The position numbers were made by a program, and so were the translations under genes. The notes under the pieces were generated by a model, which worked only from the letters and a program-made list of their open reading frames with translations, searched no databases and was not told the origin of the DNA. Source: Geothrix sp. 21YS21S-4 (GTDB lineage Bacteria; Acidobacteriota; Holophagae; Holophagales; Holophagaceae). From it: DNA of 64,000 nt. Location of the stretch: contig NZ_CP132719.1 of NCBI RefSeq assembly GCF_030845995.1, positions 2,666,001-2,730,000 of the forward strand. Reading direction: 5' to 3'. Shown in pieces: positions 1 through 64,000 of this stretch; the stretch's first letter is position 1, and every line of letters starts with the position of its first letter.

Positions 1-807
1 TGGGCGAAGCAGGACAAGGACGACTCCTTCACCTTCTTCGATGCGAAGAGCCGCGCCCTCCACACCTGGCTCCGGGACGGCGGCGTGATGACCACCGTGC
101 CCCTGGGGAAATTGGAGGGCGAGCCCGCGCGATGGGTGGTGGACCCCCGGAACAACGCCTGGGTGGCCTCGGGAGCCGTGCTTTCCCTCGTGGACCGCAC
201 CGGCCGGGTGGTCAACACCGTCAAGCTCCCGGCGGAAGTCGGCGACGTCTGCTGGGATGCCAGGGGCTTCGTGCTCTCCTACCGCACCGCCGAACCCTAC
301 CTGGAGAGGCGGGACTTCAAGAGCGCCGACCTGATCTGGGCCTTCGGCGCCAAGCCCCCCAAGCGCGACGGCCCGATTCCCGCCAACCGGCGGCCTGTCG
401 TCGCGGACGACGCCGGCAACGTCCTGATGGCGGACGGGAACAGCCTCAACCTCAGCCTCCTGGACGGAGGGACCGGCCGGAAGATCGCCGAGACCGCCCT
501 CACGGCGGAGGGCGCGCCGGTGCCTCCGCTCGAAGGGAACGCCGCCGACCGCGAGCCCCTCGCCCTCTGGACCGGAAAGGGAGTCCTGTTCGCCGCCGTC
601 AAGGCCACGCAGGTGCCCGCCGCCCTGCGGGGCCCGAGTCCCAGCGCCGCCCAGGGCCTGCTGCTGGCGCGGATCGACCTCGCCCAGGGCCGCCTGGCCT
701 TCCAGCCCACGGGCCTGGCCGAGGGGCATCTGCTCGTGGGAATCCTGGAATCCGAAGCGGTCTTCGTCAGCCCCAAGGGCGGGCTGATGCTGGTGAAGAT
801 CAAGTAG
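1..807 (+). CDS. Hypothetical beta-propeller-like protein (5'-truncated by window edge)
   Basis: The reading frame is open from base 1, so the gene starts before the window; only the last 268 residues are seen. The sequence has short repeating strand-like blocks with Asp/Gly turns (for example VVDPRNNAWVAS, VVADDAGNVLMADG, VFVSPKGGLMLVKIK), the look of NHL/YVTN-like beta-propeller blades. I see no catalytic motif. An ATG at 85 exists, but the frame upstream is equally protein-like, so 85 is not taken as the start. The gene converges on the 5'-nucleotidase gene with a 9-bp gap. The role is unknown; the propeller idea is inference from sequence texture. Confidence 0.6.
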   Translation, partial: WAKQDKDDSFTFFDAKSRALHTWLRDGGVMTTVPLGKLEGEPARWVVDPRNNAWVASGAVLSLVDRTGRVVNTVKLPAEVGDVCWDARGFVLSYRTAEPYLERRDFKSADLIWAFGAKPPKRDGPIPANRRPVVADDAGNVLMADGNSLNLSLLDGGTGRKIAETALTAEGAPVPPLEGNAADREPLALWTGKGVLFAAVKATQVPAALRGPSPSAAQGLLLARIDLAQGRLAFQPTGLAEGHLLVGILESEAVFVSPKGGLMLVKIK

Positions 808-816
808 AGAGCGGCC

Positions 817-2424
817 TCAGCGCGCCAGCCCCTGGATCCGCTCCCGGTCGAGGTAGGGGATGGTGCGCCACCCGTTGCCGGCGGCGAGGCTCAGGCTGGG
901 ACGGGCCAGGACGTACTCCAGCAGCAGGTTCCGCTGGGAGACGGGCGTGATCAGCTCCGGCGTCCCCTTGAATCCGATGGCCTCCATGTAGCCGCCCCCG
1001 CCCCGCAGGCGGTAGGTGCTGAGGGCCAGGGTGAAGGTCTGGTCCGGCTTCACGGGCTGGCCCTGGAAGGAGAGACTCGCGACGCGGGCGCCCACGGGCT
1101 TCCCCAGGTCGAGGGCGTAGGTCGCGCCATCCACGGTGTCGAAGTTGTAGAAGGGCACGTCGCGGTTGTACAGCTCCGGCTCCCAGCTGTAGAGGTAGTG
1201 CTTGGCGGCGTGTTCCAGGTAGGCCTTGAGCTGGGCGCCGGTGATCCGGATCCGCGCCACCTGGTTCTCGTAGGGGGCCAGGGCGTAGAACTGCCGGACG
1301 CTGGTGGGCCCCTTGGGGATGAACAGCTTCGGCCCCGGGCAGGCCGCTGCGGACAGCTGGGCTCCCGTCGCCTGGCGCTGGACCTGGTGCATGAGCTGCA
1401 TCACCGGGGTGTCCTCCATCCGGGACCAGCGGCTGTCGAGGTCCACCTGGAGGTTCGTCGCCGCCGTGTCGAGGTAGCGGTCCGTCGCGGCGCGCAGGTC
1501 GGCGGTCAGGCTCAGGACTTCGGGATCCGAAGGCGTCTCGGCGTCCGGGCGCAGCAGACGGCCCGAGGCCGCGGCCACCCGCCACCGGCCCCGCTCCATC
1601 CTCAGCTGGAGGTCCACGGCGGCAAGCGCCCGCCCCTGGGATTCGGCTTGCAGAATGGGCACGCCCTTGTGCTCGGTCTGGATCGCCTGGTGGGTGTGGC
1701 CCGTGAAGACCGCGTCGAGTCCCGGCACCTGGTCCACCAGCCGGAGGGCGGCGTTCTCGTCCCCCTCCCGCCCGCTCACCGCGCCCAGCCCCGAGTGGAG
1801 CAGGGCCACCACCACGTCCGCCTTCTCCTTGTCCCGGAGCCGGGGCACCTCTTCCTTGGCGGAGGCCACGATATCGGCGAAGCGCAGCCCGGCGTAGTTG
1901 CCCGGTTCCGTCATGGACGGGACGCCGGGGGTGGTGAAGCCCACCAGGGCCACGCGCACGCCGCCCACCGTCACCAGGACGTGGGCGGGAAAGGCCCGCT
2001 TGCCCTTGGCGTCCGCCGTGTTAGCGGACAGGAACGGGAACCGGGCCTGCTTCTCCGCCTCGCGGAGGACCTCCATCCCCCAGTCGAAGTCGTGGTTCCC
2101 CACCGCCATCGCCGCGTAGCCCAGGGCGTTCATGATGGCCACGCCCGGCTCGGGCAGGTCGCGGCGGAGGACGTTCCGAACGTAGTTCAGGGGTTCGCCC
2201 TGGAGGGTGTCCCCGCAGTCCACCAGCACGGTGTTGGGGTTGAGGGCCTTCTGGCGCCGAATGATGGAGGCCAGCTTCGCCCACCCGCGATTGGCGGGCT
2301 GGAGGGTGAAAGCGTCTTCCGCCGTCACCCGCCCATGCATGTCCGTCGTCCCAAGGATCTGAATCCGGGTCTCTTGGGCCTGGAGGCCCACGGCGATCAA
2401 CAGAATCCAGAACCAATGCCGCAT
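817..2424 (-). CDS. 5'-nucleotidase / UshA-family metallophosphatase, secreted
   Basis: A secreted metallophosphoesterase of the 5'-nucleotidase/2',3'-cyclic phosphodiesterase family, expected to hydrolyse nucleotides or related phosphoesters in the periplasm. The chosen ATG gives a short signal peptide (MRHWFWILLIAVGLQAQ); an upstream in-frame ATG at 2475 would add 17 residues ahead of it and is less likely. The N-terminal metallophosphatase domain carries the metal ligands in TTDMHGR (D28, H30), VDCGDT, GNHDFDWG and GHTH. The C-terminal half (from about residue 300) matches the 5'-nucleotidase substrate-binding domain, with the SVRQFYALAPYENQV and GGGGYM blocks. The length of 535 residues is normal for the family. 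The exact substrate cannot be read from sequence. Confidence 0.9.
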   Translation of the reverse strand: MRHWFWILLIAVGLQAQETRIQILGTTDMHGRVTAEDAFTLQPANRGWAKLASIIRRQKALNPNTVLVDCGDTLQGEPLNYVRNVLRRDLPEPGVAIMNALGYAAMAVGNHDFDWGMEVLREAEKQARFPFLSANTADAKGKRAFPAHVLVTVGGVRVALVGFTTPGVPSMTEPGNYAGLRFADIVASAKEEVPRLRDKEKADVVVALLHSGLGAVSGREGDENAALRLVDQVPGLDAVFTGHTHQAIQTEHKGVPILQAESQGRALAAVDLQLRMERGRWRVAAASGRLLRPDAETPSDPEVLSLTADLRAATDRYLDTAATNLQVDLDSRWSRMEDTPVMQLMHQVQRQATGAQLSAAACPGPKLFIPKGPTSVRQFYALAPYENQVARIRITGAQLKAYLEHAAKHYLYSWEPELYNRDVPFYNFDTVDGATYALDLGKPVGARVASLSFQGQPVKPDQTFTLALSTYRLRGGGGYMEAIGFKGTPELITPVSQRNLLLEYVLARPSLSLAAGNGWRTIPYLDRERIQGLAR

Positions 2425-2525
2425 GCAGCCTCCGGGACCGCCCGCCAACGCGTGGTTGGAAGGGACCGCCTTCAAGGGTAAACTTTCCGTTCACCCAACG
2501 GACGCCCCCTCTTTCCGGAGCCCCC

Positions 2526-2987
2526 ATGCAAGAAGTCCAGATCAAGGCCCCCAAGCACGAATTCACGCTGCTCTGCGATGACATCCGCCAGGAAATGGGC
2601 GGCAAGACCTCCCTGATGGGCCTGTACGACCACCACATCGTCGTCCCCCAGGTGCCCTTCACCCTGCCCAAGGTCTGCTTCTACACCCGCTTCTCCCGCA
2701 TGGACGGCCAGTTCAAGTTCGGCTTCTCCATCGTCAGCCCCACCGGCGACCGCAAGGACGTGATCCGCGACAGCGACGTCCAGATCCCCGACGGCGCCAA
2801 GGAAGGCACCTTCAACGTCATCGCCAGCCCCTTCGAGGTGAGCGGCGAGGGCGTCTATGAAGTGATCATCGCCCTCACCAAGGGCGCGGACCGCTTCGAG
2901 TACGTCTACAAGTTCGCCATCTCCGACGCCAGCCGCCTCCAGGCCGAGTACGAGAAGGCCATGGCCGAGGCCGGCCAGGGCAACTGA
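2526..2987 (+). CDS. Conserved hypothetical protein (DUF6941-like)
   Basis: A 153-residue soluble protein with no signal peptide or membrane segment. The N-terminus contains FTLLCDDIRQEMGGKTSLMG, which resembles the small family annotated as DUF6941 (recalled, not searched); the rest looks like a compact beta-sandwich. The start has GGAG about 6 bases upstream. It is divergent from the 5'-nucleotidase gene, sharing a roughly 100-bp promoter region, and is followed by a clear terminator, so it is monocistronic. Function unknown. Confidence 0.7.
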   Translation: MQEVQIKAPKHEFTLLCDDIRQEMGGKTSLMGLYDHHIVVPQVPFTLPKVCFYTRFSRMDGQFKFGFSIVSPTGDRKDVIRDSDVQIPDGAKEGTFNVIASPFEVSGEGVYEVIIALTKGADRFEYVYKFAISDASRLQAEYEKAMAEAGQGN

Positions 2988-3017
2988 GCCCACGGCGAAC
3001 GCATCTCGCGCTCCATC

Positions 3018-3047
3018 AGCGGCGCCCTGCGGGGCGCCGCTGCTTTT
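3018..3047 (+). terminator. Rho-independent terminator after the DUF6941-like gene
   Basis: A perfect 9-bp GC stem (AGCGGCGCC / GGCGCCGCT) with a short loop, followed by GCTTTT. It sits 30 bp after the stop of the upstream gene. Confidence 0.8.
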
Positions 3048-3074
3048 AGACTGGGAACCGACCGGGGAACGCCC

Positions 3075-4076
3075 ATGTCCGACCGCTATGCCAAGCAGCG
3101 CATTTTTCTCGGCCGCGAGGCGGACGAGGCCCTGCGCGGAAAGCGGGTGGCGGTCCTGGGCCTCGGCGCCCTCGGGTCCGTCATCGCCCCCTGGCTCGCC
3201 CGGGCCGGGGTGGGTCACCTCACCCTCATCGACCGGGACCTGGTGGAGGAGAGCAACCTCCAGCGCCAGCTCCTCTACGGGGAATCCGACCTGGGCCGGG
3301 CCAAGGCGGAAGTCGCGGCCGAGCGCCTGCGGGAGGCCAATTCCTCCATCGAACTGGAGGCTGTGGTCGCCGACCTCACCAGCGGCAACGCCCGGGAGCT
3401 GCTGTCGGGCTTCGACCTGATCTGCGACGGAACGGACAACTTCGAAGCGCGCTTCCTGATCAACGACGTGGCCATCCTCACAGCCACGCCCTGGATCTAC
3501 GCCGGCGCCATCGGCGGCGAAGGCGTCGTCTGGCCGCTGAATCCACCCCGGACCCCCTGCCTCCGCTGCCTTCTGGAGGAACCCCCAGCGGGCGGCGACG
3601 TGGACACCTGCGACAGCGCCGGCGTGCTGGGGCCCGCCGTGGGGATCATCGCGAGCTGGGCGGCCCTGGAAGCGCTCAAGGTCCTCACCGGGAAAGCGCC
3701 GCACGCCGACCTGGCCCGCTTCGACTTCTGGCGGAACGAGCGCCAGTTCCTCAACCCGCCCAAGACCCGCTGCCGCTTCTGCGCGGAAAAGGTCACCGAG
3801 TTCCTGGACGACCGCTGGACCCTCAAGGCCAGCGCCCTGTGCGGGCTGGAAGGCGTCCAGATCCGCGTGAATCCCCCCGGTCGCCTGAATCTGGAGGCGC
3901 TGCGGATCCGCCTGGAGACCCGCACCCGCAGCCCCTGGAAGCGGGCGGGCCTGATGCTCAAGGGCCGGGACGGCGCCGACGAGATCACCCTCTTCGCCGA
4001 CGGCCGCGCCCTCGTCCACGGCCCCATGACCCCCGAGCGCGCCCGCAGCTGGTACACGGAAGTGGTGGGGTACTGA
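3075..4076 (+). CDS. moeB: MoeB/ThiF/HesA-family E1-like adenylyltransferase
   Basis: An ATP-dependent adenylyltransferase that activates the C-terminal Gly-Gly of a ubiquitin-like sulfur carrier (MoaD or ThiS type). The nucleotide-binding region VAVLGLGALGSVIAPWLARAG and the LIDRDLVEESNLQRQLL block are diagnostic, followed by DLICDGTDNFEARFLIND. Two Cys pairs (CLRC near residue 167 and CRFC near 236) form the usual zinc site. At 333 residues it is longer than E. coli MoeB (about 250) because of a 75-residue C-terminal segment after the second Cys pair that resembles a degenerate carrier or small beta domain. No thi or moa gene is adjacent; moaA lies 26 kb away. MoeB versus ThiF cannot be settled here. 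Confidence 0.85.
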   Translation: MSDRYAKQRIFLGREADEALRGKRVAVLGLGALGSVIAPWLARAGVGHLTLIDRDLVEESNLQRQLLYGESDLGRAKAEVAAERLREANSSIELEAVVADLTSGNARELLSGFDLICDGTDNFEARFLINDVAILTATPWIYAGAIGGEGVVWPLNPPRTPCLRCLLEEPPAGGDVDTCDSAGVLGPAVGIIASWAALEALKVLTGKAPHADLARFDFWRNERQFLNPPKTRCRFCAEKVTEFLDDRWTLKASALCGLEGVQIRVNPPGRLNLEALRIRLETRTRSPWKRAGLMLKGRDGADEITLFADGRALVHGPMTPERARSWYTEVVGY

Positions 4077-4352
4077 AAGGCCTGAAGACGGGAACCGCGA
4101 AAAGCGCGAATCGCCCTTCGGGCGCGCGAAAAAGAACCGGTACCCTGGACCCCATCCTTTCGCGGTCCCCGATTCTGCTGGTAGTGGCCTCAAGCGCCCA
4201 CAGTTGACCCCCGGACGTAGGGACTCGGAAAGGCCTGAAGACGAGAACCACGGAAATCGTGAATCGTCCTTCGGACCCGCGAAAGAGAGCCAGTACTCTG
4301 GATCCAGTCCTTTTCGCGCCCCTTCGCGTCTTTCGCGGTTCCTGTTTCTTCT
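4076..4352. repeat. Two diverged tandem copies of a roughly 125-bp intergenic repeat
   Basis: The moeB-rdgB gap holds two related blocks, about 4076-4199 and 4229-4352, offset by roughly 154 bp. Both begin GGCCTGAAGACG, then share the pattern GAACC-CG-AAA, AAT-CG-CCTTCGG and a run ending in TTTCGCGG. Each is rich in short inverted repeats of the type CCGCGAAA/TTTCGCGG. No convincing small ORF is present. It looks like a non-coding repeat element rather than a gene. Confidence 0.65.
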
Positions 4353-4360
4353 GGTGCTCG

Positions 4361-4957
4361 ATGCTGAAAGTCCTTCTCGCCTCCCGCAACGCCGGCAAGC
4401 TGCGCGAGTTCGCGGCCCTGCTGCCGGACGTCACGCTGGTGCCCTGGCCATCCGAAGCGCCGGAACTTCCCGAGACGGGCGCCTTCTTCCAGGACAATGC
4501 CCTCCAGAAGGCGGAGGGCGCCGCGGCGTGGTGGCGGGAACACGGGACGGAAGCGATCGACGGCGTGCTGGCGGACGATTCCGGGCTGTGCGTGGACGCG
4601 CTGTGGGGCGGCCCCGGCGTGCTGTCCGCCCGCTTCGCGCCGGATCTCCCCACCTACCGGGACAGGAACCGCCGCCTCCTGGACATGCTGCCGGAGGGCG
4701 CCGACCGGACGGCCCGCTTCGTGTGCGTCCTCGCCTGTGCGCCTTCGACCGGCCCCGCCTTCACCGTCGGAGCCTCCGTGGAAGGGCGCCTCGCGCTGGA
4801 GCCTCGGGGCGAGGGCGGCTTCGGCTACGACCCGATCTTCATCCCCGAGGGCTCCGACCTCACCTTCGGCGAACTGCCCGCCGACGCCAAGCACACGCTC
4901 AGCCACCGGGCCCGCGCGTGCGCGGCCCTGCGGGAGAAGCTGGCCATCCTGTCCTGA
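4361..4957 (+). CDS. rdgB: RdgB/HAM1 non-canonical purine NTP pyrophosphatase
   Basis: Hydrolyses dITP, ITP and XTP to monophosphates, keeping deaminated purines out of DNA and RNA. The start at 4361 gives the canonical N-terminus MLKVLLASRNAGKLREF; the longer in-frame form beginning at 4259 would translate the intergenic repeat and is rejected. Family motifs are present: ASRNAGK, ETGAFFQDNALQKA, DDSGLCVDAL, GPGVLSARFA and EGGFGYDPIF. The length of 198 residues is typical. It is followed closely by the EamA transporter gene on the same strand. Confidence 0.93.
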   Translation: MLKVLLASRNAGKLREFAALLPDVTLVPWPSEAPELPETGAFFQDNALQKAEGAAAWWREHGTEAIDGVLADDSGLCVDALWGGPGVLSARFAPDLPTYRDRNRRLLDMLPEGADRTARFVCVLACAPSTGPAFTVGASVEGRLALEPRGEGGFGYDPIFIPEGSDLTFGELPADAKHTLSHRARACAALREKLAILS

Positions 4958-5014
4958 GTTTCGGCGCCCGGGCAAAGCGCGGTGTGACGGCGCCTGCGGA
5001 GGGAGTCCGGTAGG

Positions 5015-5932
5015 GTGGACTTCATGTCTGTCAGGCTCGGATCCCGTCATTGGCTGGCCATCGCCGGCGCGCTGCTGCTGTGGGCATCGGCCTTTGCGGG
5101 CATCCGCGCGGGAATGCGGCTGAGCCCCTCGGGGGCCGCGGGACCCGGGGGCTATGGTCCCGGCGAGCTGGCCCTGCTGCGGTTCGGCACCGCGTCCCTG
5201 GCCCTGGCGGGCTACGCCGCCGCCAAGCGGATGCGGCTGCCCGCCCTCGCGGACCTTCCGCGAATCGCTATCGCCGGCTTTCTGGGGATCAGCGTCTACC
5301 ACGCGGCCCTCAACTTCGGCGAAGTCACGGTCCAGTCCGCGGCCGCGTCGCTGCTCATCGCCGCCGGTCCCGTCTTCACCGCGCTCCTGTCGGCGGCGTT
5401 CCTGGGCGAGCGGCTGACGCGCCTGGGCTGGGCGGGCATCTTCGTGGCCTTCGCCGGCGTGATCCTCATCGCCCTCAGCAGCGGCGACGGCCTACGGTTC
5501 ACGCCCGGCGCCCTGCTGATCCTGCTGTCCGCCGCCGTGGCGGCCGTGTACTCGATCCTGTCGAAGAAGAGCTTCCCCCGGCACACGGCCCTGGAGTTCA
5601 CGGCCTATTCCATCTGGGCCGGCACCCTGCCCCTGCTGGTCTTCCTGCCGGGACTGGTTCGCCAGCTTCCCGCCGCGAGGCCCTCCGCCACGGCCGCGGT
5701 GGTCTACCTGGGCTGCTTTCCGGGCGCGCTCGCCTACCTCCTGTGGAACGACGCCCTGTCGCGGATGCCCGCCGCCCTGCTGTCGAGCTTCCTGTACCTG
5801 TCGCCGGTGCTGGCCAGCGCCATCGCCTGGGCGTGGCTGGGCGAAGTGCCCTCGCCCCTCACCGTCCTCGGCGGCGCCATCGCCATCGCCGGCGTCGTCC
5901 TGGTGCAGACGCGGGGGCGCGTGCGGGCGTGA
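5015..5932 (+). CDS. EamA/DMT-family metabolite exporter
   Basis: A 305-residue integral membrane protein with about ten hydrophobic segments arranged as two EamA repeats, the drug/metabolite transporter layout. Typical features are WASAFAGIR in helix 1, the helix near LLIAAGPVFTALLSAAFLGERL ending the first repeat, and LSSFLYLSPVLASAIAWAWLGE in the second. The GTG start at 5015 has GGAGGGAG 9 bases upstream; an ATG at 5024 is an alternative. The substrate is unknown. The stop abuts the stop of the convergent M23 peptidase gene with no gap. Confidence 0.88.
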   Translation: MDFMSVRLGSRHWLAIAGALLLWASAFAGIRAGMRLSPSGAAGPGGYGPGELALLRFGTASLALAGYAAAKRMRLPALADLPRIAIAGFLGISVYHAALNFGEVTVQSAAASLLIAAGPVFTALLSAAFLGERLTRLGWAGIFVAFAGVILIALSSGDGLRFTPGALLILLSAAVAAVYSILSKKSFPRHTALEFTAYSIWAGTLPLLVFLPGLVRQLPAARPSATAAVVYLGCFPGALAYLLWNDALSRMPAALLSSFLYLSPVLASAIAWAWLGEVPSPLTVLGGAIAIAGVVLVQTRGRVRA

Positions 5933-6766
5933 TCAGGGCTTGCCGGCCAGGAACAGCCGCGGGTCCACCCGCGCATTGTTGAGGCTCAGCGACCAGTGGA
6001 GGTGGGGGCCCGTGGCGCGGCCGGTCTTCCCGACGTCGCCCAGGATGTCGCCGGCCTCCAGCCGCTGCCCTTCGCGGACGCGGATCTTCGACAGGTGGGC
6101 GAACAGGCTCACCACCCCCTCGCCGTGGGCCAGGAACACCGCATTTCCGCTGAAGAAGAAGTCGCCCGTCAGCACCACCACACCCGCGGCCGGCGCGCGC
6201 ACGGCTTGGCCCGCGGGCGCCTTGATGTCCAGCCCCGAGTGGGGCGACCGGGGCTGGCCGTTGAACACCCGCCGCAGACCGAAGGAGGCGGTCAGCCCGC
6301 CCGGCGTGGGCTGGCGGAAGCTTAGCGAGGGAACGAGCCCTTCGGGCCGGGCCTTCCAGGCCGGTCCCATCAGCGCCTGTTCCCGCGCGATGCGGGCCTC
6401 GTCCTCGGGATCAGGCGTCACCTGCCGCGGATTCTCCAGGCGCACCCGCTGCTCCGCGTAGCGCTTGGGCCGGATGGTAAAGGACACCGCGCGGCCGTCC
6501 GCCCGGATCTCGTCGCGCCCGGCCTCGGCGCTCAGAGGAATCCCCACCACCGCCGCCCAGCTCCGCCCGCTGCGCCGCACCAGCACCGGTTCCCCGCGGT
6601 AGGTCACCACCGGCGGCGCAGGCGCGTCCGGCAGAGCCACCACGGCCACGCCACCGGGAACAGGTGAAGCCTTAAAGGGAAGAGCACCGGGCGCCGTCCA
6701 ACCGATCGCCGCGCCGGCGGTCATCAGCAGCAGGGGTCGGCAAGTGACGAGGGGACGAGGAAGCAT
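5933..6766 (-). CDS. M23-family metallopeptidase (LytM/peptidoglycan hydrolase type)
   Basis: A secreted zinc endopeptidase expected to act on peptidoglycan cross-links or as a divisome activator. The N-terminus MLPRPLVTCRPLLLMTAGAAIG is a signal peptide. The C-terminal M23 domain keeps the zinc and catalytic motifs HSGLDIKAPAG (HxxxD), LAHGEGVVSLFAHL and GPHLHWSL (HxH), so it should be active. The middle region is beta-rich, like the N-terminal domain seen in many single-domain M23 proteins. 277 residues. Confidence 0.9.
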   Translation of the reverse strand: MLPRPLVTCRPLLLMTAGAAIGWTAPGALPFKASPVPGGVAVVALPDAPAPPVVTYRGEPVLVRRSGRSWAAVVGIPLSAEAGRDEIRADGRAVSFTIRPKRYAEQRVRLENPRQVTPDPEDEARIAREQALMGPAWKARPEGLVPSLSFRQPTPGGLTASFGLRRVFNGQPRSPHSGLDIKAPAGQAVRAPAAGVVVLTGDFFFSGNAVFLAHGEGVVSLFAHLSKIRVREGQRLEAGDILGDVGKTGRATGPHLHWSLSLNNARVDPRLFLAGKP

Positions 6767-6828
6767 CCCCTGAAGCCTGCCAGAGGAAGGGGCTTCGAGT
6801 CACCCCGTCGAGCCCCGAACCGGCCTGC

Positions 6829-8424
6829 TCAGGGACTCGCCGGACCGCGGGGTGCGATCGTCCTGGCCCGGATCTCGAAGTCCCCGACGAGCCCCGTATT
6901 CTCATGGACGGCCCACACGGCCGCATCGCCTTCGAAACGGATGGTGAACCGCCAGTTCCGATCAGCTGCGGCTTCCCGATAGGCCATGGCGAAGGTATTT
7001 TCCCTGCTCCACCCTCCGGAAGCCCCTGCCGCGAGGCCGTGCCGGGAAGTGGAAGAAAGGCGATAGACCCCGTCCAGACCCACGGGAATGATCTTGTCCG
7101 CCGGCTCGTCGCTGCCCAGCCGGAGCTCGGCTTCGCTTTCGCCAGGGAAGGTCAGCGAGAAGGTCTTCAGGCCGAGGCGGTTTGCCTCCATGGTGTAGGT
7201 CCGGCCCGACACGCGGGTAGCGATGGGAGGCGGGGGGGCCACGGGTTTGGCGGGCGGAGGGGCCGCCGCCTCGGCCAGCTTCTGGTGCAGGCGCTTCAGG
7301 CTCGGCGGATTCTCCGGGAGGGGTTCGTCGGCCACCACGGCCTTGATCAGGGTGGCGCCGATCCCGCCGAGGGTGTACCCACCACTGCCCAGGAGCACGG
7401 CCACCAGATGCTTCCGGGGCCACACCGCCAACCGTTGCCCCCCGCGCCCCCGGCCTTCGTAGAGTCCGGCCGGCTCCTTGGGAATCCACCATAAGTAGCC
7501 GTACCCGGTACCGCCGGATTCAAACACATGGGGCGTGGCGGAGGCTTCGACCCAGGCCTTCGCGACGATCTGCTTCCCGTCCCAGCGCCCCCCTTGCAGC
7601 ATGAGGTAGCCGAGCTTGGCCAGATCCATGGGGCGGATGAACAGGTCCCCCCAACCATGGGTGTAACCCTGGGGATCCGCATCCCAGAGCACTCCGCTGA
7701 TCCCGAGGGGCGCGAAGAGTTCCTTTTCCGCGAAAGCCTTCAGTGGCCTGCCCGTGACCCGCGTCAGGATCGCCGAAAGCAGGTGGGGACCCAGCGAACA
7801 GTAGACAAAGTCCCGACCCGGTGGCGCCACCAGGGCATGGTCCAACATGTAGGAAAGCCCGTCACGCGCGCGCTCCATGTCACCCGTCTGCCCCTCCCCC
7901 TCCCGGAGGTCCCGACACAAGCCCGACGTCATGGTGAGCAGATGCGCCACGTTGAGTTGCCCTTCGGCCTCATCCGCAAGAGGGGACTTCCGCTCCGGGA
8001 AAAGGCTGAGGACGGGAACCTGGACGCGCTTCACCCATCCCCGGTCGATGGCAATCCCGACATTGAGGGACGTGATGCTCTTGGTGATCGAGGCCACATC
8101 GTGCAGCGAGTCCTTGGCGAACGGGAAGAACGTGGCATCCAGCACCAGGTACCCGTGGCGGACGATCAGGATGCGGTCCACCTCGATATTCCGTTCCCGG
8201 ATCTGGTCCAGCGCCTGGCAGAGCACCTCGGAGCTGAGGCCCTGCTGCTCGGGCGAAGAGGTGCGCCAGGTCTCGCTTGGCCAGTAGCCTCCGGGAGCGG
8301 TCGGCGGCCCCGCCTGCAGCGTCGCGACCACCCATGCGAGGCTCCAGCCCGCAAGCCGGCGGAACGTCCTTGAAGAACGGGCGGCTTCGAGGAGGCTCGA
8401 CCCTGATCCCATGCGGCCCTCCAC
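6829..8424 (-). CDS. Serine hydrolase of the class C beta-lactamase/PBP4* superfamily
   Basis: A 531-residue protein with an N-terminal signal-like segment (LAGWSLAWVVATLQAG) and a beta-lactamase-fold hydrolase domain over about residues 45-370. The catalytic SxxK is in DVASITKSITSLNVG, the YxS-type motif is VYCSLG, and the LGISGVLWDADPQG and GYLWWIP blocks are typical of the family. The C-terminal 150 residues form a separate beta-rich domain (the DUF3471-like position in such proteins), joined by a Pro/Ala linker (APPPAKPVAPPPP). Such proteins act as esterases or D-amino peptidases rather than true beta-lactamases; the substrate is unknown. Confidence 0.85.
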   Translation of the reverse strand: MEGRMGSGSSLLEAARSSRTFRRLAGWSLAWVVATLQAGPPTAPGGYWPSETWRTSSPEQQGLSSEVLCQALDQIRERNIEVDRILIVRHGYLVLDATFFPFAKDSLHDVASITKSITSLNVGIAIDRGWVKRVQVPVLSLFPERKSPLADEAEGQLNVAHLLTMTSGLCRDLREGEGQTGDMERARDGLSYMLDHALVAPPGRDFVYCSLGPHLLSAILTRVTGRPLKAFAEKELFAPLGISGVLWDADPQGYTHGWGDLFIRPMDLAKLGYLMLQGGRWDGKQIVAKAWVEASATPHVFESGGTGYGYLWWIPKEPAGLYEGRGRGGQRLAVWPRKHLVAVLLGSGGYTLGGIGATLIKAVVADEPLPENPPSLKRLHQKLAEAAAPPPAKPVAPPPPIATRVSGRTYTMEANRLGLKTFSLTFPGESEAELRLGSDEPADKIIPVGLDGVYRLSSTSRHGLAAGASGGWSRENTFAMAYREAAADRNWRFTIRFEGDAAVWAVHENTGLVGDFEIRARTIAPRGPASP

Positions 8425-8476
8425 GCGGGCATCCCGGAATGGACTTACCGGAAGATGCTAGCGCCGCGACGGAAGG

Positions 8477-8965
8477 TCAAGAAGCCGGAGTTTCCTGGTC
8501 TTCCGGGGAAGGATCCGATCCCGAGCCGGCCAGGGGATCTCTGCCCCCTTCGCGGAACCCCGCCTCCCGCATCTTCACCGCCTCCTGGTAAGCCGCGAGG
8601 ACGGCGGTGCGGACGCGGAGGTAGGACGTCTCGGTGACCTTGGTGTTGAAGGTGAGGGTGGCCACCAGGTAGTCGCGGCCGTCGGGCAGGACCTGGGGGG
8701 CGCTCACCTGGATCTGCGGGGGCATGATGGCGGAGGAACTGCCCTCCCGCAGGCGGAGGGAGACGTCCTCGCACCACGCCTGGAGCCGGGGTGCCAGCGC
8801 CAGTCCCTCGGCGGAAGACACCAGCATCACGCGGCCGTACAGCGTGAAGAACAGGCGGAGCTGCGGCGGATCGAAGGAATGGTTCAGGTAGCCCGACATG
8901 CTGGCGATCTGCTGGAAGTCCTTCAGCAGGGCCTGGAGCTTGGGACTGGGCTGGGCCAGCGCCAT
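8477..8965 (-). CDS. Hypothetical protein translationally coupled to MTA phosphorylase
   Basis: A 162-residue protein whose ATG overlaps the stop of the upstream phosphorylase gene in a TGATG arrangement, which implies translational coupling. It has no signal peptide. The first part is helical (MALAQPSPKLQALLKDFQQI), the centre is amphipathic beta/alpha (LRLFFTLYGRVMLVSS, YLVATLTFNTKV) and the last 25 residues are acidic and disordered (GSGSDPSPEDQETP). I do not recognise the family. Coupling suggests related physiology, but nothing in the sequence gives a function. Confidence 0.7.
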   Translation of the reverse strand: MALAQPSPKLQALLKDFQQIASMSGYLNHSFDPPQLRLFFTLYGRVMLVSSAEGLALAPRLQAWCEDVSLRLREGSSSAIMPPQIQVSAPQVLPDGRDYLVATLTFNTKVTETSYLRVRTAVLAAYQEAVKMREAGFREGGRDPLAGSGSDPSPEDQETPAS

Positions 8966-9837
8966 CAGGGCGTTCCGTACCCGTACTTGGCCACGAGAAG
9001 GTGGAGCCGCTTCCGGGCGTCCTCCGGCACCAGGTCCGGATTCGTGTAGAGGCCCGCCTTCAGGGCCTCGCCGCAGGCGCAGGGCCGCGGCGCCGCGGAC
9101 AGCGCGGGCACGGCGGCGCGGAGCAGGCGCTGGGCCTTGTCCACGTTGGCGTGCATGACTTCCAGCACGGAGGCGGCGTCCACGCCGGCCTCCTCCTCGC
9201 GCCAGGCGTCGTAGTCGGTGACGAGGGCGATGCAGGCATAGCAGAGCTCCGCCTCCCGGGCGAGGCGCGCCTCGGTCACCTGGGTCATTCCGATGAGGTC
9301 CGCGCCCCAGCTCTGGTGCAGGCGGCTCTCGGCGCGGGTGGAGAAGGCCGGCCCCTCCATGCACACGTAGAGGGCGCCGCCCTCGATCGGCAGGGACAGT
9401 TCCCGGCCCGCGGCGAGCAGCGCACCCGTCACGTGGGCGCAGGCGGGCTCCGCGAAGCTGACGTGGGCCACCAGGCCCTCCCCGAAGAAGGTGTCCTTCC
9501 GGTGGCGGGTCTTGTCGATGAACTGGTCCACCAGCCGCAGCTCGCCGGGCTTGTGGCGGGCCTGGAGGCTGCCCACCGCCGAGACCGAGATCAGCCGTTC
9601 CGCCCCAAGGAACTTCAACGCCCAGATGTTGGCCCGGTAGTTCACCTCGCTGGGGGTGAAGCGGTGGCCGTCGCCGTGCCGGGCGAGGAACGCCACCGGC
9701 GCCCCGTCCAGGGTGCCCAGGTGGACGGGCCCGGACGGCGAGCCGAAGGGCGTCTCCACCAGTTCCGTCCGGTCCAGGACCAGGCCCTCCATCCGGTAGA
9801 GCCCGCTGCCGCCGATGATTCCGATGGGTACGTTCAT
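8965..9837 (-). CDS. mtnP: S-methyl-5'-thioadenosine phosphorylase / purine nucleoside phosphorylase
   Basis: Phosphorolysis of methylthioadenosine to adenine and 5-methylthioribose-1-phosphate (or of another purine nucleoside), part of methionine salvage. The start at 9837 gives MNVPIGIIGGSGLYRMEG; the longer open frame upstream runs into the riboswitch region and is not coding. Family motifs: GGSGLY, FLARHGDGHRFTPSEVNYRAN (phosphate and ribose binding), CMEGPAFSTRAES and GMTQVTEARLARE. The length of 290 residues is normal. It is divergent from the cobalamin operon. Confidence 0.92.
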   Translation of the reverse strand: MNVPIGIIGGSGLYRMEGLVLDRTELVETPFGSPSGPVHLGTLDGAPVAFLARHGDGHRFTPSEVNYRANIWALKFLGAERLISVSAVGSLQARHKPGELRLVDQFIDKTRHRKDTFFGEGLVAHVSFAEPACAHVTGALLAAGRELSLPIEGGALYVCMEGPAFSTRAESRLHQSWGADLIGMTQVTEARLAREAELCYACIALVTDYDAWREEEAGVDAASVLEVMHANVDKAQRLLRAAVPALSAAPRPCACGEALKAGLYTNPDLVPEDARKRLHLLVAKYGYGTP

Positions 9838-9884
9838 CCGCCCATTGTACTTGCGGGGGTCCCGGGCGCGTGGTTCCCTTGAGG

Positions 9885-10068
9885 TCCTGACAATTTCGTG
9901 CTGGATGCACGGGAAGCAGGTGTGAATCCTGCGCTGCCCCGCAACGGTATGCACCACGCCAAGACACCTCCGGCGTGAGACCTCAAGCCCGAGCCACTGG
10001 GATCGTCCCGGGAAGGTGAGGGGGGAGCCGCAAGGCCCCCGTCGCGTGCGAGCCCGGAGACCGGTCCT
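9885..10068 (+). promoter_or_regulatory. Cobalamin (B12) riboswitch
   Basis: The stretch contains the conserved adenosylcobalamin riboswitch blocks in order: a GGGAA box in GCACGGGAAGCAGGTG, the TGAATCCTGCGCTGCCCCGC core followed by AACGGTA, then the GAGCCACTGGGA segment, GGGAAGG and the terminal GAGCCCGGAGACC. It lies directly upstream of btuB, in the same orientation. Known riboswitches of this class repress uptake genes when cobalamin is abundant. The boundaries are approximate; the expression platform is probably the 95 bp between the aptamer and the btuB ribosome-binding site. Confidence 0.93.
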
Positions 10069-10162
10069 GCACTTCACCCCCCGTCGCGGGAACGGGCTGG
10101 GCCATGGTTCCCCTCTCTTCCGGGACCGGTCCCGCCGCCGCGGCTTCATGCGTGGAGGCATG

Positions 10163-12193
10163 ATGGGTTCCGCCCGAATTCTCTTCTCCCTGGTGGCCGT
10201 GTCCACCCTGGCCGGCGCCGCCGAGGCCGCCGAAAAGGCCGCCCCCAGCGCGACGGTCACCGTCAGCGCCGAGGCCCAGCCGGTGGAGGTCACCCGCACC
10301 CCCGCGCCCGTCCGCATCGTCGAAGCCGACGAGCTGGCCCGCCTCGGCAGCCGCACGGTGGCCGAGCTGCTGGCGGTGCTCCAGCCCGGCGCCGTCATGG
10401 CGACCGGCGGCCCCGGCAAGGCCGCCTCGGCCTTCCTCAACGGCACCCTCAGCCGGAACATCGTGGTGCTCCTCGACGGGATGCGGCTCAACGATCCCAC
10501 CGCGCCCAGCCCCGACCTCGGGATGCTCAGCCTGGTCGGCATCGGCCGGGTGGAGCTGCTCCTCGGCCCCTCGTCCGTGCTCTACGGCAGCGACGCCATC
10601 GGCGGCGTGATCGCCCTCACCAGCGCGGGCCGCGGCCCCGCCGGCTTCCACGGCGAAGTGGGACTGAAGGCGGGCACGGATTCCCGCCTCGGCGGCTCCG
10701 CCCAGGTCCAGCTCTCCGGCGCCGCGGGCTGGATCGCGGCCGGAGGCGAAGCGCAGAAGGAGGAGAGCGGCTTCCCCGACGACGCCTCCCGCCAGGCCGG
10801 CGGCTTCCTCCGCCTGGGCACCACCTGGGGCGCCGCGGACGTGACCGGCTTCTACCGCAACAGCGGGCAGACGGCGTCCGTGCCCTTCACCACCCTGGCC
10901 TACCCCGGCTTCGGCCGCAGCTACGAGCCCGGACGCGAAACCCGCGCGCGGCAGGAGAGCTGGGGCGCCAGCCTGCACTGGACCCTCGCCCCCGGCCTGG
11001 TGCTGGAAAACACCCTCCAGGCCCTGGAAGGCCTCACGGGCGATCCGAACGGCCCCCTCCGCCAGCAGACGGACCGCGACTTCCGGCGGGTGGAGGATCA
11101 GCTCACCCTCCACTGGACGCCCTCCCAGACCTTCCGCCTGTCGGGCCGCCTGGAAGGCCGCGAGGACACCGCCCACGCCAAGAACTACTACGACCCGTCC
11201 ACCTACGCCGCCGTGCCCTACCGGGGCGAAGGCCGCGACGTGGCCGCCGCCGTGGAGGCGCGCTGGACGATCCTTTCCGGCGTCGACTGGGTGGCGGGTC
11301 TCCGCCGCGACGGCGGCCACCGGGACCTGACCCGCACCGACACCGGCCTCCGCACCCGGGCGGGCAGCGCCGAGGCCACCACCTGGCGCACCGGCCTCAA
11401 CTGGGTCGTGGCGCCGGAACTGCGGCTCTACGCCAGCGCGGGCCGGGGATTCCGGATGCCCAACACCACGGAATTCGCCCTGAACGCCCAGGCGGAAAGC
11501 CAGGACGGCAGGACCTACTCCCTCACGCCCGAGTACAGCCGCACCTTCCAGATCGGCGCCACCGGCCAGCTCGGCGGCCACTGGGAATACCGGCTGGAGG
11601 CGCAGCGCACGCGCGTCTCGGACCTGCTGGCGTACGTCTATGACACCAGCCTCGCCTGGCCCGCGCTGTTCACGTCCCACTACGAGAACCGCGGCGCCAT
11701 CCGCGCCCAGAGCGTCGAAGGCGCCCTGGGGTGGCGCGGCGGCTCGACCGTCGCCTGGGGCTGGGACCTGATCCTGCGCAGCCAGGAGACCCGCGACCTC
11801 GACCACAACACGGAAGCCGATCGCTTCGGCCAGCAGAACACGGCCATCGTGCGGCACCCCTTCTTCACCGCCTCGGCCGCTGCATTCGTCCAGGGCGGCG
11901 CCTGGCGCGCGGACGTGCGGCTGGATCGCGTCGGTCCCCGCTACGACCTGAACGACACCACCTACGCCGTGGCGTCCACCGGCCGGCCCTTCCGCGACCT
12001 GTCCGTGGGCGCCTCCTTCGAGCCCGTGAAGAACCTCACCGTGTCCCTGCGCGGCGAGCACCTGCTCCAGAAGCGCATGAGCGCCGAGGATTGGCTCAGC
12101 GGGCGCTACGATCAGGACGGGGACGCCTTCCTGGTCTACGGCTTCCCCGCCCCCGGCCCCCGCTGGACCCTGGGCGCGACCTGGAAGTGGTGA
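10163..12193 (+). CDS. btuB: TonB-dependent outer-membrane cobalamin receptor
   Basis: A 676-residue outer-membrane receptor for corrinoid uptake, energised by TonB. The start at 10163 has GGAGG 4 bases upstream and gives a signal peptide (MGSARILFSLVAVSTLAGAAEA). The plug domain covers about residues 40-155 and includes NIVVLLDGMRLNDPTAPS and VLYGSDAIGGVI. The rest is a beta-barrel with the TonB-dependent receptor C-terminal pattern, ending in an aromatic residue (TLGATWKW) as required for barrel insertion. The cobalamin assignment rests mainly on the B12 riboswitch and the following btuFCD genes. An alternative start at 10148 lacks a ribosome-binding site. Confidence 0.88.
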   Translation: MGSARILFSLVAVSTLAGAAEAAEKAAPSATVTVSAEAQPVEVTRTPAPVRIVEADELARLGSRTVAELLAVLQPGAVMATGGPGKAASAFLNGTLSRNIVVLLDGMRLNDPTAPSPDLGMLSLVGIGRVELLLGPSSVLYGSDAIGGVIALTSAGRGPAGFHGEVGLKAGTDSRLGGSAQVQLSGAAGWIAAGGEAQKEESGFPDDASRQAGGFLRLGTTWGAADVTGFYRNSGQTASVPFTTLAYPGFGRSYEPGRETRARQESWGASLHWTLAPGLVLENTLQALEGLTGDPNGPLRQQTDRDFRRVEDQLTLHWTPSQTFRLSGRLEGREDTAHAKNYYDPSTYAAVPYRGEGRDVAAAVEARWTILSGVDWVAGLRRDGGHRDLTRTDTGLRTRAGSAEATTWRTGLNWVVAPELRLYASAGRGFRMPNTTEFALNAQAESQDGRTYSLTPEYSRTFQIGATGQLGGHWEYRLEAQRTRVSDLLAYVYDTSLAWPALFTSHYENRGAIRAQSVEGALGWRGGSTVAWGWDLILRSQETRDLDHNTEADRFGQQNTAIVRHPFFTASAAAFVQGGAWRADVRLDRVGPRYDLNDTTYAVASTGRPFRDLSVGASFEPVKNLTVSLRGEHLLQKRMSAEDWLSGRYDQDGDAFLVYGFPAPGPRWTLGATWKW

Positions 12194-13119
12194 TGGAGGC
12201 AGCTTCGGTGAGAAAGCGAACGGATCATCGCCAAGACCTCAAGACACCAAGGCAAGCCCTTCTTGGTGGCCTTGGTGCCTTGGTGGTGAGAAGTTTTCTT
12301 GTCTTTCTGATCTCGGCTGCGGCTCTGTTCGCCGCGCGGCCGCAGCGGGTGGTGAGCCAGGCGGTGGGGACGGACGAACTGCTGCTGGCCCTGGCCGATC
12401 CCGGCCAGATCGCAGCGCTCAGCCACATCAGCCGCGACGCGCGGTTCAGTCCGGTCGCTTCGGAAGCGGGGCGCTATCCAGCCCTGCGGGACAGCGACGC
12501 GGAGAGCGTCCTCCGGTTCCGGCCCGATCTGGTGCTGGCCGCCAGCTTCACCCGCCCCGAGACCCTGGCCCTGCTCCGGCGGGCCGGGGTCCGGCTGGTG
12601 GTCCTCGATCGGTTCGATACGCTGGAGGACGTCTACGCCAGCATCCGCGTTCTGGGCCGCGAACTGGGCCAGGAGGCCCGGGCCGACGCCCTCATCGCCG
12701 CCTGCCGTGGTCGCGTGGATGCCCTGGCCACGCGGCTGAAGGGCGTGCGGTCCACCCGCGTCCTCACGGCCGCGGCCTACCCCGTCACCTCCGGCGCCGG
12801 CACCACCTTCCAGGACCTCTGCGACCACGCGGGCGCCGTGAACGTCGCGGCGGAAGCCGGGCTGAAAGGCCACGCGCCGACGCCCTCCGAGAAGCTGCTC
12901 ACCTGGAACGTGGAGGTGCTGGTCATTTCCGGCGACAAGCCCGACGCCTCCGATACCCGGACGCGCCTGGCGGAGCTGCCCCACTACCGCGCCCTGCCCG
13001 CCTTCAAGGCCGGGCGCTTCGCGGTGCTTTCCGGCGCCCTCATGTCCTGCGTCTCCCACCACCGCATCGACGCCTACGAGCGCCTTGCGAAGGCCCTCCA
13101 TCCCGAACGATTCCCGTGA
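12193..13119 (+). CDS. btuF: Cobalamin ABC transporter periplasmic binding protein
   Basis: A helical-backbone metal-receptor (BtuF/FecB-type) solute-binding protein that delivers corrinoid to BtuCD. Typical blocks are RVVSQAVGTDELLLAL near the N-terminus of the mature part, SVLRFRPDLVLAA, LVVLDRFDTLEDVY and NVEVLVISGDKPD. The ATG at 12193 overlaps the btuB stop (TGATG) and has GGAAG 5 bases upstream. However, the true signal peptide (VRSFLVFLISAAALFAA) begins only at residue 32, and the 30 codons before it fall in a dispersed palindromic repeat. An in-frame GTG at 12283 or 12286 is therefore a realistic alternative start. Confidence 0.83.
   Translation: MEAASVRKRTDHRQDLKTPRQALLGGLGALVVRSFLVFLISAAALFAARPQRVVSQAVGTDELLLALADPGQIAALSHISRDARFSPVASEAGRYPALRDSDAESVLRFRPDLVLAASFTRPETLALLRRAGVRLVVLDRFDTLEDVYASIRVLGRELGQEARADALIAACRGRVDALATRLKGVRSTRVLTAAAYPVTSGAGTTFQDLCDHAGAVNVAAEAGLKGHAPTPSEKLLTWNVEVLVISGDKPDASDTRTRLAELPHYRALPAFKAGRFAVLSGALMSCVSHHRIDAYERLAKALHPERFP
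12224..12297. repeat. Dispersed palindromic repeat (CACCAAG family) overlapping the btuF start
   Basis: Contains GCCAAGACCTCAAGACACC on the left and CTTGGTGCCTTGGTGGTGA on the right, an imperfect inverted repeat of the same family found at 22654-22724 and 32409-32474. Here the element lies inside the btuF reading frame between the coupled ATG and the signal peptide, instead of in an intergenic gap. Confidence 0.6.
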
Positions 13120-14102
13120 GATCCCGCGCGGCCGTTTCCGTCCTGGTGGCGGCGCTGGTCCTGGCCTTCCTGGCCTCCCTCGCCTTCGGAGAGCTGCGGT
13201 TGTCCTTCGGGGAAGTGCTGGCGGCCCTGGGCGGCGGCGGGGACGAGATCGCGCGGACGGTGGTGCGCGACTTCCGCCTGCCCCGTGCGCTGGTGGGCGC
13301 CGCCGCGGGGGCGGCGCTCGGCGCCAGCGGCGTGGTGATGCAGGCCTTCTTCCGCAATCCCCTGGCGAGCCCCGGCCTGCTGGGCGTGAGCAGCGGCGGG
13401 GCCCTGGGCGCCGTGGCGGTCCTCGCCCTGGGACCCGCGGCGGGGCTGGGCGCCGCCACGCTGTGGGCCTTGCCCGCGGCGTCCATCGCCGGCGCCTTCG
13501 TCGCCACGGGCGCCGTCCTCATCCTGGCTCGGCGCGGGGCGGGCGCCGAGCAGCTGCTGCTGTCCGGCGTAGCCCTCAACGCCCTGCTGGGCGCGGGCAC
13601 CAGCTTCCTGCTCACCACCACCGTGGGCCACTTCGAGGTGAACGCCCAGATCCTGTTCTGGCTGATGGGCGGGTTGGAGAGCCGCAGCTGGGAGCACGTG
13701 TGGATGGGCGTTCCCGCCATCCTCGCCGCCTGCCTGTTGCTGCTGCCGCTCGGCCGGCCCATGGACCTCCTGAGCCTCGGCGAGCAGAGCGCCCAGAGCC
13801 TGGGGGTGAACGTGGTGGGCCTCCGCCGCCGCCTCATCGTCCTCTCCACCATCCTCACGGCCCTGGCCACCGCCGTCGGCGGGATCATCGGCTTCGTGGG
13901 CCTCGTGGTCCCCCACCTGCTGCGGCTGGCATTCGGGCCCGACCACCGGCGGCTGCTTCCCTACTCCATGCTCGGGGGCGCGGCCTTCCTCCTGGGCTGC
14001 GACCTGATCACCCGGCTGTTTCCGCTGGGGCTGCGGCTCGGCGTGGTGACCGCCCTCATCGGCGGTCCCTTCTTCCTGTGGCTGCTGCGGAGGCCGCGAT
14101 GA
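13116..14102 (+). CDS. btuC: Cobalamin ABC transporter permease (FecCD family)
   Basis: Membrane subunit of the BtuCD importer: 328 residues, about ten transmembrane helices, FecCD/BtuC family. Diagnostic segments are RLPRALVGAAAGAALGASGVV, NPLASPGLLGVSSGGALGAV and GFVGLVVPHLLRLAFGPDHR (the loop that contacts the ATPase). The GTG start overlaps the btuF stop (GTGA), and the stop overlaps the ATPase start (ATGA), so the operon is translationally coupled. Confidence 0.93.
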   Translation: MRSRAAVSVLVAALVLAFLASLAFGELRLSFGEVLAALGGGGDEIARTVVRDFRLPRALVGAAAGAALGASGVVMQAFFRNPLASPGLLGVSSGGALGAVAVLALGPAAGLGAATLWALPAASIAGAFVATGAVLILARRGAGAEQLLLSGVALNALLGAGTSFLLTTTVGHFEVNAQILFWLMGGLESRSWEHVWMGVPAILAACLLLLPLGRPMDLLSLGEQSAQSLGVNVVGLRRRLIVLSTILTALATAVGGIIGFVGLVVPHLLRLAFGPDHRRLLPYSMLGGAAFLLGCDLITRLFPLGLRLGVVTALIGGPFFLWLLRRPR

Positions 14103-14821
14103 CGCCCGCCCTTCACGCTGCGTCCCTGGGCGTTCCCGGGCGACTGGAGGCGGTCTCGCTGAACCTCGGTCCCGGCGAAATGGTGGCGGTGGTGGGGCCC
14201 AACGGCGCAGGAAAATCCACCCTGATCCAGGCACTGGCGGGGCTGCTGCCAGCGGAAGGAACGGTCCATTGGAATGGACAGCTCCTATCTAAAATTCCCG
14301 TGGCTGTCCGCGCCCGCCAATTGGCGTGGGTGGGGCAGGAGGCCCAGTTCGAGTTCGCCTTTCCCGTGCGCGAGGTGGTGGCCCAGGGCCGCTACGCCTG
14401 GGGCGACGATCCCGGGGGCGTGGCAGAGGCCCTGGCGGAACTGGACCTCGCCCACCTGGCGGATCGTCCGGCGACGCGCCTCTCCGGCGGCGAGCGCCAC
14501 CGCGTGGGCCTCGCCCGCGCCCTGGCCACCGGGGCGCCCATCCAGCTGTGGGACGAGCCCGTGGCTCAGCTCGACGTGCGCCATGCCCTCGAAGTCCTGC
14601 GCCTGGCGCGGCGGCTGGCGGACGGCGGCGGCACCGTGGTGGTGAGCCTCCACGACCTGCGGGCCGCCTACCGCTTCGACCGCGTCCTGGCGCTCGACGG
14701 GGGCCGGCTCGTGGGCGACGGCCCGCCTCACGAGGTGCTGACCGCGGCGCTGATCCGCGAGGTCTTCCGCGTGGAGGCCACCTTCGTCGAATCCTTCGTT
14801 CCGGAGCTGCCGTGCGAGTGA
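14099..14821 (+). CDS. btuD: Cobalamin ABC transporter ATP-binding protein
   Basis: A 240-residue ABC ATPase that energises BtuC. Walker A is GPNGAGKST (about residues 38-46), the Q-loop is in WVGQEAQFEF, the signature is LSGGERHRVGLARAL, and Walker B with the catalytic Glu is IQLWDEPVAQLD; the H-loop His is in VVSLHDLRAA. The ATG overlaps the permease stop by four bases. Confidence 0.93.
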   Translation: MTPALHAASLGVPGRLEAVSLNLGPGEMVAVVGPNGAGKSTLIQALAGLLPAEGTVHWNGQLLSKIPVAVRARQLAWVGQEAQFEFAFPVREVVAQGRYAWGDDPGGVAEALAELDLAHLADRPATRLSGGERHRVGLARALATGAPIQLWDEPVAQLDVRHALEVLRLARRLADGGGTVVVSLHDLRAAYRFDRVLALDGGRLVGDGPPHEVLTAALIREVFRVEATFVESFVPELPCE

Positions 14822-15624
14822 CCTGTCCCGTCCATGGAACCGTCCTCCACCTGGATGCGCCGCCGCGCCGCGTCGTCAGCTTCGTGTCCAGCGCCACGGA
14901 GGCCCTCTTCGCGCTGGGCTGCGGCGACTCGCTCGTGGGCGTCACACCCTACTGCGGGCGCTACGTGGAGAACCTCCAGGTTCCCGTGGCGGGCGACTAC
15001 CTCAAGGCCGACCTCAATGGTCTCCGGGCGCTGGAACCCGATCTGGTCCTCGTCACGTCGGGCATCCAGACCACCTTCGCCCAGCGGCTCGCGGAAGCGG
15101 GGCTGCCCGTCTTCGCCCTGCCCCTCCCCGCCAGCCGCTTCGGGATCCTGGAGAACCAGATCACCCTGGGCGGGCTGATGCACCGCGTCGCCGAGGCCCG
15201 CGTTCTCAGCTCGCGCATGGAGGCCGGCTTCGCCGCCCTGGCCGCGTCGGCCCCCTCGAAGCGCCCCACCGTCTTCGTCGAGATGTGGTGCGGCCGCCAC
15301 CTGCGCGGCATCGGCGGCCTGTCCTTCATCCACGACCTGGTGGAACTGGCCGGCGGAACGCCCGTGCCCCCACCCGCCGCCGAAGCCTACCCCCACCCCG
15401 ACCTGGACGCCGTCGCCGCAACCCGGCCCGACGCGATCCTCCTGTTCCAGGAACCCGAGCACCCCGTGGACGGCGCCGCCCTCCTCGCCGACCGCGGCTG
15501 GGACTGGAATCCCCGCATCATCGATTCCGACATCACCAAGGGCCACAACATCATCCACGACGGCCCGAGCTACCTGGACACCGCGCGGTGGCTGAAGGAG
15601 CAGATTCAAAATGCTCCTCTCTGA
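14812..15624 (+). CDS. Second BtuF-like cobalamin-binding protein without signal peptide
   Basis: A 270-residue COG0614-type helical-backbone metal receptor (VVSFVSSATEALFALGCGDSL; LNGLRALEPDLVLVTSG; PDAILLFQEPEHPV). It begins directly at the fold (VRVTCPVHGTVLHLDAPPRR) with no signal peptide or lipobox, so it is predicted to be cytoplasmic unless exported another way. The GTG at 14812 has GGAG 5 bases upstream and overlaps btuD; a GTG at 14818 is possible. It is the last gene of the riboswitch operon. Signal-less relatives are often annotated 'cobalamin-binding protein' and may chaperone or traffic corrinoid inside the cell; that role is inference. Confidence 0.82.
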   Translation: MRVTCPVHGTVLHLDAPPRRVVSFVSSATEALFALGCGDSLVGVTPYCGRYVENLQVPVAGDYLKADLNGLRALEPDLVLVTSGIQTTFAQRLAEAGLPVFALPLPASRFGILENQITLGGLMHRVAEARVLSSRMEAGFAALAASAPSKRPTVFVEMWCGRHLRGIGGLSFIHDLVELAGGTPVPPPAAEAYPHPDLDAVAATRPDAILLFQEPEHPVDGAALLADRGWDWNPRIIDSDITKGHNIIHDGPSYLDTARWLKEQIQNAPL

Positions 15625-15650
15625 TTTCTACTTCACCCGACATGCAATTT

Positions 15651-17150
15651 TCACGAGCTGGAATTGCTTGCGGGGGTGAGTCCACGAGGATTACGCGGAA
15701 GTAAGAGGTTCGGATCAATGGCCATGACGTGGTACATCCCATTCAGGTTGGCGATCATGTCACGGATGAACTCGACCATCCCTTCCACTGCGTAACCCGA
15801 TTCCCGCAGATCCTTCATTTCACGCTGGAGAGCCAGCCTTAACGCTTCTTCCGGTGACTTGTAGAGGCAGATACCGCCAAAGACGTTCCAATGGCGACTC
15901 TTGTCACTCCCGTCCTCCTTATTCCCCGGCAGAAGGAAGTTGTCCAAGGCCAGAGACCCGGGAAGCTTTTCCGACGGGATCGACTTGACCCAAGAGAAGG
16001 GAATGCGGATGGCCTCATCGAGCAGTCCCACTGCCCGCTTCTTATCGCCATCCTTGATGCGAAGGGCCTCGCGAAACAACAGAACCATGGGAAGGTTGTG
16101 GTTTTCGACGCGTAGATCGTCGTGCTTCTTACTCGTTCGGGAAACGGCACGCAAGTAACGTGGATCGTGTTGAGCGTAGTCCAGAAGCTTCAGGAAATCG
16201 TCTGAATGGGTCGACGTTTTGTAGTACTGCCACTCGGCACGTTGAAGGTAGTTCTGAAGATGAGTGAGATTCCGGGGAGGCGGAAGCGTATCGAGCCGAA
16301 GATCCAACCTAAAATCTGTTTTCAGGCTCTGCTCCATCACTTCGAGCACATTTCTCCAGGATGCATCTCCCCTCTGATAGTTCTCGAATAGGGGAGATGC
16401 CAGCAGCTCCCTTAGGTGATCCCGAAAACGAAGGATCCTCAAAAGGTCTACCCGAGAGGGGTCTGCTCGAAGGGTCTCCGCATCTTCAACCAAAGCGATC
16501 AGTTCGAGCAGCAATTCAAACCGCTCCCCTTTTTGAAACAAGGCCCGGCACCTTGCGAGCTTGGCCTCGGCATGGGCCCTCTCCACGGCACTCAACCCCG
16601 ATTCTCGCTTGCGGTATGCCTCTCGTAACCGAGTCGCCTCATTATAGAGATCCGCCTCCAGAGCCTGTTGGTACCCACCTCGCTCCGAGGCCATCGGAGT
16701 TTCTTCGAGCCAACTCAATAGCTGAACTGAGTGTGGTTGAGGAAGTCCCCACAAAGGTCTGGCGCGGTAGGCTCCAACCGCTTCGTAGCGATACAACTCC
16801 CGGGGTCTTGGAAATACCTTGCCCCGCTCCTTGGCAAATTGCTCCGCGAGATAAGGATCCGGTTGGCTGGAAAGAGCACGAAGAATCGCCAGGTCTTCCG
16901 AATCTATGCGCCCATTCTGGTTGAGGTCGACGCGTCTCACGAATTCATCGGGGAAACCAAAAGGATCTGCCAGGAAATCATTCAGGAGATTTAGATCCTC
17001 TGGGCCCCACCGATGATCGCCATTCAAATCCCCCAGCATCACCAAATCGGACCGGATTTCCACACGATAAACGGGGATCAATTTACGATATCCATACGAC
17101 GCAAACAGAAGCAGGGCGGCACCCAAGCCCCATTTAAGCCAAGCCTTCAT
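15651..17150 (-). CDS. Membrane-anchored protein with dockerin-like EF-hand pair, function unknown
   Basis: A 499-residue protein with one N-terminal membrane anchor or signal segment (WLKWGLGAALLLFASYGY). Residues about 38-95 contain two Ca-binding, EF-hand-like loops in dockerin type I arrangement: LGDLNGDHRWGPEDLNLLND and VDLNQNGRIDSEDLAIL. The remaining 400 residues are mostly helical with heptad-like segments (LREAYRKRESGLSAVERAHA; ELLLELIALVEDAETLRAD) and I do not recognise the fold. Base composition is clearly lower in GC than its neighbours and codon use is less biased, suggesting recent acquisition. No cohesin gene or cellulosome component is present nearby. Confidence 0.75.
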   Translation of the reverse strand: MKAWLKWGLGAALLLFASYGYRKLIPVYRVEIRSDLVMLGDLNGDHRWGPEDLNLLNDFLADPFGFPDEFVRRVDLNQNGRIDSEDLAILRALSSQPDPYLAEQFAKERGKVFPRPRELYRYEAVGAYRARPLWGLPQPHSVQLLSWLEETPMASERGGYQQALEADLYNEATRLREAYRKRESGLSAVERAHAEAKLARCRALFQKGERFELLLELIALVEDAETLRADPSRVDLLRILRFRDHLRELLASPLFENYQRGDASWRNVLEVMEQSLKTDFRLDLRLDTLPPPRNLTHLQNYLQRAEWQYYKTSTHSDDFLKLLDYAQHDPRYLRAVSRTSKKHDDLRVENHNLPMVLLFREALRIKDGDKKRAVGLLDEAIRIPFSWVKSIPSEKLPGSLALDNFLLPGNKEDGSDKSRHWNVFGGICLYKSPEEALRLALQREMKDLRESGYAVEGMVEFIRDMIANLNGMYHVMAIDPNLLLPRNPRGLTPASNSSS

Positions 17151-17171
17151 GTCGCTCTCCTCTCCTACCGT

Positions 17172-18437
17172 TCAGTGGTTTGCTTCAGGAGAAGCCGACG
17201 GATGGCCTTCTCGCCGCAGCACCCACCCCAACCCCACCGGCCCCGCCACGGTGGTGAGCAGCAGGGCGCCGATGATCCCAGCCTGGACGTCGGGGCTCAG
17301 GAGGGGAACGCCGTTCAGCTGGAGCTGGGCGCCGGCGGCGACGAAGATCAGGCCCACTTCGCCGCGGGGGACCATGCCCCAGCCCACCACGGCGGCGCGG
17401 ACGTCCTTTCCGGCGCCGAAGCCGGCGACGTACTTGCCTGCCACCCCGAGGCTCGCCAGGACCGCCGCGAACCCCAAGGTCGCCGGGCGGAAGAGGGCGG
17501 CAGGGTCGACCTTCGCGCCCATCAGCACGAAGAACAGCGGCGCCAGGACGCTCACCAGGGGATGCACCAATTCCTCCAGCGTGTGGCGCTCGCGGCGTTC
17601 GAGATCCTCGATGTGCGCGGGCTCCAGGATCAAGCCGGCGGCGTAGGCGCCGACGATGGAAGCCAGGCCCGCGAGGTTGCCCAGCCACGCCAGGAGGAAG
17701 GCGAACCCGAGGCTGAACGGCAGGAGCAGCTGTTCGCCGCGGAAGCGCGTGGCCAGGCGGAAGAGGCGCGGGGTCGCCAGGCGACCCAGGGTTAGGGCCG
17801 CGGCAAGAAAGGCGAGGGCCAGCCCGAAGGTCCGTACCAAGTGGGGTCCCAGGGCGCCGCCCGAGGCGGCTCCCACCAGGCCGGAGACGGCCACCAACAC
17901 GAGGAGGCCCAGGACATCGTCCACCACGGCGGCGCCGACGATGATCCGGCCCTCCAGCGAGCCGGCGGCGCCCTTCTCGCGCAGCACCTGGGCGGAAATC
18001 CCGATGCTGGTGGCGCACAGGCACGCCCCGATGAACAGGTCGAGAACGAAGGGCGCGCCGGCGGAGAGCAGCAGCCAGGCTCCGGCCAGCCCCGCGGCCA
18101 TGGGCACGGCCACGCCGATCAGGGCCACGCGCAGCGAGGCCGCGCCCACCTTCAGCATCTGGGGAACGGTGGATTCCAGGCCCACGGCGAACATCAGCAC
18201 CACCACGCCGAGGCCCCCGAGCAGTTCCGCGGCGGGCGAGGCGGCCACGTCCGGAACCACCGGCCACGCGCGGTGGAGCGCCGCCAACGCGAGCCCCGCG
18301 GCCAGCTCGCCGGTGACGGCGGGCAGCTTCAGGCGCACCGCAAGTTCGCCGCCGGCCTTGGCGGAGAGCCACAGCAGCGCCAACAGCAGGAGGGTTCCGG
18401 CCAGGGGATCGTGCATCAGCAGCAAGGCGAGCGGCAT
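17172..18437 (-). CDS. Kef-type cation:proton antiporter (CPA2)
   Basis: A 421-residue membrane protein with 12-13 predicted helices. The ion-binding region IIVGAAVVDDVLGLLVLVAVSG carries the paired acidic residues typical of electroneutral or electrogenic CPA2 exchangers, and the N-terminal LPAVTGELAAGLALAAL block is typical of Kef/NhaS. It lacks a C-terminal TrkA-N (KTN) domain, so it is the short form. Likely K+ or Na+/H+ exchange; the ion is not determinable. It is followed on the same strand by the ClC gene (transcribed first), so a small ion-homeostasis unit is plausible. Confidence 0.9.
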   Translation of the reverse strand: MPLALLLMHDPLAGTLLLLALLWLSAKAGGELAVRLKLPAVTGELAAGLALAALHRAWPVVPDVAASPAAELLGGLGVVVLMFAVGLESTVPQMLKVGAASLRVALIGVAVPMAAGLAGAWLLLSAGAPFVLDLFIGACLCATSIGISAQVLREKGAAGSLEGRIIVGAAVVDDVLGLLVLVAVSGLVGAASGGALGPHLVRTFGLALAFLAAALTLGRLATPRLFRLATRFRGEQLLLPFSLGFAFLLAWLGNLAGLASIVGAYAAGLILEPAHIEDLERRERHTLEELVHPLVSVLAPLFFVLMGAKVDPAALFRPATLGFAAVLASLGVAGKYVAGFGAGKDVRAAVVGWGMVPRGEVGLIFVAAGAQLQLNGVPLLSPDVQAGIIGALLLTTVAGPVGLGWVLRREGHPSASPEANH

Positions 18438-18465
18438 GGGAATCTCCGGACTCGAACGGAAGGGA

Positions 18466-19737
18466 TCAGGCCTGGCCTTCGCGCACCAGCAGGTAGGCCA
18501 CGGTGGAACCGACCAGGGCCGGCACCACGAGGGCGGCCTGGGCCGTCGTTTCCGCCAGGAACACCACCGGCACGAGCAGGGATTCGTGGGTGGCCCCCGC
18601 GAACGCCGCCGCGCCCACCAGCGTCAGATAGCCGGGCTGGCCCACTCCCAGGAGCGCGTCGAAGGCCGCGCCGATGGCGGCTCCCATGGCGAAGGAGGGC
18701 AGCCATTGGCCGCCCACTCCGCCCGCCGCGAACGTCAGGGCCGTGGCCACGAGCTTGAGCGCCAGGAACAGCCCCGCCTGGAACGGCAGCGCCTCTCCCG
18801 CCAGGAGATGGCGGACCAGCTCCAACCCGCCGCCTTCCGTCACCGGAAGCCCGCCCCAGAAGCACCGCGCGGGAAGCAGGAGGAGGGTGAGTCCAACGCC
18901 GCCGACGAGTCCCCGCCACAGCAGCGGAATGCGCGCGAGCAGCGCCTGGAAGAGCCGCCGGACGCGGAAGTAGGCGTTGGCGCCGATGCCCACGGCGATG
19001 CCGAGAAGGAAGGCCCAGGCCAGATCCGGAGGGTGCAGGCGGTAGAGCCGCGCCTGGGGGAAGAGGGGCAGGGTCCCCATCAGGCTGGAGAAGATCACGT
19101 AGCCCGTGGCCGACGCCACCACGCAGGGGATGAGGGCGCCGGGCGTGATCTGGCCGTGGTGCTCGGCGGCCATCAGCGCGCCGGAGAGGGGCGCCCGGAA
19201 GACCGCCGACAGCGCCGCCGCGGCGCCCGCCTCCACCATCACCAGCGGATGGGCGTGCAGCCGCCGGAAGGGAGAGACGCGCCGGCTGAGCCACCGCGAC
19301 ACCCGGTGGTACTGGAGCCCGAGGGCCGCGCCCAGCCACTTCCCCGGCCCCTCCACGCCGGCGCTGCCGCCGAACCCGATGGTGAGGACGCAGGCCAGCA
19401 CCTTGCCCATGGACTTCCGGAAGGGGAAGGCGGCGTGCGGAGCGCCGTGCGCCACGTCCAGGTCGCGGACGAGGGAAACCTCCCCGATGCCCGAGATGCT
19501 GAGCCAGGCCGTGGTGAGGAAGAGCCCGATGGCGGGCAGCACGATCACGAGGTGGGTGCGGCTGCCCCATCCCGCGATGAGGGGTTCGAGGCGGCCCAGT
19601 CCCGCCAGGGCGGCCGTCACGAGGAGGCCGATCAGCGCCCCCAGGGGCATCACCACGAACACCAGGCGCCGGGTGTGCGCCAGCAGGCGCAGTTGCTGGA
19701 AGCGCCGCGGCAGGAGATCGGGGGTCAGTGCGGCCAT
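18466..19737 (-). CDS. clcA: ClC-family chloride channel/antiporter
   Basis: A 423-residue voltage-gated-chloride-channel-family protein. The second selectivity motif is present as GFGGSAGVEGPGK, retaining the gating glutamate (family GREGP), and GGVGGQWLPSFAMGAAIG corresponds to the GxFxP motif region. There are no CBS domains at the C-terminus. In bacteria such proteins are mostly Cl-/H+ exchangers used in acid resistance. It ends 28 bp before the Kef-type antiporter start and is likely cotranscribed with it. Confidence 0.88.
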   Translation of the reverse strand: MAALTPDLLPRRFQQLRLLAHTRRLVFVVMPLGALIGLLVTAALAGLGRLEPLIAGWGSRTHLVIVLPAIGLFLTTAWLSISGIGEVSLVRDLDVAHGAPHAAFPFRKSMGKVLACVLTIGFGGSAGVEGPGKWLGAALGLQYHRVSRWLSRRVSPFRRLHAHPLVMVEAGAAAALSAVFRAPLSGALMAAEHHGQITPGALIPCVVASATGYVIFSSLMGTLPLFPQARLYRLHPPDLAWAFLLGIAVGIGANAYFRVRRLFQALLARIPLLWRGLVGGVGLTLLLLPARCFWGGLPVTEGGGLELVRHLLAGEALPFQAGLFLALKLVATALTFAAGGVGGQWLPSFAMGAAIGAAFDALLGVGQPGYLTLVGAAAFAGATHESLLVPVVFLAETTAQAALVVPALVGSTVAYLLVREGQA

Positions 19738-19809
19738 GCGGAGGACTCCAAAGGGGGCGTCAACGCCTCCAGTCTGACACTTGCCACTCCGACGATCCGA
19801 GCAGCCAAC

Positions 19810-20769
19810 CTAGGCCTGGACGCTCCCCTTCCCCGCGTCCATCCACGGCAGGTGGTGGACGCGGATCTTTCCCTCGAAGGTGACGTGCAGCCCGTCCTGG
19901 GCGGCGTCCTGGTGATTGAGGACGGAACCGCGGGCGCGGGCCTGATCCAGCATCGCCAGGTCGATGTCGCCGACGAGGACCATCTCCGAATTGGGGGCGG
20001 CCTCGGTGGCGATGCCGTCCATGGGAAAGGGGAAGTCCGAGGGCGTGTACAGCCCGCTCTGGGCGTACTGGGCGGTGAGATCGGTGATCAGCGGCAGGCT
20101 GCCCACCATTCCGGCGGTGGCCACGTAGATCTGGTTCTCCACCGCCCGCGCCCGGGCGCAGGTGGTGACGCGGTTGTAGCCGCGGCGGTCGTCGGTGAGG
20201 TAGGGGACCACCAGCAACTGGACGCCCTGCTCCGCCTGGATGCGGGCGACCTCCGGGAACTGCACGTCGTAGCAGATGGACACGCCCATCCGCCCAAAGT
20301 CGGTCTCGATGATGTGGATCTCCTGCCCGGGCTCGAACTGCCACACGTGCCGCTCCGTCGGCGTCAGGTGGAGCTTGGGCTGATGCACCGGCCCGTGGCC
20401 CGGAACGAAGACGGAGGCCACGTTCTGCAGCTTGCCGTCCACGAAACGCGGGTGGGTGCCGGCCACGATGATGCGGTCGTATTTCGTGGACAGTTCGAGG
20501 AACAGCTTTTCGAAGGGCTCGGTGAACCGCTCCGCCAGCTTCCGCATGGCCTCGGCGGGATCGAATCCGCGCTCCAGGCAGCTCAGGAGCTGCACCGCCA
20601 GCAGCTCGGGGAAGGCGATGACGTCGGCGTCGTAGTCGTCCCCCACGTCCACGTAGTTCTCCACCTGCTCCGCGAAGGCCTCGAAGCTGGCCACCGGCCG
20701 CAGGGCGTACTGGATCCCGCACACGCGGACGGGGCGCGAGATGAAGGGGGTGGGAGCCTTGAACCGCAT
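19810..20769 (-). CDS. Carbon-nitrogen hydrolase (nitrilase superfamily)
   Basis: A 319-residue cytoplasmic amidase-type enzyme. The catalytic triad is complete: Glu in VIAFPELLAVQ, Lys in HQPKLHLTPTE, and the nucleophilic Cys in GVSICYDVQFPE. The active-site surroundings (RARAVENQIYVATAGMVG) match the branch often annotated as predicted amidohydrolase, frequently fused to or adjacent to a GNAT acetyltransferase. Here the GNAT gene lies 28 bp upstream on the same strand, so the two probably work in one pathway. Substrate unknown. Confidence 0.9.
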   Translation of the reverse strand: MRFKAPTPFISRPVRVCGIQYALRPVASFEAFAEQVENYVDVGDDYDADVIAFPELLAVQLLSCLERGFDPAEAMRKLAERFTEPFEKLFLELSTKYDRIIVAGTHPRFVDGKLQNVASVFVPGHGPVHQPKLHLTPTERHVWQFEPGQEIHIIETDFGRMGVSICYDVQFPEVARIQAEQGVQLLVVPYLTDDRRGYNRVTTCARARAVENQIYVATAGMVGSLPLITDLTAQYAQSGLYTPSDFPFPMDGIATEAAPNSEMVLVGDIDLAMLDQARARGSVLNHQDAAQDGLHVTFEGKIRVHHLPWMDAGKGSVQA

Positions 20770-20797
20770 GTCGCCTCCTGGGGGTCGGCGCGGACCG

Positions 20798-21427
20798 TCA
20801 GAGTTCCATCACGATGAGGGCCGCGTGGCCCAGGGTCTCGGGGTCGGGGGCGTAGTCCCGCAGGACGCCGCGGACCTGGAAGCCTACCCGGATCTGCTTG
20901 GAAAGGGTGGGATCGAATAGCCGCTCCGCCACGACCGCGTCCACGTAGGCTTCGAGGGTCATCTCCTCCGCCACGCGGTGGTAACCGGGAACCCGGGCTC
21001 CCGCCACGAAGGCGCGGCAGCCCACCCGCCGGGCCAGGTCCAGCCGCTCCTTGTAGAGGAGGCTGCCCACGCGCCGGCCCTGCCACTCGGGATCGACCGC
21101 GATGTTCACGCCGTAGAGCACTTCGCCGGCGGGCTCGTGGTTGGACAGGGTCCCCCGGGCGGTGATTCCGGACCAGGTGTGGGGCGCCAGGGCGGCGTCC
21201 CAGGGGACGCGGTGCGTGGTGGAGGTGCCCACCAGCCGGCCGGACACTTCCACCACCATCTGTCCCTCGGGGAAGTACTGCATGTGCTTCTGGAGGTTCT
21301 CGGCGCTCCAGATCGCCTCGGGGCCGTGGGGCGGCGGATAGACCCGGGCCATCAGGTCGCGGATCTCCGCCACGTCCTCCGGCTTGCGAAGGCGAAGGAT
21401 GGGGGTGGCCGGATCGCGCTCGTCCAT
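20798..21427 (-). CDS. GNAT-family N-acetyltransferase
   Basis: A 209-residue acetyltransferase; the acetyl-CoA pyrophosphate loop is in VNIAVDPEWQGRRVGSLLYK (V-x-P-x-x-QGxGxG/A type), preceded by the usual central strands. In many bacteria the same GNAT and nitrilase modules occur as one polypeptide; here they are separate genes 28 bp apart. This supports a shared, uncharacterised substrate. It is divergent from the glycosyltransferase gene, with a 77-bp shared promoter region. Confidence 0.85.
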   Translation of the reverse strand: MDERDPATPILRLRKPEDVAEIRDLMARVYPPPHGPEAIWSAENLQKHMQYFPEGQMVVEVSGRLVGTSTTHRVPWDAALAPHTWSGITARGTLSNHEPAGEVLYGVNIAVDPEWQGRRVGSLLYKERLDLARRVGCRAFVAGARVPGYHRVAEEMTLEAYVDAVVAERLFDPTLSKQIRVGFQVRGVLRDYAPDPETLGHAALIVMEL

Positions 21428-21504
21428 CGGGCTCCTGGAAAGAGTCCGACCAGCGTAACCGATCCCCGCAAGCCGCCCGCCACTGTCCCCGGCTAGCCTG
21501 AGGG

Positions 21505-22629
21505 GTGTCCTGGATCGATGCCGCCGCCTGGGCCGCCGCTGCCCCCCCCTTCGCCGCCCTGGCCCTGCTGCGGCGCCACTGGGCGCGGCTGCCCGCCCTG
21601 CCGCCCGCGTCCGAGGAGCCCTCTTCCGCGTCGGTGTGCCTGTGCGTGCCGGTCCGCGACGAGGCCCGGGAGCTGGCCGCGGCGCTGGATTCCTGGCTGG
21701 CCCAGGACCATCCCCATCTGCGGATCATGGCGGTGGACGACGGTTCCACGGACGGCAGCTCCGCCCTTCTCGCGGAACGCGAAGCCGCCCGACCGGAGCG
21801 TCTCCGCGTGATCCGCAACGACCACCTGCCGCCGGGCTGGCTGGGGAAGAACCACGCCCTCCACCTCGCGGTCAGCCAGCCCGAGGCGCACCAAGCGGAC
21901 TGGCTGCTGTTCGCGGACGCCGACGTGCAAGCCGCGCCGGATCTCCTCCGCCGGGCCCTCGCCTTCGCCGAGGCGCAGCCCACGGACATCCTCGCCCTGC
22001 TGCCCGCGGTGGACGTCGGGAGCTGGGCCGAACGGGTCATCCTTCCCCTCGCGGCCTGCACCTTCCTGCTGGGCGTGCCGCCCCACCGCGTGCCGGCTCC
22101 GCGGCATCCGGCATTCTGCGGGATCGGCGCCTTTACCCTGGTCCGGCGGCGGGCCTACGACGCGGTGGGCGGCCATGCCGCGGCCCCGATGGAAGCCATC
22201 GACGACATGATGCTGGCCCGGCGGGTGAAGCGCGCGGGGTTCGTCAACCGGGTGGCGCGCGGCGGTCCCGACCTCCACCTGCGGATGTACCACGGGCTGG
22301 CCGACCTCGTCCGCGCCATGCGCAAGAACACCGCCGCCCTGCCGATCTGGTGGCTGATCCCGGCCGTCCTCCCACCGCTCCTGGTCGTGGGTCTGGCGCC
22401 CCTGTGGCTGCCCTTCGCGGGCCATCCGGTCCTTGCCCTGGTCCTATGGCTGCTGGTGCCGGCCCTCGCCGGGGACGTGCAGCAGCGGATGACGCACCGC
22501 CCCATGGATGTCCTGTGGGCGCTGTGGCCCCTCGTTTCCGTGGTAGGGGCCCTCGGCGCCGCCTGGGCCTTCCTGGACCGCCTCCGCGGCGTGAACCACT
22601 GGCGCGGACGGAACGTCAGGATCCGCTAG
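21505..22629 (+). CDS. Family 2 glycosyltransferase, membrane-associated
   Basis: A 374-residue GT-A glycosyltransferase. The N-terminal catalytic domain has VCLCVPVRDEARELAAALDS, MAVDDGSTDGS and the metal-binding LLFADADVQ; the acceptor-site acidic motif is AIDDMMLARRVK. The C-terminus contains three to four hydrophobic helices (LIPAVLPPLLVVGLAPLWLP, VLALVLWLLVPALAG, LVSVVGALGAAWAF), as in hopanoid or carotenoid-type and polysaccharide GT2 enzymes. The GTG start has only an adjacent GAGGGG, so initiation is uncertain. The donor and acceptor cannot be inferred. Confidence 0.85.
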   Translation: MSWIDAAAWAAAAPPFAALALLRRHWARLPALPPASEEPSSASVCLCVPVRDEARELAAALDSWLAQDHPHLRIMAVDDGSTDGSSALLAEREAARPERLRVIRNDHLPPGWLGKNHALHLAVSQPEAHQADWLLFADADVQAAPDLLRRALAFAEAQPTDILALLPAVDVGSWAERVILPLAACTFLLGVPPHRVPAPRHPAFCGIGAFTLVRRRAYDAVGGHAAAPMEAIDDMMLARRVKRAGFVNRVARGGPDLHLRMYHGLADLVRAMRKNTAALPIWWLIPAVLPPLLVVGLAPLWLPFAGHPVLALVLWLLVPALAGDVQQRMTHRPMDVLWALWPLVSVVGALGAAWAFLDRLRGVNHWRGRNVRIR

Positions 22630-22653
22630 GCCGGCTTGCACTCAGGAAAAGGA

Positions 22654-22724
22654 TCACCACCAAGACTCGAAGGCACCAAGAAAGCTCTTCTGCAGTCCTT
22701 GGTGTCTTCGAGTCTGGGTGGTGA
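22654..22724. repeat. Dispersed palindromic repeat (CACCAAG family), 27-bp arms
   Basis: Left arm 22654-22680 (TCACCACCAAG...CACCAAG) and right arm 22698-22724 (CTTGGTG...GGTGGTGA) are inverted copies matching at 25 of 27 positions, around a 17-nt loop. It fills most of the 127-bp convergent gap between the glycosyltransferase and PilZ-like genes, where it could also act as a terminator for both. Confidence 0.8.
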
Positions 22725-22756
22725 AAAAGGGTCTTCCCGATTACCGCCACGGGAAA

Positions 22757-23935
22757 TCAGGCGCCCTCGAACAGGCGCAGGGTGTCGTCCAGCTTCCGGA
22801 GGATGGCGAGGATGCGGAAGGGTTCGACGGGGAGGTAGTCCACGGCTCCCGCGGCGACGGCGTGATGGCGCTTCTTGGCCTCGTCCTCCTCGGTGCCAGC
22901 GAGGATCACGGGCACGGGGCACTGCTCCTGGCCCACGATCTGGCGGCACAGGTCCAGGGGGCTGGCCAGGCGGAGCTGGTTGTGGACCATCACCATGCGG
23001 ATGCGGCCCCAGGCCGGTTCGGTCCCGCCCACGTCCAGCAACTGCGTGCGGACGGGTCCCTTGATGTGGTCGAGGACGGCAAGTCCGAACTTGCGGCTGA
23101 GGGCCTCGCCCAGCCGCCGGGCGAAGTCCTCTTTCTCCGACAGGAGCAGGATCATCGGATCGCGGTCCACCAGGACTTTCACCGTGGGCATGGCGGCGGC
23201 CCGGTTGATGCGGGCGGTGGCCTCCTGGAATCCGCGGGGCGCGAAGTCGTCCTTGTCCTGCTGGGCCTGCATGACCTGCTGGGCCTGGACCCAACTCCGG
23301 TAGCGGCCCAGCATCGCGGCGTCGACCTGCTTGGTGAAGCGCAGTCCCACGAGGTTGTCGCCGAAATAGGCGACGGTGGTGCCGGTGCGAAGCCGCAGGT
23401 CGTTGTCCAGGGGCACGTCCAGCAGGGATTCCTCGCCCATCCGCAGCAGTTCGCGGATGTCCTGCTTGGAGCTGCGGAGCACCAGTTCCAGGCCCTCTTC
23501 GCCGAAGCTCTGGACGGCGCCGTCGATCAGGGCGTTGCGGGTGTTGGTGAAGGTGGCCGCGCGGGCCGCGCCGCGGTCGGGGATGAAATCCGCGAGGCGG
23601 TGCGCGTCGGACCGGCGCATCACCCGGGGAATGGTGACGTAGCAGGCCTCGACGCCCTCCAGGACCTCCTGTCCCGACTGAGCGGCCACGCACTCGTACT
23701 CCAGGCCGCGGTCCTTCAGCTTGAGGGCCAGGTTCTCCCCGGGGCGCAGGCCCCAGGCGGCGATCTCGTCGAAGGGCATCCGGAAGGCGAGGCGCTCGCC
23801 GTCCTCGGTGAGGATGGGAAAGGCCGCCCGCTGCGCCTTGTAGGCCACGTCCAGGCGCGCGCCCGCGAGGCAGAGCCGCTGGAGGCTCATCCGGATGGCG
23901 GTGCTGTCTTCAAGCAGGATGGGAGCCTTCGCCAT
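22757..23935 (-). CDS. PilZ/YcgR-like protein with degenerate C-terminal receiver-like domain
   Basis: A 392-residue soluble protein. The N-terminal half resembles the YcgR-N plus PilZ layout (beta-rich; LAFRMPFDEIAAWGLRPGENL, then CYVTIPRVMRRSDAHRLADF). The centre has a second PilZ-like segment (LRLRTGTTVAYFGDNLVGLRF). The last 130 residues look like a receiver fold (VKVLVDRDPMILLLSEKEDF ... PVPVILAGTEEDEAKKRHHAVAAGAVDYLPVEPF) without a clear phospho-accepting Asp. The start is one base after the stop of the upstream hybrid kinase gene, so the two form an operon. A c-di-GMP or kinase output role is inference. Confidence 0.65.
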   Translation of the reverse strand: MAKAPILLEDSTAIRMSLQRLCLAGARLDVAYKAQRAAFPILTEDGERLAFRMPFDEIAAWGLRPGENLALKLKDRGLEYECVAAQSGQEVLEGVEACYVTIPRVMRRSDAHRLADFIPDRGAARAATFTNTRNALIDGAVQSFGEEGLELVLRSSKQDIRELLRMGEESLLDVPLDNDLRLRTGTTVAYFGDNLVGLRFTKQVDAAMLGRYRSWVQAQQVMQAQQDKDDFAPRGFQEATARINRAAAMPTVKVLVDRDPMILLLSEKEDFARRLGEALSRKFGLAVLDHIKGPVRTQLLDVGGTEPAWGRIRMVMVHNQLRLASPLDLCRQIVGQEQCPVPVILAGTEEDEAKKRHHAVAAGAVDYLPVEPFRILAILRKLDDTLRLFEGA

Positions 23936-23936
23936 C

Positions 23937-26396
<2,460 letters not shown>

Positions 26397-26496
26397 GACC
26401 TCTCCTCTTCGGCGGGCGGGCCCTCTAGCCTAAAAAAAGATTTCTTGTTTTTTTCGCTTTTTGGCGCCATTCTGCAGGACACCCTTTGGAGGATCC

Positions 26497-27558
<1,062 letters not shown>

Positions 27559-27595
27559 GAAGCATCAGCTGCGCGCCCTTGGAAGGGGTCGGCAG

Positions 27596-27630
27596 GCGGC
27601 GGCGGTCCCGGAAGACCGCCGCCGTTTTTT
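27596..27630 (+). terminator. Rho-independent terminator after recA
   Basis: The stem CGGCGGCGGT / ACCGCCGCCG (10 bp) with an 8-nt loop is followed by six T residues, 38 bp after the recA stop. Confidence 0.92.
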
Positions 27631-27645
27631 GTACGGCGCCAATCC

Positions 27646-28986
27646 TCAGCGCCCGCGCTTTGCCGAAGCCGTGCCTCCAGGGGCCCGAAGAGATCTCTGC
27701 CACGCCCCCTTGAGCCGAACCTCCGCCTCCGGATCCAGATCAGCCAGGCGAGCCCGGATCTCCGCGATCCGATTCCCTCGGCCCAACTCCACCAGCAGCA
27801 TCCCGAACTCCAGCCAGAGGTCCGCAGCCAGGGGGCGGTAGCGGAGGGCGGTCTCATAGGTGGCGACCGCGGTTTCCCGCTGACCCTGCAACCGCTGGCA
27901 GGTCGCGAGGCGCCCCCAGGCCTCGCCTTCATCCGGGCGGAGCGCGAGCCCCTCCTTCAGGGCGATCGCGGCCTCGGAGAAACGCCGGGCATTCAGGCGG
28001 GTGCCCCCGAGGTTGAACCACGCGAGGGCGTAGCGGGGCGCCAGAGCAAGTGCTTCACCGTAGGCCCGCTCCGCTTCGTCCGTCCGGTCCAGAAGGTCGA
28101 GGGCCCCACCCAGGTTGTTCCAGGCTCTGGCTTCGGAATGCAGCGCCAGCGAGCGCCGGTAGGCCGCCACCGCCTCCTTCAGTATCGAAACAGTGGAGCT
28201 CGCACCCTTCTCTCCATCTCCCCTCACCGCTTGGTCGAGGGCGAGGCCCAGGGCGAGCCACGCCTGCGCATCGTCGGGCCGGTCACTCACCCACTGGCGG
28301 GCAGCGGCCTCCCAGAGCGGCGTGTTCCTGGGGTCCGTGGCCAGTCGCTCCATCAGATCCACCGCCAAGGCAGGGCCCGGCTCCAGGCGAGCCCCCTCTC
28401 CCGTCGTCTGGAGGGCGTCGATGGAGGTCCAGGGCACCGAGAAATTGAGGCGCGGGCTGGTGGTGAACGTGAGCGTGGTCAAGCCCAGCAGACGTCCCTC
28501 CAGATCGAAGAGTCCGCCTCCGCTGCTTCCGGGATGAGTGGGCGCGTCGCTCTGAAGCAGCAGGCTCTTCCCGTAATGCCAGATGCCCCGCAGATGCCCT
28601 GCCGTCACAGTGGCTCGGCCGCCGGGATAGCCCACCGCCACAACCGCTTGACCCGGCTCTTCAGGATCGGGAGCGGAAACGGCGGGAGGCGCCGTGAGCC
28701 CCGGGACCGCCAGTAAACAGAGGTCGAGGGACGGGTCGAGACGGACCGGAGTCGCCGGCCAGGCCCCGCCATTGTGGTGAACGGTGATGCCCCCGCCCCC
28801 GACCACCACATGCGCGTTCGTCGCCACCAGCTCGGGTGCCACCACCACACCGCTGCCCTGGTGGACCCGGGCACCTCCCAGCCGACTGTGCACCAGGACC
28901 ACGCTCGCTTGGCACGCTGCCTGGGAAGTGACGGCCTGGATGGCCGGCGGCTCCTGAACGGCGGGAAGCGGCCCAGGCAGGATCAT
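27646..28986 (-). CDS. Trypsin-like serine protease (HtrA/S1-type) with C-terminal TPR repeats
   Basis: A 446-residue protein. The N-terminal domain (about 20-210) keeps a full S1 catalytic triad: His in LVATNAHVVVGG, Asp in RLDPSLDLCLLAV, Ser in PTHPGSSGGGLFD. No PDZ domain follows; instead, residues about 235-430 are TPR-like helical repeats (AWNNLGGALDLLDRTDEAER; AWFNLGGTRLNARRFSEAA; WLEFGMLLVELGRG). The N-terminus has only a weak hydrophobic stretch, so export is uncertain. The ATG overlaps the stop of the upstream gene (ATGA), so the two are coupled. Protease-TPR proteins of this layout are seen in Acidobacteria-like genomes; substrate unknown. Confidence 0.85.
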   Translation of the reverse strand: MILPGPLPAVQEPPAIQAVTSQAACQASVVLVHSRLGGARVHQGSGVVVAPELVATNAHVVVGGGGITVHHNGGAWPATPVRLDPSLDLCLLAVPGLTAPPAVSAPDPEEPGQAVVAVGYPGGRATVTAGHLRGIWHYGKSLLLQSDAPTHPGSSGGGLFDLEGRLLGLTTLTFTTSPRLNFSVPWTSIDALQTTGEGARLEPGPALAVDLMERLATDPRNTPLWEAAARQWVSDRPDDAQAWLALGLALDQAVRGDGEKGASSTVSILKEAVAAYRRSLALHSEARAWNNLGGALDLLDRTDEAERAYGEALALAPRYALAWFNLGGTRLNARRFSEAAIALKEGLALRPDEGEAWGRLATCQRLQGQRETAVATYETALRYRPLAADLWLEFGMLLVELGRGNRIAEIRARLADLDPEAEVRLKGAWQRSLRAPGGTASAKRGR

Positions 28987-30209
28987 TCCCCGTCCTGAAC
29001 TCCCAGTCCCGCGCCGCGCAGGTGGCGGGGGAGGGACGTGGCCGCGAAGGGGCCGCCGGAGGGAGCCCCCGCGGCAGGCGCCTTGGCGGCGGGTCGCCCG
29101 GATCCACTTTGCAGATTCCGCATCTGGTCGGCGGTGGCGAAGGTCTCCAGCCGGGCCACCTGCTCGGCGGTGGGGAAGCCCTCGTAGCGCACCCGCCGCG
29201 GACCCCAGATGTCCACCGCTGCGCCGCGCAGCTCGTGAATGCGCGGGAGGGTCTGGCGGAGAAAGATCCCCAGGGGCTGGCCGCTCCCGTCCACGAACCC
29301 GATGAGGTCCGTCTCCGGCAGCAGCGCGGGGGCGCCCGCGGCCCATAGCGCGAGGGTCATCGGCTTCCCCTGCCCGGTCTTGACCAGGCTGACGGGCGCG
29401 GGACGGCCCAGGGCCGGGTCCAGATCCTGCTCCTGGTTCCGCAGGGCCTCCAGGAAATCCATGTGCTTGAGTTCCTTCTGGGGCGCCGCCATGGGATGCG
29501 GATCCTGGAGCCGCGCGGTCATCAGCTTGTCGCCGATCCGCTCCAGCACCGCCACCTGGAGGGGAGGCGCGCCGGCCTGCATCACGCGGCCCACTTCGTC
29601 CATCAGCTTGGGCAGCAGGATCTGGGGCGCCGCGAGCAGCGCGTCCGCCGCGGGAACGGCGAAAAAGGGATGCTGATCCTTGAAGATGCCGTGCCACACC
29701 TCGGGCAGCAGCAGCCGCGCGGCGTCGGCGCCGTCCCGCCAGGGACTGCGGTAGATGCCCGAGGGCAGGCGTTCGAAGGTCCCGGCGCTGCGCTGGCGGA
29801 GGCGGTCCAGGGCCAGCTCCAGGACGTCGTCGGCAGGCTGGTCCCACAGCTTCAGCCACGCGGCGGGCATCACCACCTCGCCCACGCGGATCCGCTGGCT
29901 CAGCCCGTCGATGAAGCCGCGGCTCCAGCGGCCTTCCCGTTCCGCCAGCCAGGAAGGGACGAGTTCCGGCAGCAGGTGGTCCTGGGCATCGATCCAGGGC
30001 TCCGGCAGGGGCAGCCCCGCCGCGTGGACCGCCGCCACCGCATCGGCCCAGGCCTCGCGCTCGTCCGCCTGCCGGTGGGCCTCGAAGGCCGGAAGCAGCG
30101 CCTCCAATCCCGGGAGAGACGCGGACACGCCCCGCGCCTCCAGCAGGACCGTCAGGTCCGGCAGGGGCGCCGCCTCGGCGCGGGAACGGAATCGATCGAA
30201 AAAGCCCAT
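28983..30209 (-). CDS. Hypothetical protein coupled to the protease-TPR gene
   Basis: A 408-residue soluble protein starting MGFFDRFRSRAEAAPLPDL; an ATG at 30236 would add nine residues. The N-terminal 150 residues are helical and the centre contains a segment (FFAVPAADALLAAPQILLPKLMDEVGRVM) that faintly recalls DUF1444/YtpQ-type proteins, a comparison I would not rely on. The C-terminal 60 residues are Gly/Ala/Pro-rich. No catalytic motif is evident. Its stop overlaps the protease start, so it likely acts with it. It is divergent from moaA. Confidence 0.6.
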   Translation of the reverse strand: MGFFDRFRSRAEAAPLPDLTVLLEARGVSASLPGLEALLPAFEAHRQADEREAWADAVAAVHAAGLPLPEPWIDAQDHLLPELVPSWLAEREGRWSRGFIDGLSQRIRVGEVVMPAAWLKLWDQPADDVLELALDRLRQRSAGTFERLPSGIYRSPWRDGADAARLLLPEVWHGIFKDQHPFFAVPAADALLAAPQILLPKLMDEVGRVMQAGAPPLQVAVLERIGDKLMTARLQDPHPMAAPQKELKHMDFLEALRNQEQDLDPALGRPAPVSLVKTGQGKPMTLALWAAGAPALLPETDLIGFVDGSGQPLGIFLRQTLPRIHELRGAAVDIWGPRRVRYEGFPTAEQVARLETFATADQMRNLQSGSGRPAAKAPAAGAPSGGPFAATSLPRHLRGAGLGVQDGE

Positions 30210-30271
30210 GTTCTCAGGTCCATCCAAACCACCCATTGTGACCTGCCGGGAGGATTTATGCTGGGGGATCT

Positions 30272-31276
30272 ATGGAGCCCCTCGACGCCCTGGGCCGCCC
30301 TCTCCGGGCGCTGCGCCTGTCGGTCACCGACCGGTGCAACTTCCGCTGCCCCTACTGCATGCCCGAGGGCGCCTTCGGGCCCGGCCACCCCTTTCTCCCG
30401 CGGGAGGAATTGCTCAGCTTCGAGGAGATCGCCCGCCTGGCGCGGATCTTCGTGGGCCAGGGCGTCGCGCGGATCCGCCTCACCGGCGGCGAGCCCCTGC
30501 TGCGCCGGGACCTGCCGGTCCTCGTCGGGATGCTGGCGGCCCTGCCCGGGCTGGAGGACCTCGCCCTCACCACCAACGGCGTGCTGCTTCCCGACCTGGC
30601 CGCGGACCTGCGCGCCGCGGGCCTCCGCCGCGTGACCGTCAGCCTGGACACCCTGCGGCCCGACCGCTTCCGGCGCCTCAGCGGGTCGGACCTGCCCCTC
30701 GCTCGCGTGCTGGAAGGGCTGGAAGCCGCCCGGGCCGCGGGGTTCGGCCCCCTCAAGCTCAACTGCGTCCTCCAGCGGGGCGTGAACGACGACGAGATCC
30801 TCGACCTCGCCGCCTTCGCCCGGGCGGAGGGCCACCTCCTGCGCTTCATCGAGTTCATGGACGTGGGCACCACCAACGGCTGGCGGGCGGAGGACGTGGT
30901 GCCCGCCGCGGAAGCCCGCCGCGCCATCCACGCCCGCTGGCCTCTGGAACCCGTGGCTCCGCCCGCGGGCGCCGTGGCCCAGGAGTGGCGCTACCGCGAT
31001 GGCCGGGGCGAGGTCGGCTTCATCGCCTCCGTCACCGCCCCCTTCTGCCGGGACTGCGACCGGGCCCGCCTATCCGCCGACGGCCGGCTGTACACCTGCC
31101 TCTTCGCGGCGGAAGGGCTCGACCTTCGGGCCTTCCTCCGCGCCGGCCGCAGCGACGCGGACCTTGCGGCCCTGGTCGCCTCCCGCTGGAAGCGCCGCGA
31201 GGACCGCTATTCGGAACGGCGCCACGCCGCGCCCCCGTCCCTCCCCAAAGTCGAAATGTCCCACATCGGCGGCTGA
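30272..31276 (+). CDS. moaA: GTP 3',8-cyclase MoaA (molybdenum cofactor biosynthesis)
   Basis: A radical SAM enzyme that rearranges GTP to 3',8-cH2GTP, the first step of molybdopterin synthesis. The radical SAM cluster Cys are in TDRCNFRCPYCMPEG; the SAM-binding GGEPLLR and the VSLDTL motif follow. The C-terminal second cluster Cys are in APFCRDCDRARLSADGRLYTC, and the protein ends in the conserved Gly-Gly (SHIGG) needed for activity. 334 residues. The other moa/mob genes are not in the window apart from the distant MoeB-like gene. Confidence 0.96.
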   Translation: MEPLDALGRPLRALRLSVTDRCNFRCPYCMPEGAFGPGHPFLPREELLSFEEIARLARIFVGQGVARIRLTGGEPLLRRDLPVLVGMLAALPGLEDLALTTNGVLLPDLAADLRAAGLRRVTVSLDTLRPDRFRRLSGSDLPLARVLEGLEAARAAGFGPLKLNCVLQRGVNDDEILDLAAFARAEGHLLRFIEFMDVGTTNGWRAEDVVPAAEARRAIHARWPLEPVAPPAGAVAQEWRYRDGRGEVGFIASVTAPFCRDCDRARLSADGRLYTCLFAAEGLDLRAFLRAGRSDADLAALVASRWKRREDRYSERRHAAPPSLPKVEMSHIGG

Positions 31277-31289
31277 CCCCGAGGCTCCC

Positions 31290-32276
31290 ATGCGCCTTCC
31301 TTTCCTCCTCCCCCTTGCCCTGGCTCCGCTCCTCGCGGCGGCGCCTCCCGCAACCGTCGTCCACGGCGGCGCCGGGAGCCTCCGCGCCCTCATGGACGGC
31401 ACGGACCGCGCCGCGGCGAAGGCCCTGGCGGCGCTGAAGGCCGGAAGCGGCGCCCTGGACGCGGCCCTGGCGGGCGTGGTGGTGATGGAGGACGATCCCC
31501 GCTTCAACGCCGGCACCGGCGCCAACATCCGCCTCGACGGGAAGACCATCCAGATGGACGCCGCATGCATGGACGGCGTGACGGGCGGCTTCGGGGCCGT
31601 GGCCGCCATCGAGCGCGTGAAGAACCCCGTCCTCGTGGCCCGCAAGGTCATGGACACGCCCCACATCCTTATCGTGGGCGAGGGCGCCACCCGGTTCGCG
31701 CGGGCCATGGGCTTCCCGGACTACGATCCCACCTGCGCCGAGAACACCGCCCGCTTCCGGAAGGTACAGCGCATCCTCCAGGGCGAGGATCCCGGCCGGC
31801 TCGCCGCATGGACGCGCTACGACTGGAAGAAGGCCTGGAACTTCCCCACGCCGCTGAAGGAGGCGCTCGGCCCGTCCGACACCGTGGGCTGCGTGGCCCG
31901 CGATGCCGCCGGGCGGTTCGCCGCGGCCATCAGCACCGGCGGCACCACCATCACCTTCTACGGCCGCGTGGGCGACGTGCCCATCTACGGCGCCGGGATC
32001 TACGCGGGTCCCAAAGGCGCCGTCGCCTGCACCGGCAACGGCGAGGACATCGTCAAGCGCCTCGTCGCCAAAACCGCCTACGACCTCCTGGCCAAGGGCC
32101 TGACCGCCCAGCAGGCCGTGGACCGCACCCTTCGCGCCTTCCCCGCGGACATCGACCTGGGCCTCGTCGCCGTCGGCTCCGCCACCACCGGCGGCGGCTG
32201 CAACTACTCCGCCGAGAAGAAGGCCTTCGTGACCCGCGATTACCGCGGCCAGATGGCGTGGAGCGCGGCGAAGTAG
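31290..32276 (+). CDS. Secreted isoaspartyl peptidase / plant-type L-asparaginase
   Basis: An Ntn-hydrolase that self-cleaves to expose a catalytic threonine and removes isoaspartyl residues or asparagine. The signal peptide (MRLPFLLPLALAPLLAAAP) predicts a periplasmic location. Family motifs: VVHGGAGS at the mature N-terminus, FNAGTGANIRLDGKTIQMDA, the cleavage and nucleophile site SDTVGCVARDAAG (Thr after Asp), and the substrate-binding GDVPIYGAGIYA and CTGNGE. The length of 328 residues is typical. It is 13 bp after moaA but functionally unrelated. Confidence 0.93.
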   Translation: MRLPFLLPLALAPLLAAAPPATVVHGGAGSLRALMDGTDRAAAKALAALKAGSGALDAALAGVVVMEDDPRFNAGTGANIRLDGKTIQMDAACMDGVTGGFGAVAAIERVKNPVLVARKVMDTPHILIVGEGATRFARAMGFPDYDPTCAENTARFRKVQRILQGEDPGRLAAWTRYDWKKAWNFPTPLKEALGPSDTVGCVARDAAGRFAAAISTGGTTITFYGRVGDVPIYGAGIYAGPKGAVACTGNGEDIVKRLVAKTAYDLLAKGLTAQQAVDRTLRAFPADIDLGLVAVGSATTGGGCNYSAEKKAFVTRDYRGQMAWSAAK

Positions 32277-32604
32277 GCGGCCGGGAACGATCAAGGGAAA
32301 GCGATCTTAAAGCGGAGGAACGCGGAATCACCGAGAAAAACAGAGAAAGGCGCTCTCCGCTTTCATACCTTGGCAATGGGCCGCTGTTTTGCATTCAAAA
32401 GCGAAAGATCACCACCAAGCCGCCAAGAAAAGCAAAAAGAACTTCCTTGGCGCCCTTGGTGTCTTGGCGGTGAAAAAACCCTGGATCCTGACTTCCCAGA
32501 GATATCAAAGCGACACCACCGAGAAAAACAGAAAAGGCTTTTCTCCGCTTTTCTCAGTTCCTCCGTTTTCCTCCGCTTTTAGCCCTTGGCATTGAGAGAA
32601 GCGG
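32277..32604. repeat. Intergenic region filled with palindromic repeats, no gene
   Basis: The 328-bp convergent gap between the asparaginase and pheA genes contains three repeat blocks: about 32308-32363 (ACCGAGAAAAACAGAGAAAG ... CTCTCCGCTTTC), 32409-32474 (the CACCAAG palindrome family, TCACCACCAAG ... CTTGGCGGTGA) and about 32515-32580 (ACCGAGAAAAACAGAAAAGG ... TTCCTCCGCTTTT). Blocks one and three are related to each other. Within each block the two halves are partially complementary. No ORF with protein-like composition is present. Confidence 0.7.
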
Positions 32605-33699
32605 TCAGGCGTCCGTCCGGGGATAGCTGCCCAGCACCTTCAGCGAGGCGCAGGCAGCGCGGAGATCGTCCAGAGCCTCGGCCAGCGACGGATCCTCCGC
32701 ATGGCCCTCCACGTCGAGAAAGAAGGCGTATTCCCACAGGCGCCGCCGGGTGGGGCGGCTCTGGATGCGGCTGAGGTTGAGGCCGCGGCGGGCGAGCGGC
32801 TCCAGCAGGCGCAGGAGCGCGCCCGGTCCGTCCGGCGCCATGGCGAGGAGGGTCGTCCGGTCGCAGCCCGTGGGCTCCGCGGACCGCGGCCCCAGCACGA
32901 GGAACCGCGTGGCGTTGGCGGCCAGGTCCTGGATCCGCGCCTCCGCCACCTTGAGGCCGAACAGCTCCGCGGCCAGCTCGGACGCCACCGCCGCACCCTC
33001 GGCGTCCTCCCGCGCCAGCCGCGCCGCTTCGGACGTGGAGGGCGCCTCCACCCGATCGGCCTGGCTCAGATGGACCTCCAGCCAGCGGCGGCACTGTCCC
33101 AGCGCCTGCGGATGGGAATAGACGCGGCGGACGGCGGCCAGATCGAGGTCCGGCCGCAGGAGCAGGGCCTGGTCCACCGGCAGGAGAATCTCGGCGCAGA
33201 TCCGCGACGGGCTGTCGAGAAACGCGTCGAGGGTGGAATCCACGGCCCCTTCCGTGGCGTTCTCCACGGGCACCACCCCGTAGTCGGCGCGCCCGCGGTC
33301 CACTGCTCCGAACACCGCTTCGATGGTCCCCTGCGGCAGCGCATGGCTGGAGCCGCCGAACTGATGGCGGGCGGCCAGATGGCTGAAACTGCCCTCCGGC
33401 CCGAGGAAAGCCACGCGGAGCGGCTTCTCCAGGCTGAGGCAGGCGCTCATGATTTCCTGGAATACCGTCCGCACCGCGGCGCCGGGAAACGGTCCTGGAT
33501 TGGCGGCGCCCAGCCGCGCGAGCACGTCCCGCTCCCGCCGGGGCGCGTGGAACGGCGCTTCCGGAGCGGCCTGTGCCTTGAGACGCCCCACGTCGGCGGC
33601 CAGCGCCGCGCGATGGTTCAGCAGTTCCAGAACTTCGTCGTCCACGGCGTCGATGGCCCGGCGAAGGGCCTCCAGGGAAGTCGGGTCGGGTTGGGTCAC
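32605..33699 (-). CDS. pheA: Bifunctional chorismate mutase / prephenate dehydratase
   Basis: Converts chorismate to prephenate and then to phenylpyruvate in phenylalanine synthesis. The chorismate mutase domain is residues 1-90 (SLEALRRAIDAVDDEVLELL), the prephenate dehydratase domain about 95-280 (AFLGPEGSFSHLAA; VVPVENATEGAVDSTLD; catalytic ANATRFLVLG) and the ACT domain about 285-360 (DGPGALLRLLEPLARRGLNL then IQSRP, the Phe-binding regulatory site). The GTG at 33699 is chosen because GGGAG lies 5 bases upstream; the longer frame starting at 33732 would translate through a terminator hairpin. A candidate Phe-rich leader peptide and attenuator precede it. Confidence 0.94.
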   Translation of the reverse strand: MTQPDPTSLEALRRAIDAVDDEVLELLNHRAALAADVGRLKAQAAPEAPFHAPRRERDVLARLGAANPGPFPGAAVRTVFQEIMSACLSLEKPLRVAFLGPEGSFSHLAARHQFGGSSHALPQGTIEAVFGAVDRGRADYGVVPVENATEGAVDSTLDAFLDSPSRICAEILLPVDQALLLRPDLDLAAVRRVYSHPQALGQCRRWLEVHLSQADRVEAPSTSEAARLAREDAEGAAVASELAAELFGLKVAEARIQDLAANATRFLVLGPRSAEPTGCDRTTLLAMAPDGPGALLRLLEPLARRGLNLSRIQSRPTRRRLWEYAFFLDVEGHAEDPSLAEALDDLRAACASLKVLGSYPRTDA

Positions 33700-33710
33700 G
33701 GGATCTCCCA

Positions 33711-33745
33711 CAAAGAAAAACCCCCGAGCCATGCGGTCTCGGGGG
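33711..33745 (-). terminator. Terminator hairpin in the pheA leader (candidate attenuator)
   Basis: Perfect 8-bp stem, read on the minus strand as CCCCCGAG (33745-33738) and CTCGGGGG (33728-33721) with a 9-nt loop, followed by TTTTTCTTT. It lies between the stop of the Phe-rich leader ORF and the pheA start, so it would stop transcription before pheA. Two upstream segments can pair with its 5' arm (see the leader entry). Confidence 0.8.
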
Positions 33746-33767
33746 CGGGAAGGAAGCGGTTCCGATT

Positions 33768-33836
33768 CTAGACGCCGCCCGTCCCCGCGCCCGAGGCGCG
33801 AAAGCGGAAAGCAAAAAAGCGGAAGGAAAGGGTCAT
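33768..33836 (-). CDS. Candidate Phe-rich leader peptide (pheL-like) of a pheA attenuator
   Basis: A 22-codon ORF, MTLSFRFFAFRFRAS... ending GTGGV-stop, with Phe at positions 5, 7, 8, 10 and 12 (five of eight codons). It ends 23 bp before the terminator stem and 68 bp before pheA. In the RNA, CGCGCC-TCG-GGCGCG (33800-33786) forms a hairpin over the end of the leader. Two alternatives would block the terminator 5' arm: CTCGGG (33795-33790) pairing with CCCGAG (33743-33738), or GGGCGG (33780-33775) with CCGCCC (33748-33743). That is the classic ribosome-stalling attenuation layout. Weak points: the ribosome-binding site is poor, and T-rich stretches also occur in nearby non-coding repeats. Confidence 0.55.
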   Translation of the reverse strand: MTLSFRFFAFRFRASGAGTGGV

Positions 33837-33888
33837 CACAGTTCAGACACCTTGCCCCAAACAGCGCCCTCCGGCAAGGGCACGCGCC

Positions 33889-34179
33889 TCAGGGCTGTTT
33901 CCTCCCCGGTGGAGCCGACCGCGGCTGCCCGCCCTTCCGATTACCCAACCCCTTCGCCATCGCCGCCCGCGTATCGTCGTCCACCGTCCCCACCACCTGC
34001 GCCCCGCCGGACGGCGCCGGCGGAGCCTCCTCGGGAACCTCCTTCCCCGCCTCCGGCCGCCGCACCTGGATCGGCTTCGACTCCCGCACCCACCGTGCCT
34101 GCGTCGAGAGTGCCCACATCACCCCGCCCACAAGCGCCGCGAAGCCGAGGCAGACGAAGGCGATGTCACGACGGCGCAT
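33889..34179 (-). CDS. Small single-pass membrane protein, hypothetical
   Basis: A 96-residue protein: a basic N-terminus (MRRRD) then one transmembrane helix (IAFVCLGFAALVGGVMWAL), followed by a Pro/Glu/Gly-rich soluble tail with a short conserved-looking helix (DDDTRAAMAKGLGNRKGG). AAGGAG lies 6 bases before the ATG. Orientation is probably N-in with the tail periplasmic. Not recognised. It precedes the pheA leader on the same strand. Confidence 0.6.
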   Translation of the reverse strand: MRRRDIAFVCLGFAALVGGVMWALSTQARWVRESKPIQVRRPEAGKEVPEEAPPAPSGGAQVVGTVDDDTRAAMAKGLGNRKGGQPRSAPPGRKQP

Positions 34180-34212
34180 GGAAACTCCTTGAGCGAAGCA
34201 GAACGGCGGCAA

Positions 34213-34399
34213 GATTCAAGCCCCCATTACCTGAATTAAGACGCAAACAGACATCCCATGCCAATCGTATTTCCGCCTTTTCCACATAAAAACACCATTT
34301 AATAAACTTAGTTGTCTAGCGCGTTTTGGACGCTCATTGTCGCATTCGTCTCGCTAAAGTTGATCGGAATATCATTGATGGCAATTCAGGGAGGCCCCC
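34213..34399. other. AT-rich region upstream of the cas operon
   Basis: 187 bp that is noticeably richer in A and T than the flanks (for example ATAAAAACACCATTTAATAA) and separates the divergent small membrane protein gene from cas6. It should hold the cas operon promoter; TTGATC at about 34361 is one possible -35, but I find no convincing -10. No ORF. Confidence 0.5.
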
Positions 34400-34999
34400 A
34401 TGCACCTTGAACTTGTATTTCCCCTCACCGGAGCGAGGGCAGTCCCTGTAGACCACGGACACGGACTGTACGGTGCGCTTAAACGAGTCATTCCCGCGCT
34501 GGAAGACCTCCCCGGACTCGGCATTCACTCTCTGCGCGGGCAACCTCTTCCTGGAGGCATGCTCCTGCTGGATGCGAAACAGGGCGGCCTCAGGCTCCGC
34601 CTGAACGCCGAGCATCTCCCCATGGTGATGCCCCTCGCCGGTCGATCCATTTCCGTATTGGGTGCTCCCCTCTGCCTCGGAAGCCCGAACCTTCACATGC
34701 TGACCCCCTCCAGGAACCTGTGGGCAAGGAGCGTCACGCTCCATTTCGCCACGATCGCTTGGGAGGAAGCCAGGACCCAGCTGGATCACCATCTGAAGCA
34801 AGGGTATCCCGCAGTGACATGGCAAATCCGAAAGCCGCGAACCATCCGGATTCATGGCAAGCAGATCCTGGGCTTCGAGGTAATGGCAACTGGAGTGAGT
34901 GAGGAGGATAGTTTGCGCCTTCAAGAGAATGGCTTTGGCGGAAGGCGCGCTTTCGGATGCGGGATCTTCGTTCGGGTGGGAGGAAAAAGCAATGCCTAG
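34400..34999 (+). CDS. cas6: Cas6 (MYXAN/Cmx6-like) pre-crRNA endonuclease
   Basis: A 199-residue RAMP protein expected to cut the CRISPR transcript at the base of each repeat hairpin. The N-terminus MHLELVFPLTG and the VDHGHGLYGALKRVIP block are ferredoxin-like; the C-terminal glycine-rich loop GFGGRRAFGCGIFVR is the Cas6 signature. Candidate catalytic His residues are in the N-terminal third (H19, H21). It resembles the Cas6/Cmx6 proteins of Myxococcus-type (MYXAN) systems by recall. AGGGAGG is close upstream of the ATG. It overlaps cas3 by 8 bases and is the first gene of the cas operon. Confidence 0.85.
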   Translation: MHLELVFPLTGARAVPVDHGHGLYGALKRVIPALEDLPGLGIHSLRGQPLPGGMLLLDAKQGGLRLRLNAEHLPMVMPLAGRSISVLGAPLCLGSPNLHMLTPSRNLWARSVTLHFATIAWEEARTQLDHHLKQGYPAVTWQIRKPRTIRIHGKQILGFEVMATGVSEEDSLRLQENGFGGRRAFGCGIFVRVGGKSNA

Positions 35000-37166
35000 G
35001 CACCTTCTCGCAAAAAGTTGCGGGAAGGACCAGACCCCCATCCCGACGCTGGCATGGCATACCTGCCATGTCATGGAGGCAGCGGAACGCCTGTTGGCCA
35101 GGCGTGGCCAGGCGGCGCTGAGATCAACGGGACTTCCCAATGAGCACTTACCCCTTCTTGAACGCATCGTGCGCTTCGCGGCTTGGTGGCACGACATCGG
35201 GAAAGTCATGGAGCACTTCCAGAGGGGGGTGCATGGAGAGGAGTGGCATCAACCTTTCCGACACGAAGCCGTGAGCTGGTACCTCGCCACCGGGCCACTC
35301 AAGGACTTTCTGGCGGCCCATCTACCGGACGCCATCGAACGATGGATGGTGGCGGCATGTGCAGCGGGTCATCACAGGAAGTTTCACGATCAGGCCACCC
35401 CAGCCATCAGCGATGAAGCAGGACAGAGTCTTCTACACCTGGATCATCCCGACTTCCAGGAGTGGATGACGCTTGTCCCCGGAGGCGCGAAAACGGAGCT
35501 GCCAAGACTGGGTGCCATGACACTCCGTTCCAGCACGCTGAAAATGGCCATGACGGATGCCATCGAGACCCTTGAAGACGGAAGCCCCTCGCTTTCCCAA
35601 TACCAGCAGCGCATCCTCGCCATCGCCAAAGCGCTGTTGATCGCCGCCGACATGGCCGGATCGGCCCTCCCCAAAGAGCAGAAAGACGCCGATTGGATTG
35701 CATCTGCCCTGGGCACCCGCGCGACCGAAGAAGACCGGTGGACCTTGCTTCGCAAGAAACTCAAAAGCCGCCCTCTCCGCCCTTTCCAGGAGGCCGCCGC
35801 CAGCAGTACGGCCCCATGGACCTTCCTCAAGGCTGGATGCGGGACAGGGAAGACGGCCGGGGCCTGCGCGTGGGGAGCCCGCCAACACGCCGGGCGCCAG
35901 CTTTGGCTTACCTACCCCACCACCGGCACGGCCACAGAAGGGTTCCGAGACTACGTACTGGAAGCCGACCTGGAAGGTGCCTTGGTCCACTCTCGGGCAG
36001 AACTGGATCTGGCCATTCTGGGAACCGGGGAAGAAGGCGAAGATGACCGCCAGCGGGCCCGGGAACTCGCCTTGCGAGGCTGGGCCGCGGATACCGTGGT
36101 CGCCACCGTGGATACGGTGCTGGGCCTCATGCAGAACCAGCGGGCCGGGCACTACGCCTATCCAGGAATCTGCGATGGCGCCTTGGTCTTTGACGAACTC
36201 CACGCCTACGACGACCGGCTTTTCGCCTGCCTGCTCCGTTTTCTCGAAGCGCATCCCGGTTTGCCATGCCTCTTCATGACGGCAAGCCTCCAGGCGGGCC
36301 GCCAGCAGGCCCTGGAATCTCTTTGCCAACGCCTTCACCAGAGAGGACTGGAGGTGATTCCAGGGCCCGAAGGACTGGAGACGCTTCCGCGCTACCACAG
36401 GCTCCAGGGTGATCCCTGGGAGGCAGCGACAACCAGCCTCAAAGCGGGCGGCAAAGTGCTCTGGGTTTCCAACACCGTCGCGCGCTGTCAGGCCGTCGCC
36501 GATCAGGCCGAAACCCGCATCTGGGGCCCTTTGCGCTACCACAGCCGCTACCGCTACCTGGATCGCCTCGACCGCCATCGGGACGTGGTGGAAGCCTTTT
36601 GCGCGCCGGGACCGGCCTTTGCTTCCACCACCCAAGTAGCAGAGATGAGCCTCGACCTGTCTGCGAGCCTCCTCGTGATGGACCGGGCCCCCGTCCCCGC
36701 CATGATCCAGCGCCTAGGACGGCTCAACCGCAGAGCCGAGCCTGGGGGTCCGACCTGTCCTTTCGTGATCGTTGAGCCGGAAGATGCTATGCCGTACACC
36801 GACCAGGAACTCCAGGAAGCCCGTGATTGGCTCGCCAGACTGGGAGATGGCCCCCTTTCCCAGCAAGACCTTCTCGATGACTGGCAACAGGACTCACGAA
36901 ATCAAGGAGGAAACGCTTCCGCCTATTGGCTGGATGAAGACCTCTGGACGAGACCCGGCTCCATCCGTGAGCCCACTCCTGGCATGAGCGTCCTTCTCGA
37001 AGAAGACTGGCCCAAAGTCCAGCGTCGCGAATACCCCGCATCTGCCTGCCTCATCCCCATGCCACCCAAATCCCAACGAAGGGGCCTGCTCGAGCGAGGC
37101 CACCTCCTGATCGCCCCATCCACCCTCATCACCTACGACCCCCTGCGAGGTGCTGCATGGCAGTAG
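34992..37166 (+). CDS. cas3: Cas3 HD nuclease-helicase
   Basis: The effector nuclease that degrades target DNA after Cascade recognition. A 724-residue single polypeptide with HD nuclease at the N-terminus (WHTCHVMEAAERLL; H67-D68 in RFAAWWHDIGKV) and a superfamily 2 helicase after it: Walker A GCGTGKT at about 282-288, DExH box DELH at about 401-404, motif III MTASLQ, and motif VI QRLGRLNRR at about 573-581. The ATG at 34992 is preferred (GGAGG about 9 bases upstream) to the longer frame that overlaps cas6. Its last 10 bases overlap cas8. Confidence 0.92.
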   Translation: MPRHLLAKSCGKDQTPIPTLAWHTCHVMEAAERLLARRGQAALRSTGLPNEHLPLLERIVRFAAWWHDIGKVMEHFQRGVHGEEWHQPFRHEAVSWYLATGPLKDFLAAHLPDAIERWMVAACAAGHHRKFHDQATPAISDEAGQSLLHLDHPDFQEWMTLVPGGAKTELPRLGAMTLRSSTLKMAMTDAIETLEDGSPSLSQYQQRILAIAKALLIAADMAGSALPKEQKDADWIASALGTRATEEDRWTLLRKKLKSRPLRPFQEAAASSTAPWTFLKAGCGTGKTAGACAWGARQHAGRQLWLTYPTTGTATEGFRDYVLEADLEGALVHSRAELDLAILGTGEEGEDDRQRARELALRGWAADTVVATVDTVLGLMQNQRAGHYAYPGICDGALVFDELHAYDDRLFACLLRFLEAHPGLPCLFMTASLQAGRQQALESLCQRLHQRGLEVIPGPEGLETLPRYHRLQGDPWEAATTSLKAGGKVLWVSNTVARCQAVADQAETRIWGPLRYHSRYRYLDRLDRHRDVVEAFCAPGPAFASTTQVAEMSLDLSASLLVMDRAPVPAMIQRLGRLNRRAEPGGPTCPFVIVEPEDAMPYTDQELQEARDWLARLGDGPLSQQDLLDDWQQDSRNQGGNASAYWLDEDLWTRPGSIREPTPGMSVLLEEDWPKVQRREYPASACLIPMPPKSQRRGLLERGHLLIAPSTLITYDPLRGAAWQ

Positions 37167-38785
37167 CAGGAACTGCTTCCAAACCGCAAAAGAAGTCCCA
37201 GGCAAAAAAGGGTGGAAGCGGCAGCCTGGACCTTCGGCTCCATGGTCCCGGCATGACCCCCATTCTCCGGGCAGGCCTGGGAGGGCTCGCCGCCAGCCTC
37301 CGGGCGATCCTGCGGGAACGATCGAGAGAAACCAAATGGGAGGAGGGCGTGGTGGTCCCCTTGGGGCCGGGGCAAGCCACCATCGAAGCGCATCGCGTTG
37401 TCATCTCCTGGCCCGAGGGCGGACTGGAGCCCACCTTGAAAGCTCTGTGGGAAGGTTCCTTTAGGATTTCCCACGGCGTCATCTATCTACCCGGCGCGCA
37501 TTTGGAACCTTTCGATGGAACCAAAGTGGTACCTCTGCGCTTGCAGGAAGGGCTGAAACGAACCTTTCTCCAGCATGGGAAATCCACCGAAAAAGATGGT
37601 TCTCCCAAAGTGCTCAGCGTTGATCAAGGGGAAGGCCCCATTGCCTTGGGGTACCAGCCCTTTGCAAGCTATGCCCATGCCAAGGCAATAAAAGATATGC
37701 TTCAGGCACTCGCAAAGGGCACTTCGGTCGAGTTGGCAGGCTGGGCTTGCCCAGGTGCGGCCCAACGCCATGTCGCCTTCGGCGCCACCAGGGCAGCCTA
37801 TGCGCCCCAGGAGGCTGTGGCGGCGCTTTTCAGCCTGGTGGGATGCATCAGCCTTCCAGAGGGCAATGGTGGCGGCTTCCTCATCATCCCCGAGCCCAAC
37901 CATTTGATCTCGTTCGCCAAAAAGCTCCCACGCCTTCTCCCAGCATCCCCGACCGATACGGCCCCCGCCAGCCTTGGAGACGCGCTCTTGCTGGCGGAGA
38001 TGTCGCTCCTGATGGAATCGATGGAGCAACCCTTCGTGGCCTCCCTCCACGGGACCTTGCTGGAGTCCATGGCCTGGGACAAGAAGCAGAAATATCGGGC
38101 TGCGTTGGTAACAGTCGGACAGTTCCAGAAAGATCGCATGGAACTCTTCCGAACTATTCGTTCTGAACTGAAGCCAAGGCTGATCTCAACCAAACAAGGG
38201 ACCACCTGGATCAAACCAAGCCATCTTCGCGCCTTCGCGGCGGACAACCTCGCCCGGGGGAGGCCGTGGTACCAAGGATTTGCGATCCACACCATCACAG
38301 AGCAAAAGCAGACGCGCTTCCTCCACACCTACCGGAGTTCCGAGAAAAGCAATCTCGGGGCCCTTCAACATTCAGAAAGGCAAGGGTTGATCCGCATGAC
38401 CGAACAACTTTCTGGTACCGAGCAGCGACTGGTGGCCGCCACTCACGAGGCCATTCGCAACCAGTTCGGAAAAATATCCCAGACCCAGAAGGCCCTTGGG
38501 GGCGATCTGAAAAAACGATTCCAAGACGAGCGCCAGCGTATTCGCGTGGCCTTCTCCAGCGCCAAGACCCAGGACCAGGTACGCTCGGCCTTCGCAGATC
38601 TCTGGAGCCGGTCGGGTTCCCTTCCGACGCTCCAGGCGCACTGGTCCGAAGTCATGGCCCTGGTTCATGGCCCCAAATGGGCACTGGCCCGGGATCTCGC
38701 TCTGGTGGCCCTTGCCAGCTACAAGGGACAACGCTCCGAAGAGGAAGAACACGCCGAAGACGCAACGGAAATTTCTGCCGAATAA
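37157..38785 (+). CDS. cas8: Cas8 large Cascade subunit (MYXAN Cas8a1/Cmx1, DevT-like)
   Basis: The 542-residue large subunit of the type I effector complex, expected to recognise the PAM and recruit Cas3. Identification rests on position (between cas3 and cas7), size and resemblance to Cas8a1/Cmx1 of Myxococcus dev-type systems, not on a short motif; Cas8 proteins diverge fast. The first 25 residues are basic and disordered (KPQKKSQAKKGGSGS), the middle is alpha/beta and the C-terminal 150 residues are helical (RQRIRVAFSSAKTQDQVRSA), ending in an acidic tail. It is 22 bp before cas7. Confidence 0.82.
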   Translation: MAVAGTASKPQKKSQAKKGGSGSLDLRLHGPGMTPILRAGLGGLAASLRAILRERSRETKWEEGVVVPLGPGQATIEAHRVVISWPEGGLEPTLKALWEGSFRISHGVIYLPGAHLEPFDGTKVVPLRLQEGLKRTFLQHGKSTEKDGSPKVLSVDQGEGPIALGYQPFASYAHAKAIKDMLQALAKGTSVELAGWACPGAAQRHVAFGATRAAYAPQEAVAALFSLVGCISLPEGNGGGFLIIPEPNHLISFAKKLPRLLPASPTDTAPASLGDALLLAEMSLLMESMEQPFVASLHGTLLESMAWDKKQKYRAALVTVGQFQKDRMELFRTIRSELKPRLISTKQGTTWIKPSHLRAFAADNLARGRPWYQGFAIHTITEQKQTRFLHTYRSSEKSNLGALQHSERQGLIRMTEQLSGTEQRLVAATHEAIRNQFGKISQTQKALGGDLKKRFQDERQRIRVAFSSAKTQDQVRSAFADLWSRSGSLPTLQAHWSEVMALVHGPKWALARDLALVALASYKGQRSEEEEHAEDATEISAE

Positions 38786-38807
38786 CCCCCACTTCAAGGA
38801 GATCATC

Positions 38808-39692
38808 ATGGCCCTGCACATCCACGCTGCCCTGCTCACCCCCCACGGTGTTGCCGCCAACAACCGCGGACTCACCGAGGGCAACATCACGACGCTCCAA
38901 AAACTGGTCTGGGGCACGGGAAAGGTCCACAGCACCGTTTCTGCGGAATCCATCCGATTCGCCCTGCGGAGCCGTTTTCAGGAATCCGGAGAAAAGCTCA
39001 ACCGAACCTATGATGATCCTAGCCGTAGCAATACCTGGTTGGATCCTGAATTCAAGGACTGGTCGAAATTCCTCGACGACGATCTCCTCGGTTTCATGTC
39101 CGCCAAGGCTGCCGGGGAAGAAGGAGAAAAAAATACCAAGGTTCGGCGGAGCCTGCTGGAAGTCAGTCGCGCCGTGAGCCTTTCCCCCTGGCTGGGCGAT
39201 GCCACCTTCAACGCCGCCAGTCCCGGCGCCACGCCTTCTGCTCAGAAGAAGGGATCCAATCCCGTGCCCTACGGAACGGAGATGCACGCCACGCGCTATC
39301 AGTACGGCCTGAGCCTCACGCCAGGTCAGCTCAAGGATCAGAAGCGTGCGGCCACGGCCCTGAGGGCCATCTGCGCCCTGGGGCCCGTGGCGGGCAACCA
39401 CGCTCGTTTCCTCTTCGACTTCAGCCCCGACAGCGCGGTGCTCCGCGTCACCCATGACCCCGCGCCCCGCCTGCTCTATTGCTTCGATCTCAACGAGGAT
39501 GGGTCGGTCAACCTGAATGCCCTGATCCAGAGGGTGCGCCAGAAGGACATCCTTCCCGAGGAGATCTTCCTCGGCGGCGCCGTGCTGTTTGGCTTGGACG
39601 CGGACACCCTCAAGCTCCTGGGCCAGTCCAGCCCTGAACAAGGTGTGAAGGCCGCCTGCGAAGCAGCCATCGCGAAGGTCGACTTGTCATGA
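38808..39692 (+). CDS. cas7: Cas7 backbone subunit (DevR family)
   Basis: A 294-residue Cas7/Cst2/DevR-family RAMP protein that forms the crRNA-binding backbone of Cascade. The ATG at 38808 has AAGGAG 7 bases upstream; a longer in-frame ORF starts inside cas8 and is not used. Family-like blocks: LHIHAALLTPHGVAANNRG at the N-terminus, MHATRYQYGLSLTPGQLKD, and GNHARFLFDFSPDSAVLRVT. The stop overlaps the cas5 start (ATGA). Confidence 0.88.
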   Translation: MALHIHAALLTPHGVAANNRGLTEGNITTLQKLVWGTGKVHSTVSAESIRFALRSRFQESGEKLNRTYDDPSRSNTWLDPEFKDWSKFLDDDLLGFMSAKAAGEEGEKNTKVRRSLLEVSRAVSLSPWLGDATFNAASPGATPSAQKKGSNPVPYGTEMHATRYQYGLSLTPGQLKDQKRAATALRAICALGPVAGNHARFLFDFSPDSAVLRVTHDPAPRLLYCFDLNEDGSVNLNALIQRVRQKDILPEEIFLGGAVLFGLDADTLKLLGQSSPEQGVKAACEAAIAKVDLS

Positions 39693-40315
39693 TCGGCCTC
39701 CGGCTTACCGTCCCGGTCGCCTGCTGGCGGAAGGGGCGGGCCCGGGAGTTCTGGGAAACGGAAACCCTTCCACCCCCGGCCACCTGTTACGGAGCCCTGC
39801 TCTCCTTCGTCGGCGAGGTGGACCGCCGAGTTCACGAGGGTTCACGCGTGACCTCGGGCCTCTTGAACCAGCCCCACCTCAGCACGGTGCTGCGCACCCT
39901 CTGGAAAGTGAAGGATCCCAAGACGCCCCAGGGCAATAGCCAGAACGCGCGCCCCGACCTTCAACAACTCTGGTGCCAGGCGGATTTGATGATCTGGTGC
40001 GACAGCAGCGAAGAATCGGGCTCTCGCCTAGAGGATCGCATTCGAGAGGCCTTTATCCACCCGGAACGCATTCAGCGTTTCGGGGGGTGGTCCCTCGGTG
40101 AAAGCACTCACCTCATCAACGATGCCTGGTTGATTGACGATGGCGTTCCCCCCACGGCTTGCCGCGTCTTCCTAGAGGATCCCAAAGGCAGCCATACGCT
40201 GCCGGTCTGGGTCGATCATGTGGGCATGGCAGGCACCCGTTACGCCGTGGGCAACTTGGTGGACATCACCTCCGCACCTTCGCCTGAACGGCTCCCTCGG
40301 ATCCTCGCGTCATGA
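39689..40315 (+). CDS. cas5: Cas5 Cascade subunit (MYXAN Cmx5/DevS-like)
   Basis: A 208-residue RAMP protein that binds the 5' handle of the crRNA. The N-terminal strand MIGLRLTVPVACWRKGRARE followed by FWETETLPPPATCYGALLSFVGE is the typical Cas5 start, with the conserved pattern 'P-PATCYGALLS'. The C-terminal half carries a Gly-rich turn region (IQRFGGWSLGESTH). It overlaps cas7 and the cas4-cas1 gene by four bases each. Confidence 0.88.
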   Translation: MIGLRLTVPVACWRKGRAREFWETETLPPPATCYGALLSFVGEVDRRVHEGSRVTSGLLNQPHLSTVLRTLWKVKDPKTPQGNSQNARPDLQQLWCQADLMIWCDSSEESGSRLEDRIREAFIHPERIQRFGGWSLGESTHLINDAWLIDDGVPPTACRVFLEDPKGSHTLPVWVDHVGMAGTRYAVGNLVDITSAPSPERLPRILAS

Positions 40316-41937
40316 CCCTCACACGAGCCATGGCGGTCCATGCCTGGGCGTACTGCCCCCGACTTTTCTACCTCGAAGAAATTGAGGAGATCCGCGTCGC
40401 GGATGAGCGGATCTTCGAGGGAAGAGAACTGCATGAGCAATTGGAAGCGAAGGAAGAAGGCGATCTCCACACCTTCACCCTGGAAAGCGAAACTTGGGGT
40501 TTGAAAGGGAAACTGGACGCCTGCCGCCACCGGGACGGGCGGTGGATCGTGGTGGAGCACAAGAAGGGGCGCAGCCGCAAAGGCGAACGTGGGGCTGAGG
40601 CATGGGAGAGCGACCGCCTCCAATCTGCCGCCTACGGCGCCCTTCTGGCGGAGCACCTTGGAGAGCCCGTACTCGAAGCCCACATCCGCTACCACGCAGA
40701 CCATAAACGCGTGGTGGTCCCCGTGGACGCTTCCTTGCTTCAGGAACTGGAAACCGCGCTGAGGGAGATGAGTCTCCTGCGGAACACGCCGGAACGCCCA
40801 TCCGTCACACCCCATGCCCAGCGTTGCATCCATTGCAGCCTGGCCCCAGTCTGCCTTCCAGAGGAGGAACGGTTCCAGCAGCGCGAGGACTGGGAGCCTT
40901 TGCGCCTCTACCCCCAGCACCATGACCGGCTCACTTTACATGTCCTGGGGCATGGTTCCCAGCTCGGGCGTTCCGGAGACCAGCTGGTGGTACGCCCCCT
41001 GGAAGGCCCTGAGGAGCGCTTTCCCGTGGAGCAGGTGGAGCAGATCGTGATTCACGGCTATGCCCAAGCTTCCACCCAGGCCCTTCATCTTTGTTTTGCC
41101 CGGGACATCAATGTCCATTGGTTGGGCGCGGGAGGCCGGTACCTGGGCGGATGCGCCGCCGGTTCGGGAGGCGTTCAACGCCGCATCCGCCAGTACGAGG
41201 CGTTGCGTGATCCAGCCTTTCGACTGGAACGCTCAAAGGAGCTGGTCAGGGGGAAGGTTCGAATGCAGATTGGTTTTCTGCTGCGAGCCACCCGGGGACG
41301 GGATCGAACAGATCATGTGCTCCGACGCGTGAAGGACCTCCGAGCCTGTTTGGCAGGCCTGTCTGCCGTATCCAGTTTCGACGACCTGCGCGGGGTAGAA
41401 GGATTGGCTGGGCAAGCGTATTTCGGTTGCCTGGACAGCCTTCTTCTCCCAGAATTGCCGGAATCTTTACGTTTTTTGGGACGCAGCCGAAGGCCCCCCG
41501 AGGATCCCGTCAATGCCCTGCTTTCCTTCGGCTACTCGCTCCTCTACCGAGACGTGGTGGCTGCGATCCTCGCCGTAGGACTGGAACCCGCTTTCGGGCT
41601 ATTTCACACCGCCCGTTCAGCGGCTTACCCCCTGGCTCTGGATCTGATGGAATTGTTCCGAGTCCCGTTGGTGGACATGGTGGTGATCGCCAGCCTCAAC
41701 CGCCGCCAATGGGATGCCGAACGCCACTTCCGGCGCCTGGGCCCGGCAATCTACCTGAACGAGGAAGGACGGGAGCAAGCCATCTCCCTGTTCGAGGGAA
41801 GGAAGGCAGAAACCTGGCGCCATCCAGTCCTTGGCTACAGCCTCAGTTATCACCGTCTGATGGAACTGGAAGCGCGGCTGCTGGAGAAGAGCTGGATGGG
41901 ACACCCAGGCCTCTTCGCCCGCTGGAGCCTCCGGTGA
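40312..41937 (+). CDS. cas4-cas1: Cas4-Cas1 fusion, spacer-acquisition nuclease/integrase
   Basis: A 541-residue fusion for adaptation. Residues 1-190 are Cas4: cluster cysteines C15 (AYCPRLFYLEE), C172, C175 and C181 (RCIHCSLAPVCL), and the RecB-like nuclease residues D69 (GKLDAC), E82 and K84 (VVEHKKG). Residues about 198-541 are Cas1: metal ligands E363 (GVEGLAGQAYFGCLD), H432 (FGLFHTARSAAYP) and D444/E447 (LALDLMELFR). Both active sites look intact. Cas4 trims and orients prespacers by PAM, and fusion to Cas1 is known from some type I-G/I-U and related systems. Translationally coupled to cas5 and cas2. Confidence 0.93.
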   Translation: MTLTRAMAVHAWAYCPRLFYLEEIEEIRVADERIFEGRELHEQLEAKEEGDLHTFTLESETWGLKGKLDACRHRDGRWIVVEHKKGRSRKGERGAEAWESDRLQSAAYGALLAEHLGEPVLEAHIRYHADHKRVVVPVDASLLQELETALREMSLLRNTPERPSVTPHAQRCIHCSLAPVCLPEEERFQQREDWEPLRLYPQHHDRLTLHVLGHGSQLGRSGDQLVVRPLEGPEERFPVEQVEQIVIHGYAQASTQALHLCFARDINVHWLGAGGRYLGGCAAGSGGVQRRIRQYEALRDPAFRLERSKELVRGKVRMQIGFLLRATRGRDRTDHVLRRVKDLRACLAGLSAVSSFDDLRGVEGLAGQAYFGCLDSLLLPELPESLRFLGRSRRPPEDPVNALLSFGYSLLYRDVVAAILAVGLEPAFGLFHTARSAAYPLALDLMELFRVPLVDMVVIASLNRRQWDAERHFRRLGPAIYLNEEGREQAISLFEGRKAETWRHPVLGYSLSYHRLMELEARLLEKSWMGHPGLFARWSLR

Positions 41938-42371
41938 AGCATCCTCCGGAACGCCACTGGTATCTGGTGGCCTACGACGTGGCCGACGACAAGAAGCGGG
42001 CCAAGGTGGCGAAATGTCTGGAAGGCTTCGGCGAGCGGATTCAGTACTCCGTGTTCCGCACCTTCCTGAGCGGCCGTGCCCTCGCTCGTCTCCGCTGGGA
42101 GTTGAGTCGAATCATGGCTCCCCTGGACGGACTGCTGATCATCCATTTGTGCCCGTCCTGCCAAGCCCGCATCCAAGACCGGAAGGGCAAACGAGATTGG
42201 AAAGAGGAAGCACCCTTGGGATTTCGGATTTCGGGGCAAAGCCTCAAGCACCCCAGCCCGGGGGGGATCGCGACCGACTCATCTCAAGACTTATCAAAGA
42301 GTTCAGAACCATCCGTCTCGCCCCAGTCCATGAATGCTGCCGGATCAAGGAAATACAAGGGATCCCGCTAA
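41934..42371 (+). CDS. cas2: Cas2 with a C-terminal extension of about 50 residues
   Basis: Partner of Cas1 in spacer integration. The Cas2 core is residues 1-95: WYLVAYDVADDKKRAKVAKC with the family Asp (D15), GFGERIQYSVFRTFLSG, and IIHLCPSCQARI. The GTG start overlaps the cas4-cas1 stop (GTGA). At 145 residues it is about 50 longer than usual; the extra tail is polar and low-complexity (SPGGIATDSSQDLSKSSEPS), probably disordered. It ends 98 bp before the first CRISPR repeat. Confidence 0.88.
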   Translation: MKHPPERHWYLVAYDVADDKKRAKVAKCLEGFGERIQYSVFRTFLSGRALARLRWELSRIMAPLDGLLIIHLCPSCQARIQDRKGKRDWKEEAPLGFRISGQSLKHPSPGGIATDSSQDLSKSSEPSVSPQSMNAAGSRKYKGSR

Positions 42372-42469
42372 TCTGAGCATTTCCCTGGGGCCATCTTGAG
42401 GGGTAGGGACGGATATCCATGAAACAGGTATTTGAAACTTCAATAAATTATATGTTTACATTTATGGCA
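42372..42469 (+). promoter_or_regulatory. CRISPR leader
   Basis: 98 bp between cas2 and the first repeat, strongly AT-rich at its distal end (TTGAAACTTCAATAAATTAT). A TTGAAA hexamer at 42432-42437 is a candidate -35; the -10 is unclear. Leader position on this side agrees with the mutated terminal repeat at the other end and with cas gene placement. Confidence 0.75.
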
Positions 42470-45400
42470 CTGCCTTCAGATCGAATGCCTTCGGGCGTTG
42501 AGCACACGTTTTCCGGGCGCACCATCACGGCTCCTTGGGGGCGCTGCCTTCAGATCGAATGCCTTCGGGCGTTGAGCACGGGTGAGTTTCACGGAGACCG
42601 GGTCCCTCCACCATCTGCCTTCAGATCGAATGCCTTCGGGCGTTGAGCACCCGTAGGCGTAGCGGGCTTCCAGCATGGCCGTCTCCTGCCTTCAGATCGA
42701 ATGCCTTCGGGCGTTGAGCACGCCCGGCAACGCCTGGTACCCCGGGAGGATCAGGCGGCTGCCTTCAGATCGAATGCCTTCGGGCGTTGAGCACCAGCAC
42801 GGCCTCCGCAAAATCACACGCAGCCAGGCGCTGCCTTCAGATCGAATGCCTTCGGGCGTTGAGCACCTGTGCTGCCTCCTGCCGAGCGAGCAGCCTACCG
42901 GCAGCTGCCTTCAGATCGAATGCCTTCGGGCGTTGAGCACTTGCAGATCGCGCGAAATGTTCCTAAATTTGTGATCCTGCCTTCAGATCGAATGCCTTCG
43001 GGCGTTGAGCACGAGTCGTTCTGGATCGTCAACTTGTGAGCGTCTTCGGCTGCCTTCAGATCGAATGCCTTCGGGCGTTGAGCACAAGACCTTGATCCAG
43101 CAACTCGCGGCGTCCAGTGCTGCCTTCAGATCGAATGCCTTCGGGCGTTGAGCACAACAGGCCGCGTTCGTATTTTCCCCAGTCACTACGCTGCCTTCAG
43201 ATCGAATGCCTTCGGGCGTTGAGCACCTCTTAGTCGGCATGCCAGACTTTCTAAAGCTGTGTTCTGCCTTCAGATCGAATGCCTTCGGGCGTTGAGCACG
43301 ATCAGCATGTCTTTTACAAACCAGGTCTCGCGGCCTGCCTTCAGATCGAATGCCTTCGGGCGTTGAGCACCTGGTGGTGGCCCCGGTGCGCGTGTGCTGG
43401 CTCGCTGCCTTCAGATCGAATGCCTTCGGGCGTTGAGCACCGATCTTTCTTCTTCTCGTCACTTCCCGTACTCTTCACTGCCTTCAGATCGAATGCCTTC
43501 GGGCGTTGAGCACAGACAGCTCGGGTTCACGACGACGCGACCTCCGGCTGCCTTCAGATCGAATGCCTTCGGGCGTTGAGCACTTCGACATCCTGACCGC
43601 CGCGGGCGCCCCGTCGAACTGCCTTCAGATCGAATGCCTTCGGGCGTTGAGCACTTCGCGTAGTCCTGCTTGCCCTGGGACTTCATCGTCCTGCCTTCAG
43701 ATCGAATGCCTTCGGGCGTTGAGCACAGGTGGTGGCCGAGCAGATGGAGCGTCGACTGGCCCTGCTGCCTTCAGATCGAATGCCTTCGGGCGTTGAGCAC
43801 CTCTGGCAGATGGCCTGCACCGGGGCGCCGTGGTGCGCTGCCTTCAGATCGAATGCCTTCGGGCGTTGAGCACTGCCGATTAATTTCGGAGGGCGACACC
43901 CTGACGCGCTGCCTTCAGATCGAATGCCTTCGGGCGTTGAGCACCGCGTAAGAGTGGTGGACACGTAGGCTCCTGCTGGCTGCCTTCAGATCGAATGCCT
44001 TCGGGCGTTGAGCACGAGTCGTTCTGGATCGTCAACTTGTGAGCGTCTTCGGCTGCCTTCAGATCGAATGCCTTCGGGCGTTGAGCACAAGACCTTGATC
44101 CAGCAACTCGCGGCGTCCAGTGCTGCCTTCAGATCGAATGCCTTCGGGCGTTGAGCACAACAGGCCGCGTTCGTATTTTCCCCAGTCACTACGCTGCCTT
44201 CAGATCGAATGCCTTCGGGCGTTGAGCACCTCTTAGTCGGCATGCCAGACTTTCTAAAGCTGTGTTCTGCCTTCAGATCGAATGCCTTCGGGCGTTGAGC
44301 ACGATCAGCATGTCTTTTACAAACCAGGTCTCGCGGCCTGCCTTCAGATCGAATGCCTTCGGGCGTTGAGCACCTGGTGGTGGCCCCGGTGCGCGTGTGC
44401 TGGCTCGCTGCCTTCAGATCGAATGCCTTCGGGCGTTGAGCACCGATCTTTCTTCTTCTCGTCACTTCCCGTACTCTTCACTGCCTTCAGATCGAATGCC
44501 TTCGGGCGTTGAGCACAGACAGCTCGGGTTCACGACGACGCGACCTCCGGCTGCCTTCAGATCGAATGCCTTCGGGCGTTGAGCACTTCGACATCCTGAC
44601 CGCCGCGGGCGCCCCGTCGAACTGCCTTCAGATCGAATGCCTTCGGGCGTTGAGCACTTCGCGTAGTCCTGCTTGCCCTGGGACTTCATCGTCCTGCCTT
44701 CAGATCGAATGCCTTCGGGCGTTGAGCACAGGTGGTGGCCGAGCAGATGGAGCGTCGACTGGCCCTGCTGCCTTCAGATCGAATGCCTTCGGGCGTTGAG
44801 CACCTCTGGCAGATGGCCTGCACCGGGGCGCCGTGGTGCGCTGCCTTCAGATCGAATGCCTTCGGGCGTTGAGCACTGCCGATTAATTTCGGAGGGCGAC
44901 ACCCTGACGCGCTGCCTTCAGATCGAATGCCTTCGGGCGTTGAGCACCGCGTAAGAGTGGTGGACACGTAGGCTCCTGCTGGCTGCCTTCAGATCGAATG
45001 CCTTCGGGCGTTGAGCACAAAAACCTTGCCACTGCCGACCTTGCCACTGCCGCCTGCTGCCTTCAGATCGAATGCCTTCGGGCGTTGAGCACATCCCCTG
45101 TTACGTAACTACTGTGGGATCAGGGGGCTGCCTTCAGATCGAATGCCTTCGGGCGTTGAGCACCAGGCGAATCCCGACAGGAGAGAGAAGATCAAGGCGG
45201 CTGCCTTCAGATCGAATGCCTTCGGGCGTTGAGCACATGGCCTCCATCTTGTCGCCCATGGCCTCCAGGCGCCTGCCTTCAGATCGAATGCCTTCGGGCG
45301 TTGAGCACTAGCTCCCCCGGAGGCGGTGCGGGGTGAGGCCCTTCTGCCTTCAGATCGAATGCCTTCGGGCGTTGAGCACGCGGCACGGGCGGCAGCATCC

Positions 45401-47092
45401 AGCTGCTGTCGGGTAATCTGCCTTCAGATCGAATGCCTTCGGGCGTTGAGCACATTAATCTAATTAGGCAGGGGGCGGTGCCTTCAGATCGAATGCCTTC
45501 GGGCGTTGAGCACGCTCCCCGGATGGTATGCCAGCCGCCTTCATGCAGTCTGCCTTCAGATCGAATGCCTTCGGGCGTTGAGCACGAGGTGAGGCCGGAG
45601 GGGAGGGCGTGGCCGTAGCCCCCTGCCTTCAGATCGAATGCCTTCGGGCGTTGAGCACAATCCGGCCGAGGCCAACAAGGAGGCGGCCATCCTCCTGCCT
45701 TCAGATCGAATGCCTTCGGGCGTTGAGCACCCGATGCGGTTCCGCCGGAGACCGGGACCCTCCAGACTGCCTTCAGATCGAATGCCTTCGGGCGTTGAGC
45801 ACCGCGACAAGGCCGTCGCCCTGCTGCTGGCGGAGGGCTGCCTTCAGATCGAATGCCTTCGGGCGTTGAGCACTCGAACGATGCGACGTTCCGCGCCTGG
45901 GCCCTCGCGTCTGCCTTCAGATCGAATGCCTTCGGGCGTTGAGCACGCCAACAAGGTCACCGCCGTCGTTGTGGTGGGTCGGCTGCCTTCAGATCGAATG
46001 CCTTCGGGCGTTGAGCACGGATCTCGCGCGGCCTGGATTCATGGTTCGTCCGTCTGCCTTCAGATCGAATGCCTTCGGGCGTTGAGCACCAGCCGTACGA
46101 GACGCTCCCCTTGACCACCTTCCGGTTCTGCCTTCAGATCGAATGCCTTCGGGCGTTGAGCACACGCGCACGGCGATGTCATCGATCTCCGCCGTGTAGC
46201 TGCCTTCAGATCGAATGCCTTCGGGCGTTGAGCACAATGAGGTCAGCTTGGAGCAAGTGAAGGAAGCGGTCCCTGCCTTCAGATCGAATGCCTTCGGGCG
46301 TTGAGCACACCCTTGAATCCCCGCGCTACGCCTGCACCACCTGCTGCCTTCAGATCGAATGCCTTCGGGCGTTGAGCACAAGACGAATCGGATGTGACCC
46401 GGCCCCCGGTTCGGCTGCCTTCAGATCGAATGCCTTCGGGCGTTGAGCACAATCAGACAGGGTGGGAACGAGCTTGCCGTCCACCTGCCTTCAGATCGAA
46501 TGCCTTCGGGCGTTGAGCACAAACTCTTCCGGGTCCGAGCGTTGACCGCCCAGCCCTGCCTTCAGATCGAATGCCTTCGGGCGTTGAGCACAACTTGTTC
46601 AGCGCCCCGTACTGCGCCCCCGTGATGCTGCCTTCAGATCGAATGCCTTCGGGCGTTGAGCACTGGACCACGAAGGCGGAGGGGAAGTCCTGCTCGTCCA
46701 CTGCCTTCAGATCGAATGCCTTCGGGCGTTGAGCACCGAAGGTCAACGGCTACCGCAAGGACGGTTTCGTCTGCCTTCAGATCGAATGCCTTCGGGCGTT
46801 GAGCACTCCACGCCCGCCCTTGGATGCGACAGGAAGAAGCCGCTGCCTTCAGATCGAATGCCTTCGGGCGTTGAGCACCCCGGCATCGGCAGGCGCACGC
46901 CCCCATCCCGAATCCTGCCTTCAGATCGAATGCCTTCGGGCGTTGAGCACCCAGTCAGGCGCGCGTCCACGCTCGACTCGAAGCGCTGCCTTCAGATCGA
47001 ATGCCTTCGGGCGTTGAGCACCCGAACCGGCCCAACATCCAGCATGGGGGCGACCGCTGCCTTCAGATCGAATGCCTTCGGGCGCTGAGCAC
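42470..47092 (+). CRISPR. CRISPR array, 65 repeats of 36 bp, 64 spacers
   Basis: Repeats start CTGCCTTCAGATCGAATGCC and end TTCGGGCGTTGAGCAC. I located 65 copies by eye, from 42470 to 47057, with spacings of 70-74 bp, so spacers are 34-38 bp. The internal stem AATGCC/GGCGTT closes a TTCG tetraloop, suited to Cas6 cleavage. Nearly all copies are identical; the copy at 45478 begins with G instead of C, and the last (47057) has GGCGCTGAGC, a typical trailer-end change, so the leader is at 42.4 kb. A 14-unit block is duplicated, leaving 50 distinct spacers. No protospacer match could be tested. Confidence 0.98.
42977..44982 (+). repeat. Exact 1,003-bp tandem duplication inside the CRISPR array
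   Basis: The segment 42977-43979 (repeats 8-21 and their spacers) recurs at 43980-44982; every repeat start in the second copy is offset by exactly 1,003 bp and the spacers read identically (for example GAGTCGTTCTGGATCG at 43013 and 44016). Confidence 0.95.
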
Positions 47093-47198
47093 TGAATGCG
47101 GCTTTCCCTCGCACCCCAAGGACGGAAGTCGAAGGCGAGGCAGCGAGCAAAGACCATGAGTGAAACCACGGGGCTCGAAAGATCTGAGGCACAACAAC

Positions 47199-47645
47199 TC
47201 ACGCCCCCAGCTTCGCTCCTACCTCCTCCAAACACGCCTTCCACACCTCATCCGGCGTCTCCACGAGGAAGAACTCCACGGCGTGTCCGGCGGGGCGGGC
47301 TTCGGGGTGCTCGGACCAGGCTTCGAACAGGGCGTCGAGGGGGGCGGCGTCGAGGGGGTTGCGGCGCAGCTTGTGGGATTTGCGGGTGCGGTCGGGGTCG
47401 GGGCCTCGGAGGCAGACGCCCTCGCGGCGGGTGGCGACGAAGGTGAAGGCCTGGACCCACTTCCCGTCCATGAGCTGGTTGAAGTGGAGGAAGGCGCCGT
47501 GGTGGCTGCGCGAGTAGTCGAGGACGCGATGCTTGCCGCGCCACTTGGCCACCCACTGGACGAGGATGGCCTCCAGCCGCGCCCGCTCGGAGGCGTGCTT
47601 CAGGCACCCTTGCGCATAGGGCAGGAATTCTTCGAGCTGGTCCAC
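47199..47645 (-). CDS. Hypothetical protein next to the CRISPR trailer end
   Basis: A 148-residue soluble protein, GTG start with GGGAGG 7 bases upstream. Segments include LEAILVQWVAKWRGKHRVLDY, HHGAFLHFNQLMDGKWVQAFTFVATRRE and GHAVEFFLVETPDEVWKACLEEVG. The composition is ordinary high-GC chromosomal, unlike the cas genes, so it probably belongs to the host side of the CRISPR junction. I do not recognise the family, and there is no reason beyond position to link it to defence. The 106 bp between it and the last repeat holds nothing recognisable. Confidence 0.6.
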   Translation of the reverse strand: MDQLEEFLPYAQGCLKHASERARLEAILVQWVAKWRGKHRVLDYSRSHHGAFLHFNQLMDGKWVQAFTFVATRREGVCLRGPDPDRTRKSHKLRRNPLDAAPLDALFEAWSEHPEARPAGHAVEFFLVETPDEVWKACLEEVGAKLGA

Positions 47646-47707
47646 GGCGATCCTCCCGGCTCTTCCACCCTAGCGCACGACCGCCGGCGGCCGGGCCCTT
47701 CCTCCGG

Positions 47708-50356
47708 ATGGCTACCATGGGACCGGTCGCCTTCTTCCCCATGCCGCTCCCGTTCCCGTCCCCCGCTTTCCCGTCGCGCCCGCCGCGGGGACCGCTGTGG
47801 CTTGCGCTGGGGGTGCTGGCGGTGGGACTCGCGGCGACGCTGCTGGCCTGGAACGGGGCCCGGCTCCGGCGGATCGAGGGCGATCGCGGCCGGCTGGCCC
47901 GATTCGTGGGACGGACGGAGTGGGGGCTGCGGAACCGGCTGGGGCGCTACGAGGACATCCTCCGCGGGGCGCAGGGGATCCTGGCCCTCGACCGGGACGA
48001 TCCGACGCCGGAGGAGTGGAAGGCCTACGTGGACCGGCTGGACCTGCCCGGCCGCCATCCCGGACTGGCGAGCCTCGCGTTCGTCCGGCCCATCCCCGAG
48101 CGCGGCGTGGAGGCCTTTCTCAGGGCCCGGCCGCGGCTGAAGGGGCGGCTGGGCCGACCCGTCGCGGATCCGCTCCCGCCCGGGGAAGCGGCGTTGGACG
48201 GCGGCCGGTTCGTCATCGAGCTGTGCGAGCCGCGATCCGACGGAGATATGGCGCCGGGCCTCGAGCTGAGCGCCAGCCGCAGCCAACGGATGGCGGCGGA
48301 GCGGGCCCGGGATTCGGGCAACGCGGTGCTGTCGGGGCTGCTGTACTTCAGCCCCGAAGCGGGGCGCAAAGAAGCGGTGACGCTCTTCCTTCCCGTGTAT
48401 GCGGGGATGGACGCCCCGACGACTCCGGCGGAGCGGCGGCAGCGCCTGCGCGGTTGGGTCTCCGCGGGAATCCTGCTGCGGCCCCTCGTGGACGACCTGC
48501 TCCGCGGGGAGGACGGCGCCCTGGCGTTCGAGATCGTGGACACGTTTCCGGCGGCCGGCCCCCGACGGCTGGCGACCGGCGGCGAGTGGCCGGAAGGAAC
48601 GGCGCCTTCGCAGATCCGCACCCTGGATGCGGGAGGCCGCGCCTGGCAACTGCGCTACGCCATTCGGCCGGGCTTCTACCACACCGAAGGGCGCAACCAG
48701 CCGCTGCTGATCCTGGTAGGGGGACTGATCCTCACCTTCTCCCTCACCACGATGGTGTGGTCCCTGGCGGGAACCCGGGTCCGGGCGCTGGGGCTGGCGC
48801 AGGGCATGAACGCCTCCCTGTCCGAGGCCCTTCAGCGGACCCGCAGCCACATGGCCTTCACGCCCCTCGCCGTGATCGAGACGGACGCCGCGTTCCGGAT
48901 CCGCGAATGGAACCCGGCGGCGAAACGGATCTTCGGCTACGGGCGGGAAGCGGCCCTGGGGCGGGATCCGCGGTTCCTGGTCCCCCCCGAGCTTCAGTCC
49001 GAGGTGGCCGCGCGCCGCGAGGCGCTCCTGACCGGGGCGGCGGGGCTGCGCCTCACCATGGAGAACGTGACGCGGACGGGCCAGCGGATCCTGTGCGACT
49101 GGTACAACACGGCCCTGCGGGACGGCGACGGCCGCCTGCTCGGGGCCATCTTCATGGCGGACGACATCACCGAGCGCCGCCGCGCCGAGAGCGTCCTGCA
49201 GCAGACCCAGAAGCTGGAGAGCCTGGGCGTCCTGGCGGGGGGCATCGCCCACGACTTCAACAACCTGCTGACGGCGATCCTGGGCAACACGGAGATGGCC
49301 CTGGAGTTCGCCCGCGGCCACCTGGACCTCCAGGCCGCCCTCCACCGCATCGAGTCCACCACCCAGCGCGGCTCCGACCTGGCCCGGCAGCTCCTGGCCT
49401 ACGCGGGCAAAGCGCACTTCGCGGTGAAGCCCCTGGACCTCAACGCCGTCATCGCCGAAATGGGCGATCTGCTGGCGGTGTCCATCTCCAAGAAGGTGAC
49501 CCTTCTCCGGGACCTCCAGCCGGGCCTGCCGCCGGTGGAAGCGGACGCCGCCCAGTTCCAGCAGGTGGTGATGAACCTGGTGATCAACGCCTCCGAGGCC
49601 ATCGGGGACCGGCCGGGGACGGTCACGGTCCGCACGCGGGCCGAGGAATGGGCGGCGTGGCGGCTGGCGGCGGAATTCCCGGGCCAGGTGCTGGAACCGG
49701 GCCTGTTCGTGCGGATGGAGGTGGAGGACGACGGGGCCGGCATGGACGCCGAGACCATCGGTCGGATTTTCGATCCCTTCTTCACCACCAAATTCACCGG
49801 CCGGGGCCTGGGGCTGTCGGCCATGCTCGGGATCGTGCGCGGCCACAAGGCGGGGCTCCACGTGGCGAGCGTCCAGGGCAAGGGAACCACGTTCACCCTC
49901 CTGTTCCCCGCGGGGGAAACCACCGTGCTGCTCCCCTCGCCCGAGCCCGCGCCCCAGCCCAAGGTCACGGGGACGGTGCTGGTGGTGGACGACGAGGGGC
50001 TCCTCCGCGATCTGGCCCGCATGGCGCTGGAGGGCGCGGGTTTCCGGGTGGAGGAGGCCCGCGACGGAGCGGAGGCCGTGGAAGCGGTGGGCCGCCGCCC
50101 GGCCGCCTTCGACGCGGTGCTCCTGGACATGACCATGCCGCGGATGGGCGGCGCGGAGGCCTTCCAGAGGATCCGGGCGCTGGCGCCGGCGATGCGGGTC
50201 CTCCTCACCAGCGGCTACACCCAGGCCGACTCCCTCGAATCGCTCGAAGGGCTGTCCCCGGACGGGTTCCTGCAGAAGCCCTTCCGGATGGGCGAACTGG
50301 TGGAAAAGATGCGGGAACTGCTGGTGGCGCCCCCCCGCCGAGGGATGCCCGAATAA
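47708..50356 (+). CDS. CHASE-PAS hybrid histidine kinase with receiver
   Basis: An 882-residue membrane sensor. TM1 about residues 29-48, an extracytoplasmic CHASE-type domain about 75-310 (GAQGILALDRDDPTPEEWKA; LAFVRPIPERGVEAFLRARP), TM2 about 335-356 (LLILVGGLILTFSLTTMVW), PAS about 375-490 (AFTPLAVIETDAAFRIREWN), an NtrB-type HisKA (GGIAHDFNNLLTAILGN), HATPase_c (NLVINASEAIGD; RGLGLSAMLGI) and a C-terminal receiver (VLVVDDEGLLRDLARMA; Asp in VLLDMTMPRMGG). The HDFNN phosphosite is of the two-component type that often drives sigma-54 activators. The ATG at 47717 is an alternative start. It lies just upstream of the redox block, but coregulation is unproven. Confidence 0.9.
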   Translation: MATMGPVAFFPMPLPFPSPAFPSRPPRGPLWLALGVLAVGLAATLLAWNGARLRRIEGDRGRLARFVGRTEWGLRNRLGRYEDILRGAQGILALDRDDPTPEEWKAYVDRLDLPGRHPGLASLAFVRPIPERGVEAFLRARPRLKGRLGRPVADPLPPGEAALDGGRFVIELCEPRSDGDMAPGLELSASRSQRMAAERARDSGNAVLSGLLYFSPEAGRKEAVTLFLPVYAGMDAPTTPAERRQRLRGWVSAGILLRPLVDDLLRGEDGALAFEIVDTFPAAGPRRLATGGEWPEGTAPSQIRTLDAGGRAWQLRYAIRPGFYHTEGRNQPLLILVGGLILTFSLTTMVWSLAGTRVRALGLAQGMNASLSEALQRTRSHMAFTPLAVIETDAAFRIREWNPAAKRIFGYGREAALGRDPRFLVPPELQSEVAARREALLTGAAGLRLTMENVTRTGQRILCDWYNTALRDGDGRLLGAIFMADDITERRRAESVLQQTQKLESLGVLAGGIAHDFNNLLTAILGNTEMALEFARGHLDLQAALHRIESTTQRGSDLARQLLAYAGKAHFAVKPLDLNAVIAEMGDLLAVSISKKVTLLRDLQPGLPPVEADAAQFQQVVMNLVINASEAIGDRPGTVTVRTRAEEWAAWRLAAEFPGQVLEPGLFVRMEVEDDGAGMDAETIGRIFDPFFTTKFTGRGLGLSAMLGIVRGHKAGLHVASVQGKGTTFTLLFPAGETTVLLPSPEPAPQPKVTGTVLVVDDEGLLRDLARMALEGAGFRVEEARDGAEAVEAVGRRPAAFDAVLLDMTMPRMGGAEAFQRIRALAPAMRVLLTSGYTQADSLESLEGLSPDGFLQKPFRMGELVEKMRELLVAPPRRGMPE

Positions 50357-50407
50357 TCCAGGCGACATCCTGGTGACGCCATCTAAGTCCTTGCGATTCC
50401 AGCCTTC

Positions 50408-50423
50408 TGTGGCGTGGATCACA
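50408..50423. promoter_or_regulatory. CRP/FNR-like operator upstream of the hemerythrin-Nfn fusion gene
   Basis: TGTGG-CGTGGA-TCACA, one mismatch from the TGTGA-N6-TCACA consensus. A TAGACA hexamer at 50444-50449 would place a start site near 50456, which puts the operator centre at about -41, the class II activator position. Confidence 0.5.
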
Positions 50424-50498
50424 AGTGTTTCCGGTTAGGTTTTTAGACACAGAATTCCCCCAATCCCCATCGCATGCTGAACGATCCGGAGGCATCCC

Positions 50499-53276
50499 AT
50501 GCCCGATACGGCTACCAACCTGATCAGCGCCGACAACCTCCCCGCCCCCCACTGGCACGCCACCCATCAGGAAGCCCAGGGGCGACTGACGGCCATGGGC
50601 CAGGCCCTGGCCGCTTCGGACTGGAAGGCGGTGGACCGGGGGGCCCGCTGGATCTTCGAGGTGCTGCGGCCCCACAACGAGGCCGAGGAGCGGGAGCTGT
50701 TCCCCCTGCTGGAGGAGATCGGCGCCGAGGCCCTCCACCAGCGGCTGCATGACGACCACCGCCAGATGTGGGAGCTGAACCTGCAGCTGCTGGCGGAGAT
50801 CGACGACGGCCAGGTGCGCGCCCCCCGCTCCCTCACCCTGCTGGGCCAGCGGCTGATCGACCTGATCCGCGACCACATCGAGGCGGAAGAGCGCCTGATG
50901 CTGCCCCTGCTCAAGGGGAAGACCCTGTTCTGGTCCGACGCGGAGACCCAGGACGGGTACCTCATCCTCGAAAAGAAGCTCATCGCCCCGGAGACCTGGT
51001 CCTTCATCGTCCAGGCCCCGCAGGTGGCCCGCGGCCGGAAGCCCGGCCAGTTCTTCATGGTGGCGCCCTTCCCCGAGAGCGAGCGCATCCCCCTCACCCT
51101 GGCCGGCGGCGACGCCCGCCGCGGCTACATCCACTTCATCATGCAGGAGGTCGGCGCCACCACGAAGGCCATGGGCCGCCTGAGCGCCGGTGACCGCCTC
51201 TACGCCGTGGCCGGCCCCATGGGCGCCCCCACCGAGCTGGTGGGGGAGGGCACCATCGTCCTGATGGCCGGGGGCTACGGCTCCGCCGCCATCCTGCCCG
51301 CCGCCGAGGAACTGCACGCCAAGGGCCGCCGGGTCATCACCATCCTGGGCGGGCGCAGCAAGGAGCGCGTGCTCCTCGCCGACGAGCTGGGCGCGGCCTC
51401 CGCGGAACTGATCGTCACCACCGACGACGGCAGCCTGGGCCGCCAGGGACTGGTCACCGACGCCCTGAAGGAACTCATCGCCCGGGAACCCATCGCCCAG
51501 GTGGTGGCCGTGGGCCCGCTGCCCATGATGCGGGCCGTCTCCAACCTGACCCAGCCCCACGGCATCTTCACCCTGGTGAGCCTCAACGCCCTGATGGTGG
51601 ACGGCACCGGAATGTGCGGCGGCTGCCGCGTGAGCGTGGGCGGCCAGACCAAGTTCGCCTGCTTCGACGGCCCCGATTTCGACGGCCACCAGGTGGACTT
51701 CGACATGCTCCGCATGCGCCAGGACTGGTACAAGGAAGAGGAAAAGGGCATCTGCGACCCCTCGGAATGCCGCATCGGCCGCGTGGCCGCCACGGGTCCG
51801 GTGGACTATTCCCAGTACCTGAACGAGCCCGTGACTGAACTGGACTGGCAGAACCTGGACCTGCGCGCCATCAAGCCCAGCCAGAAGATGAAGATCCCCC
51901 GCCAGGATATGGCCTGCCAGTCGCCCGAGATGCGCGTGGGTAACTTCGACGAAGTGAGCCTGGGGCTCTCCGCCGACCAGGCGAAGCTGGAGGCCGCCCG
52001 CTGCATCATGTGCAAGCACCCCACCTGCATCGAGGGCTGCCCGGTGAGCATCAACATCCCGGCCTTCCTCCAGCGGATCGTGGACGGCGATCCCCAGGGC
52101 GCCGCCCGCGTCATCAAGGAGAGCTCCTCGCTGGGCTCCGTCTGCGGCCGCGTGTGTCCGCAGGAGAAGCAGTGCGAGATCAAGTGCGTGGTGGGCATCA
52201 AGGGCCTGCCCGTGTCCATCGGCCGCCTGGAGCGCTTCGCCAGCGACTCCATGCTGGGTTCCCAGGAGCTGCCGCCCGTCGAGCCCCCCACCGGCAAGAA
52301 GGTGTCCGTCATCGGCGCGGGTCCCGCGGGCCTCACGGTGGCCGGCGAGCTGATCAAGAAGGGCCACAAGGTCACCGTCTACGACGCCTTCCACAAGCCC
52401 GGCGGGGTGATGCTCTACGGCATCCCCGAGTTCCGCCTGCCCAACCGGATCGTCGATCAGGAAGTGGATACCCTCCGCCGCCTGGGCGTGACCTTCGTGA
52501 TGAACACCCTCGTGGGCCGCAGCATGACCCTGGAGGACCTGCGCCGCGAGCACGACGCGGTGTTCATGGGCACCGGCGCCGGCCTGCCCAAGATGATGGG
52601 CATCCCCGGCGAGGAGTACAAGGGCGTCTACACCGCCAACGAGTTCCTCACCCGCATCAACCTGATGCGCGCCGACCTCTTCCCCAACTACACCACGCCG
52701 GTGACGGTGGGGAAGAACGTGGTCATCGTGGGCTGCGGCAACACGGCGATGGACGCCGCCCGCGCCGCCCGCCGCATGGGCGCCGAGAAGGTGACGGTGG
52801 TCTACCGCCGCACCGTGAAGGAATCCACGGCCCGGAAGGAGGAGCTGGAGCACGCGCAGGAAGAGGGCGTGGACTTCAAGTTCCTCACCACCCCCGTCCA
52901 GCTCCACGGGAACGAGAAGGGCTGGATGACCCACGCGGAGTGCGGGGTGATGGAGCTGGGCGAGCCCGGCCCCGACGGCCGCCGCAGCCCCAAGATGACC
53001 GACGAGCGCCTGATGCTCCCCTGCGAGACCCTGGTGGTCGCCCTGGGCTTCGACGTCAATCCCCTCCTCGCCATGACCGACAAGGGCCTCAAGACCCTCA
53101 AGGGCGGGGTCGTGGTGGTGGACGACGAGACGGGGGAGACCTCCCTTCCCGGGGTCTTCGCCGGGGGCGACGTCATCACGGGCGGAGCCACGGTGATCCT
53201 GGCCATGGGCCAGGGCCGGCGGGCCGCTGCGGCCATCCATCAGCGGCTCGTACCCGAGCCCCAGGGCGTGGTCTGA
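50499..53276 (+). CDS. Hemerythrin-NfnB-NfnA fusion (ferredoxin-NADP+ oxidoreductase/transhydrogenase type)
   Basis: A 925-residue protein with three parts. Residues 1-150: hemerythrin HHE cation-binding domain (HWHATHQEAQ; LRPHNEAEERELF; HDDHRQM; RDHIEAEERL) with a full set of diiron ligands. Residues about 155-430: FNR-like FAD/NAD module of the SudB/NfnA-small-subunit type, ending in the [2Fe-2S] Cys motif GTGMCGGCRVSVGG. Residues about 450-925: GltD-like large subunit with two [4Fe-4S] motifs (CIMCKHPTCIEGCP; CGRVCPQEKQCEIKC), FAD-binding GAGPAGLTVAGEL and NADP-binding GCGNTAMDAAR. The last two parts are normally separate genes. It is followed by PFOR, so it probably moves electrons between ferredoxin and NAD(P)H. 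Confidence 0.92.
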   Translation: MPDTATNLISADNLPAPHWHATHQEAQGRLTAMGQALAASDWKAVDRGARWIFEVLRPHNEAEERELFPLLEEIGAEALHQRLHDDHRQMWELNLQLLAEIDDGQVRAPRSLTLLGQRLIDLIRDHIEAEERLMLPLLKGKTLFWSDAETQDGYLILEKKLIAPETWSFIVQAPQVARGRKPGQFFMVAPFPESERIPLTLAGGDARRGYIHFIMQEVGATTKAMGRLSAGDRLYAVAGPMGAPTELVGEGTIVLMAGGYGSAAILPAAEELHAKGRRVITILGGRSKERVLLADELGAASAELIVTTDDGSLGRQGLVTDALKELIAREPIAQVVAVGPLPMMRAVSNLTQPHGIFTLVSLNALMVDGTGMCGGCRVSVGGQTKFACFDGPDFDGHQVDFDMLRMRQDWYKEEEKGICDPSECRIGRVAATGPVDYSQYLNEPVTELDWQNLDLRAIKPSQKMKIPRQDMACQSPEMRVGNFDEVSLGLSADQAKLEAARCIMCKHPTCIEGCPVSINIPAFLQRIVDGDPQGAARVIKESSSLGSVCGRVCPQEKQCEIKCVVGIKGLPVSIGRLERFASDSMLGSQELPPVEPPTGKKVSVIGAGPAGLTVAGELIKKGHKVTVYDAFHKPGGVMLYGIPEFRLPNRIVDQEVDTLRRLGVTFVMNTLVGRSMTLEDLRREHDAVFMGTGAGLPKMMGIPGEEYKGVYTANEFLTRINLMRADLFPNYTTPVTVGKNVVIVGCGNTAMDAARAARRMGAEKVTVVYRRTVKESTARKEELEHAQEEGVDFKFLTTPVQLHGNEKGWMTHAECGVMELGEPGPDGRRSPKMTDERLMLPCETLVVALGFDVNPLLAMTDKGLKTLKGGVVVVDDETGETSLPGVFAGGDVITGGATVILAMGQGRRAAAAIHQRLVPEPQGVV

Positions 53277-53288
53277 CCACCCGACCTT

Positions 53289-53321
53289 TGTGATCAAGTT
53301 GACCGAACGATCAGGTACGAT
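53289..53321 (+). promoter_or_regulatory. Candidate operator/promoter element upstream of PFOR
   Basis: TTGACC (53299-53304) and TACGAT (53316-53321) are separated by 11 bp, the same spacing as TTGACC-N11-TATCAT before the Rrf2 gene at 58037-58059. A half CRP-like site (TGTGA at 53289) overlaps its left end. An 11-bp spacer is too short for an ordinary sigma-70 promoter, so an operator is more likely. Confidence 0.4.
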
Positions 53322-53390
53322 GGTGGTGGCGTAAGCCCTGTCCCGAATACCCAGTCCCGGAGATCCCCCCGCCCCCGGAAGGAGTGAACC

Positions 53391-56951
<3,561 letters not shown>

Positions 56952-56960
56952 GGAGCAGCC

Positions 56961-57953
56961 ATGAACCTCTCCACCACCTACCTCGGCCTTGATCTCGCGC
57001 ACCCCCTGATGGCGGGCGCCTCCCCCATGGTTGACGACATGGGAATGGTGAAGCGCCTCGAAGACGCGGGCGCCTCCGCCCTCGTGATGCACTCGCTCTT
57101 CGAGGAGCAGATCACCCGCGAAGAGCTGGGCACCATCATGGACATGGAGCTGCACGCCAACTCCAATCCGGAAGCCCTCTCCTACTTCCCCGAGCCCGAC
57201 GAGTTCCGCCTGGGCCCCGAGAAGTACCTGGAGCAGCTCCGCCGCGTGAAGGAGGCCGTGTCCGTCCCGGTCATCGCCTCCCTCAACGGCACCACGCCCG
57301 CGGGCTGGCTGCACTACGCCCAGCTCATGGAGCAGGCCGGCGCGGACGCCCTGGAGCTGAACGTCTACTACCTGGCGACGGACCCCTCGGAGTCCGCCGC
57401 CCAGGTGGAGAAGCGCACCCTGGACGCCGTGAAGATGGTCAAGTCCCAGGTGAAGATCCCCGTCGCCGTGAAGCTCTCGCCCTTCTTCTCCTCCCTGGCC
57501 CACTTCGCCGTGGAGCTGGAAGCCGCGGGCGCGGACGGCCTGGTGCTCTTCAACCGGTTCTTCCAGCCCGACATCAATGTGGAAGAGCTGATCGCCGAGC
57601 CCAGCCTCCAGCTGTCCACGCCGTCGGACCTTCTCCTCCGCCTGCGCTGGCTCGCGGTGCTGCGGCACCACGTCAAGGGCAGCCTCGCCATCACCGGCGG
57701 CGTCCACGACGCCGTGGGGGCCCTCAAGGCCATCATGGCGGGCGCGGACGCGGTCCAGATGGTCTCCGCCCTCCTCATCCACGGCCCCGAGCGCCTGGCC
57801 CAGTCCCGGGCCATCCTCGCCGAGTGGCTGGAGGAGCACGAGTATGCGTCCCTGGCCCAGGCCCGGGGCAGCATGAGCCTGGAGAAGTGCCCCAACGCCC
57901 AGGCCTTCACCCGCGCGAACTACATGCGGATCCTCAACGGATGGCGGGCCTGA
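56961..57953 (+). CDS. Dihydroorotate dehydrogenase-like flavoprotein
   Basis: A 330-residue FMN-binding TIM-barrel protein of the DHOD-like family (STTYLGLDLAHPLMAGASPM; ALELNVYYLATDPSES; IPVAVKLSPFFSSLAHFA; GGVHDAVGALKAIMAGADAVQ). These paralogues are often found next to PFOR and are distinct from the pyrimidine-pathway PyrD, so an electron-transfer or unknown oxidoreductase role is more likely than UMP synthesis here (known neighbourhood pattern, by recall). It is 9 bp downstream of nifJ, hence cotranscribed, and followed by a strong hairpin at 57971. Confidence 0.85.
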   Translation: MNLSTTYLGLDLAHPLMAGASPMVDDMGMVKRLEDAGASALVMHSLFEEQITREELGTIMDMELHANSNPEALSYFPEPDEFRLGPEKYLEQLRRVKEAVSVPVIASLNGTTPAGWLHYAQLMEQAGADALELNVYYLATDPSESAAQVEKRTLDAVKMVKSQVKIPVAVKLSPFFSSLAHFAVELEAAGADGLVLFNRFFQPDINVEELIAEPSLQLSTPSDLLLRLRWLAVLRHHVKGSLAITGGVHDAVGALKAIMAGADAVQMVSALLIHGPERLAQSRAILAEWLEEHEYASLAQARGSMSLEKCPNAQAFTRANYMRILNGWRA

Positions 57954-57970
57954 CCCCACGCATCCCGTGC

Positions 57971-58000
57971 CAAGACCCCCGGGTGATGCCGGGGGTCTTG
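57971..58000 (+). terminator. Strong hairpin after the PFOR operon
   Basis: Perfect 10-bp stem CAAGACCCCC / GGGGGTCTTG with a 10-nt loop. It is not followed by a T run, so it may be a Rho-dependent or processing hairpin; position supports an operon end. Confidence 0.6.
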
Positions 58001-58036
58001 CACATTGCAGTCGAGGACGCATTCTTCGAATATGTT

Positions 58037-58059
58037 TTGACCTGAAGATCGTCTATCAT
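58037..58059 (+). promoter_or_regulatory. TTGACC-N11-TATCAT element before the Rrf2 gene
   Basis: TTGACC at 58037-58042 and TATCAT at 58054-58059, an 11-bp spacing matching the element before nifJ (53299-53321). It sits 37 bp ahead of the regulator start and may be its own operator. Confidence 0.4.
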
Positions 58060-58096
58060 TGGCAGTGACCATCCGATCTCAACTGCGCAGGTGACC

Positions 58097-58666
58097 ATGC
58101 TCCCTCTGTCCCAGTCCTCCGGTTACGCCGTACTCGCCATGAGCTGCCTCGAAGATCCGGGCGGCAAGCCCACCCTCGTCGTGGACGTGGCCGCGCGGAC
58201 GGGCTTTCCCCGCCCCTACCTCTCCAAGATGATCCACAAGCTGGCGAAGGTGGGGTTGGTGATGGCCAAGCGCGGGAACAAGGGCGGCGTGGTCCTCGCC
58301 CTGGCCGCCCGGGAGATCACCCTCGACCTGATCGCCGAGGCCGTGGACGGCGCCGAGTGGCGCAACCAGTGCCTCCTCGGCTTCAAGGAGTGCACGGACG
58401 AGCGCGCCTGCCCCGCCCACACCTTCTGGAAGGCCGAGCGCGACCACATCCACCGCTGCCTCAAGGACATCTCCCTGGAGGAGATCCGCGCCTTCGAGCA
58501 GCACAGCCGCACCTGGCGCCTCGCCGACGCTTTGCCGGAACGCAAGCTGAAGCCCGCCGCCAAGCGGACCGCCAAACCGGCCGGTGCCAAGCCCGCCGCC
58601 AAGAAGCCCGCGGTGCCGCGGAAGCCGGCCGCCAAGGCCGCTCCCGTCAAGAAGGCCGCCCAGTAA
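58097..58666 (+). CDS. Rrf2-family [Fe-S] regulator with Ala/Lys/Pro-rich C-terminal tail
   Basis: A 189-residue transcription factor. Residues 1-135 are a standard Rrf2 fold: winged helix (SGYAVLAMSCLEDPGGKPTL; PRPYLSKMIHKLAKVGLVMAKRGNKGGVVLA) and the three Cys ligands for an Fe-S cluster (QCLLGFKECTDERACPAHTFW). After residue about 150 comes a 40-residue basic tail with repeated PAAK/KPA units (KPAAKRTAKPAGAKPAAKKP), resembling histone H1-like or AlgP-like tails. The ATG at 58097 is preferred over the GTG at 58091. It immediately follows the PFOR operon and likely senses oxygen, NO or Fe-S status for it. Confidence 0.9.
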   Translation: MLPLSQSSGYAVLAMSCLEDPGGKPTLVVDVAARTGFPRPYLSKMIHKLAKVGLVMAKRGNKGGVVLALAAREITLDLIAEAVDGAEWRNQCLLGFKECTDERACPAHTFWKAERDHIHRCLKDISLEEIRAFEQHSRTWRLADALPERKLKPAAKRTAKPAGAKPAAKKPAVPRKPAAKAAPVKKAAQ

Positions 58667-58683
58667 GGAACCTTCGTCCTGGA

Positions 58684-58724
58684 AAAGCGGGGGTGCAGCC
58701 GATTGAGGCCGCGCCCCCGCTTTC
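58684..58724. terminator. Bidirectional terminator between the two Rrf2 genes
   Basis: Inverted repeat AAAGCGGGGG (58684-58693) and CCCCCGCTTT (58714-58723) with a 20-nt loop, between convergent genes. Tails of A on the left and T on the right allow function in both directions. Confidence 0.8.
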
Positions 58725-58739
58725 TTTCGGGACCGTCCT

Positions 58740-59186
58740 TCAGCGGAAGCCGTGGTCGGCGCGGAAGCGCTCCACGCCGGGATCCTGATGGCGCGCCATG
58801 TCCGCCACGGTCACGGCGCGGAGGCGCGCCAGGATCGAGGTGAGGGTCTCCTTCCAGAACTCGTGGAGGACGCACGGCGTCTCGTCCGTGCAGCCGGACA
58901 GCCCCACCATGCACCGGTCCCGCCAATTGACGCCGTCGATGGCCTCTGACAGGTCCTCCAGGGTGATCTCCCGGGAAGGCTTGGCCAGCACCACCCCGCC
59001 GTGGTGGCCGCGGCGGGCCGTCACCAGGCCCTTCTTCGCCAGCTTGTGCACCAGCTTGGAGAGGTAGGAGCGGGGAATCCCCGTATAGTCCGCCACGGCC
59101 TCCACCAAAACGGGCTGGCCGCCCGGCTCCTGGAAGCAACGCATCGCTCGCAGCGCGTAACCGGTGGTCTGGGACAAGGGGAGCAC
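58740..59186 (-). CDS. Second Rrf2-family [Fe-S] regulator
   Basis: A 148-residue paralogue of the adjacent Rrf2 protein, without the basic tail. Winged helix: TTGYALRAMRCFQEPGGQPVL and PRSYLSKLVHKLAKKGLV; cluster cysteines in RCMVGLSGCTDETPCVLHEFW. The GTG at 59186 has GGAGG 7 bases upstream. It converges on the first Rrf2 gene. A CRP/FNR-like operator lies upstream at 59264. Likely a redox or NO sensor; targets unknown. Confidence 0.9.
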   Translation of the reverse strand: MLPLSQTTGYALRAMRCFQEPGGQPVLVEAVADYTGIPRSYLSKLVHKLAKKGLVTARRGHHGGVVLAKPSREITLEDLSEAIDGVNWRDRCMVGLSGCTDETPCVLHEFWKETLTSILARLRAVTVADMARHQDPGVERFRADHGFR

Positions 59187-59263
59187 GGCGCACCTCCGGG
59201 AGGTGGATCCAGCGCGCCTCCCTCAATGAGGATCATCCGGTAATCTAACGAGTCAACCATCCT

Positions 59264-59279
59264 TGTGATCTGCATCACG
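59264..59279. promoter_or_regulatory. CRP/FNR-like operator upstream of the second Rrf2 gene
   Basis: TGTGA-TCTGCA-TCACG, one mismatch from the palindrome TGTGA-N6-TCACA. On the minus strand, TTGACT (59256-59251) lies just downstream as a possible -35. Confidence 0.55.
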
Positions 59280-59304
59280 GCCCGAAATCCAAGTAAATAC
59301 AGGA

Positions 59305-59330
59305 AAAAGCCCCCGATAAAGGGGGCTTTT
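59305..59330. terminator. Terminator downstream of the ResB-ResC gene
   Basis: Perfect 10-bp inverted repeat AAAAGCCCCC / GGGGGCTTTT with the 6-nt loop GATAAA; usable in both directions and placed 18 bp after the minus-strand stop. Confidence 0.88.
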
Positions 59331-59347
59331 CACAGTCGGGGAAAGAC

Positions 59348-61636
59348 TCATTCCGCTACGGCAGGATTCCGGCGGTGGGCCCAGAGGCCCCAACCCAGGA
59401 AGGCGATTTCCGCCAGGGCCACGATGATCATCCACTTCACCACGGGGGAATCGCCCATCCCGTAGGAGTGCATCCCCGTGGTCAGGACGAAGTTCACGCC
59501 CAGGTAGGTCATCACGATGGTCTGGAAGGCCAGGATGCTGATGGCCGCCACTCCGAACTTGCCGATCATCCGGTCCAGCTTGGCGTGCAGGATGGCCATG
59601 TAGGCCAGGAAGGCCACCAGGGACCACACTTCCTTGGGATCCCACCCCCAGTAGCGCCCCCACGAGGACGCCGCCCACATGGAGCCGGTGATGATGCCGG
59701 CGATGAGGAAGATGGAGCCCACGAACATGTACCAGTAGAGGAGGTCGTACATCCGGTCCACCAGCTCCACCCGCCGCGGGGCGAAGATGGTCGCGCCCAC
59801 CTGCATGTGCGCCACCACCAGGCCCAGGGCCAGCACCGCGTAGCCCACCATGATGATGGGCACGTGGATGGCCAGCCACGGCGTCCCCGCCAGCACCGGC
59901 GCGATAGGATGGATGAGGCGGTCGATGGGCAGCAGGTCGGTGAGGGCCATGGTCAGCGTGGCCATCACCGCGGCGTTGAGGACCACCATCCGGTTCTTCA
60001 GCAGCGCGTAGGCCACCAGCGCGAAGAGCCCCACGCCCCAGGCCAGGAACAGCATCGACTCGTACATGTTGGCTGCGGGGATGCGACCCCCCACCTGCCA
60101 GCGCAGGGCGATGCCCCAGGTCATCACGGCGAACCCGGCGGCCAGGAGCCCCAGGGCCACCCGGTCGAGCGCGGCGCTCTGCCGCTTCCAGGCCACCACG
60201 GAGGCGGCCAGGGAGGCCAGGAGGACGATCCAGGCCAGCCGGACGGGGTTCAGGCGGTTGTAGAACACTTCCCGGTCCATCGCCGCGGCGGAGGGCCAGC
60301 CTTCGAGGCGCGGCCCCTGGGCGAGCTGGACGAGGCCATCAGCGGGCGGGCCGGGATAGACGGCCCAACGGGCATGGGGATCCGGCGATACGGGCATGGG
60401 GCGCACGCCCTGGTTGAGCCCGATGGACTGCATGGCCCGAAGGCGCGACTCGAGCTTGCGGACGTCCTGCAGCTCTCCCTGAAGCGGCCGCTGCTCCATC
60501 TCGGCCATCTGCGCCGCCCGGAGGAGGGCCCCCAACTTGGGGTTCCGCACCAGCTGGACGAAGGAGGCGTGCGTGGTGCCGGCCGGCAGGTCCAGGGCCT
60601 TCACCAGCGCCTTGGAGCCCACCTGGATCATCGGGGCCTCGGCGCCGGTATTGGGCTCGAACATCCAGCCCATCATGGTCGCCACGGGGTCCTGCCCCTT
60701 CCACGTGGAGGAGCCGGTGACGGTCCACACCATATCCCGGGCCAGCGTGTCGAGGGGCATCACCCGACCGTCGTGCTGGACGGGGAGCCGCCGGAGGGCG
60801 TCGGGCGAGGGCGCCGCTCCGTGAAGCCCGAGCCCCGCGACCGCGAGAAGTGCCAGGAGCGCGCCCCGCCCCGCGTTCGCGGCGGTGATGGACGCTTCCA
60901 GGGCGGCGCGCGCGCGGCTCTGGGAAATGCGGGTGAACAGGACGATCAGCATCCCCAGGATGAGGGTGATGTAGCCCGCGAACACGATGAGCTGGCCCGG
61001 ATCCTTGGACACGGCCAAAACAGTCGCTTCGCGGCCCTCCTCCTGCTGGTAGCTGGACTGGAACAGCGCATAACCGCGGTAGTGGAACTCGTGATTCATC
61101 CAGATCTTCGCGGGGAAGGTCTTCCCCGTTTCGGAATCCGTGATCTGGACCTGGCTGGAGAAGCCCGCGGGCCGCATGGTGCCGGGATAGGTATCCAGGA
61201 CGAAGTCGTCCAGCTTCACCGTAAACGGAAGCTGGTGGCGCGTCACCGTCTCGCTCTCCCGGTGCTCGCCGGCGGTGTGGACGTGGTGCTCGATCACCGA
61301 TCCGCTCTGCCCCTCCCACAGGCTGAGGTTCCCCTCCACCTTGAAGAAGTAGGTGACCGCCGCCCCGACGAAGATGAGGATCAGCGAAGCGTGCGTCACC
61401 ACGAACCCGATCCGCCGCTGGTTCCAGGGGAAGAGGTCGGCCAGCGACATGGCGAGGTTGATGGCGAAGAGGCCCTGGAGACCGAGGAACCACCACGCGT
61501 AGTAGACGAGGCGCCCCGCCTCCTCCACACCCGACCGGGTCTCGACGATGGTCCCCACCGACAGCCCCACCAGCAGCAGGACGAGCAGGATGACCGCCAG
61601 TTTCAGGGATGCGAGGAACTCGAACAGTTTTCTCAT
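59348..61636 (-). CDS. ResB-ResC (CcsB-CcsA) fusion cytochrome c biogenesis protein
   Basis: A 762-residue system II cytochrome c maturation protein that exports haem and attaches it to apocytochromes. The start at 61636 gives MRKLFEFLASLKLAVILLVLL; the longer frame upstream is not protein-like. The N-terminal ResB part (about 1-260) has transmembrane helices around a periplasmic domain; the C-terminal CcsA part (about 500-755) contains the haem-binding WWD motif SSWGRYWGWDPKEVWSLV and conserved His (PWLAIHVPIIMVGYA; TGMHSYGMG). Between them lies a roughly 200-residue periplasmic segment seen in fused Geobacter/Acidobacteria-type proteins. It is downstream of the multihaem cytochrome, on the same strand. 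Confidence 0.92.
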   Translation of the reverse strand: MRKLFEFLASLKLAVILLVLLLVGLSVGTIVETRSGVEEAGRLVYYAWWFLGLQGLFAINLAMSLADLFPWNQRRIGFVVTHASLILIFVGAAVTYFFKVEGNLSLWEGQSGSVIEHHVHTAGEHRESETVTRHQLPFTVKLDDFVLDTYPGTMRPAGFSSQVQITDSETGKTFPAKIWMNHEFHYRGYALFQSSYQQEEGREATVLAVSKDPGQLIVFAGYITLILGMLIVLFTRISQSRARAALEASITAANAGRGALLALLAVAGLGLHGAAPSPDALRRLPVQHDGRVMPLDTLARDMVWTVTGSSTWKGQDPVATMMGWMFEPNTGAEAPMIQVGSKALVKALDLPAGTTHASFVQLVRNPKLGALLRAAQMAEMEQRPLQGELQDVRKLESRLRAMQSIGLNQGVRPMPVSPDPHARWAVYPGPPADGLVQLAQGPRLEGWPSAAAMDREVFYNRLNPVRLAWIVLLASLAASVVAWKRQSAALDRVALGLLAAGFAVMTWGIALRWQVGGRIPAANMYESMLFLAWGVGLFALVAYALLKNRMVVLNAAVMATLTMALTDLLPIDRLIHPIAPVLAGTPWLAIHVPIIMVGYAVLALGLVVAHMQVGATIFAPRRVELVDRMYDLLYWYMFVGSIFLIAGIITGSMWAASSWGRYWGWDPKEVWSLVAFLAYMAILHAKLDRMIGKFGVAAISILAFQTIVMTYLGVNFVLTTGMHSYGMGDSPVVKWMIIVALAEIAFLGWGLWAHRRNPAVAE

Positions 61637-61670
61637 GGATCTGATCCCGAAGTGATGGAAGGGGAGCGGC

Positions 61671-62000
61671 CTAGCGGACCGGACCTGACTGCTTGGCGAT
61701 GACCTTGTCCTTGATCTGGGCATAGACGTCCGCCGAGACGATGCCTCGGGTGAGGAGTTGGGCCTTGGTCCGGTAGGGACGGCCGGCAATGATCTTGGCC
61801 GCGAGATCCTCGGGAATATGGAGCATGAAGCCCAGCTCGTTCTTGGCAGCGCTGTTGATGTCCACCGGCTTCAACTTGCTCTTCACCGGCGCGCTCAAGG
61901 TCGGCTTGGGGGCAGGCTTGCCCTCGGCGGCCACCGCCGCAGCGGCGCCCAGCAGAAGGATCGCCGTGGCCAGGGACGCCCGGATGGTGCGGATGTGCAT
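61671..62000 (-). CDS. Secreted helix-hairpin-helix (ComEA-like) protein
   Basis: A 109-residue protein: signal peptide (MHIRTIRASLATAILLLGAAAAVAAEG), a Pro/Lys-rich linker, then a ComEA-type helix-hairpin-helix unit (PVDINSAAKNELGFMLHI; IPEDLAAKIIAGRPYRTKAQ; GIVSADVYAQIKDKV). GGAGG lies 7 bases before the ATG. In DNA uptake systems such proteins bind DNA, but small exported HhH proteins also occur beside cytochrome genes; the role here is open. It lies between the cytochrome and ResB-ResC genes. Confidence 0.8.
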   Translation of the reverse strand: MHIRTIRASLATAILLLGAAAAVAAEGKPAPKPTLSAPVKSKLKPVDINSAAKNELGFMLHIPEDLAAKIIAGRPYRTKAQLLTRGIVSADVYAQIKDKVIAKQSGPVR

Positions 62001-62059
62001 GGAAGGCCTCCGAAAAGGGCCCCGGTCTGACCGGAATCCTTGAAAAGGTAAACATGGAA

Positions 62060-62091
62060 ACGACCCGGATACGGTCACGTACCCGGGTCGT
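62060..62091. terminator. Hairpin between the multihaem cytochrome and the HhH gene
   Basis: The stem ACGACCCGG (62060-62068) and CCGGGTCGT (62083-62091), 9 bp with a 14-nt loop; on the minus strand it is followed by TTCCATGTTT. Probably terminates or attenuates the cytochrome transcript. Confidence 0.6.
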
Positions 62092-62137
62092 CTTCTATGA
62101 GGGAAGCTGAGAAGTTCCAGCCTCCCTAAGCTGGTTC

Positions 62138-64000
62138 CTACTTGTGGACGACCGTGACGTCGTACTGTGAGCCCGAGCCGTGGCAGACGGCGCAAGCTTC
62201 GCCTGCGACGTTCAGGGCACTGCGGTTCACCTTGATCTGGCCACCGTTGGTGACCATGTGAGCCTGGGCAGCGCTGCTGTCGTGGCAGGTGACGCAGGCG
62301 GCGGTGTAGGGCGTGATCATCTTGTCGGTGGTGTTGATCAGGCCCAGCGCAGCCTTAGCCAGCGCGGTGGTGGTGTTGCCGGAGGTGTTGATCGCTTCCT
62401 CGCGGGTGGCGAGGGCGTTGGTGGGAACACTGGCGTAGCCGGTGCTGGTGTGGCAGCTCTGGCAGTTGTTCAGGATGCCGGGGAAGCCGATGTTGGCGCC
62501 GTTGATGATGTTGACGGCACTCGGCGTCCGATCGCGCACGATCTTGATGGGGGTCGTGCGGTCCTTGCCGGCGTGGATCCCGTGGATCATGTCCTTCAGG
62601 TTGTTGGTGGTCTGGGGGAAGGCCAGCGCGAAGTTGGAACCGGCGACCACGGGGTTGGGGATGGTGATGCCCCAGGAGGAGAGGCTCGCCAGATCCTTCG
62701 CGGTGAAGGTGGTGGCGGCCGTGCGATAGGCCTCCAGGCCGGCGTCGGTCATGCCCTTGCCGCTGGTGGTGAGACCGGGGACGTGGCACTGGACGCAGAT
62801 CTGGATGTCATAGTTCCGGTTGCCGCCGTGACCTTCGAACCACTCATGGCAGTTCGCGCACTTCTTGTTGTCGATGACGACGCGGCGGGTGGTGTCGCTG
62901 CCGACCGTCTTCACCACGGAAATGGCATGGCGAGCAATGGCGGCGGTAGTCGAAGCCGGGGCGGTCGTCTGGGTGAAGTACCCCTGGAGACCCACGGTGC
63001 GCATCTTGGCGCCCACCGGGAAGAGATAGTTGCCACCCACGATGTTCGCGGTGTAGTAGCCGCTGGCGTCAGGGCCCGAGAGCGTGCCGACCGAGGTGGC
63101 CTTCGTGGTGTCCAGCAGGTTGGCGATGGAGACCGTGCGGGGCTGGAAGTTAGCAGCGGAGGGCGCGCCGTTGTCGGTCAGCAAGTTGTTGAAGTCTGCG
63201 GGAGTGGCAACGTTGTCCTGCATCATGGTCCAGGCCAGCTGGAAGCTGGGGCCTCCCGTGAAGCCGGTCAGGGGGTTGGTCAGCCCGGAAGCGGCGGCCA
63301 GGAAGGTCACGGGAGCGGCGGTGGCTCCGTTGACGGACTTCATGATCCGGAACTTCACAGTCACAGGGCCGCCCGAGGTGGTCTGGGTGGCGGTGTTGAG
63401 TTCGTAGGTGAAATTGGCCAGGCCGGTCGCGACCGTCGGATTGTGGGTCGTCACGTTCTGGGTCAGGTGGTAGGTCTTGATCGCCGCGGAATCGTGGCAG
63501 ATGGCGCAGGCCTTGTCGTCCGCCAGGGGCACGTCGGTGCCGGGCATATGGTTCGCGCCGGTGGCGAAGTTCACCGCGTCGTGGCAGGTGCCGCAGGCAA
63601 GACGGCTGGGCTTGAGGTTCCAGTTCTGGGCCTGAGCCACGCCGTCATGGCACTTGGCGCAAAGGCGCTGTCCGCCGTCCAGGATCGAGTAACCGAGGGT
63701 CTCAAACTTGACGTTGGCGTAGTTGTAGCCCGTCTTGGTCAGCTCCGCGCCCATGTGGATGCGGTGGGCGAGAGCGGTCAGATCGCCTGCCGCGCCGCCG
63801 TTGAGCTTGTTGGTGCTGCCGGTGTAGGTGGTGGTGGTGCCGGCAGTCGCTTCGGCGTAGCCGTACTTCCGCTGGTCGGTGTGGCAGACCGCGCAGTAGC
63901 GAACTTCGACCCGACCGCCGCCGTGGAAGGCGAGCTTGTCGTGGCACTCGTTGCAGTTCTGGATGGCGACCACGTCGCGGATGTCCGTGGTAGCGGTCAC
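62138..64000 (-). CDS. Multihaem c-type cytochrome, OmcA/MtrC-like decahaem family (N-terminus beyond window)
   Basis: 620 residues are visible; the frame is still open at 64000, so the N-terminus and signal sequence are missing. I count ten CxxCH haem-binding motifs: CNECH, CAVCH, CAKCH, CGTCH, CAICH, CANCH, CVQCH, CQSCH, CVTCH and CAVCH. The spacing in two clusters of five around a beta-rich segment (FTYELNTATQTTSGGPVTVK) is the OmcA/MtrC decahaem layout. Such proteins carry electrons to extracellular minerals or electrodes. More haems could lie upstream. It is followed by the HhH and cytochrome maturation genes. Confidence 0.93.
   Translation of the reverse strand: MTATTDIRDVVAIQNCNECHDKLAFHGGGRVEVRYCAVCHTDQRKYGYAEATAGTTTTYTGSTNKLNGGAAGDLTALAHRIHMGAELTKTGYNYANVKFETLGYSILDGGQRLCAKCHDGVAQAQNWNLKPSRLACGTCHDAVNFATGANHMPGTDVPLADDKACAICHDSAAIKTYHLTQNVTTHNPTVATGLANFTYELNTATQTTSGGPVTVKFRIMKSVNGATAAPVTFLAAASGLTNPLTGFTGGPSFQLAWTMMQDNVATPADFNNLLTDNGAPSAANFQPRTVSIANLLDTTKATSVGTLSGPDASGYYTANIVGGNYLFPVGAKMRTVGLQGYFTQTTAPASTTAAIARHAISVVKTVGSDTTRRVVIDNKKCANCHEWFEGHGGNRNYDIQICVQCHVPGLTTSGKGMTDAGLEAYRTAATTFTAKDLASLSSWGITIPNPVVAGSNFALAFPQTTNNLKDMIHGIHAGKDRTTPIKIVRDRTPSAVNIINGANIGFPGILNNCQSCHTSTGYASVPTNALATREEAINTSGNTTTALAKAALGLINTTDKMITPYTAACVTCHDSSAAQAHMVTNGGQIKVNRSALNVAGEACAVCHGSGSQYDVTVVHK

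Follow-up and report, generated by a model that had tools for sequence, protein, structure and literature searches.

In Geothrix, a bacterium of soils and sediments, the gene at 50499..53276 (+) encodes a hemerythrin (HHE) domain fused to both subunits of an Nfn-type oxidoreductase. Positions are those of the window, the whole stretch of 64,000 nucleotides that was analysed. At about even confidence, we propose that the fused single chain works as an Nfn-type ferredoxin/NADH/NADP(H) oxidoreductase with a built-in diiron site as terminal reductase. Among flavin-based bifurcating enzymes Nfn serves as a model, and it is usually regarded as an O2-sensitive connection of ferredoxin to NAD(P)H.

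Architecture of the fusion protein

The gene had an ATG start and was read as a single intact open reading frame of 925 aa (P0001), which formed one conserved frame across Holophagaceae. Three modules were identified in the chain, namely HHE (residues 18-138), the Nfn small subunit (155-419) and the Nfn large subunit (476-917). Pfam matched Hemerythrin at 18-138 (E 1.9e-10) and DHODB_Fe-S_bind at 364-400, and in the C-terminal half Fer4_20 at 480-585 (E 5e-38) and Pyr_redox_2 at 601-906. These matches and the PDB sequence matches agreed with the three-module single chain that an earlier note on this DNA had described. A sequencing frameshift joining separate genes, which would have undone that description, was excluded, as the identical fused frame was present in almost all of the Geothrix genomes searched and also in other genera of Holophagaceae. 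An assembly frameshift or chimera is hardly conceivable and was rejected, because dozens of independent assemblies share the frame, including Geothrix fermentans DSM 14018 (L088), and no point in its favour was found. The linker between HHE and Nfn (141-153) was short and led into GY-ILEK, the invariant beginning of the small subunit, and an extra cysteine in the inter-module segment, C424, was also invariant. AlphaFold2 gave the full-length chain a pLDDT of 54.6, and domain placement was not obtained from so poor a model.

The small-subunit module (50961..51755, +; NfnA of the Clostridium/Thermotoga naming, SudB) combined an FNR-like FAD part with a [2Fe-2S] motif. It matched 5jca_S over residues 155-416 (E 2e-75) and 4ylf_A (E 9e-61) in the PDB sequence search, and PRK06222 with 336 bits, over its cut-off. 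The flavin motif ERIPLT at residues 195-200, which has the form ERxPxT, was invariant in 45 sequences. The [2Fe-2S] signature of Nfn is DGTGMCGxCRx10CV, with the Asp as a ligand (PMC6405883). The fusion carried it as D368-GTGMCGGCR-x10-C388 (51600..51662, +), including this atypical Asp ligand, with D368, C373, C376 and C388 invariant; the last position, a non-ligand Val in the signature, was F389 in all 45. The large-subunit module (51924..53249, +; NfnB, SudA, GltD-like), with two [4Fe-4S] motifs, a bifurcating-type FAD site and an NADP(H) site, matched 4ylf_B over residues 467-919 (E 2e-147) and 5jca_L (E 1e-140). The cysteines C502, C505, C510 and C514 (52002..52040, +) and the motif C549GRVC553PQExxC559xxxC563 (52143..52187, +) were invariant in the 45 sequences, and both sets corresponded to those of T. 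maritima NfnB. R646, which aligned with the flavin-N5 arginine R187 of T. maritima, was invariant as well, and so was the NADP-phosphate arginine R770, while R771 was kept in 44 of 45. All Nfn signature residues tested were present, and these residues together with the PDB matches confirmed the Nfn/Sud-type identity; ferredoxin/NADH/NADP+ activity and bifurcation are predictions from the sequence.

The HHE domain (50550..50912, +; PF01814, 41.8 bits with the cut-off at 25.3) contained the ligands H23, H59xxxE63, H87 and H126xxxE130. The six residues were invariant in 45 homologues, although much of the remaining domain varied, so the loss of diiron ligands in relatives that had been considered as a refutation did not occur. 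Oxygen-carrier hemerythrin has five His, with HxxxH in helix C. The fifth-His position, H87+4, was Trp (W91) in 44 of the 45 sequences, Arg in one and never His. An O2-carrier site was rejected on this ground, and the hemerythrin ligands first noticed in the frame can be refined to a predicted diiron site with the 4-His/2-Glu set of the YtfE/ScdA (RIC) type. AlphaFold2 modelled the HHE part as a four-helix bundle with pLDDT above 90 over most of residues 20-138. Foldseek with this model against the PDB returned helical bundles, including YtfE, as weak matches only, none below 0.001, and YtfE was also the best, weak match in the PDB sequence search with the HHE part (E 0.003-0.02). ScdA_N (PF04405) was not found in the protein by Pfam, and the HHE part had no rubredoxin or other visible electron relay. 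It was under purifying selection (median dN/dS 0.185) and diverged faster than Nfn, with a mean pairwise identity of 71% versus 86-88%. The same six ligands were retained in a cupin-HHE protein, the closest of the other relatives seen.

Genome context and distribution

The next gene encoded pyruvate:ferredoxin oxidoreductase (PFOR; 53391..56951, +; TIGR02176, 1805.6 bits). This adjacency, pointed out in the earlier note, was invariant in Geothrix wherever the contig extended far enough, and a second genus (L047/L094) likewise had PFOR adjacent to the fusion. Further downstream were a dihydroorotate-dehydrogenase-like protein (56961..57953, +; PRK07565, 426 bits, above cut-off), syntenic in Geothrix, and two Rrf2-family regulators, at 58091..58666 (+; PF02082, E 5e-22) and, convergent, at 58740..59186 (-; PF02082, E 3e-29); a C-x6-C-x5-C spacing was read off both sequences. 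The upstream neighbour, a CHASE-PAS-histidine kinase-receiver protein (47708..50356, +), was kept in most Geothrix loci that reached that far. Between it and the fusion, roughly 75-90 bp ahead of the start codon, lay a CRP/FNR-type palindrome, TGTGGCGTGGATCACA (50408..50423, +), which was conserved in an alignment of 27 Geothrix upstream regions. The pattern was enriched in the genome, with 20 matches versus 2 in the reversed control. Other such sites stood close to genes for malic enzyme, a TPP-dependent enzyme and GcvT, all metabolic, so the idea that the palindrome proves a stress regulon was not supported.

Genome content was examined family by family. Neither another Nfn nor RnfC nor another GltD was found in the genome, and there was no real GltB, only a weak partial PF01645 match of 95 positions. 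Nine other HHE domains were present, including one in a RIC-like ScdA_N + HHE protein (L120). Automatic names would make the fusion the small subunit of glutamate synthase with unrelated additions, and TIGR01316, 'NADPH-dependent glutamate synthase', indeed matched the large-subunit module above its cut-off (563 bits). However, GltB and another GltD were missing from the genome, the nearest solved relatives were Nfn subunits, and a complete Nfn small subunit lay on the same chain. A glutamate synthase role is extremely improbable and was rejected on genome content.

Nearly every Geothrix genome sampled had the fusion, as did additional genera of Holophagaceae; among 396 Acidobacteriota genomes it was found nowhere outside this family. 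A GTDB-wide scan with HHE patterns, which detects only close HHE relatives, did not find it elsewhere, and the best matches of a plasmid search were Nfn without HHE only. One genus of Holophagaceae (L037-L039) had the same fused Nfn without HHE, which indicated that HHE is dispensable for the core activity. Another relative (L040) had a two-gene Nfn with a stand-alone HHE gene just downstream. In one genome (G069), a frame of 1233-1251 aa (L041/L098) seemed to add an N-terminal domain of 320 aa. It was most likely an open reading frame upstream of the true start, because its residues were of low complexity and did not resemble those of the homologues, and the start by homology lay at about L098:8001. 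In another Acidobacteriota family (L131, L132 and L134), the C-terminus of a fused Nfn carried rubredoxin-like Cys motifs together with a rubrerythrin-like domain in which two ExxH motifs were seen, and PRK12775 covered L131 over its full length with 1638 bits. Since this domain is at the opposite end of Nfn and in another family, diiron-type fusions arose at least twice.

Relation to known systems

Both subunits of Nfn from T. maritima (4YLF/4YRY) and P. furiosus (NfnI, 5JCA) were matched nearly over full length, with shared cluster motifs and arginines. The fusion differs from these enzymes in being a single chain in small-large order with an N-terminal HHE, and in having an invariant Phe, not Val, after the last [2Fe-2S] Cys and the extra C424. 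The earlier note had taken the two subunits to be separate genes normally, but fused single-chain Nfn is already known (PRK12778, NF009414; 'pattern B', PMC6405883), so this part is not new. PRK12778 has the same fused module order and matched residues 155-917 over nearly the whole profile; its 933.8 bits fell short of the 1103 bits set as curated cut-off, and neither it nor pattern B contains a diiron domain. PRK12775 (NF009413), a fused Nfn with a C-terminal ferritin/rubrerythrin-like domain, shares with our protein a diiron-type domain on the fused Nfn chain. However, its rubrerythrin-like domain and rubredoxin-like Cys motifs are C-terminal and belong to a different Nfn clade, and our protein lacks the ferritin-like C-terminus, with the match ending at profile position 752 of 1006. 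The doubt whether the whole architecture might be common and already characterised therefore holds for the fused Nfn part only: as far as we searched, no paper described the HHE addition or characterised an HHE-Nfn protein, in keeping with the earlier note.

The four His and two Glu are common to the fusion and YtfE/ScdA (RIC), although the fusion lacks ScdA_N and is covalently tied to an NAD(P)H/ferredoxin enzyme. RIC proteins with this core reduce nitrite, YtfE also reduces NO, and Fe-S repair roles have been assigned to them (PMC12412097). The [FeFe]-hydrogenase-rubrerythrin HydR of Clostridium perfringens, which performs H2-driven H2O2 reduction, has the same design of a low-potential redox enzyme with a diiron terminal reductase; it differs in its unrelated electron-input module and in having rubrerythrin where the fusion has HHE (PMC11926857). 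A flavodiiron-rubredoxin-reductase fusion is described as a water-forming oxidase (PMC9364112). In Campylobacter, the hemerythrin HerA shields Por and Oor from O2 and prevents their damage (PMC4257069).

Proposed function of the diiron domain

We propose that the Nfn core would link PFOR-made ferredoxin with NAD(P)H. Nfn may hand some of its electrons to the fused diiron site, either directly or via another chain of an oligomer, and this site would reduce O2, H2O2, NO or nitrite. The fusion would be a self-sufficient reductive scavenger beside O2-labile PFOR and ferredoxin, and normally also the cell's Nfn. The RIC-type ligand set, which is not that of an O2 carrier, makes O2 sensing or storage less likely than the reduction of O2, peroxide, NO or nitrite. 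The earlier suggestion that the domain senses or scavenges O2 or NO was therefore shifted from sensing towards reductive removal. If Nfn feeds electrons to such a domain, the occurrence of another diiron-type domain on this enzyme elsewhere in the phylum is to be expected. In favour of the reductase we counted the Nfn core residues, the invariant ligands and the purifying selection on HHE; by analogy, the HydR and flavodiiron fusion precedents and HerA protection of Por/Oor, with PFOR adjacent here; and that no other Nfn, RnfC or GltB/GltD was found in the genome and that HHE lies beside a two-gene Nfn in L040. Counted against it were an HHE without a visible relay, one genus without HHE, the faster change of HHE and the CRP/FNR-type site near metabolic genes.

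HHE might instead be a sensor that gates Nfn, in which a conformational shift upon O2/NO binding or diiron oxidation turns the exchange between ferredoxin and NAD(P)H on or off, with no net catalysis at the iron. Signalling proteins can contain hemerythrin domains (PMC4919030), the ligand set is invariant, and the short linker into GY-ILEK would permit conformational coupling. However, W91 stands where O2 carriers have their fifth His, and a gating geometry shared with the parallel fusion, whose rubrerythrin-like domain is at the opposite terminus, is less economical than a shared electron supply. Rubrerythrin-like domains are typically enzymes. We consider gating unlikely, and the gating of the ferredoxin pool that had been put forward earlier gained no specific support. 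The precedents of HerA (PMC4257069) and RIC Fe-S repair (PMC12412097), together with the two Rrf2 regulators with Cys triads in the same cluster, would also suit a scavenger or iron-binding module that exchanges no electrons with Nfn. Such a module would bind O2/NO or deliver iron for Fe-S repair, and the fusion would merely co-localise it with Fe-S-rich Nfn and PFOR. This is quite unlikely in our judgement, because the genome already has a free-standing RIC-like protector (L120) among its nine other HHE domains, and a stable family-wide fusion to one redox enzyme suggests more than Fe-S proximity. A mainly structural HHE that helps the fused Nfn to oligomerise or stay stable, and whose metal chemistry is unimportant, would fit its faster evolution and its absence from one genus that retains the fused Nfn. 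This is improbable, since the six ligands are invariant in 45 sequences despite the variable domain and are the same in the cupin-HHE relative.

Beyond the terminal reductase reading, we tentatively suggest, at somewhat less than even chances, an Nfn whose fused diiron site is a third exit for electrons. Through it, O2, peroxide, NO or nitrite would be reduced by ferredoxin, NADH and NADPH in one polypeptide. Flavin-based electron transfer would then have a branch that responds to oxidants and has two or more independent origins, with diiron folds that differ and sit at opposite termini of the same enzyme. 'Glutamate synthase' labels conceal this redox enzyme family in Acidobacteriota. The fusion provides a one-gene soluble system for studying the protection of O2-labile ferredoxin metabolism and for asking whether Nfn can drain electrons to a diiron site. 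The Holophagaceae-wide HHE fusion and the parallel rubrerythrin-like fusion suggested that some anaerobes wired oxidant removal into the Nfn hub.

Fusion gene and its distribution

The frame at 50499-53276 (+) was found to be a single open frame, as the earlier note had claimed; it has 925 residues, an ATG start and no internal stops. Pfam domains were assigned to hemerythrin (HHE, 18-138), a DHODB-type [2Fe-2S] domain (364-400), Fer4_20 (480-585) and Pyr_redox_2 (601-906). The closest solved structures by sequence were Nfn 5jca_S/4ylf_A for residues 155-416 and Nfn 4ylf_B/5jca_L for residues 467-919. The NCBIfam model of fused Nfn, PRK12778, matched residues 155-917 with 933.8 bits and fell short of the 1103 bits that the model requires. 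TIGR01316 and PRK06222 exceeded their own cut-offs, and PRK12775 (fused Nfn with a C-terminal ferritin/rubrerythrin-like domain) matched solely across the Nfn part.

The window is part of a complete 3.08-Mb genome. A frame of 920-930 aa recurred in nearly all Geothrix genomes searched, so an assembly frameshift was ruled out. G. fermentans DSM 14018, G. limicola, G. rubra, G. oryzisoli, G. terrae and G. paludis were among the carriers, and the Geothrix genomes without the frame were incomplete or fragmented assemblies. The fusion was also present in several further Holophagaceae genera (g11-g16). Genus g18 (L037-L039) carried fused Nfn without HHE, and certain members of the family had no fused Nfn. 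Among the matches listed from 396 genomes drawn evenly from Acidobacteriota, HHE and Nfn were never together outside Holophagaceae. In those other families, Nfn was either split over neighbouring genes or fused into one chain that lacked HHE. The best plasmid matches were Nfn without HHE. A GTDB-wide scan with HHE-domain patterns gave 50 loci, every one of which fits an origin in Holophagaceae. One of them was labelled Deltaproteobacteria, but a contig with the same match appears in the Holophagaceae genome G076. One genome of the family, G086, had two copies (L043:4702-7455 and L044:6358-9150), with greater divergence between the HHE domains than between the Nfn parts.

Fused Nfn has been described as patterns B-D in a survey that says nothing of hemerythrin or rubrerythrin in its text (PMC6405883). 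In the open-access full-text literature, no description was found of hemerythrin with NfnAB, of a hemerythrin-Nfn fusion in Geothrix or of an Nfn-rubrerythrin fusion. What was not found in open-access papers is thus the hemerythrin addition, and HHE-Nfn is not a new class.

Predicted diiron site and evolution of the fusion

H23, H59, E63, H87, H126 and E130 were unvarying across 45 homologues, with H23 absent in one truncated sequence only. Several HHE tryptophans were likewise unvarying, and other positions were free to change. W91 occupies the position of the fifth histidine of the O2-carrier type. The predicted ligands are the same four His and two Glu that are reported as the core set of YtfE and ScdA (PMC12412097). 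AlphaFold2 gave a four-helix bundle for the domain, with pLDDT > 90 across most of 20-138. Median dN/dS in Geothrix pairs was 0.185 for HHE and 0.12-0.13 for the Nfn modules. This meant that HHE was constrained yet evolving faster than the Nfn modules. The nearest other HHE seen was in a cupin-HHE protein (L105:7611-8423; 36% identity, six ligands identical). The window's genome contained ten hemerythrin/HHE domains, one of them in a RIC-like ScdA_N-HHE protein at about 2395.7 kb of G000:C1.

In the tree of concatenated Nfn modules, Holophagaceae fused Nfn formed a single clade (SH-aLRT 100). Since the position of the HHE-less g18 among its basal branches was not resolved, HHE may have been gained late or lost secondarily; either fits the tree. 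In family f34 of Acidobacteriota, Nfn was extended at the C-terminus by rubredoxin-like cysteine motifs and by a rubrerythrin-like domain that bears two ExxH motifs (L131:4073-7054 (-), L132:4317-7292 (-) and L134:1-2757). These chains matched PRK12775 along the full length of the model. L131 and L132 were included in the tree, and L134 was too short. The f34 fused Nfn fell in another clade, which argues that Nfn was joined to a predicted diiron-type domain at least twice independently. In G085, a metagenome-assembled genome with 8% contamination, a stand-alone HHE gene was located 55 bp downstream of a two-gene Nfn of another clade (both within L040:5313-8129). The C-terminal sequence of the HHE protein, GAGYLMLP, is similar to the beginning of the fused small subunit, so it is possible that HHE was split off by gene fission and kept beside an Nfn.

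Gene neighbourhood and upstream site

PFOR (53391-56951, +) directly follows HHE-Nfn, as the earlier note had stated. A dihydroorotate-dehydrogenase-like (DHOD-like) protein and two Rrf2-family regulators came next, the second convergent. Where Geothrix contigs reached, the order was CHASE-histidine kinase, HHE-Nfn, PFOR, DHOD-like, Rrf2 and a second Rrf2 on the opposite strand; the kinase was undetected at some loci. The Rrf2 pair (58091-59186) had C-x6-C-x5-C in both proteins and adjoined PFOR in the Geothrix loci reaching that far. In another genus (L047/L094), the order was PFOR, DHOD-like, HHE-Nfn, and PFOR was not seen within several kb at the g16 loci examined. The window also contained a large CRISPR-like array (42451-47098) in which a repeat containing CTGCCTTCAGATCGAATGCCTTCGGGCGTTGAGCAC occurs 65 times at about 72-nt spacing. 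A segment of about 1 kb was duplicated in tandem within it, from 42977 onward and again at 43980.

A conserved CRP/FNR-type palindrome, TGTG-N7-TCACA, was located upstream of HHE-Nfn (50408-50423), and another before the second Rrf2 gene (59264-59279). The pattern was enriched genome-wide compared to a reversed control. Among the genes assigned to other copies, by proximity only, were those for malic enzyme, a TPP-dependent enzyme, GcvT, an amino-acid kinase and a porin. These neighbours suggested metabolic rather than stress control.

Nfn core and proposed function

All published Nfn signatures testable by sequence were kept. These included ERIPLT, the [2Fe-2S] motif DGTGMCGGCR-x10-C with its Asp, the cysteines for both [4Fe-4S] clusters in the CGRVCPQExxCxxxC form of T. 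maritima, the flavin N5 arginine (R646, corresponding to R187 of T. maritima) and the NADP arginines R770/R771. However, F389 replaced the Val after the last [2Fe-2S] cysteine and was invariant in the homologues. An additional cysteine, C424 (51768-51770), was located between the modules and was invariant in 45 homologues.

Sequence shows the domains, predicted ligands, conservation and synteny of HHE-Nfn, which is best read as a putative reductase. Electrons would enter the Nfn core from ferredoxin and NAD(P)H, with the predicted diiron site serving as an attached terminal acceptor that would reduce O2, H2O2, NO or nitrite. We favour this reading because the HHE ligands are conserved and a parallel rubrerythrin-type Nfn fusion exists. 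Published enzymes share the design, namely hydrogenase-rubrerythrin (PMC11926857) and flavodiiron-rubredoxin-reductase (PMC9364112). It is also favoured because the same four-His/two-Glu set performs NO/nitrite chemistry (PMC12412097) and because a hemerythrin protects PFOR-type enzymes (PMC4257069). Gating of Nfn by HHE, passive scavenging by the domain and a structural role are possible alternatives. For the reductase, we infer electron transfer to HHE, the substrate and protection of PFOR.

The window's genome showed no second Nfn and had no RnfC, GltD or real GltB that could be found. HHE-Nfn is therefore probably not part of a glutamate synthase, and it is probably the main ferredoxin-NAD(P)H link of the cell.
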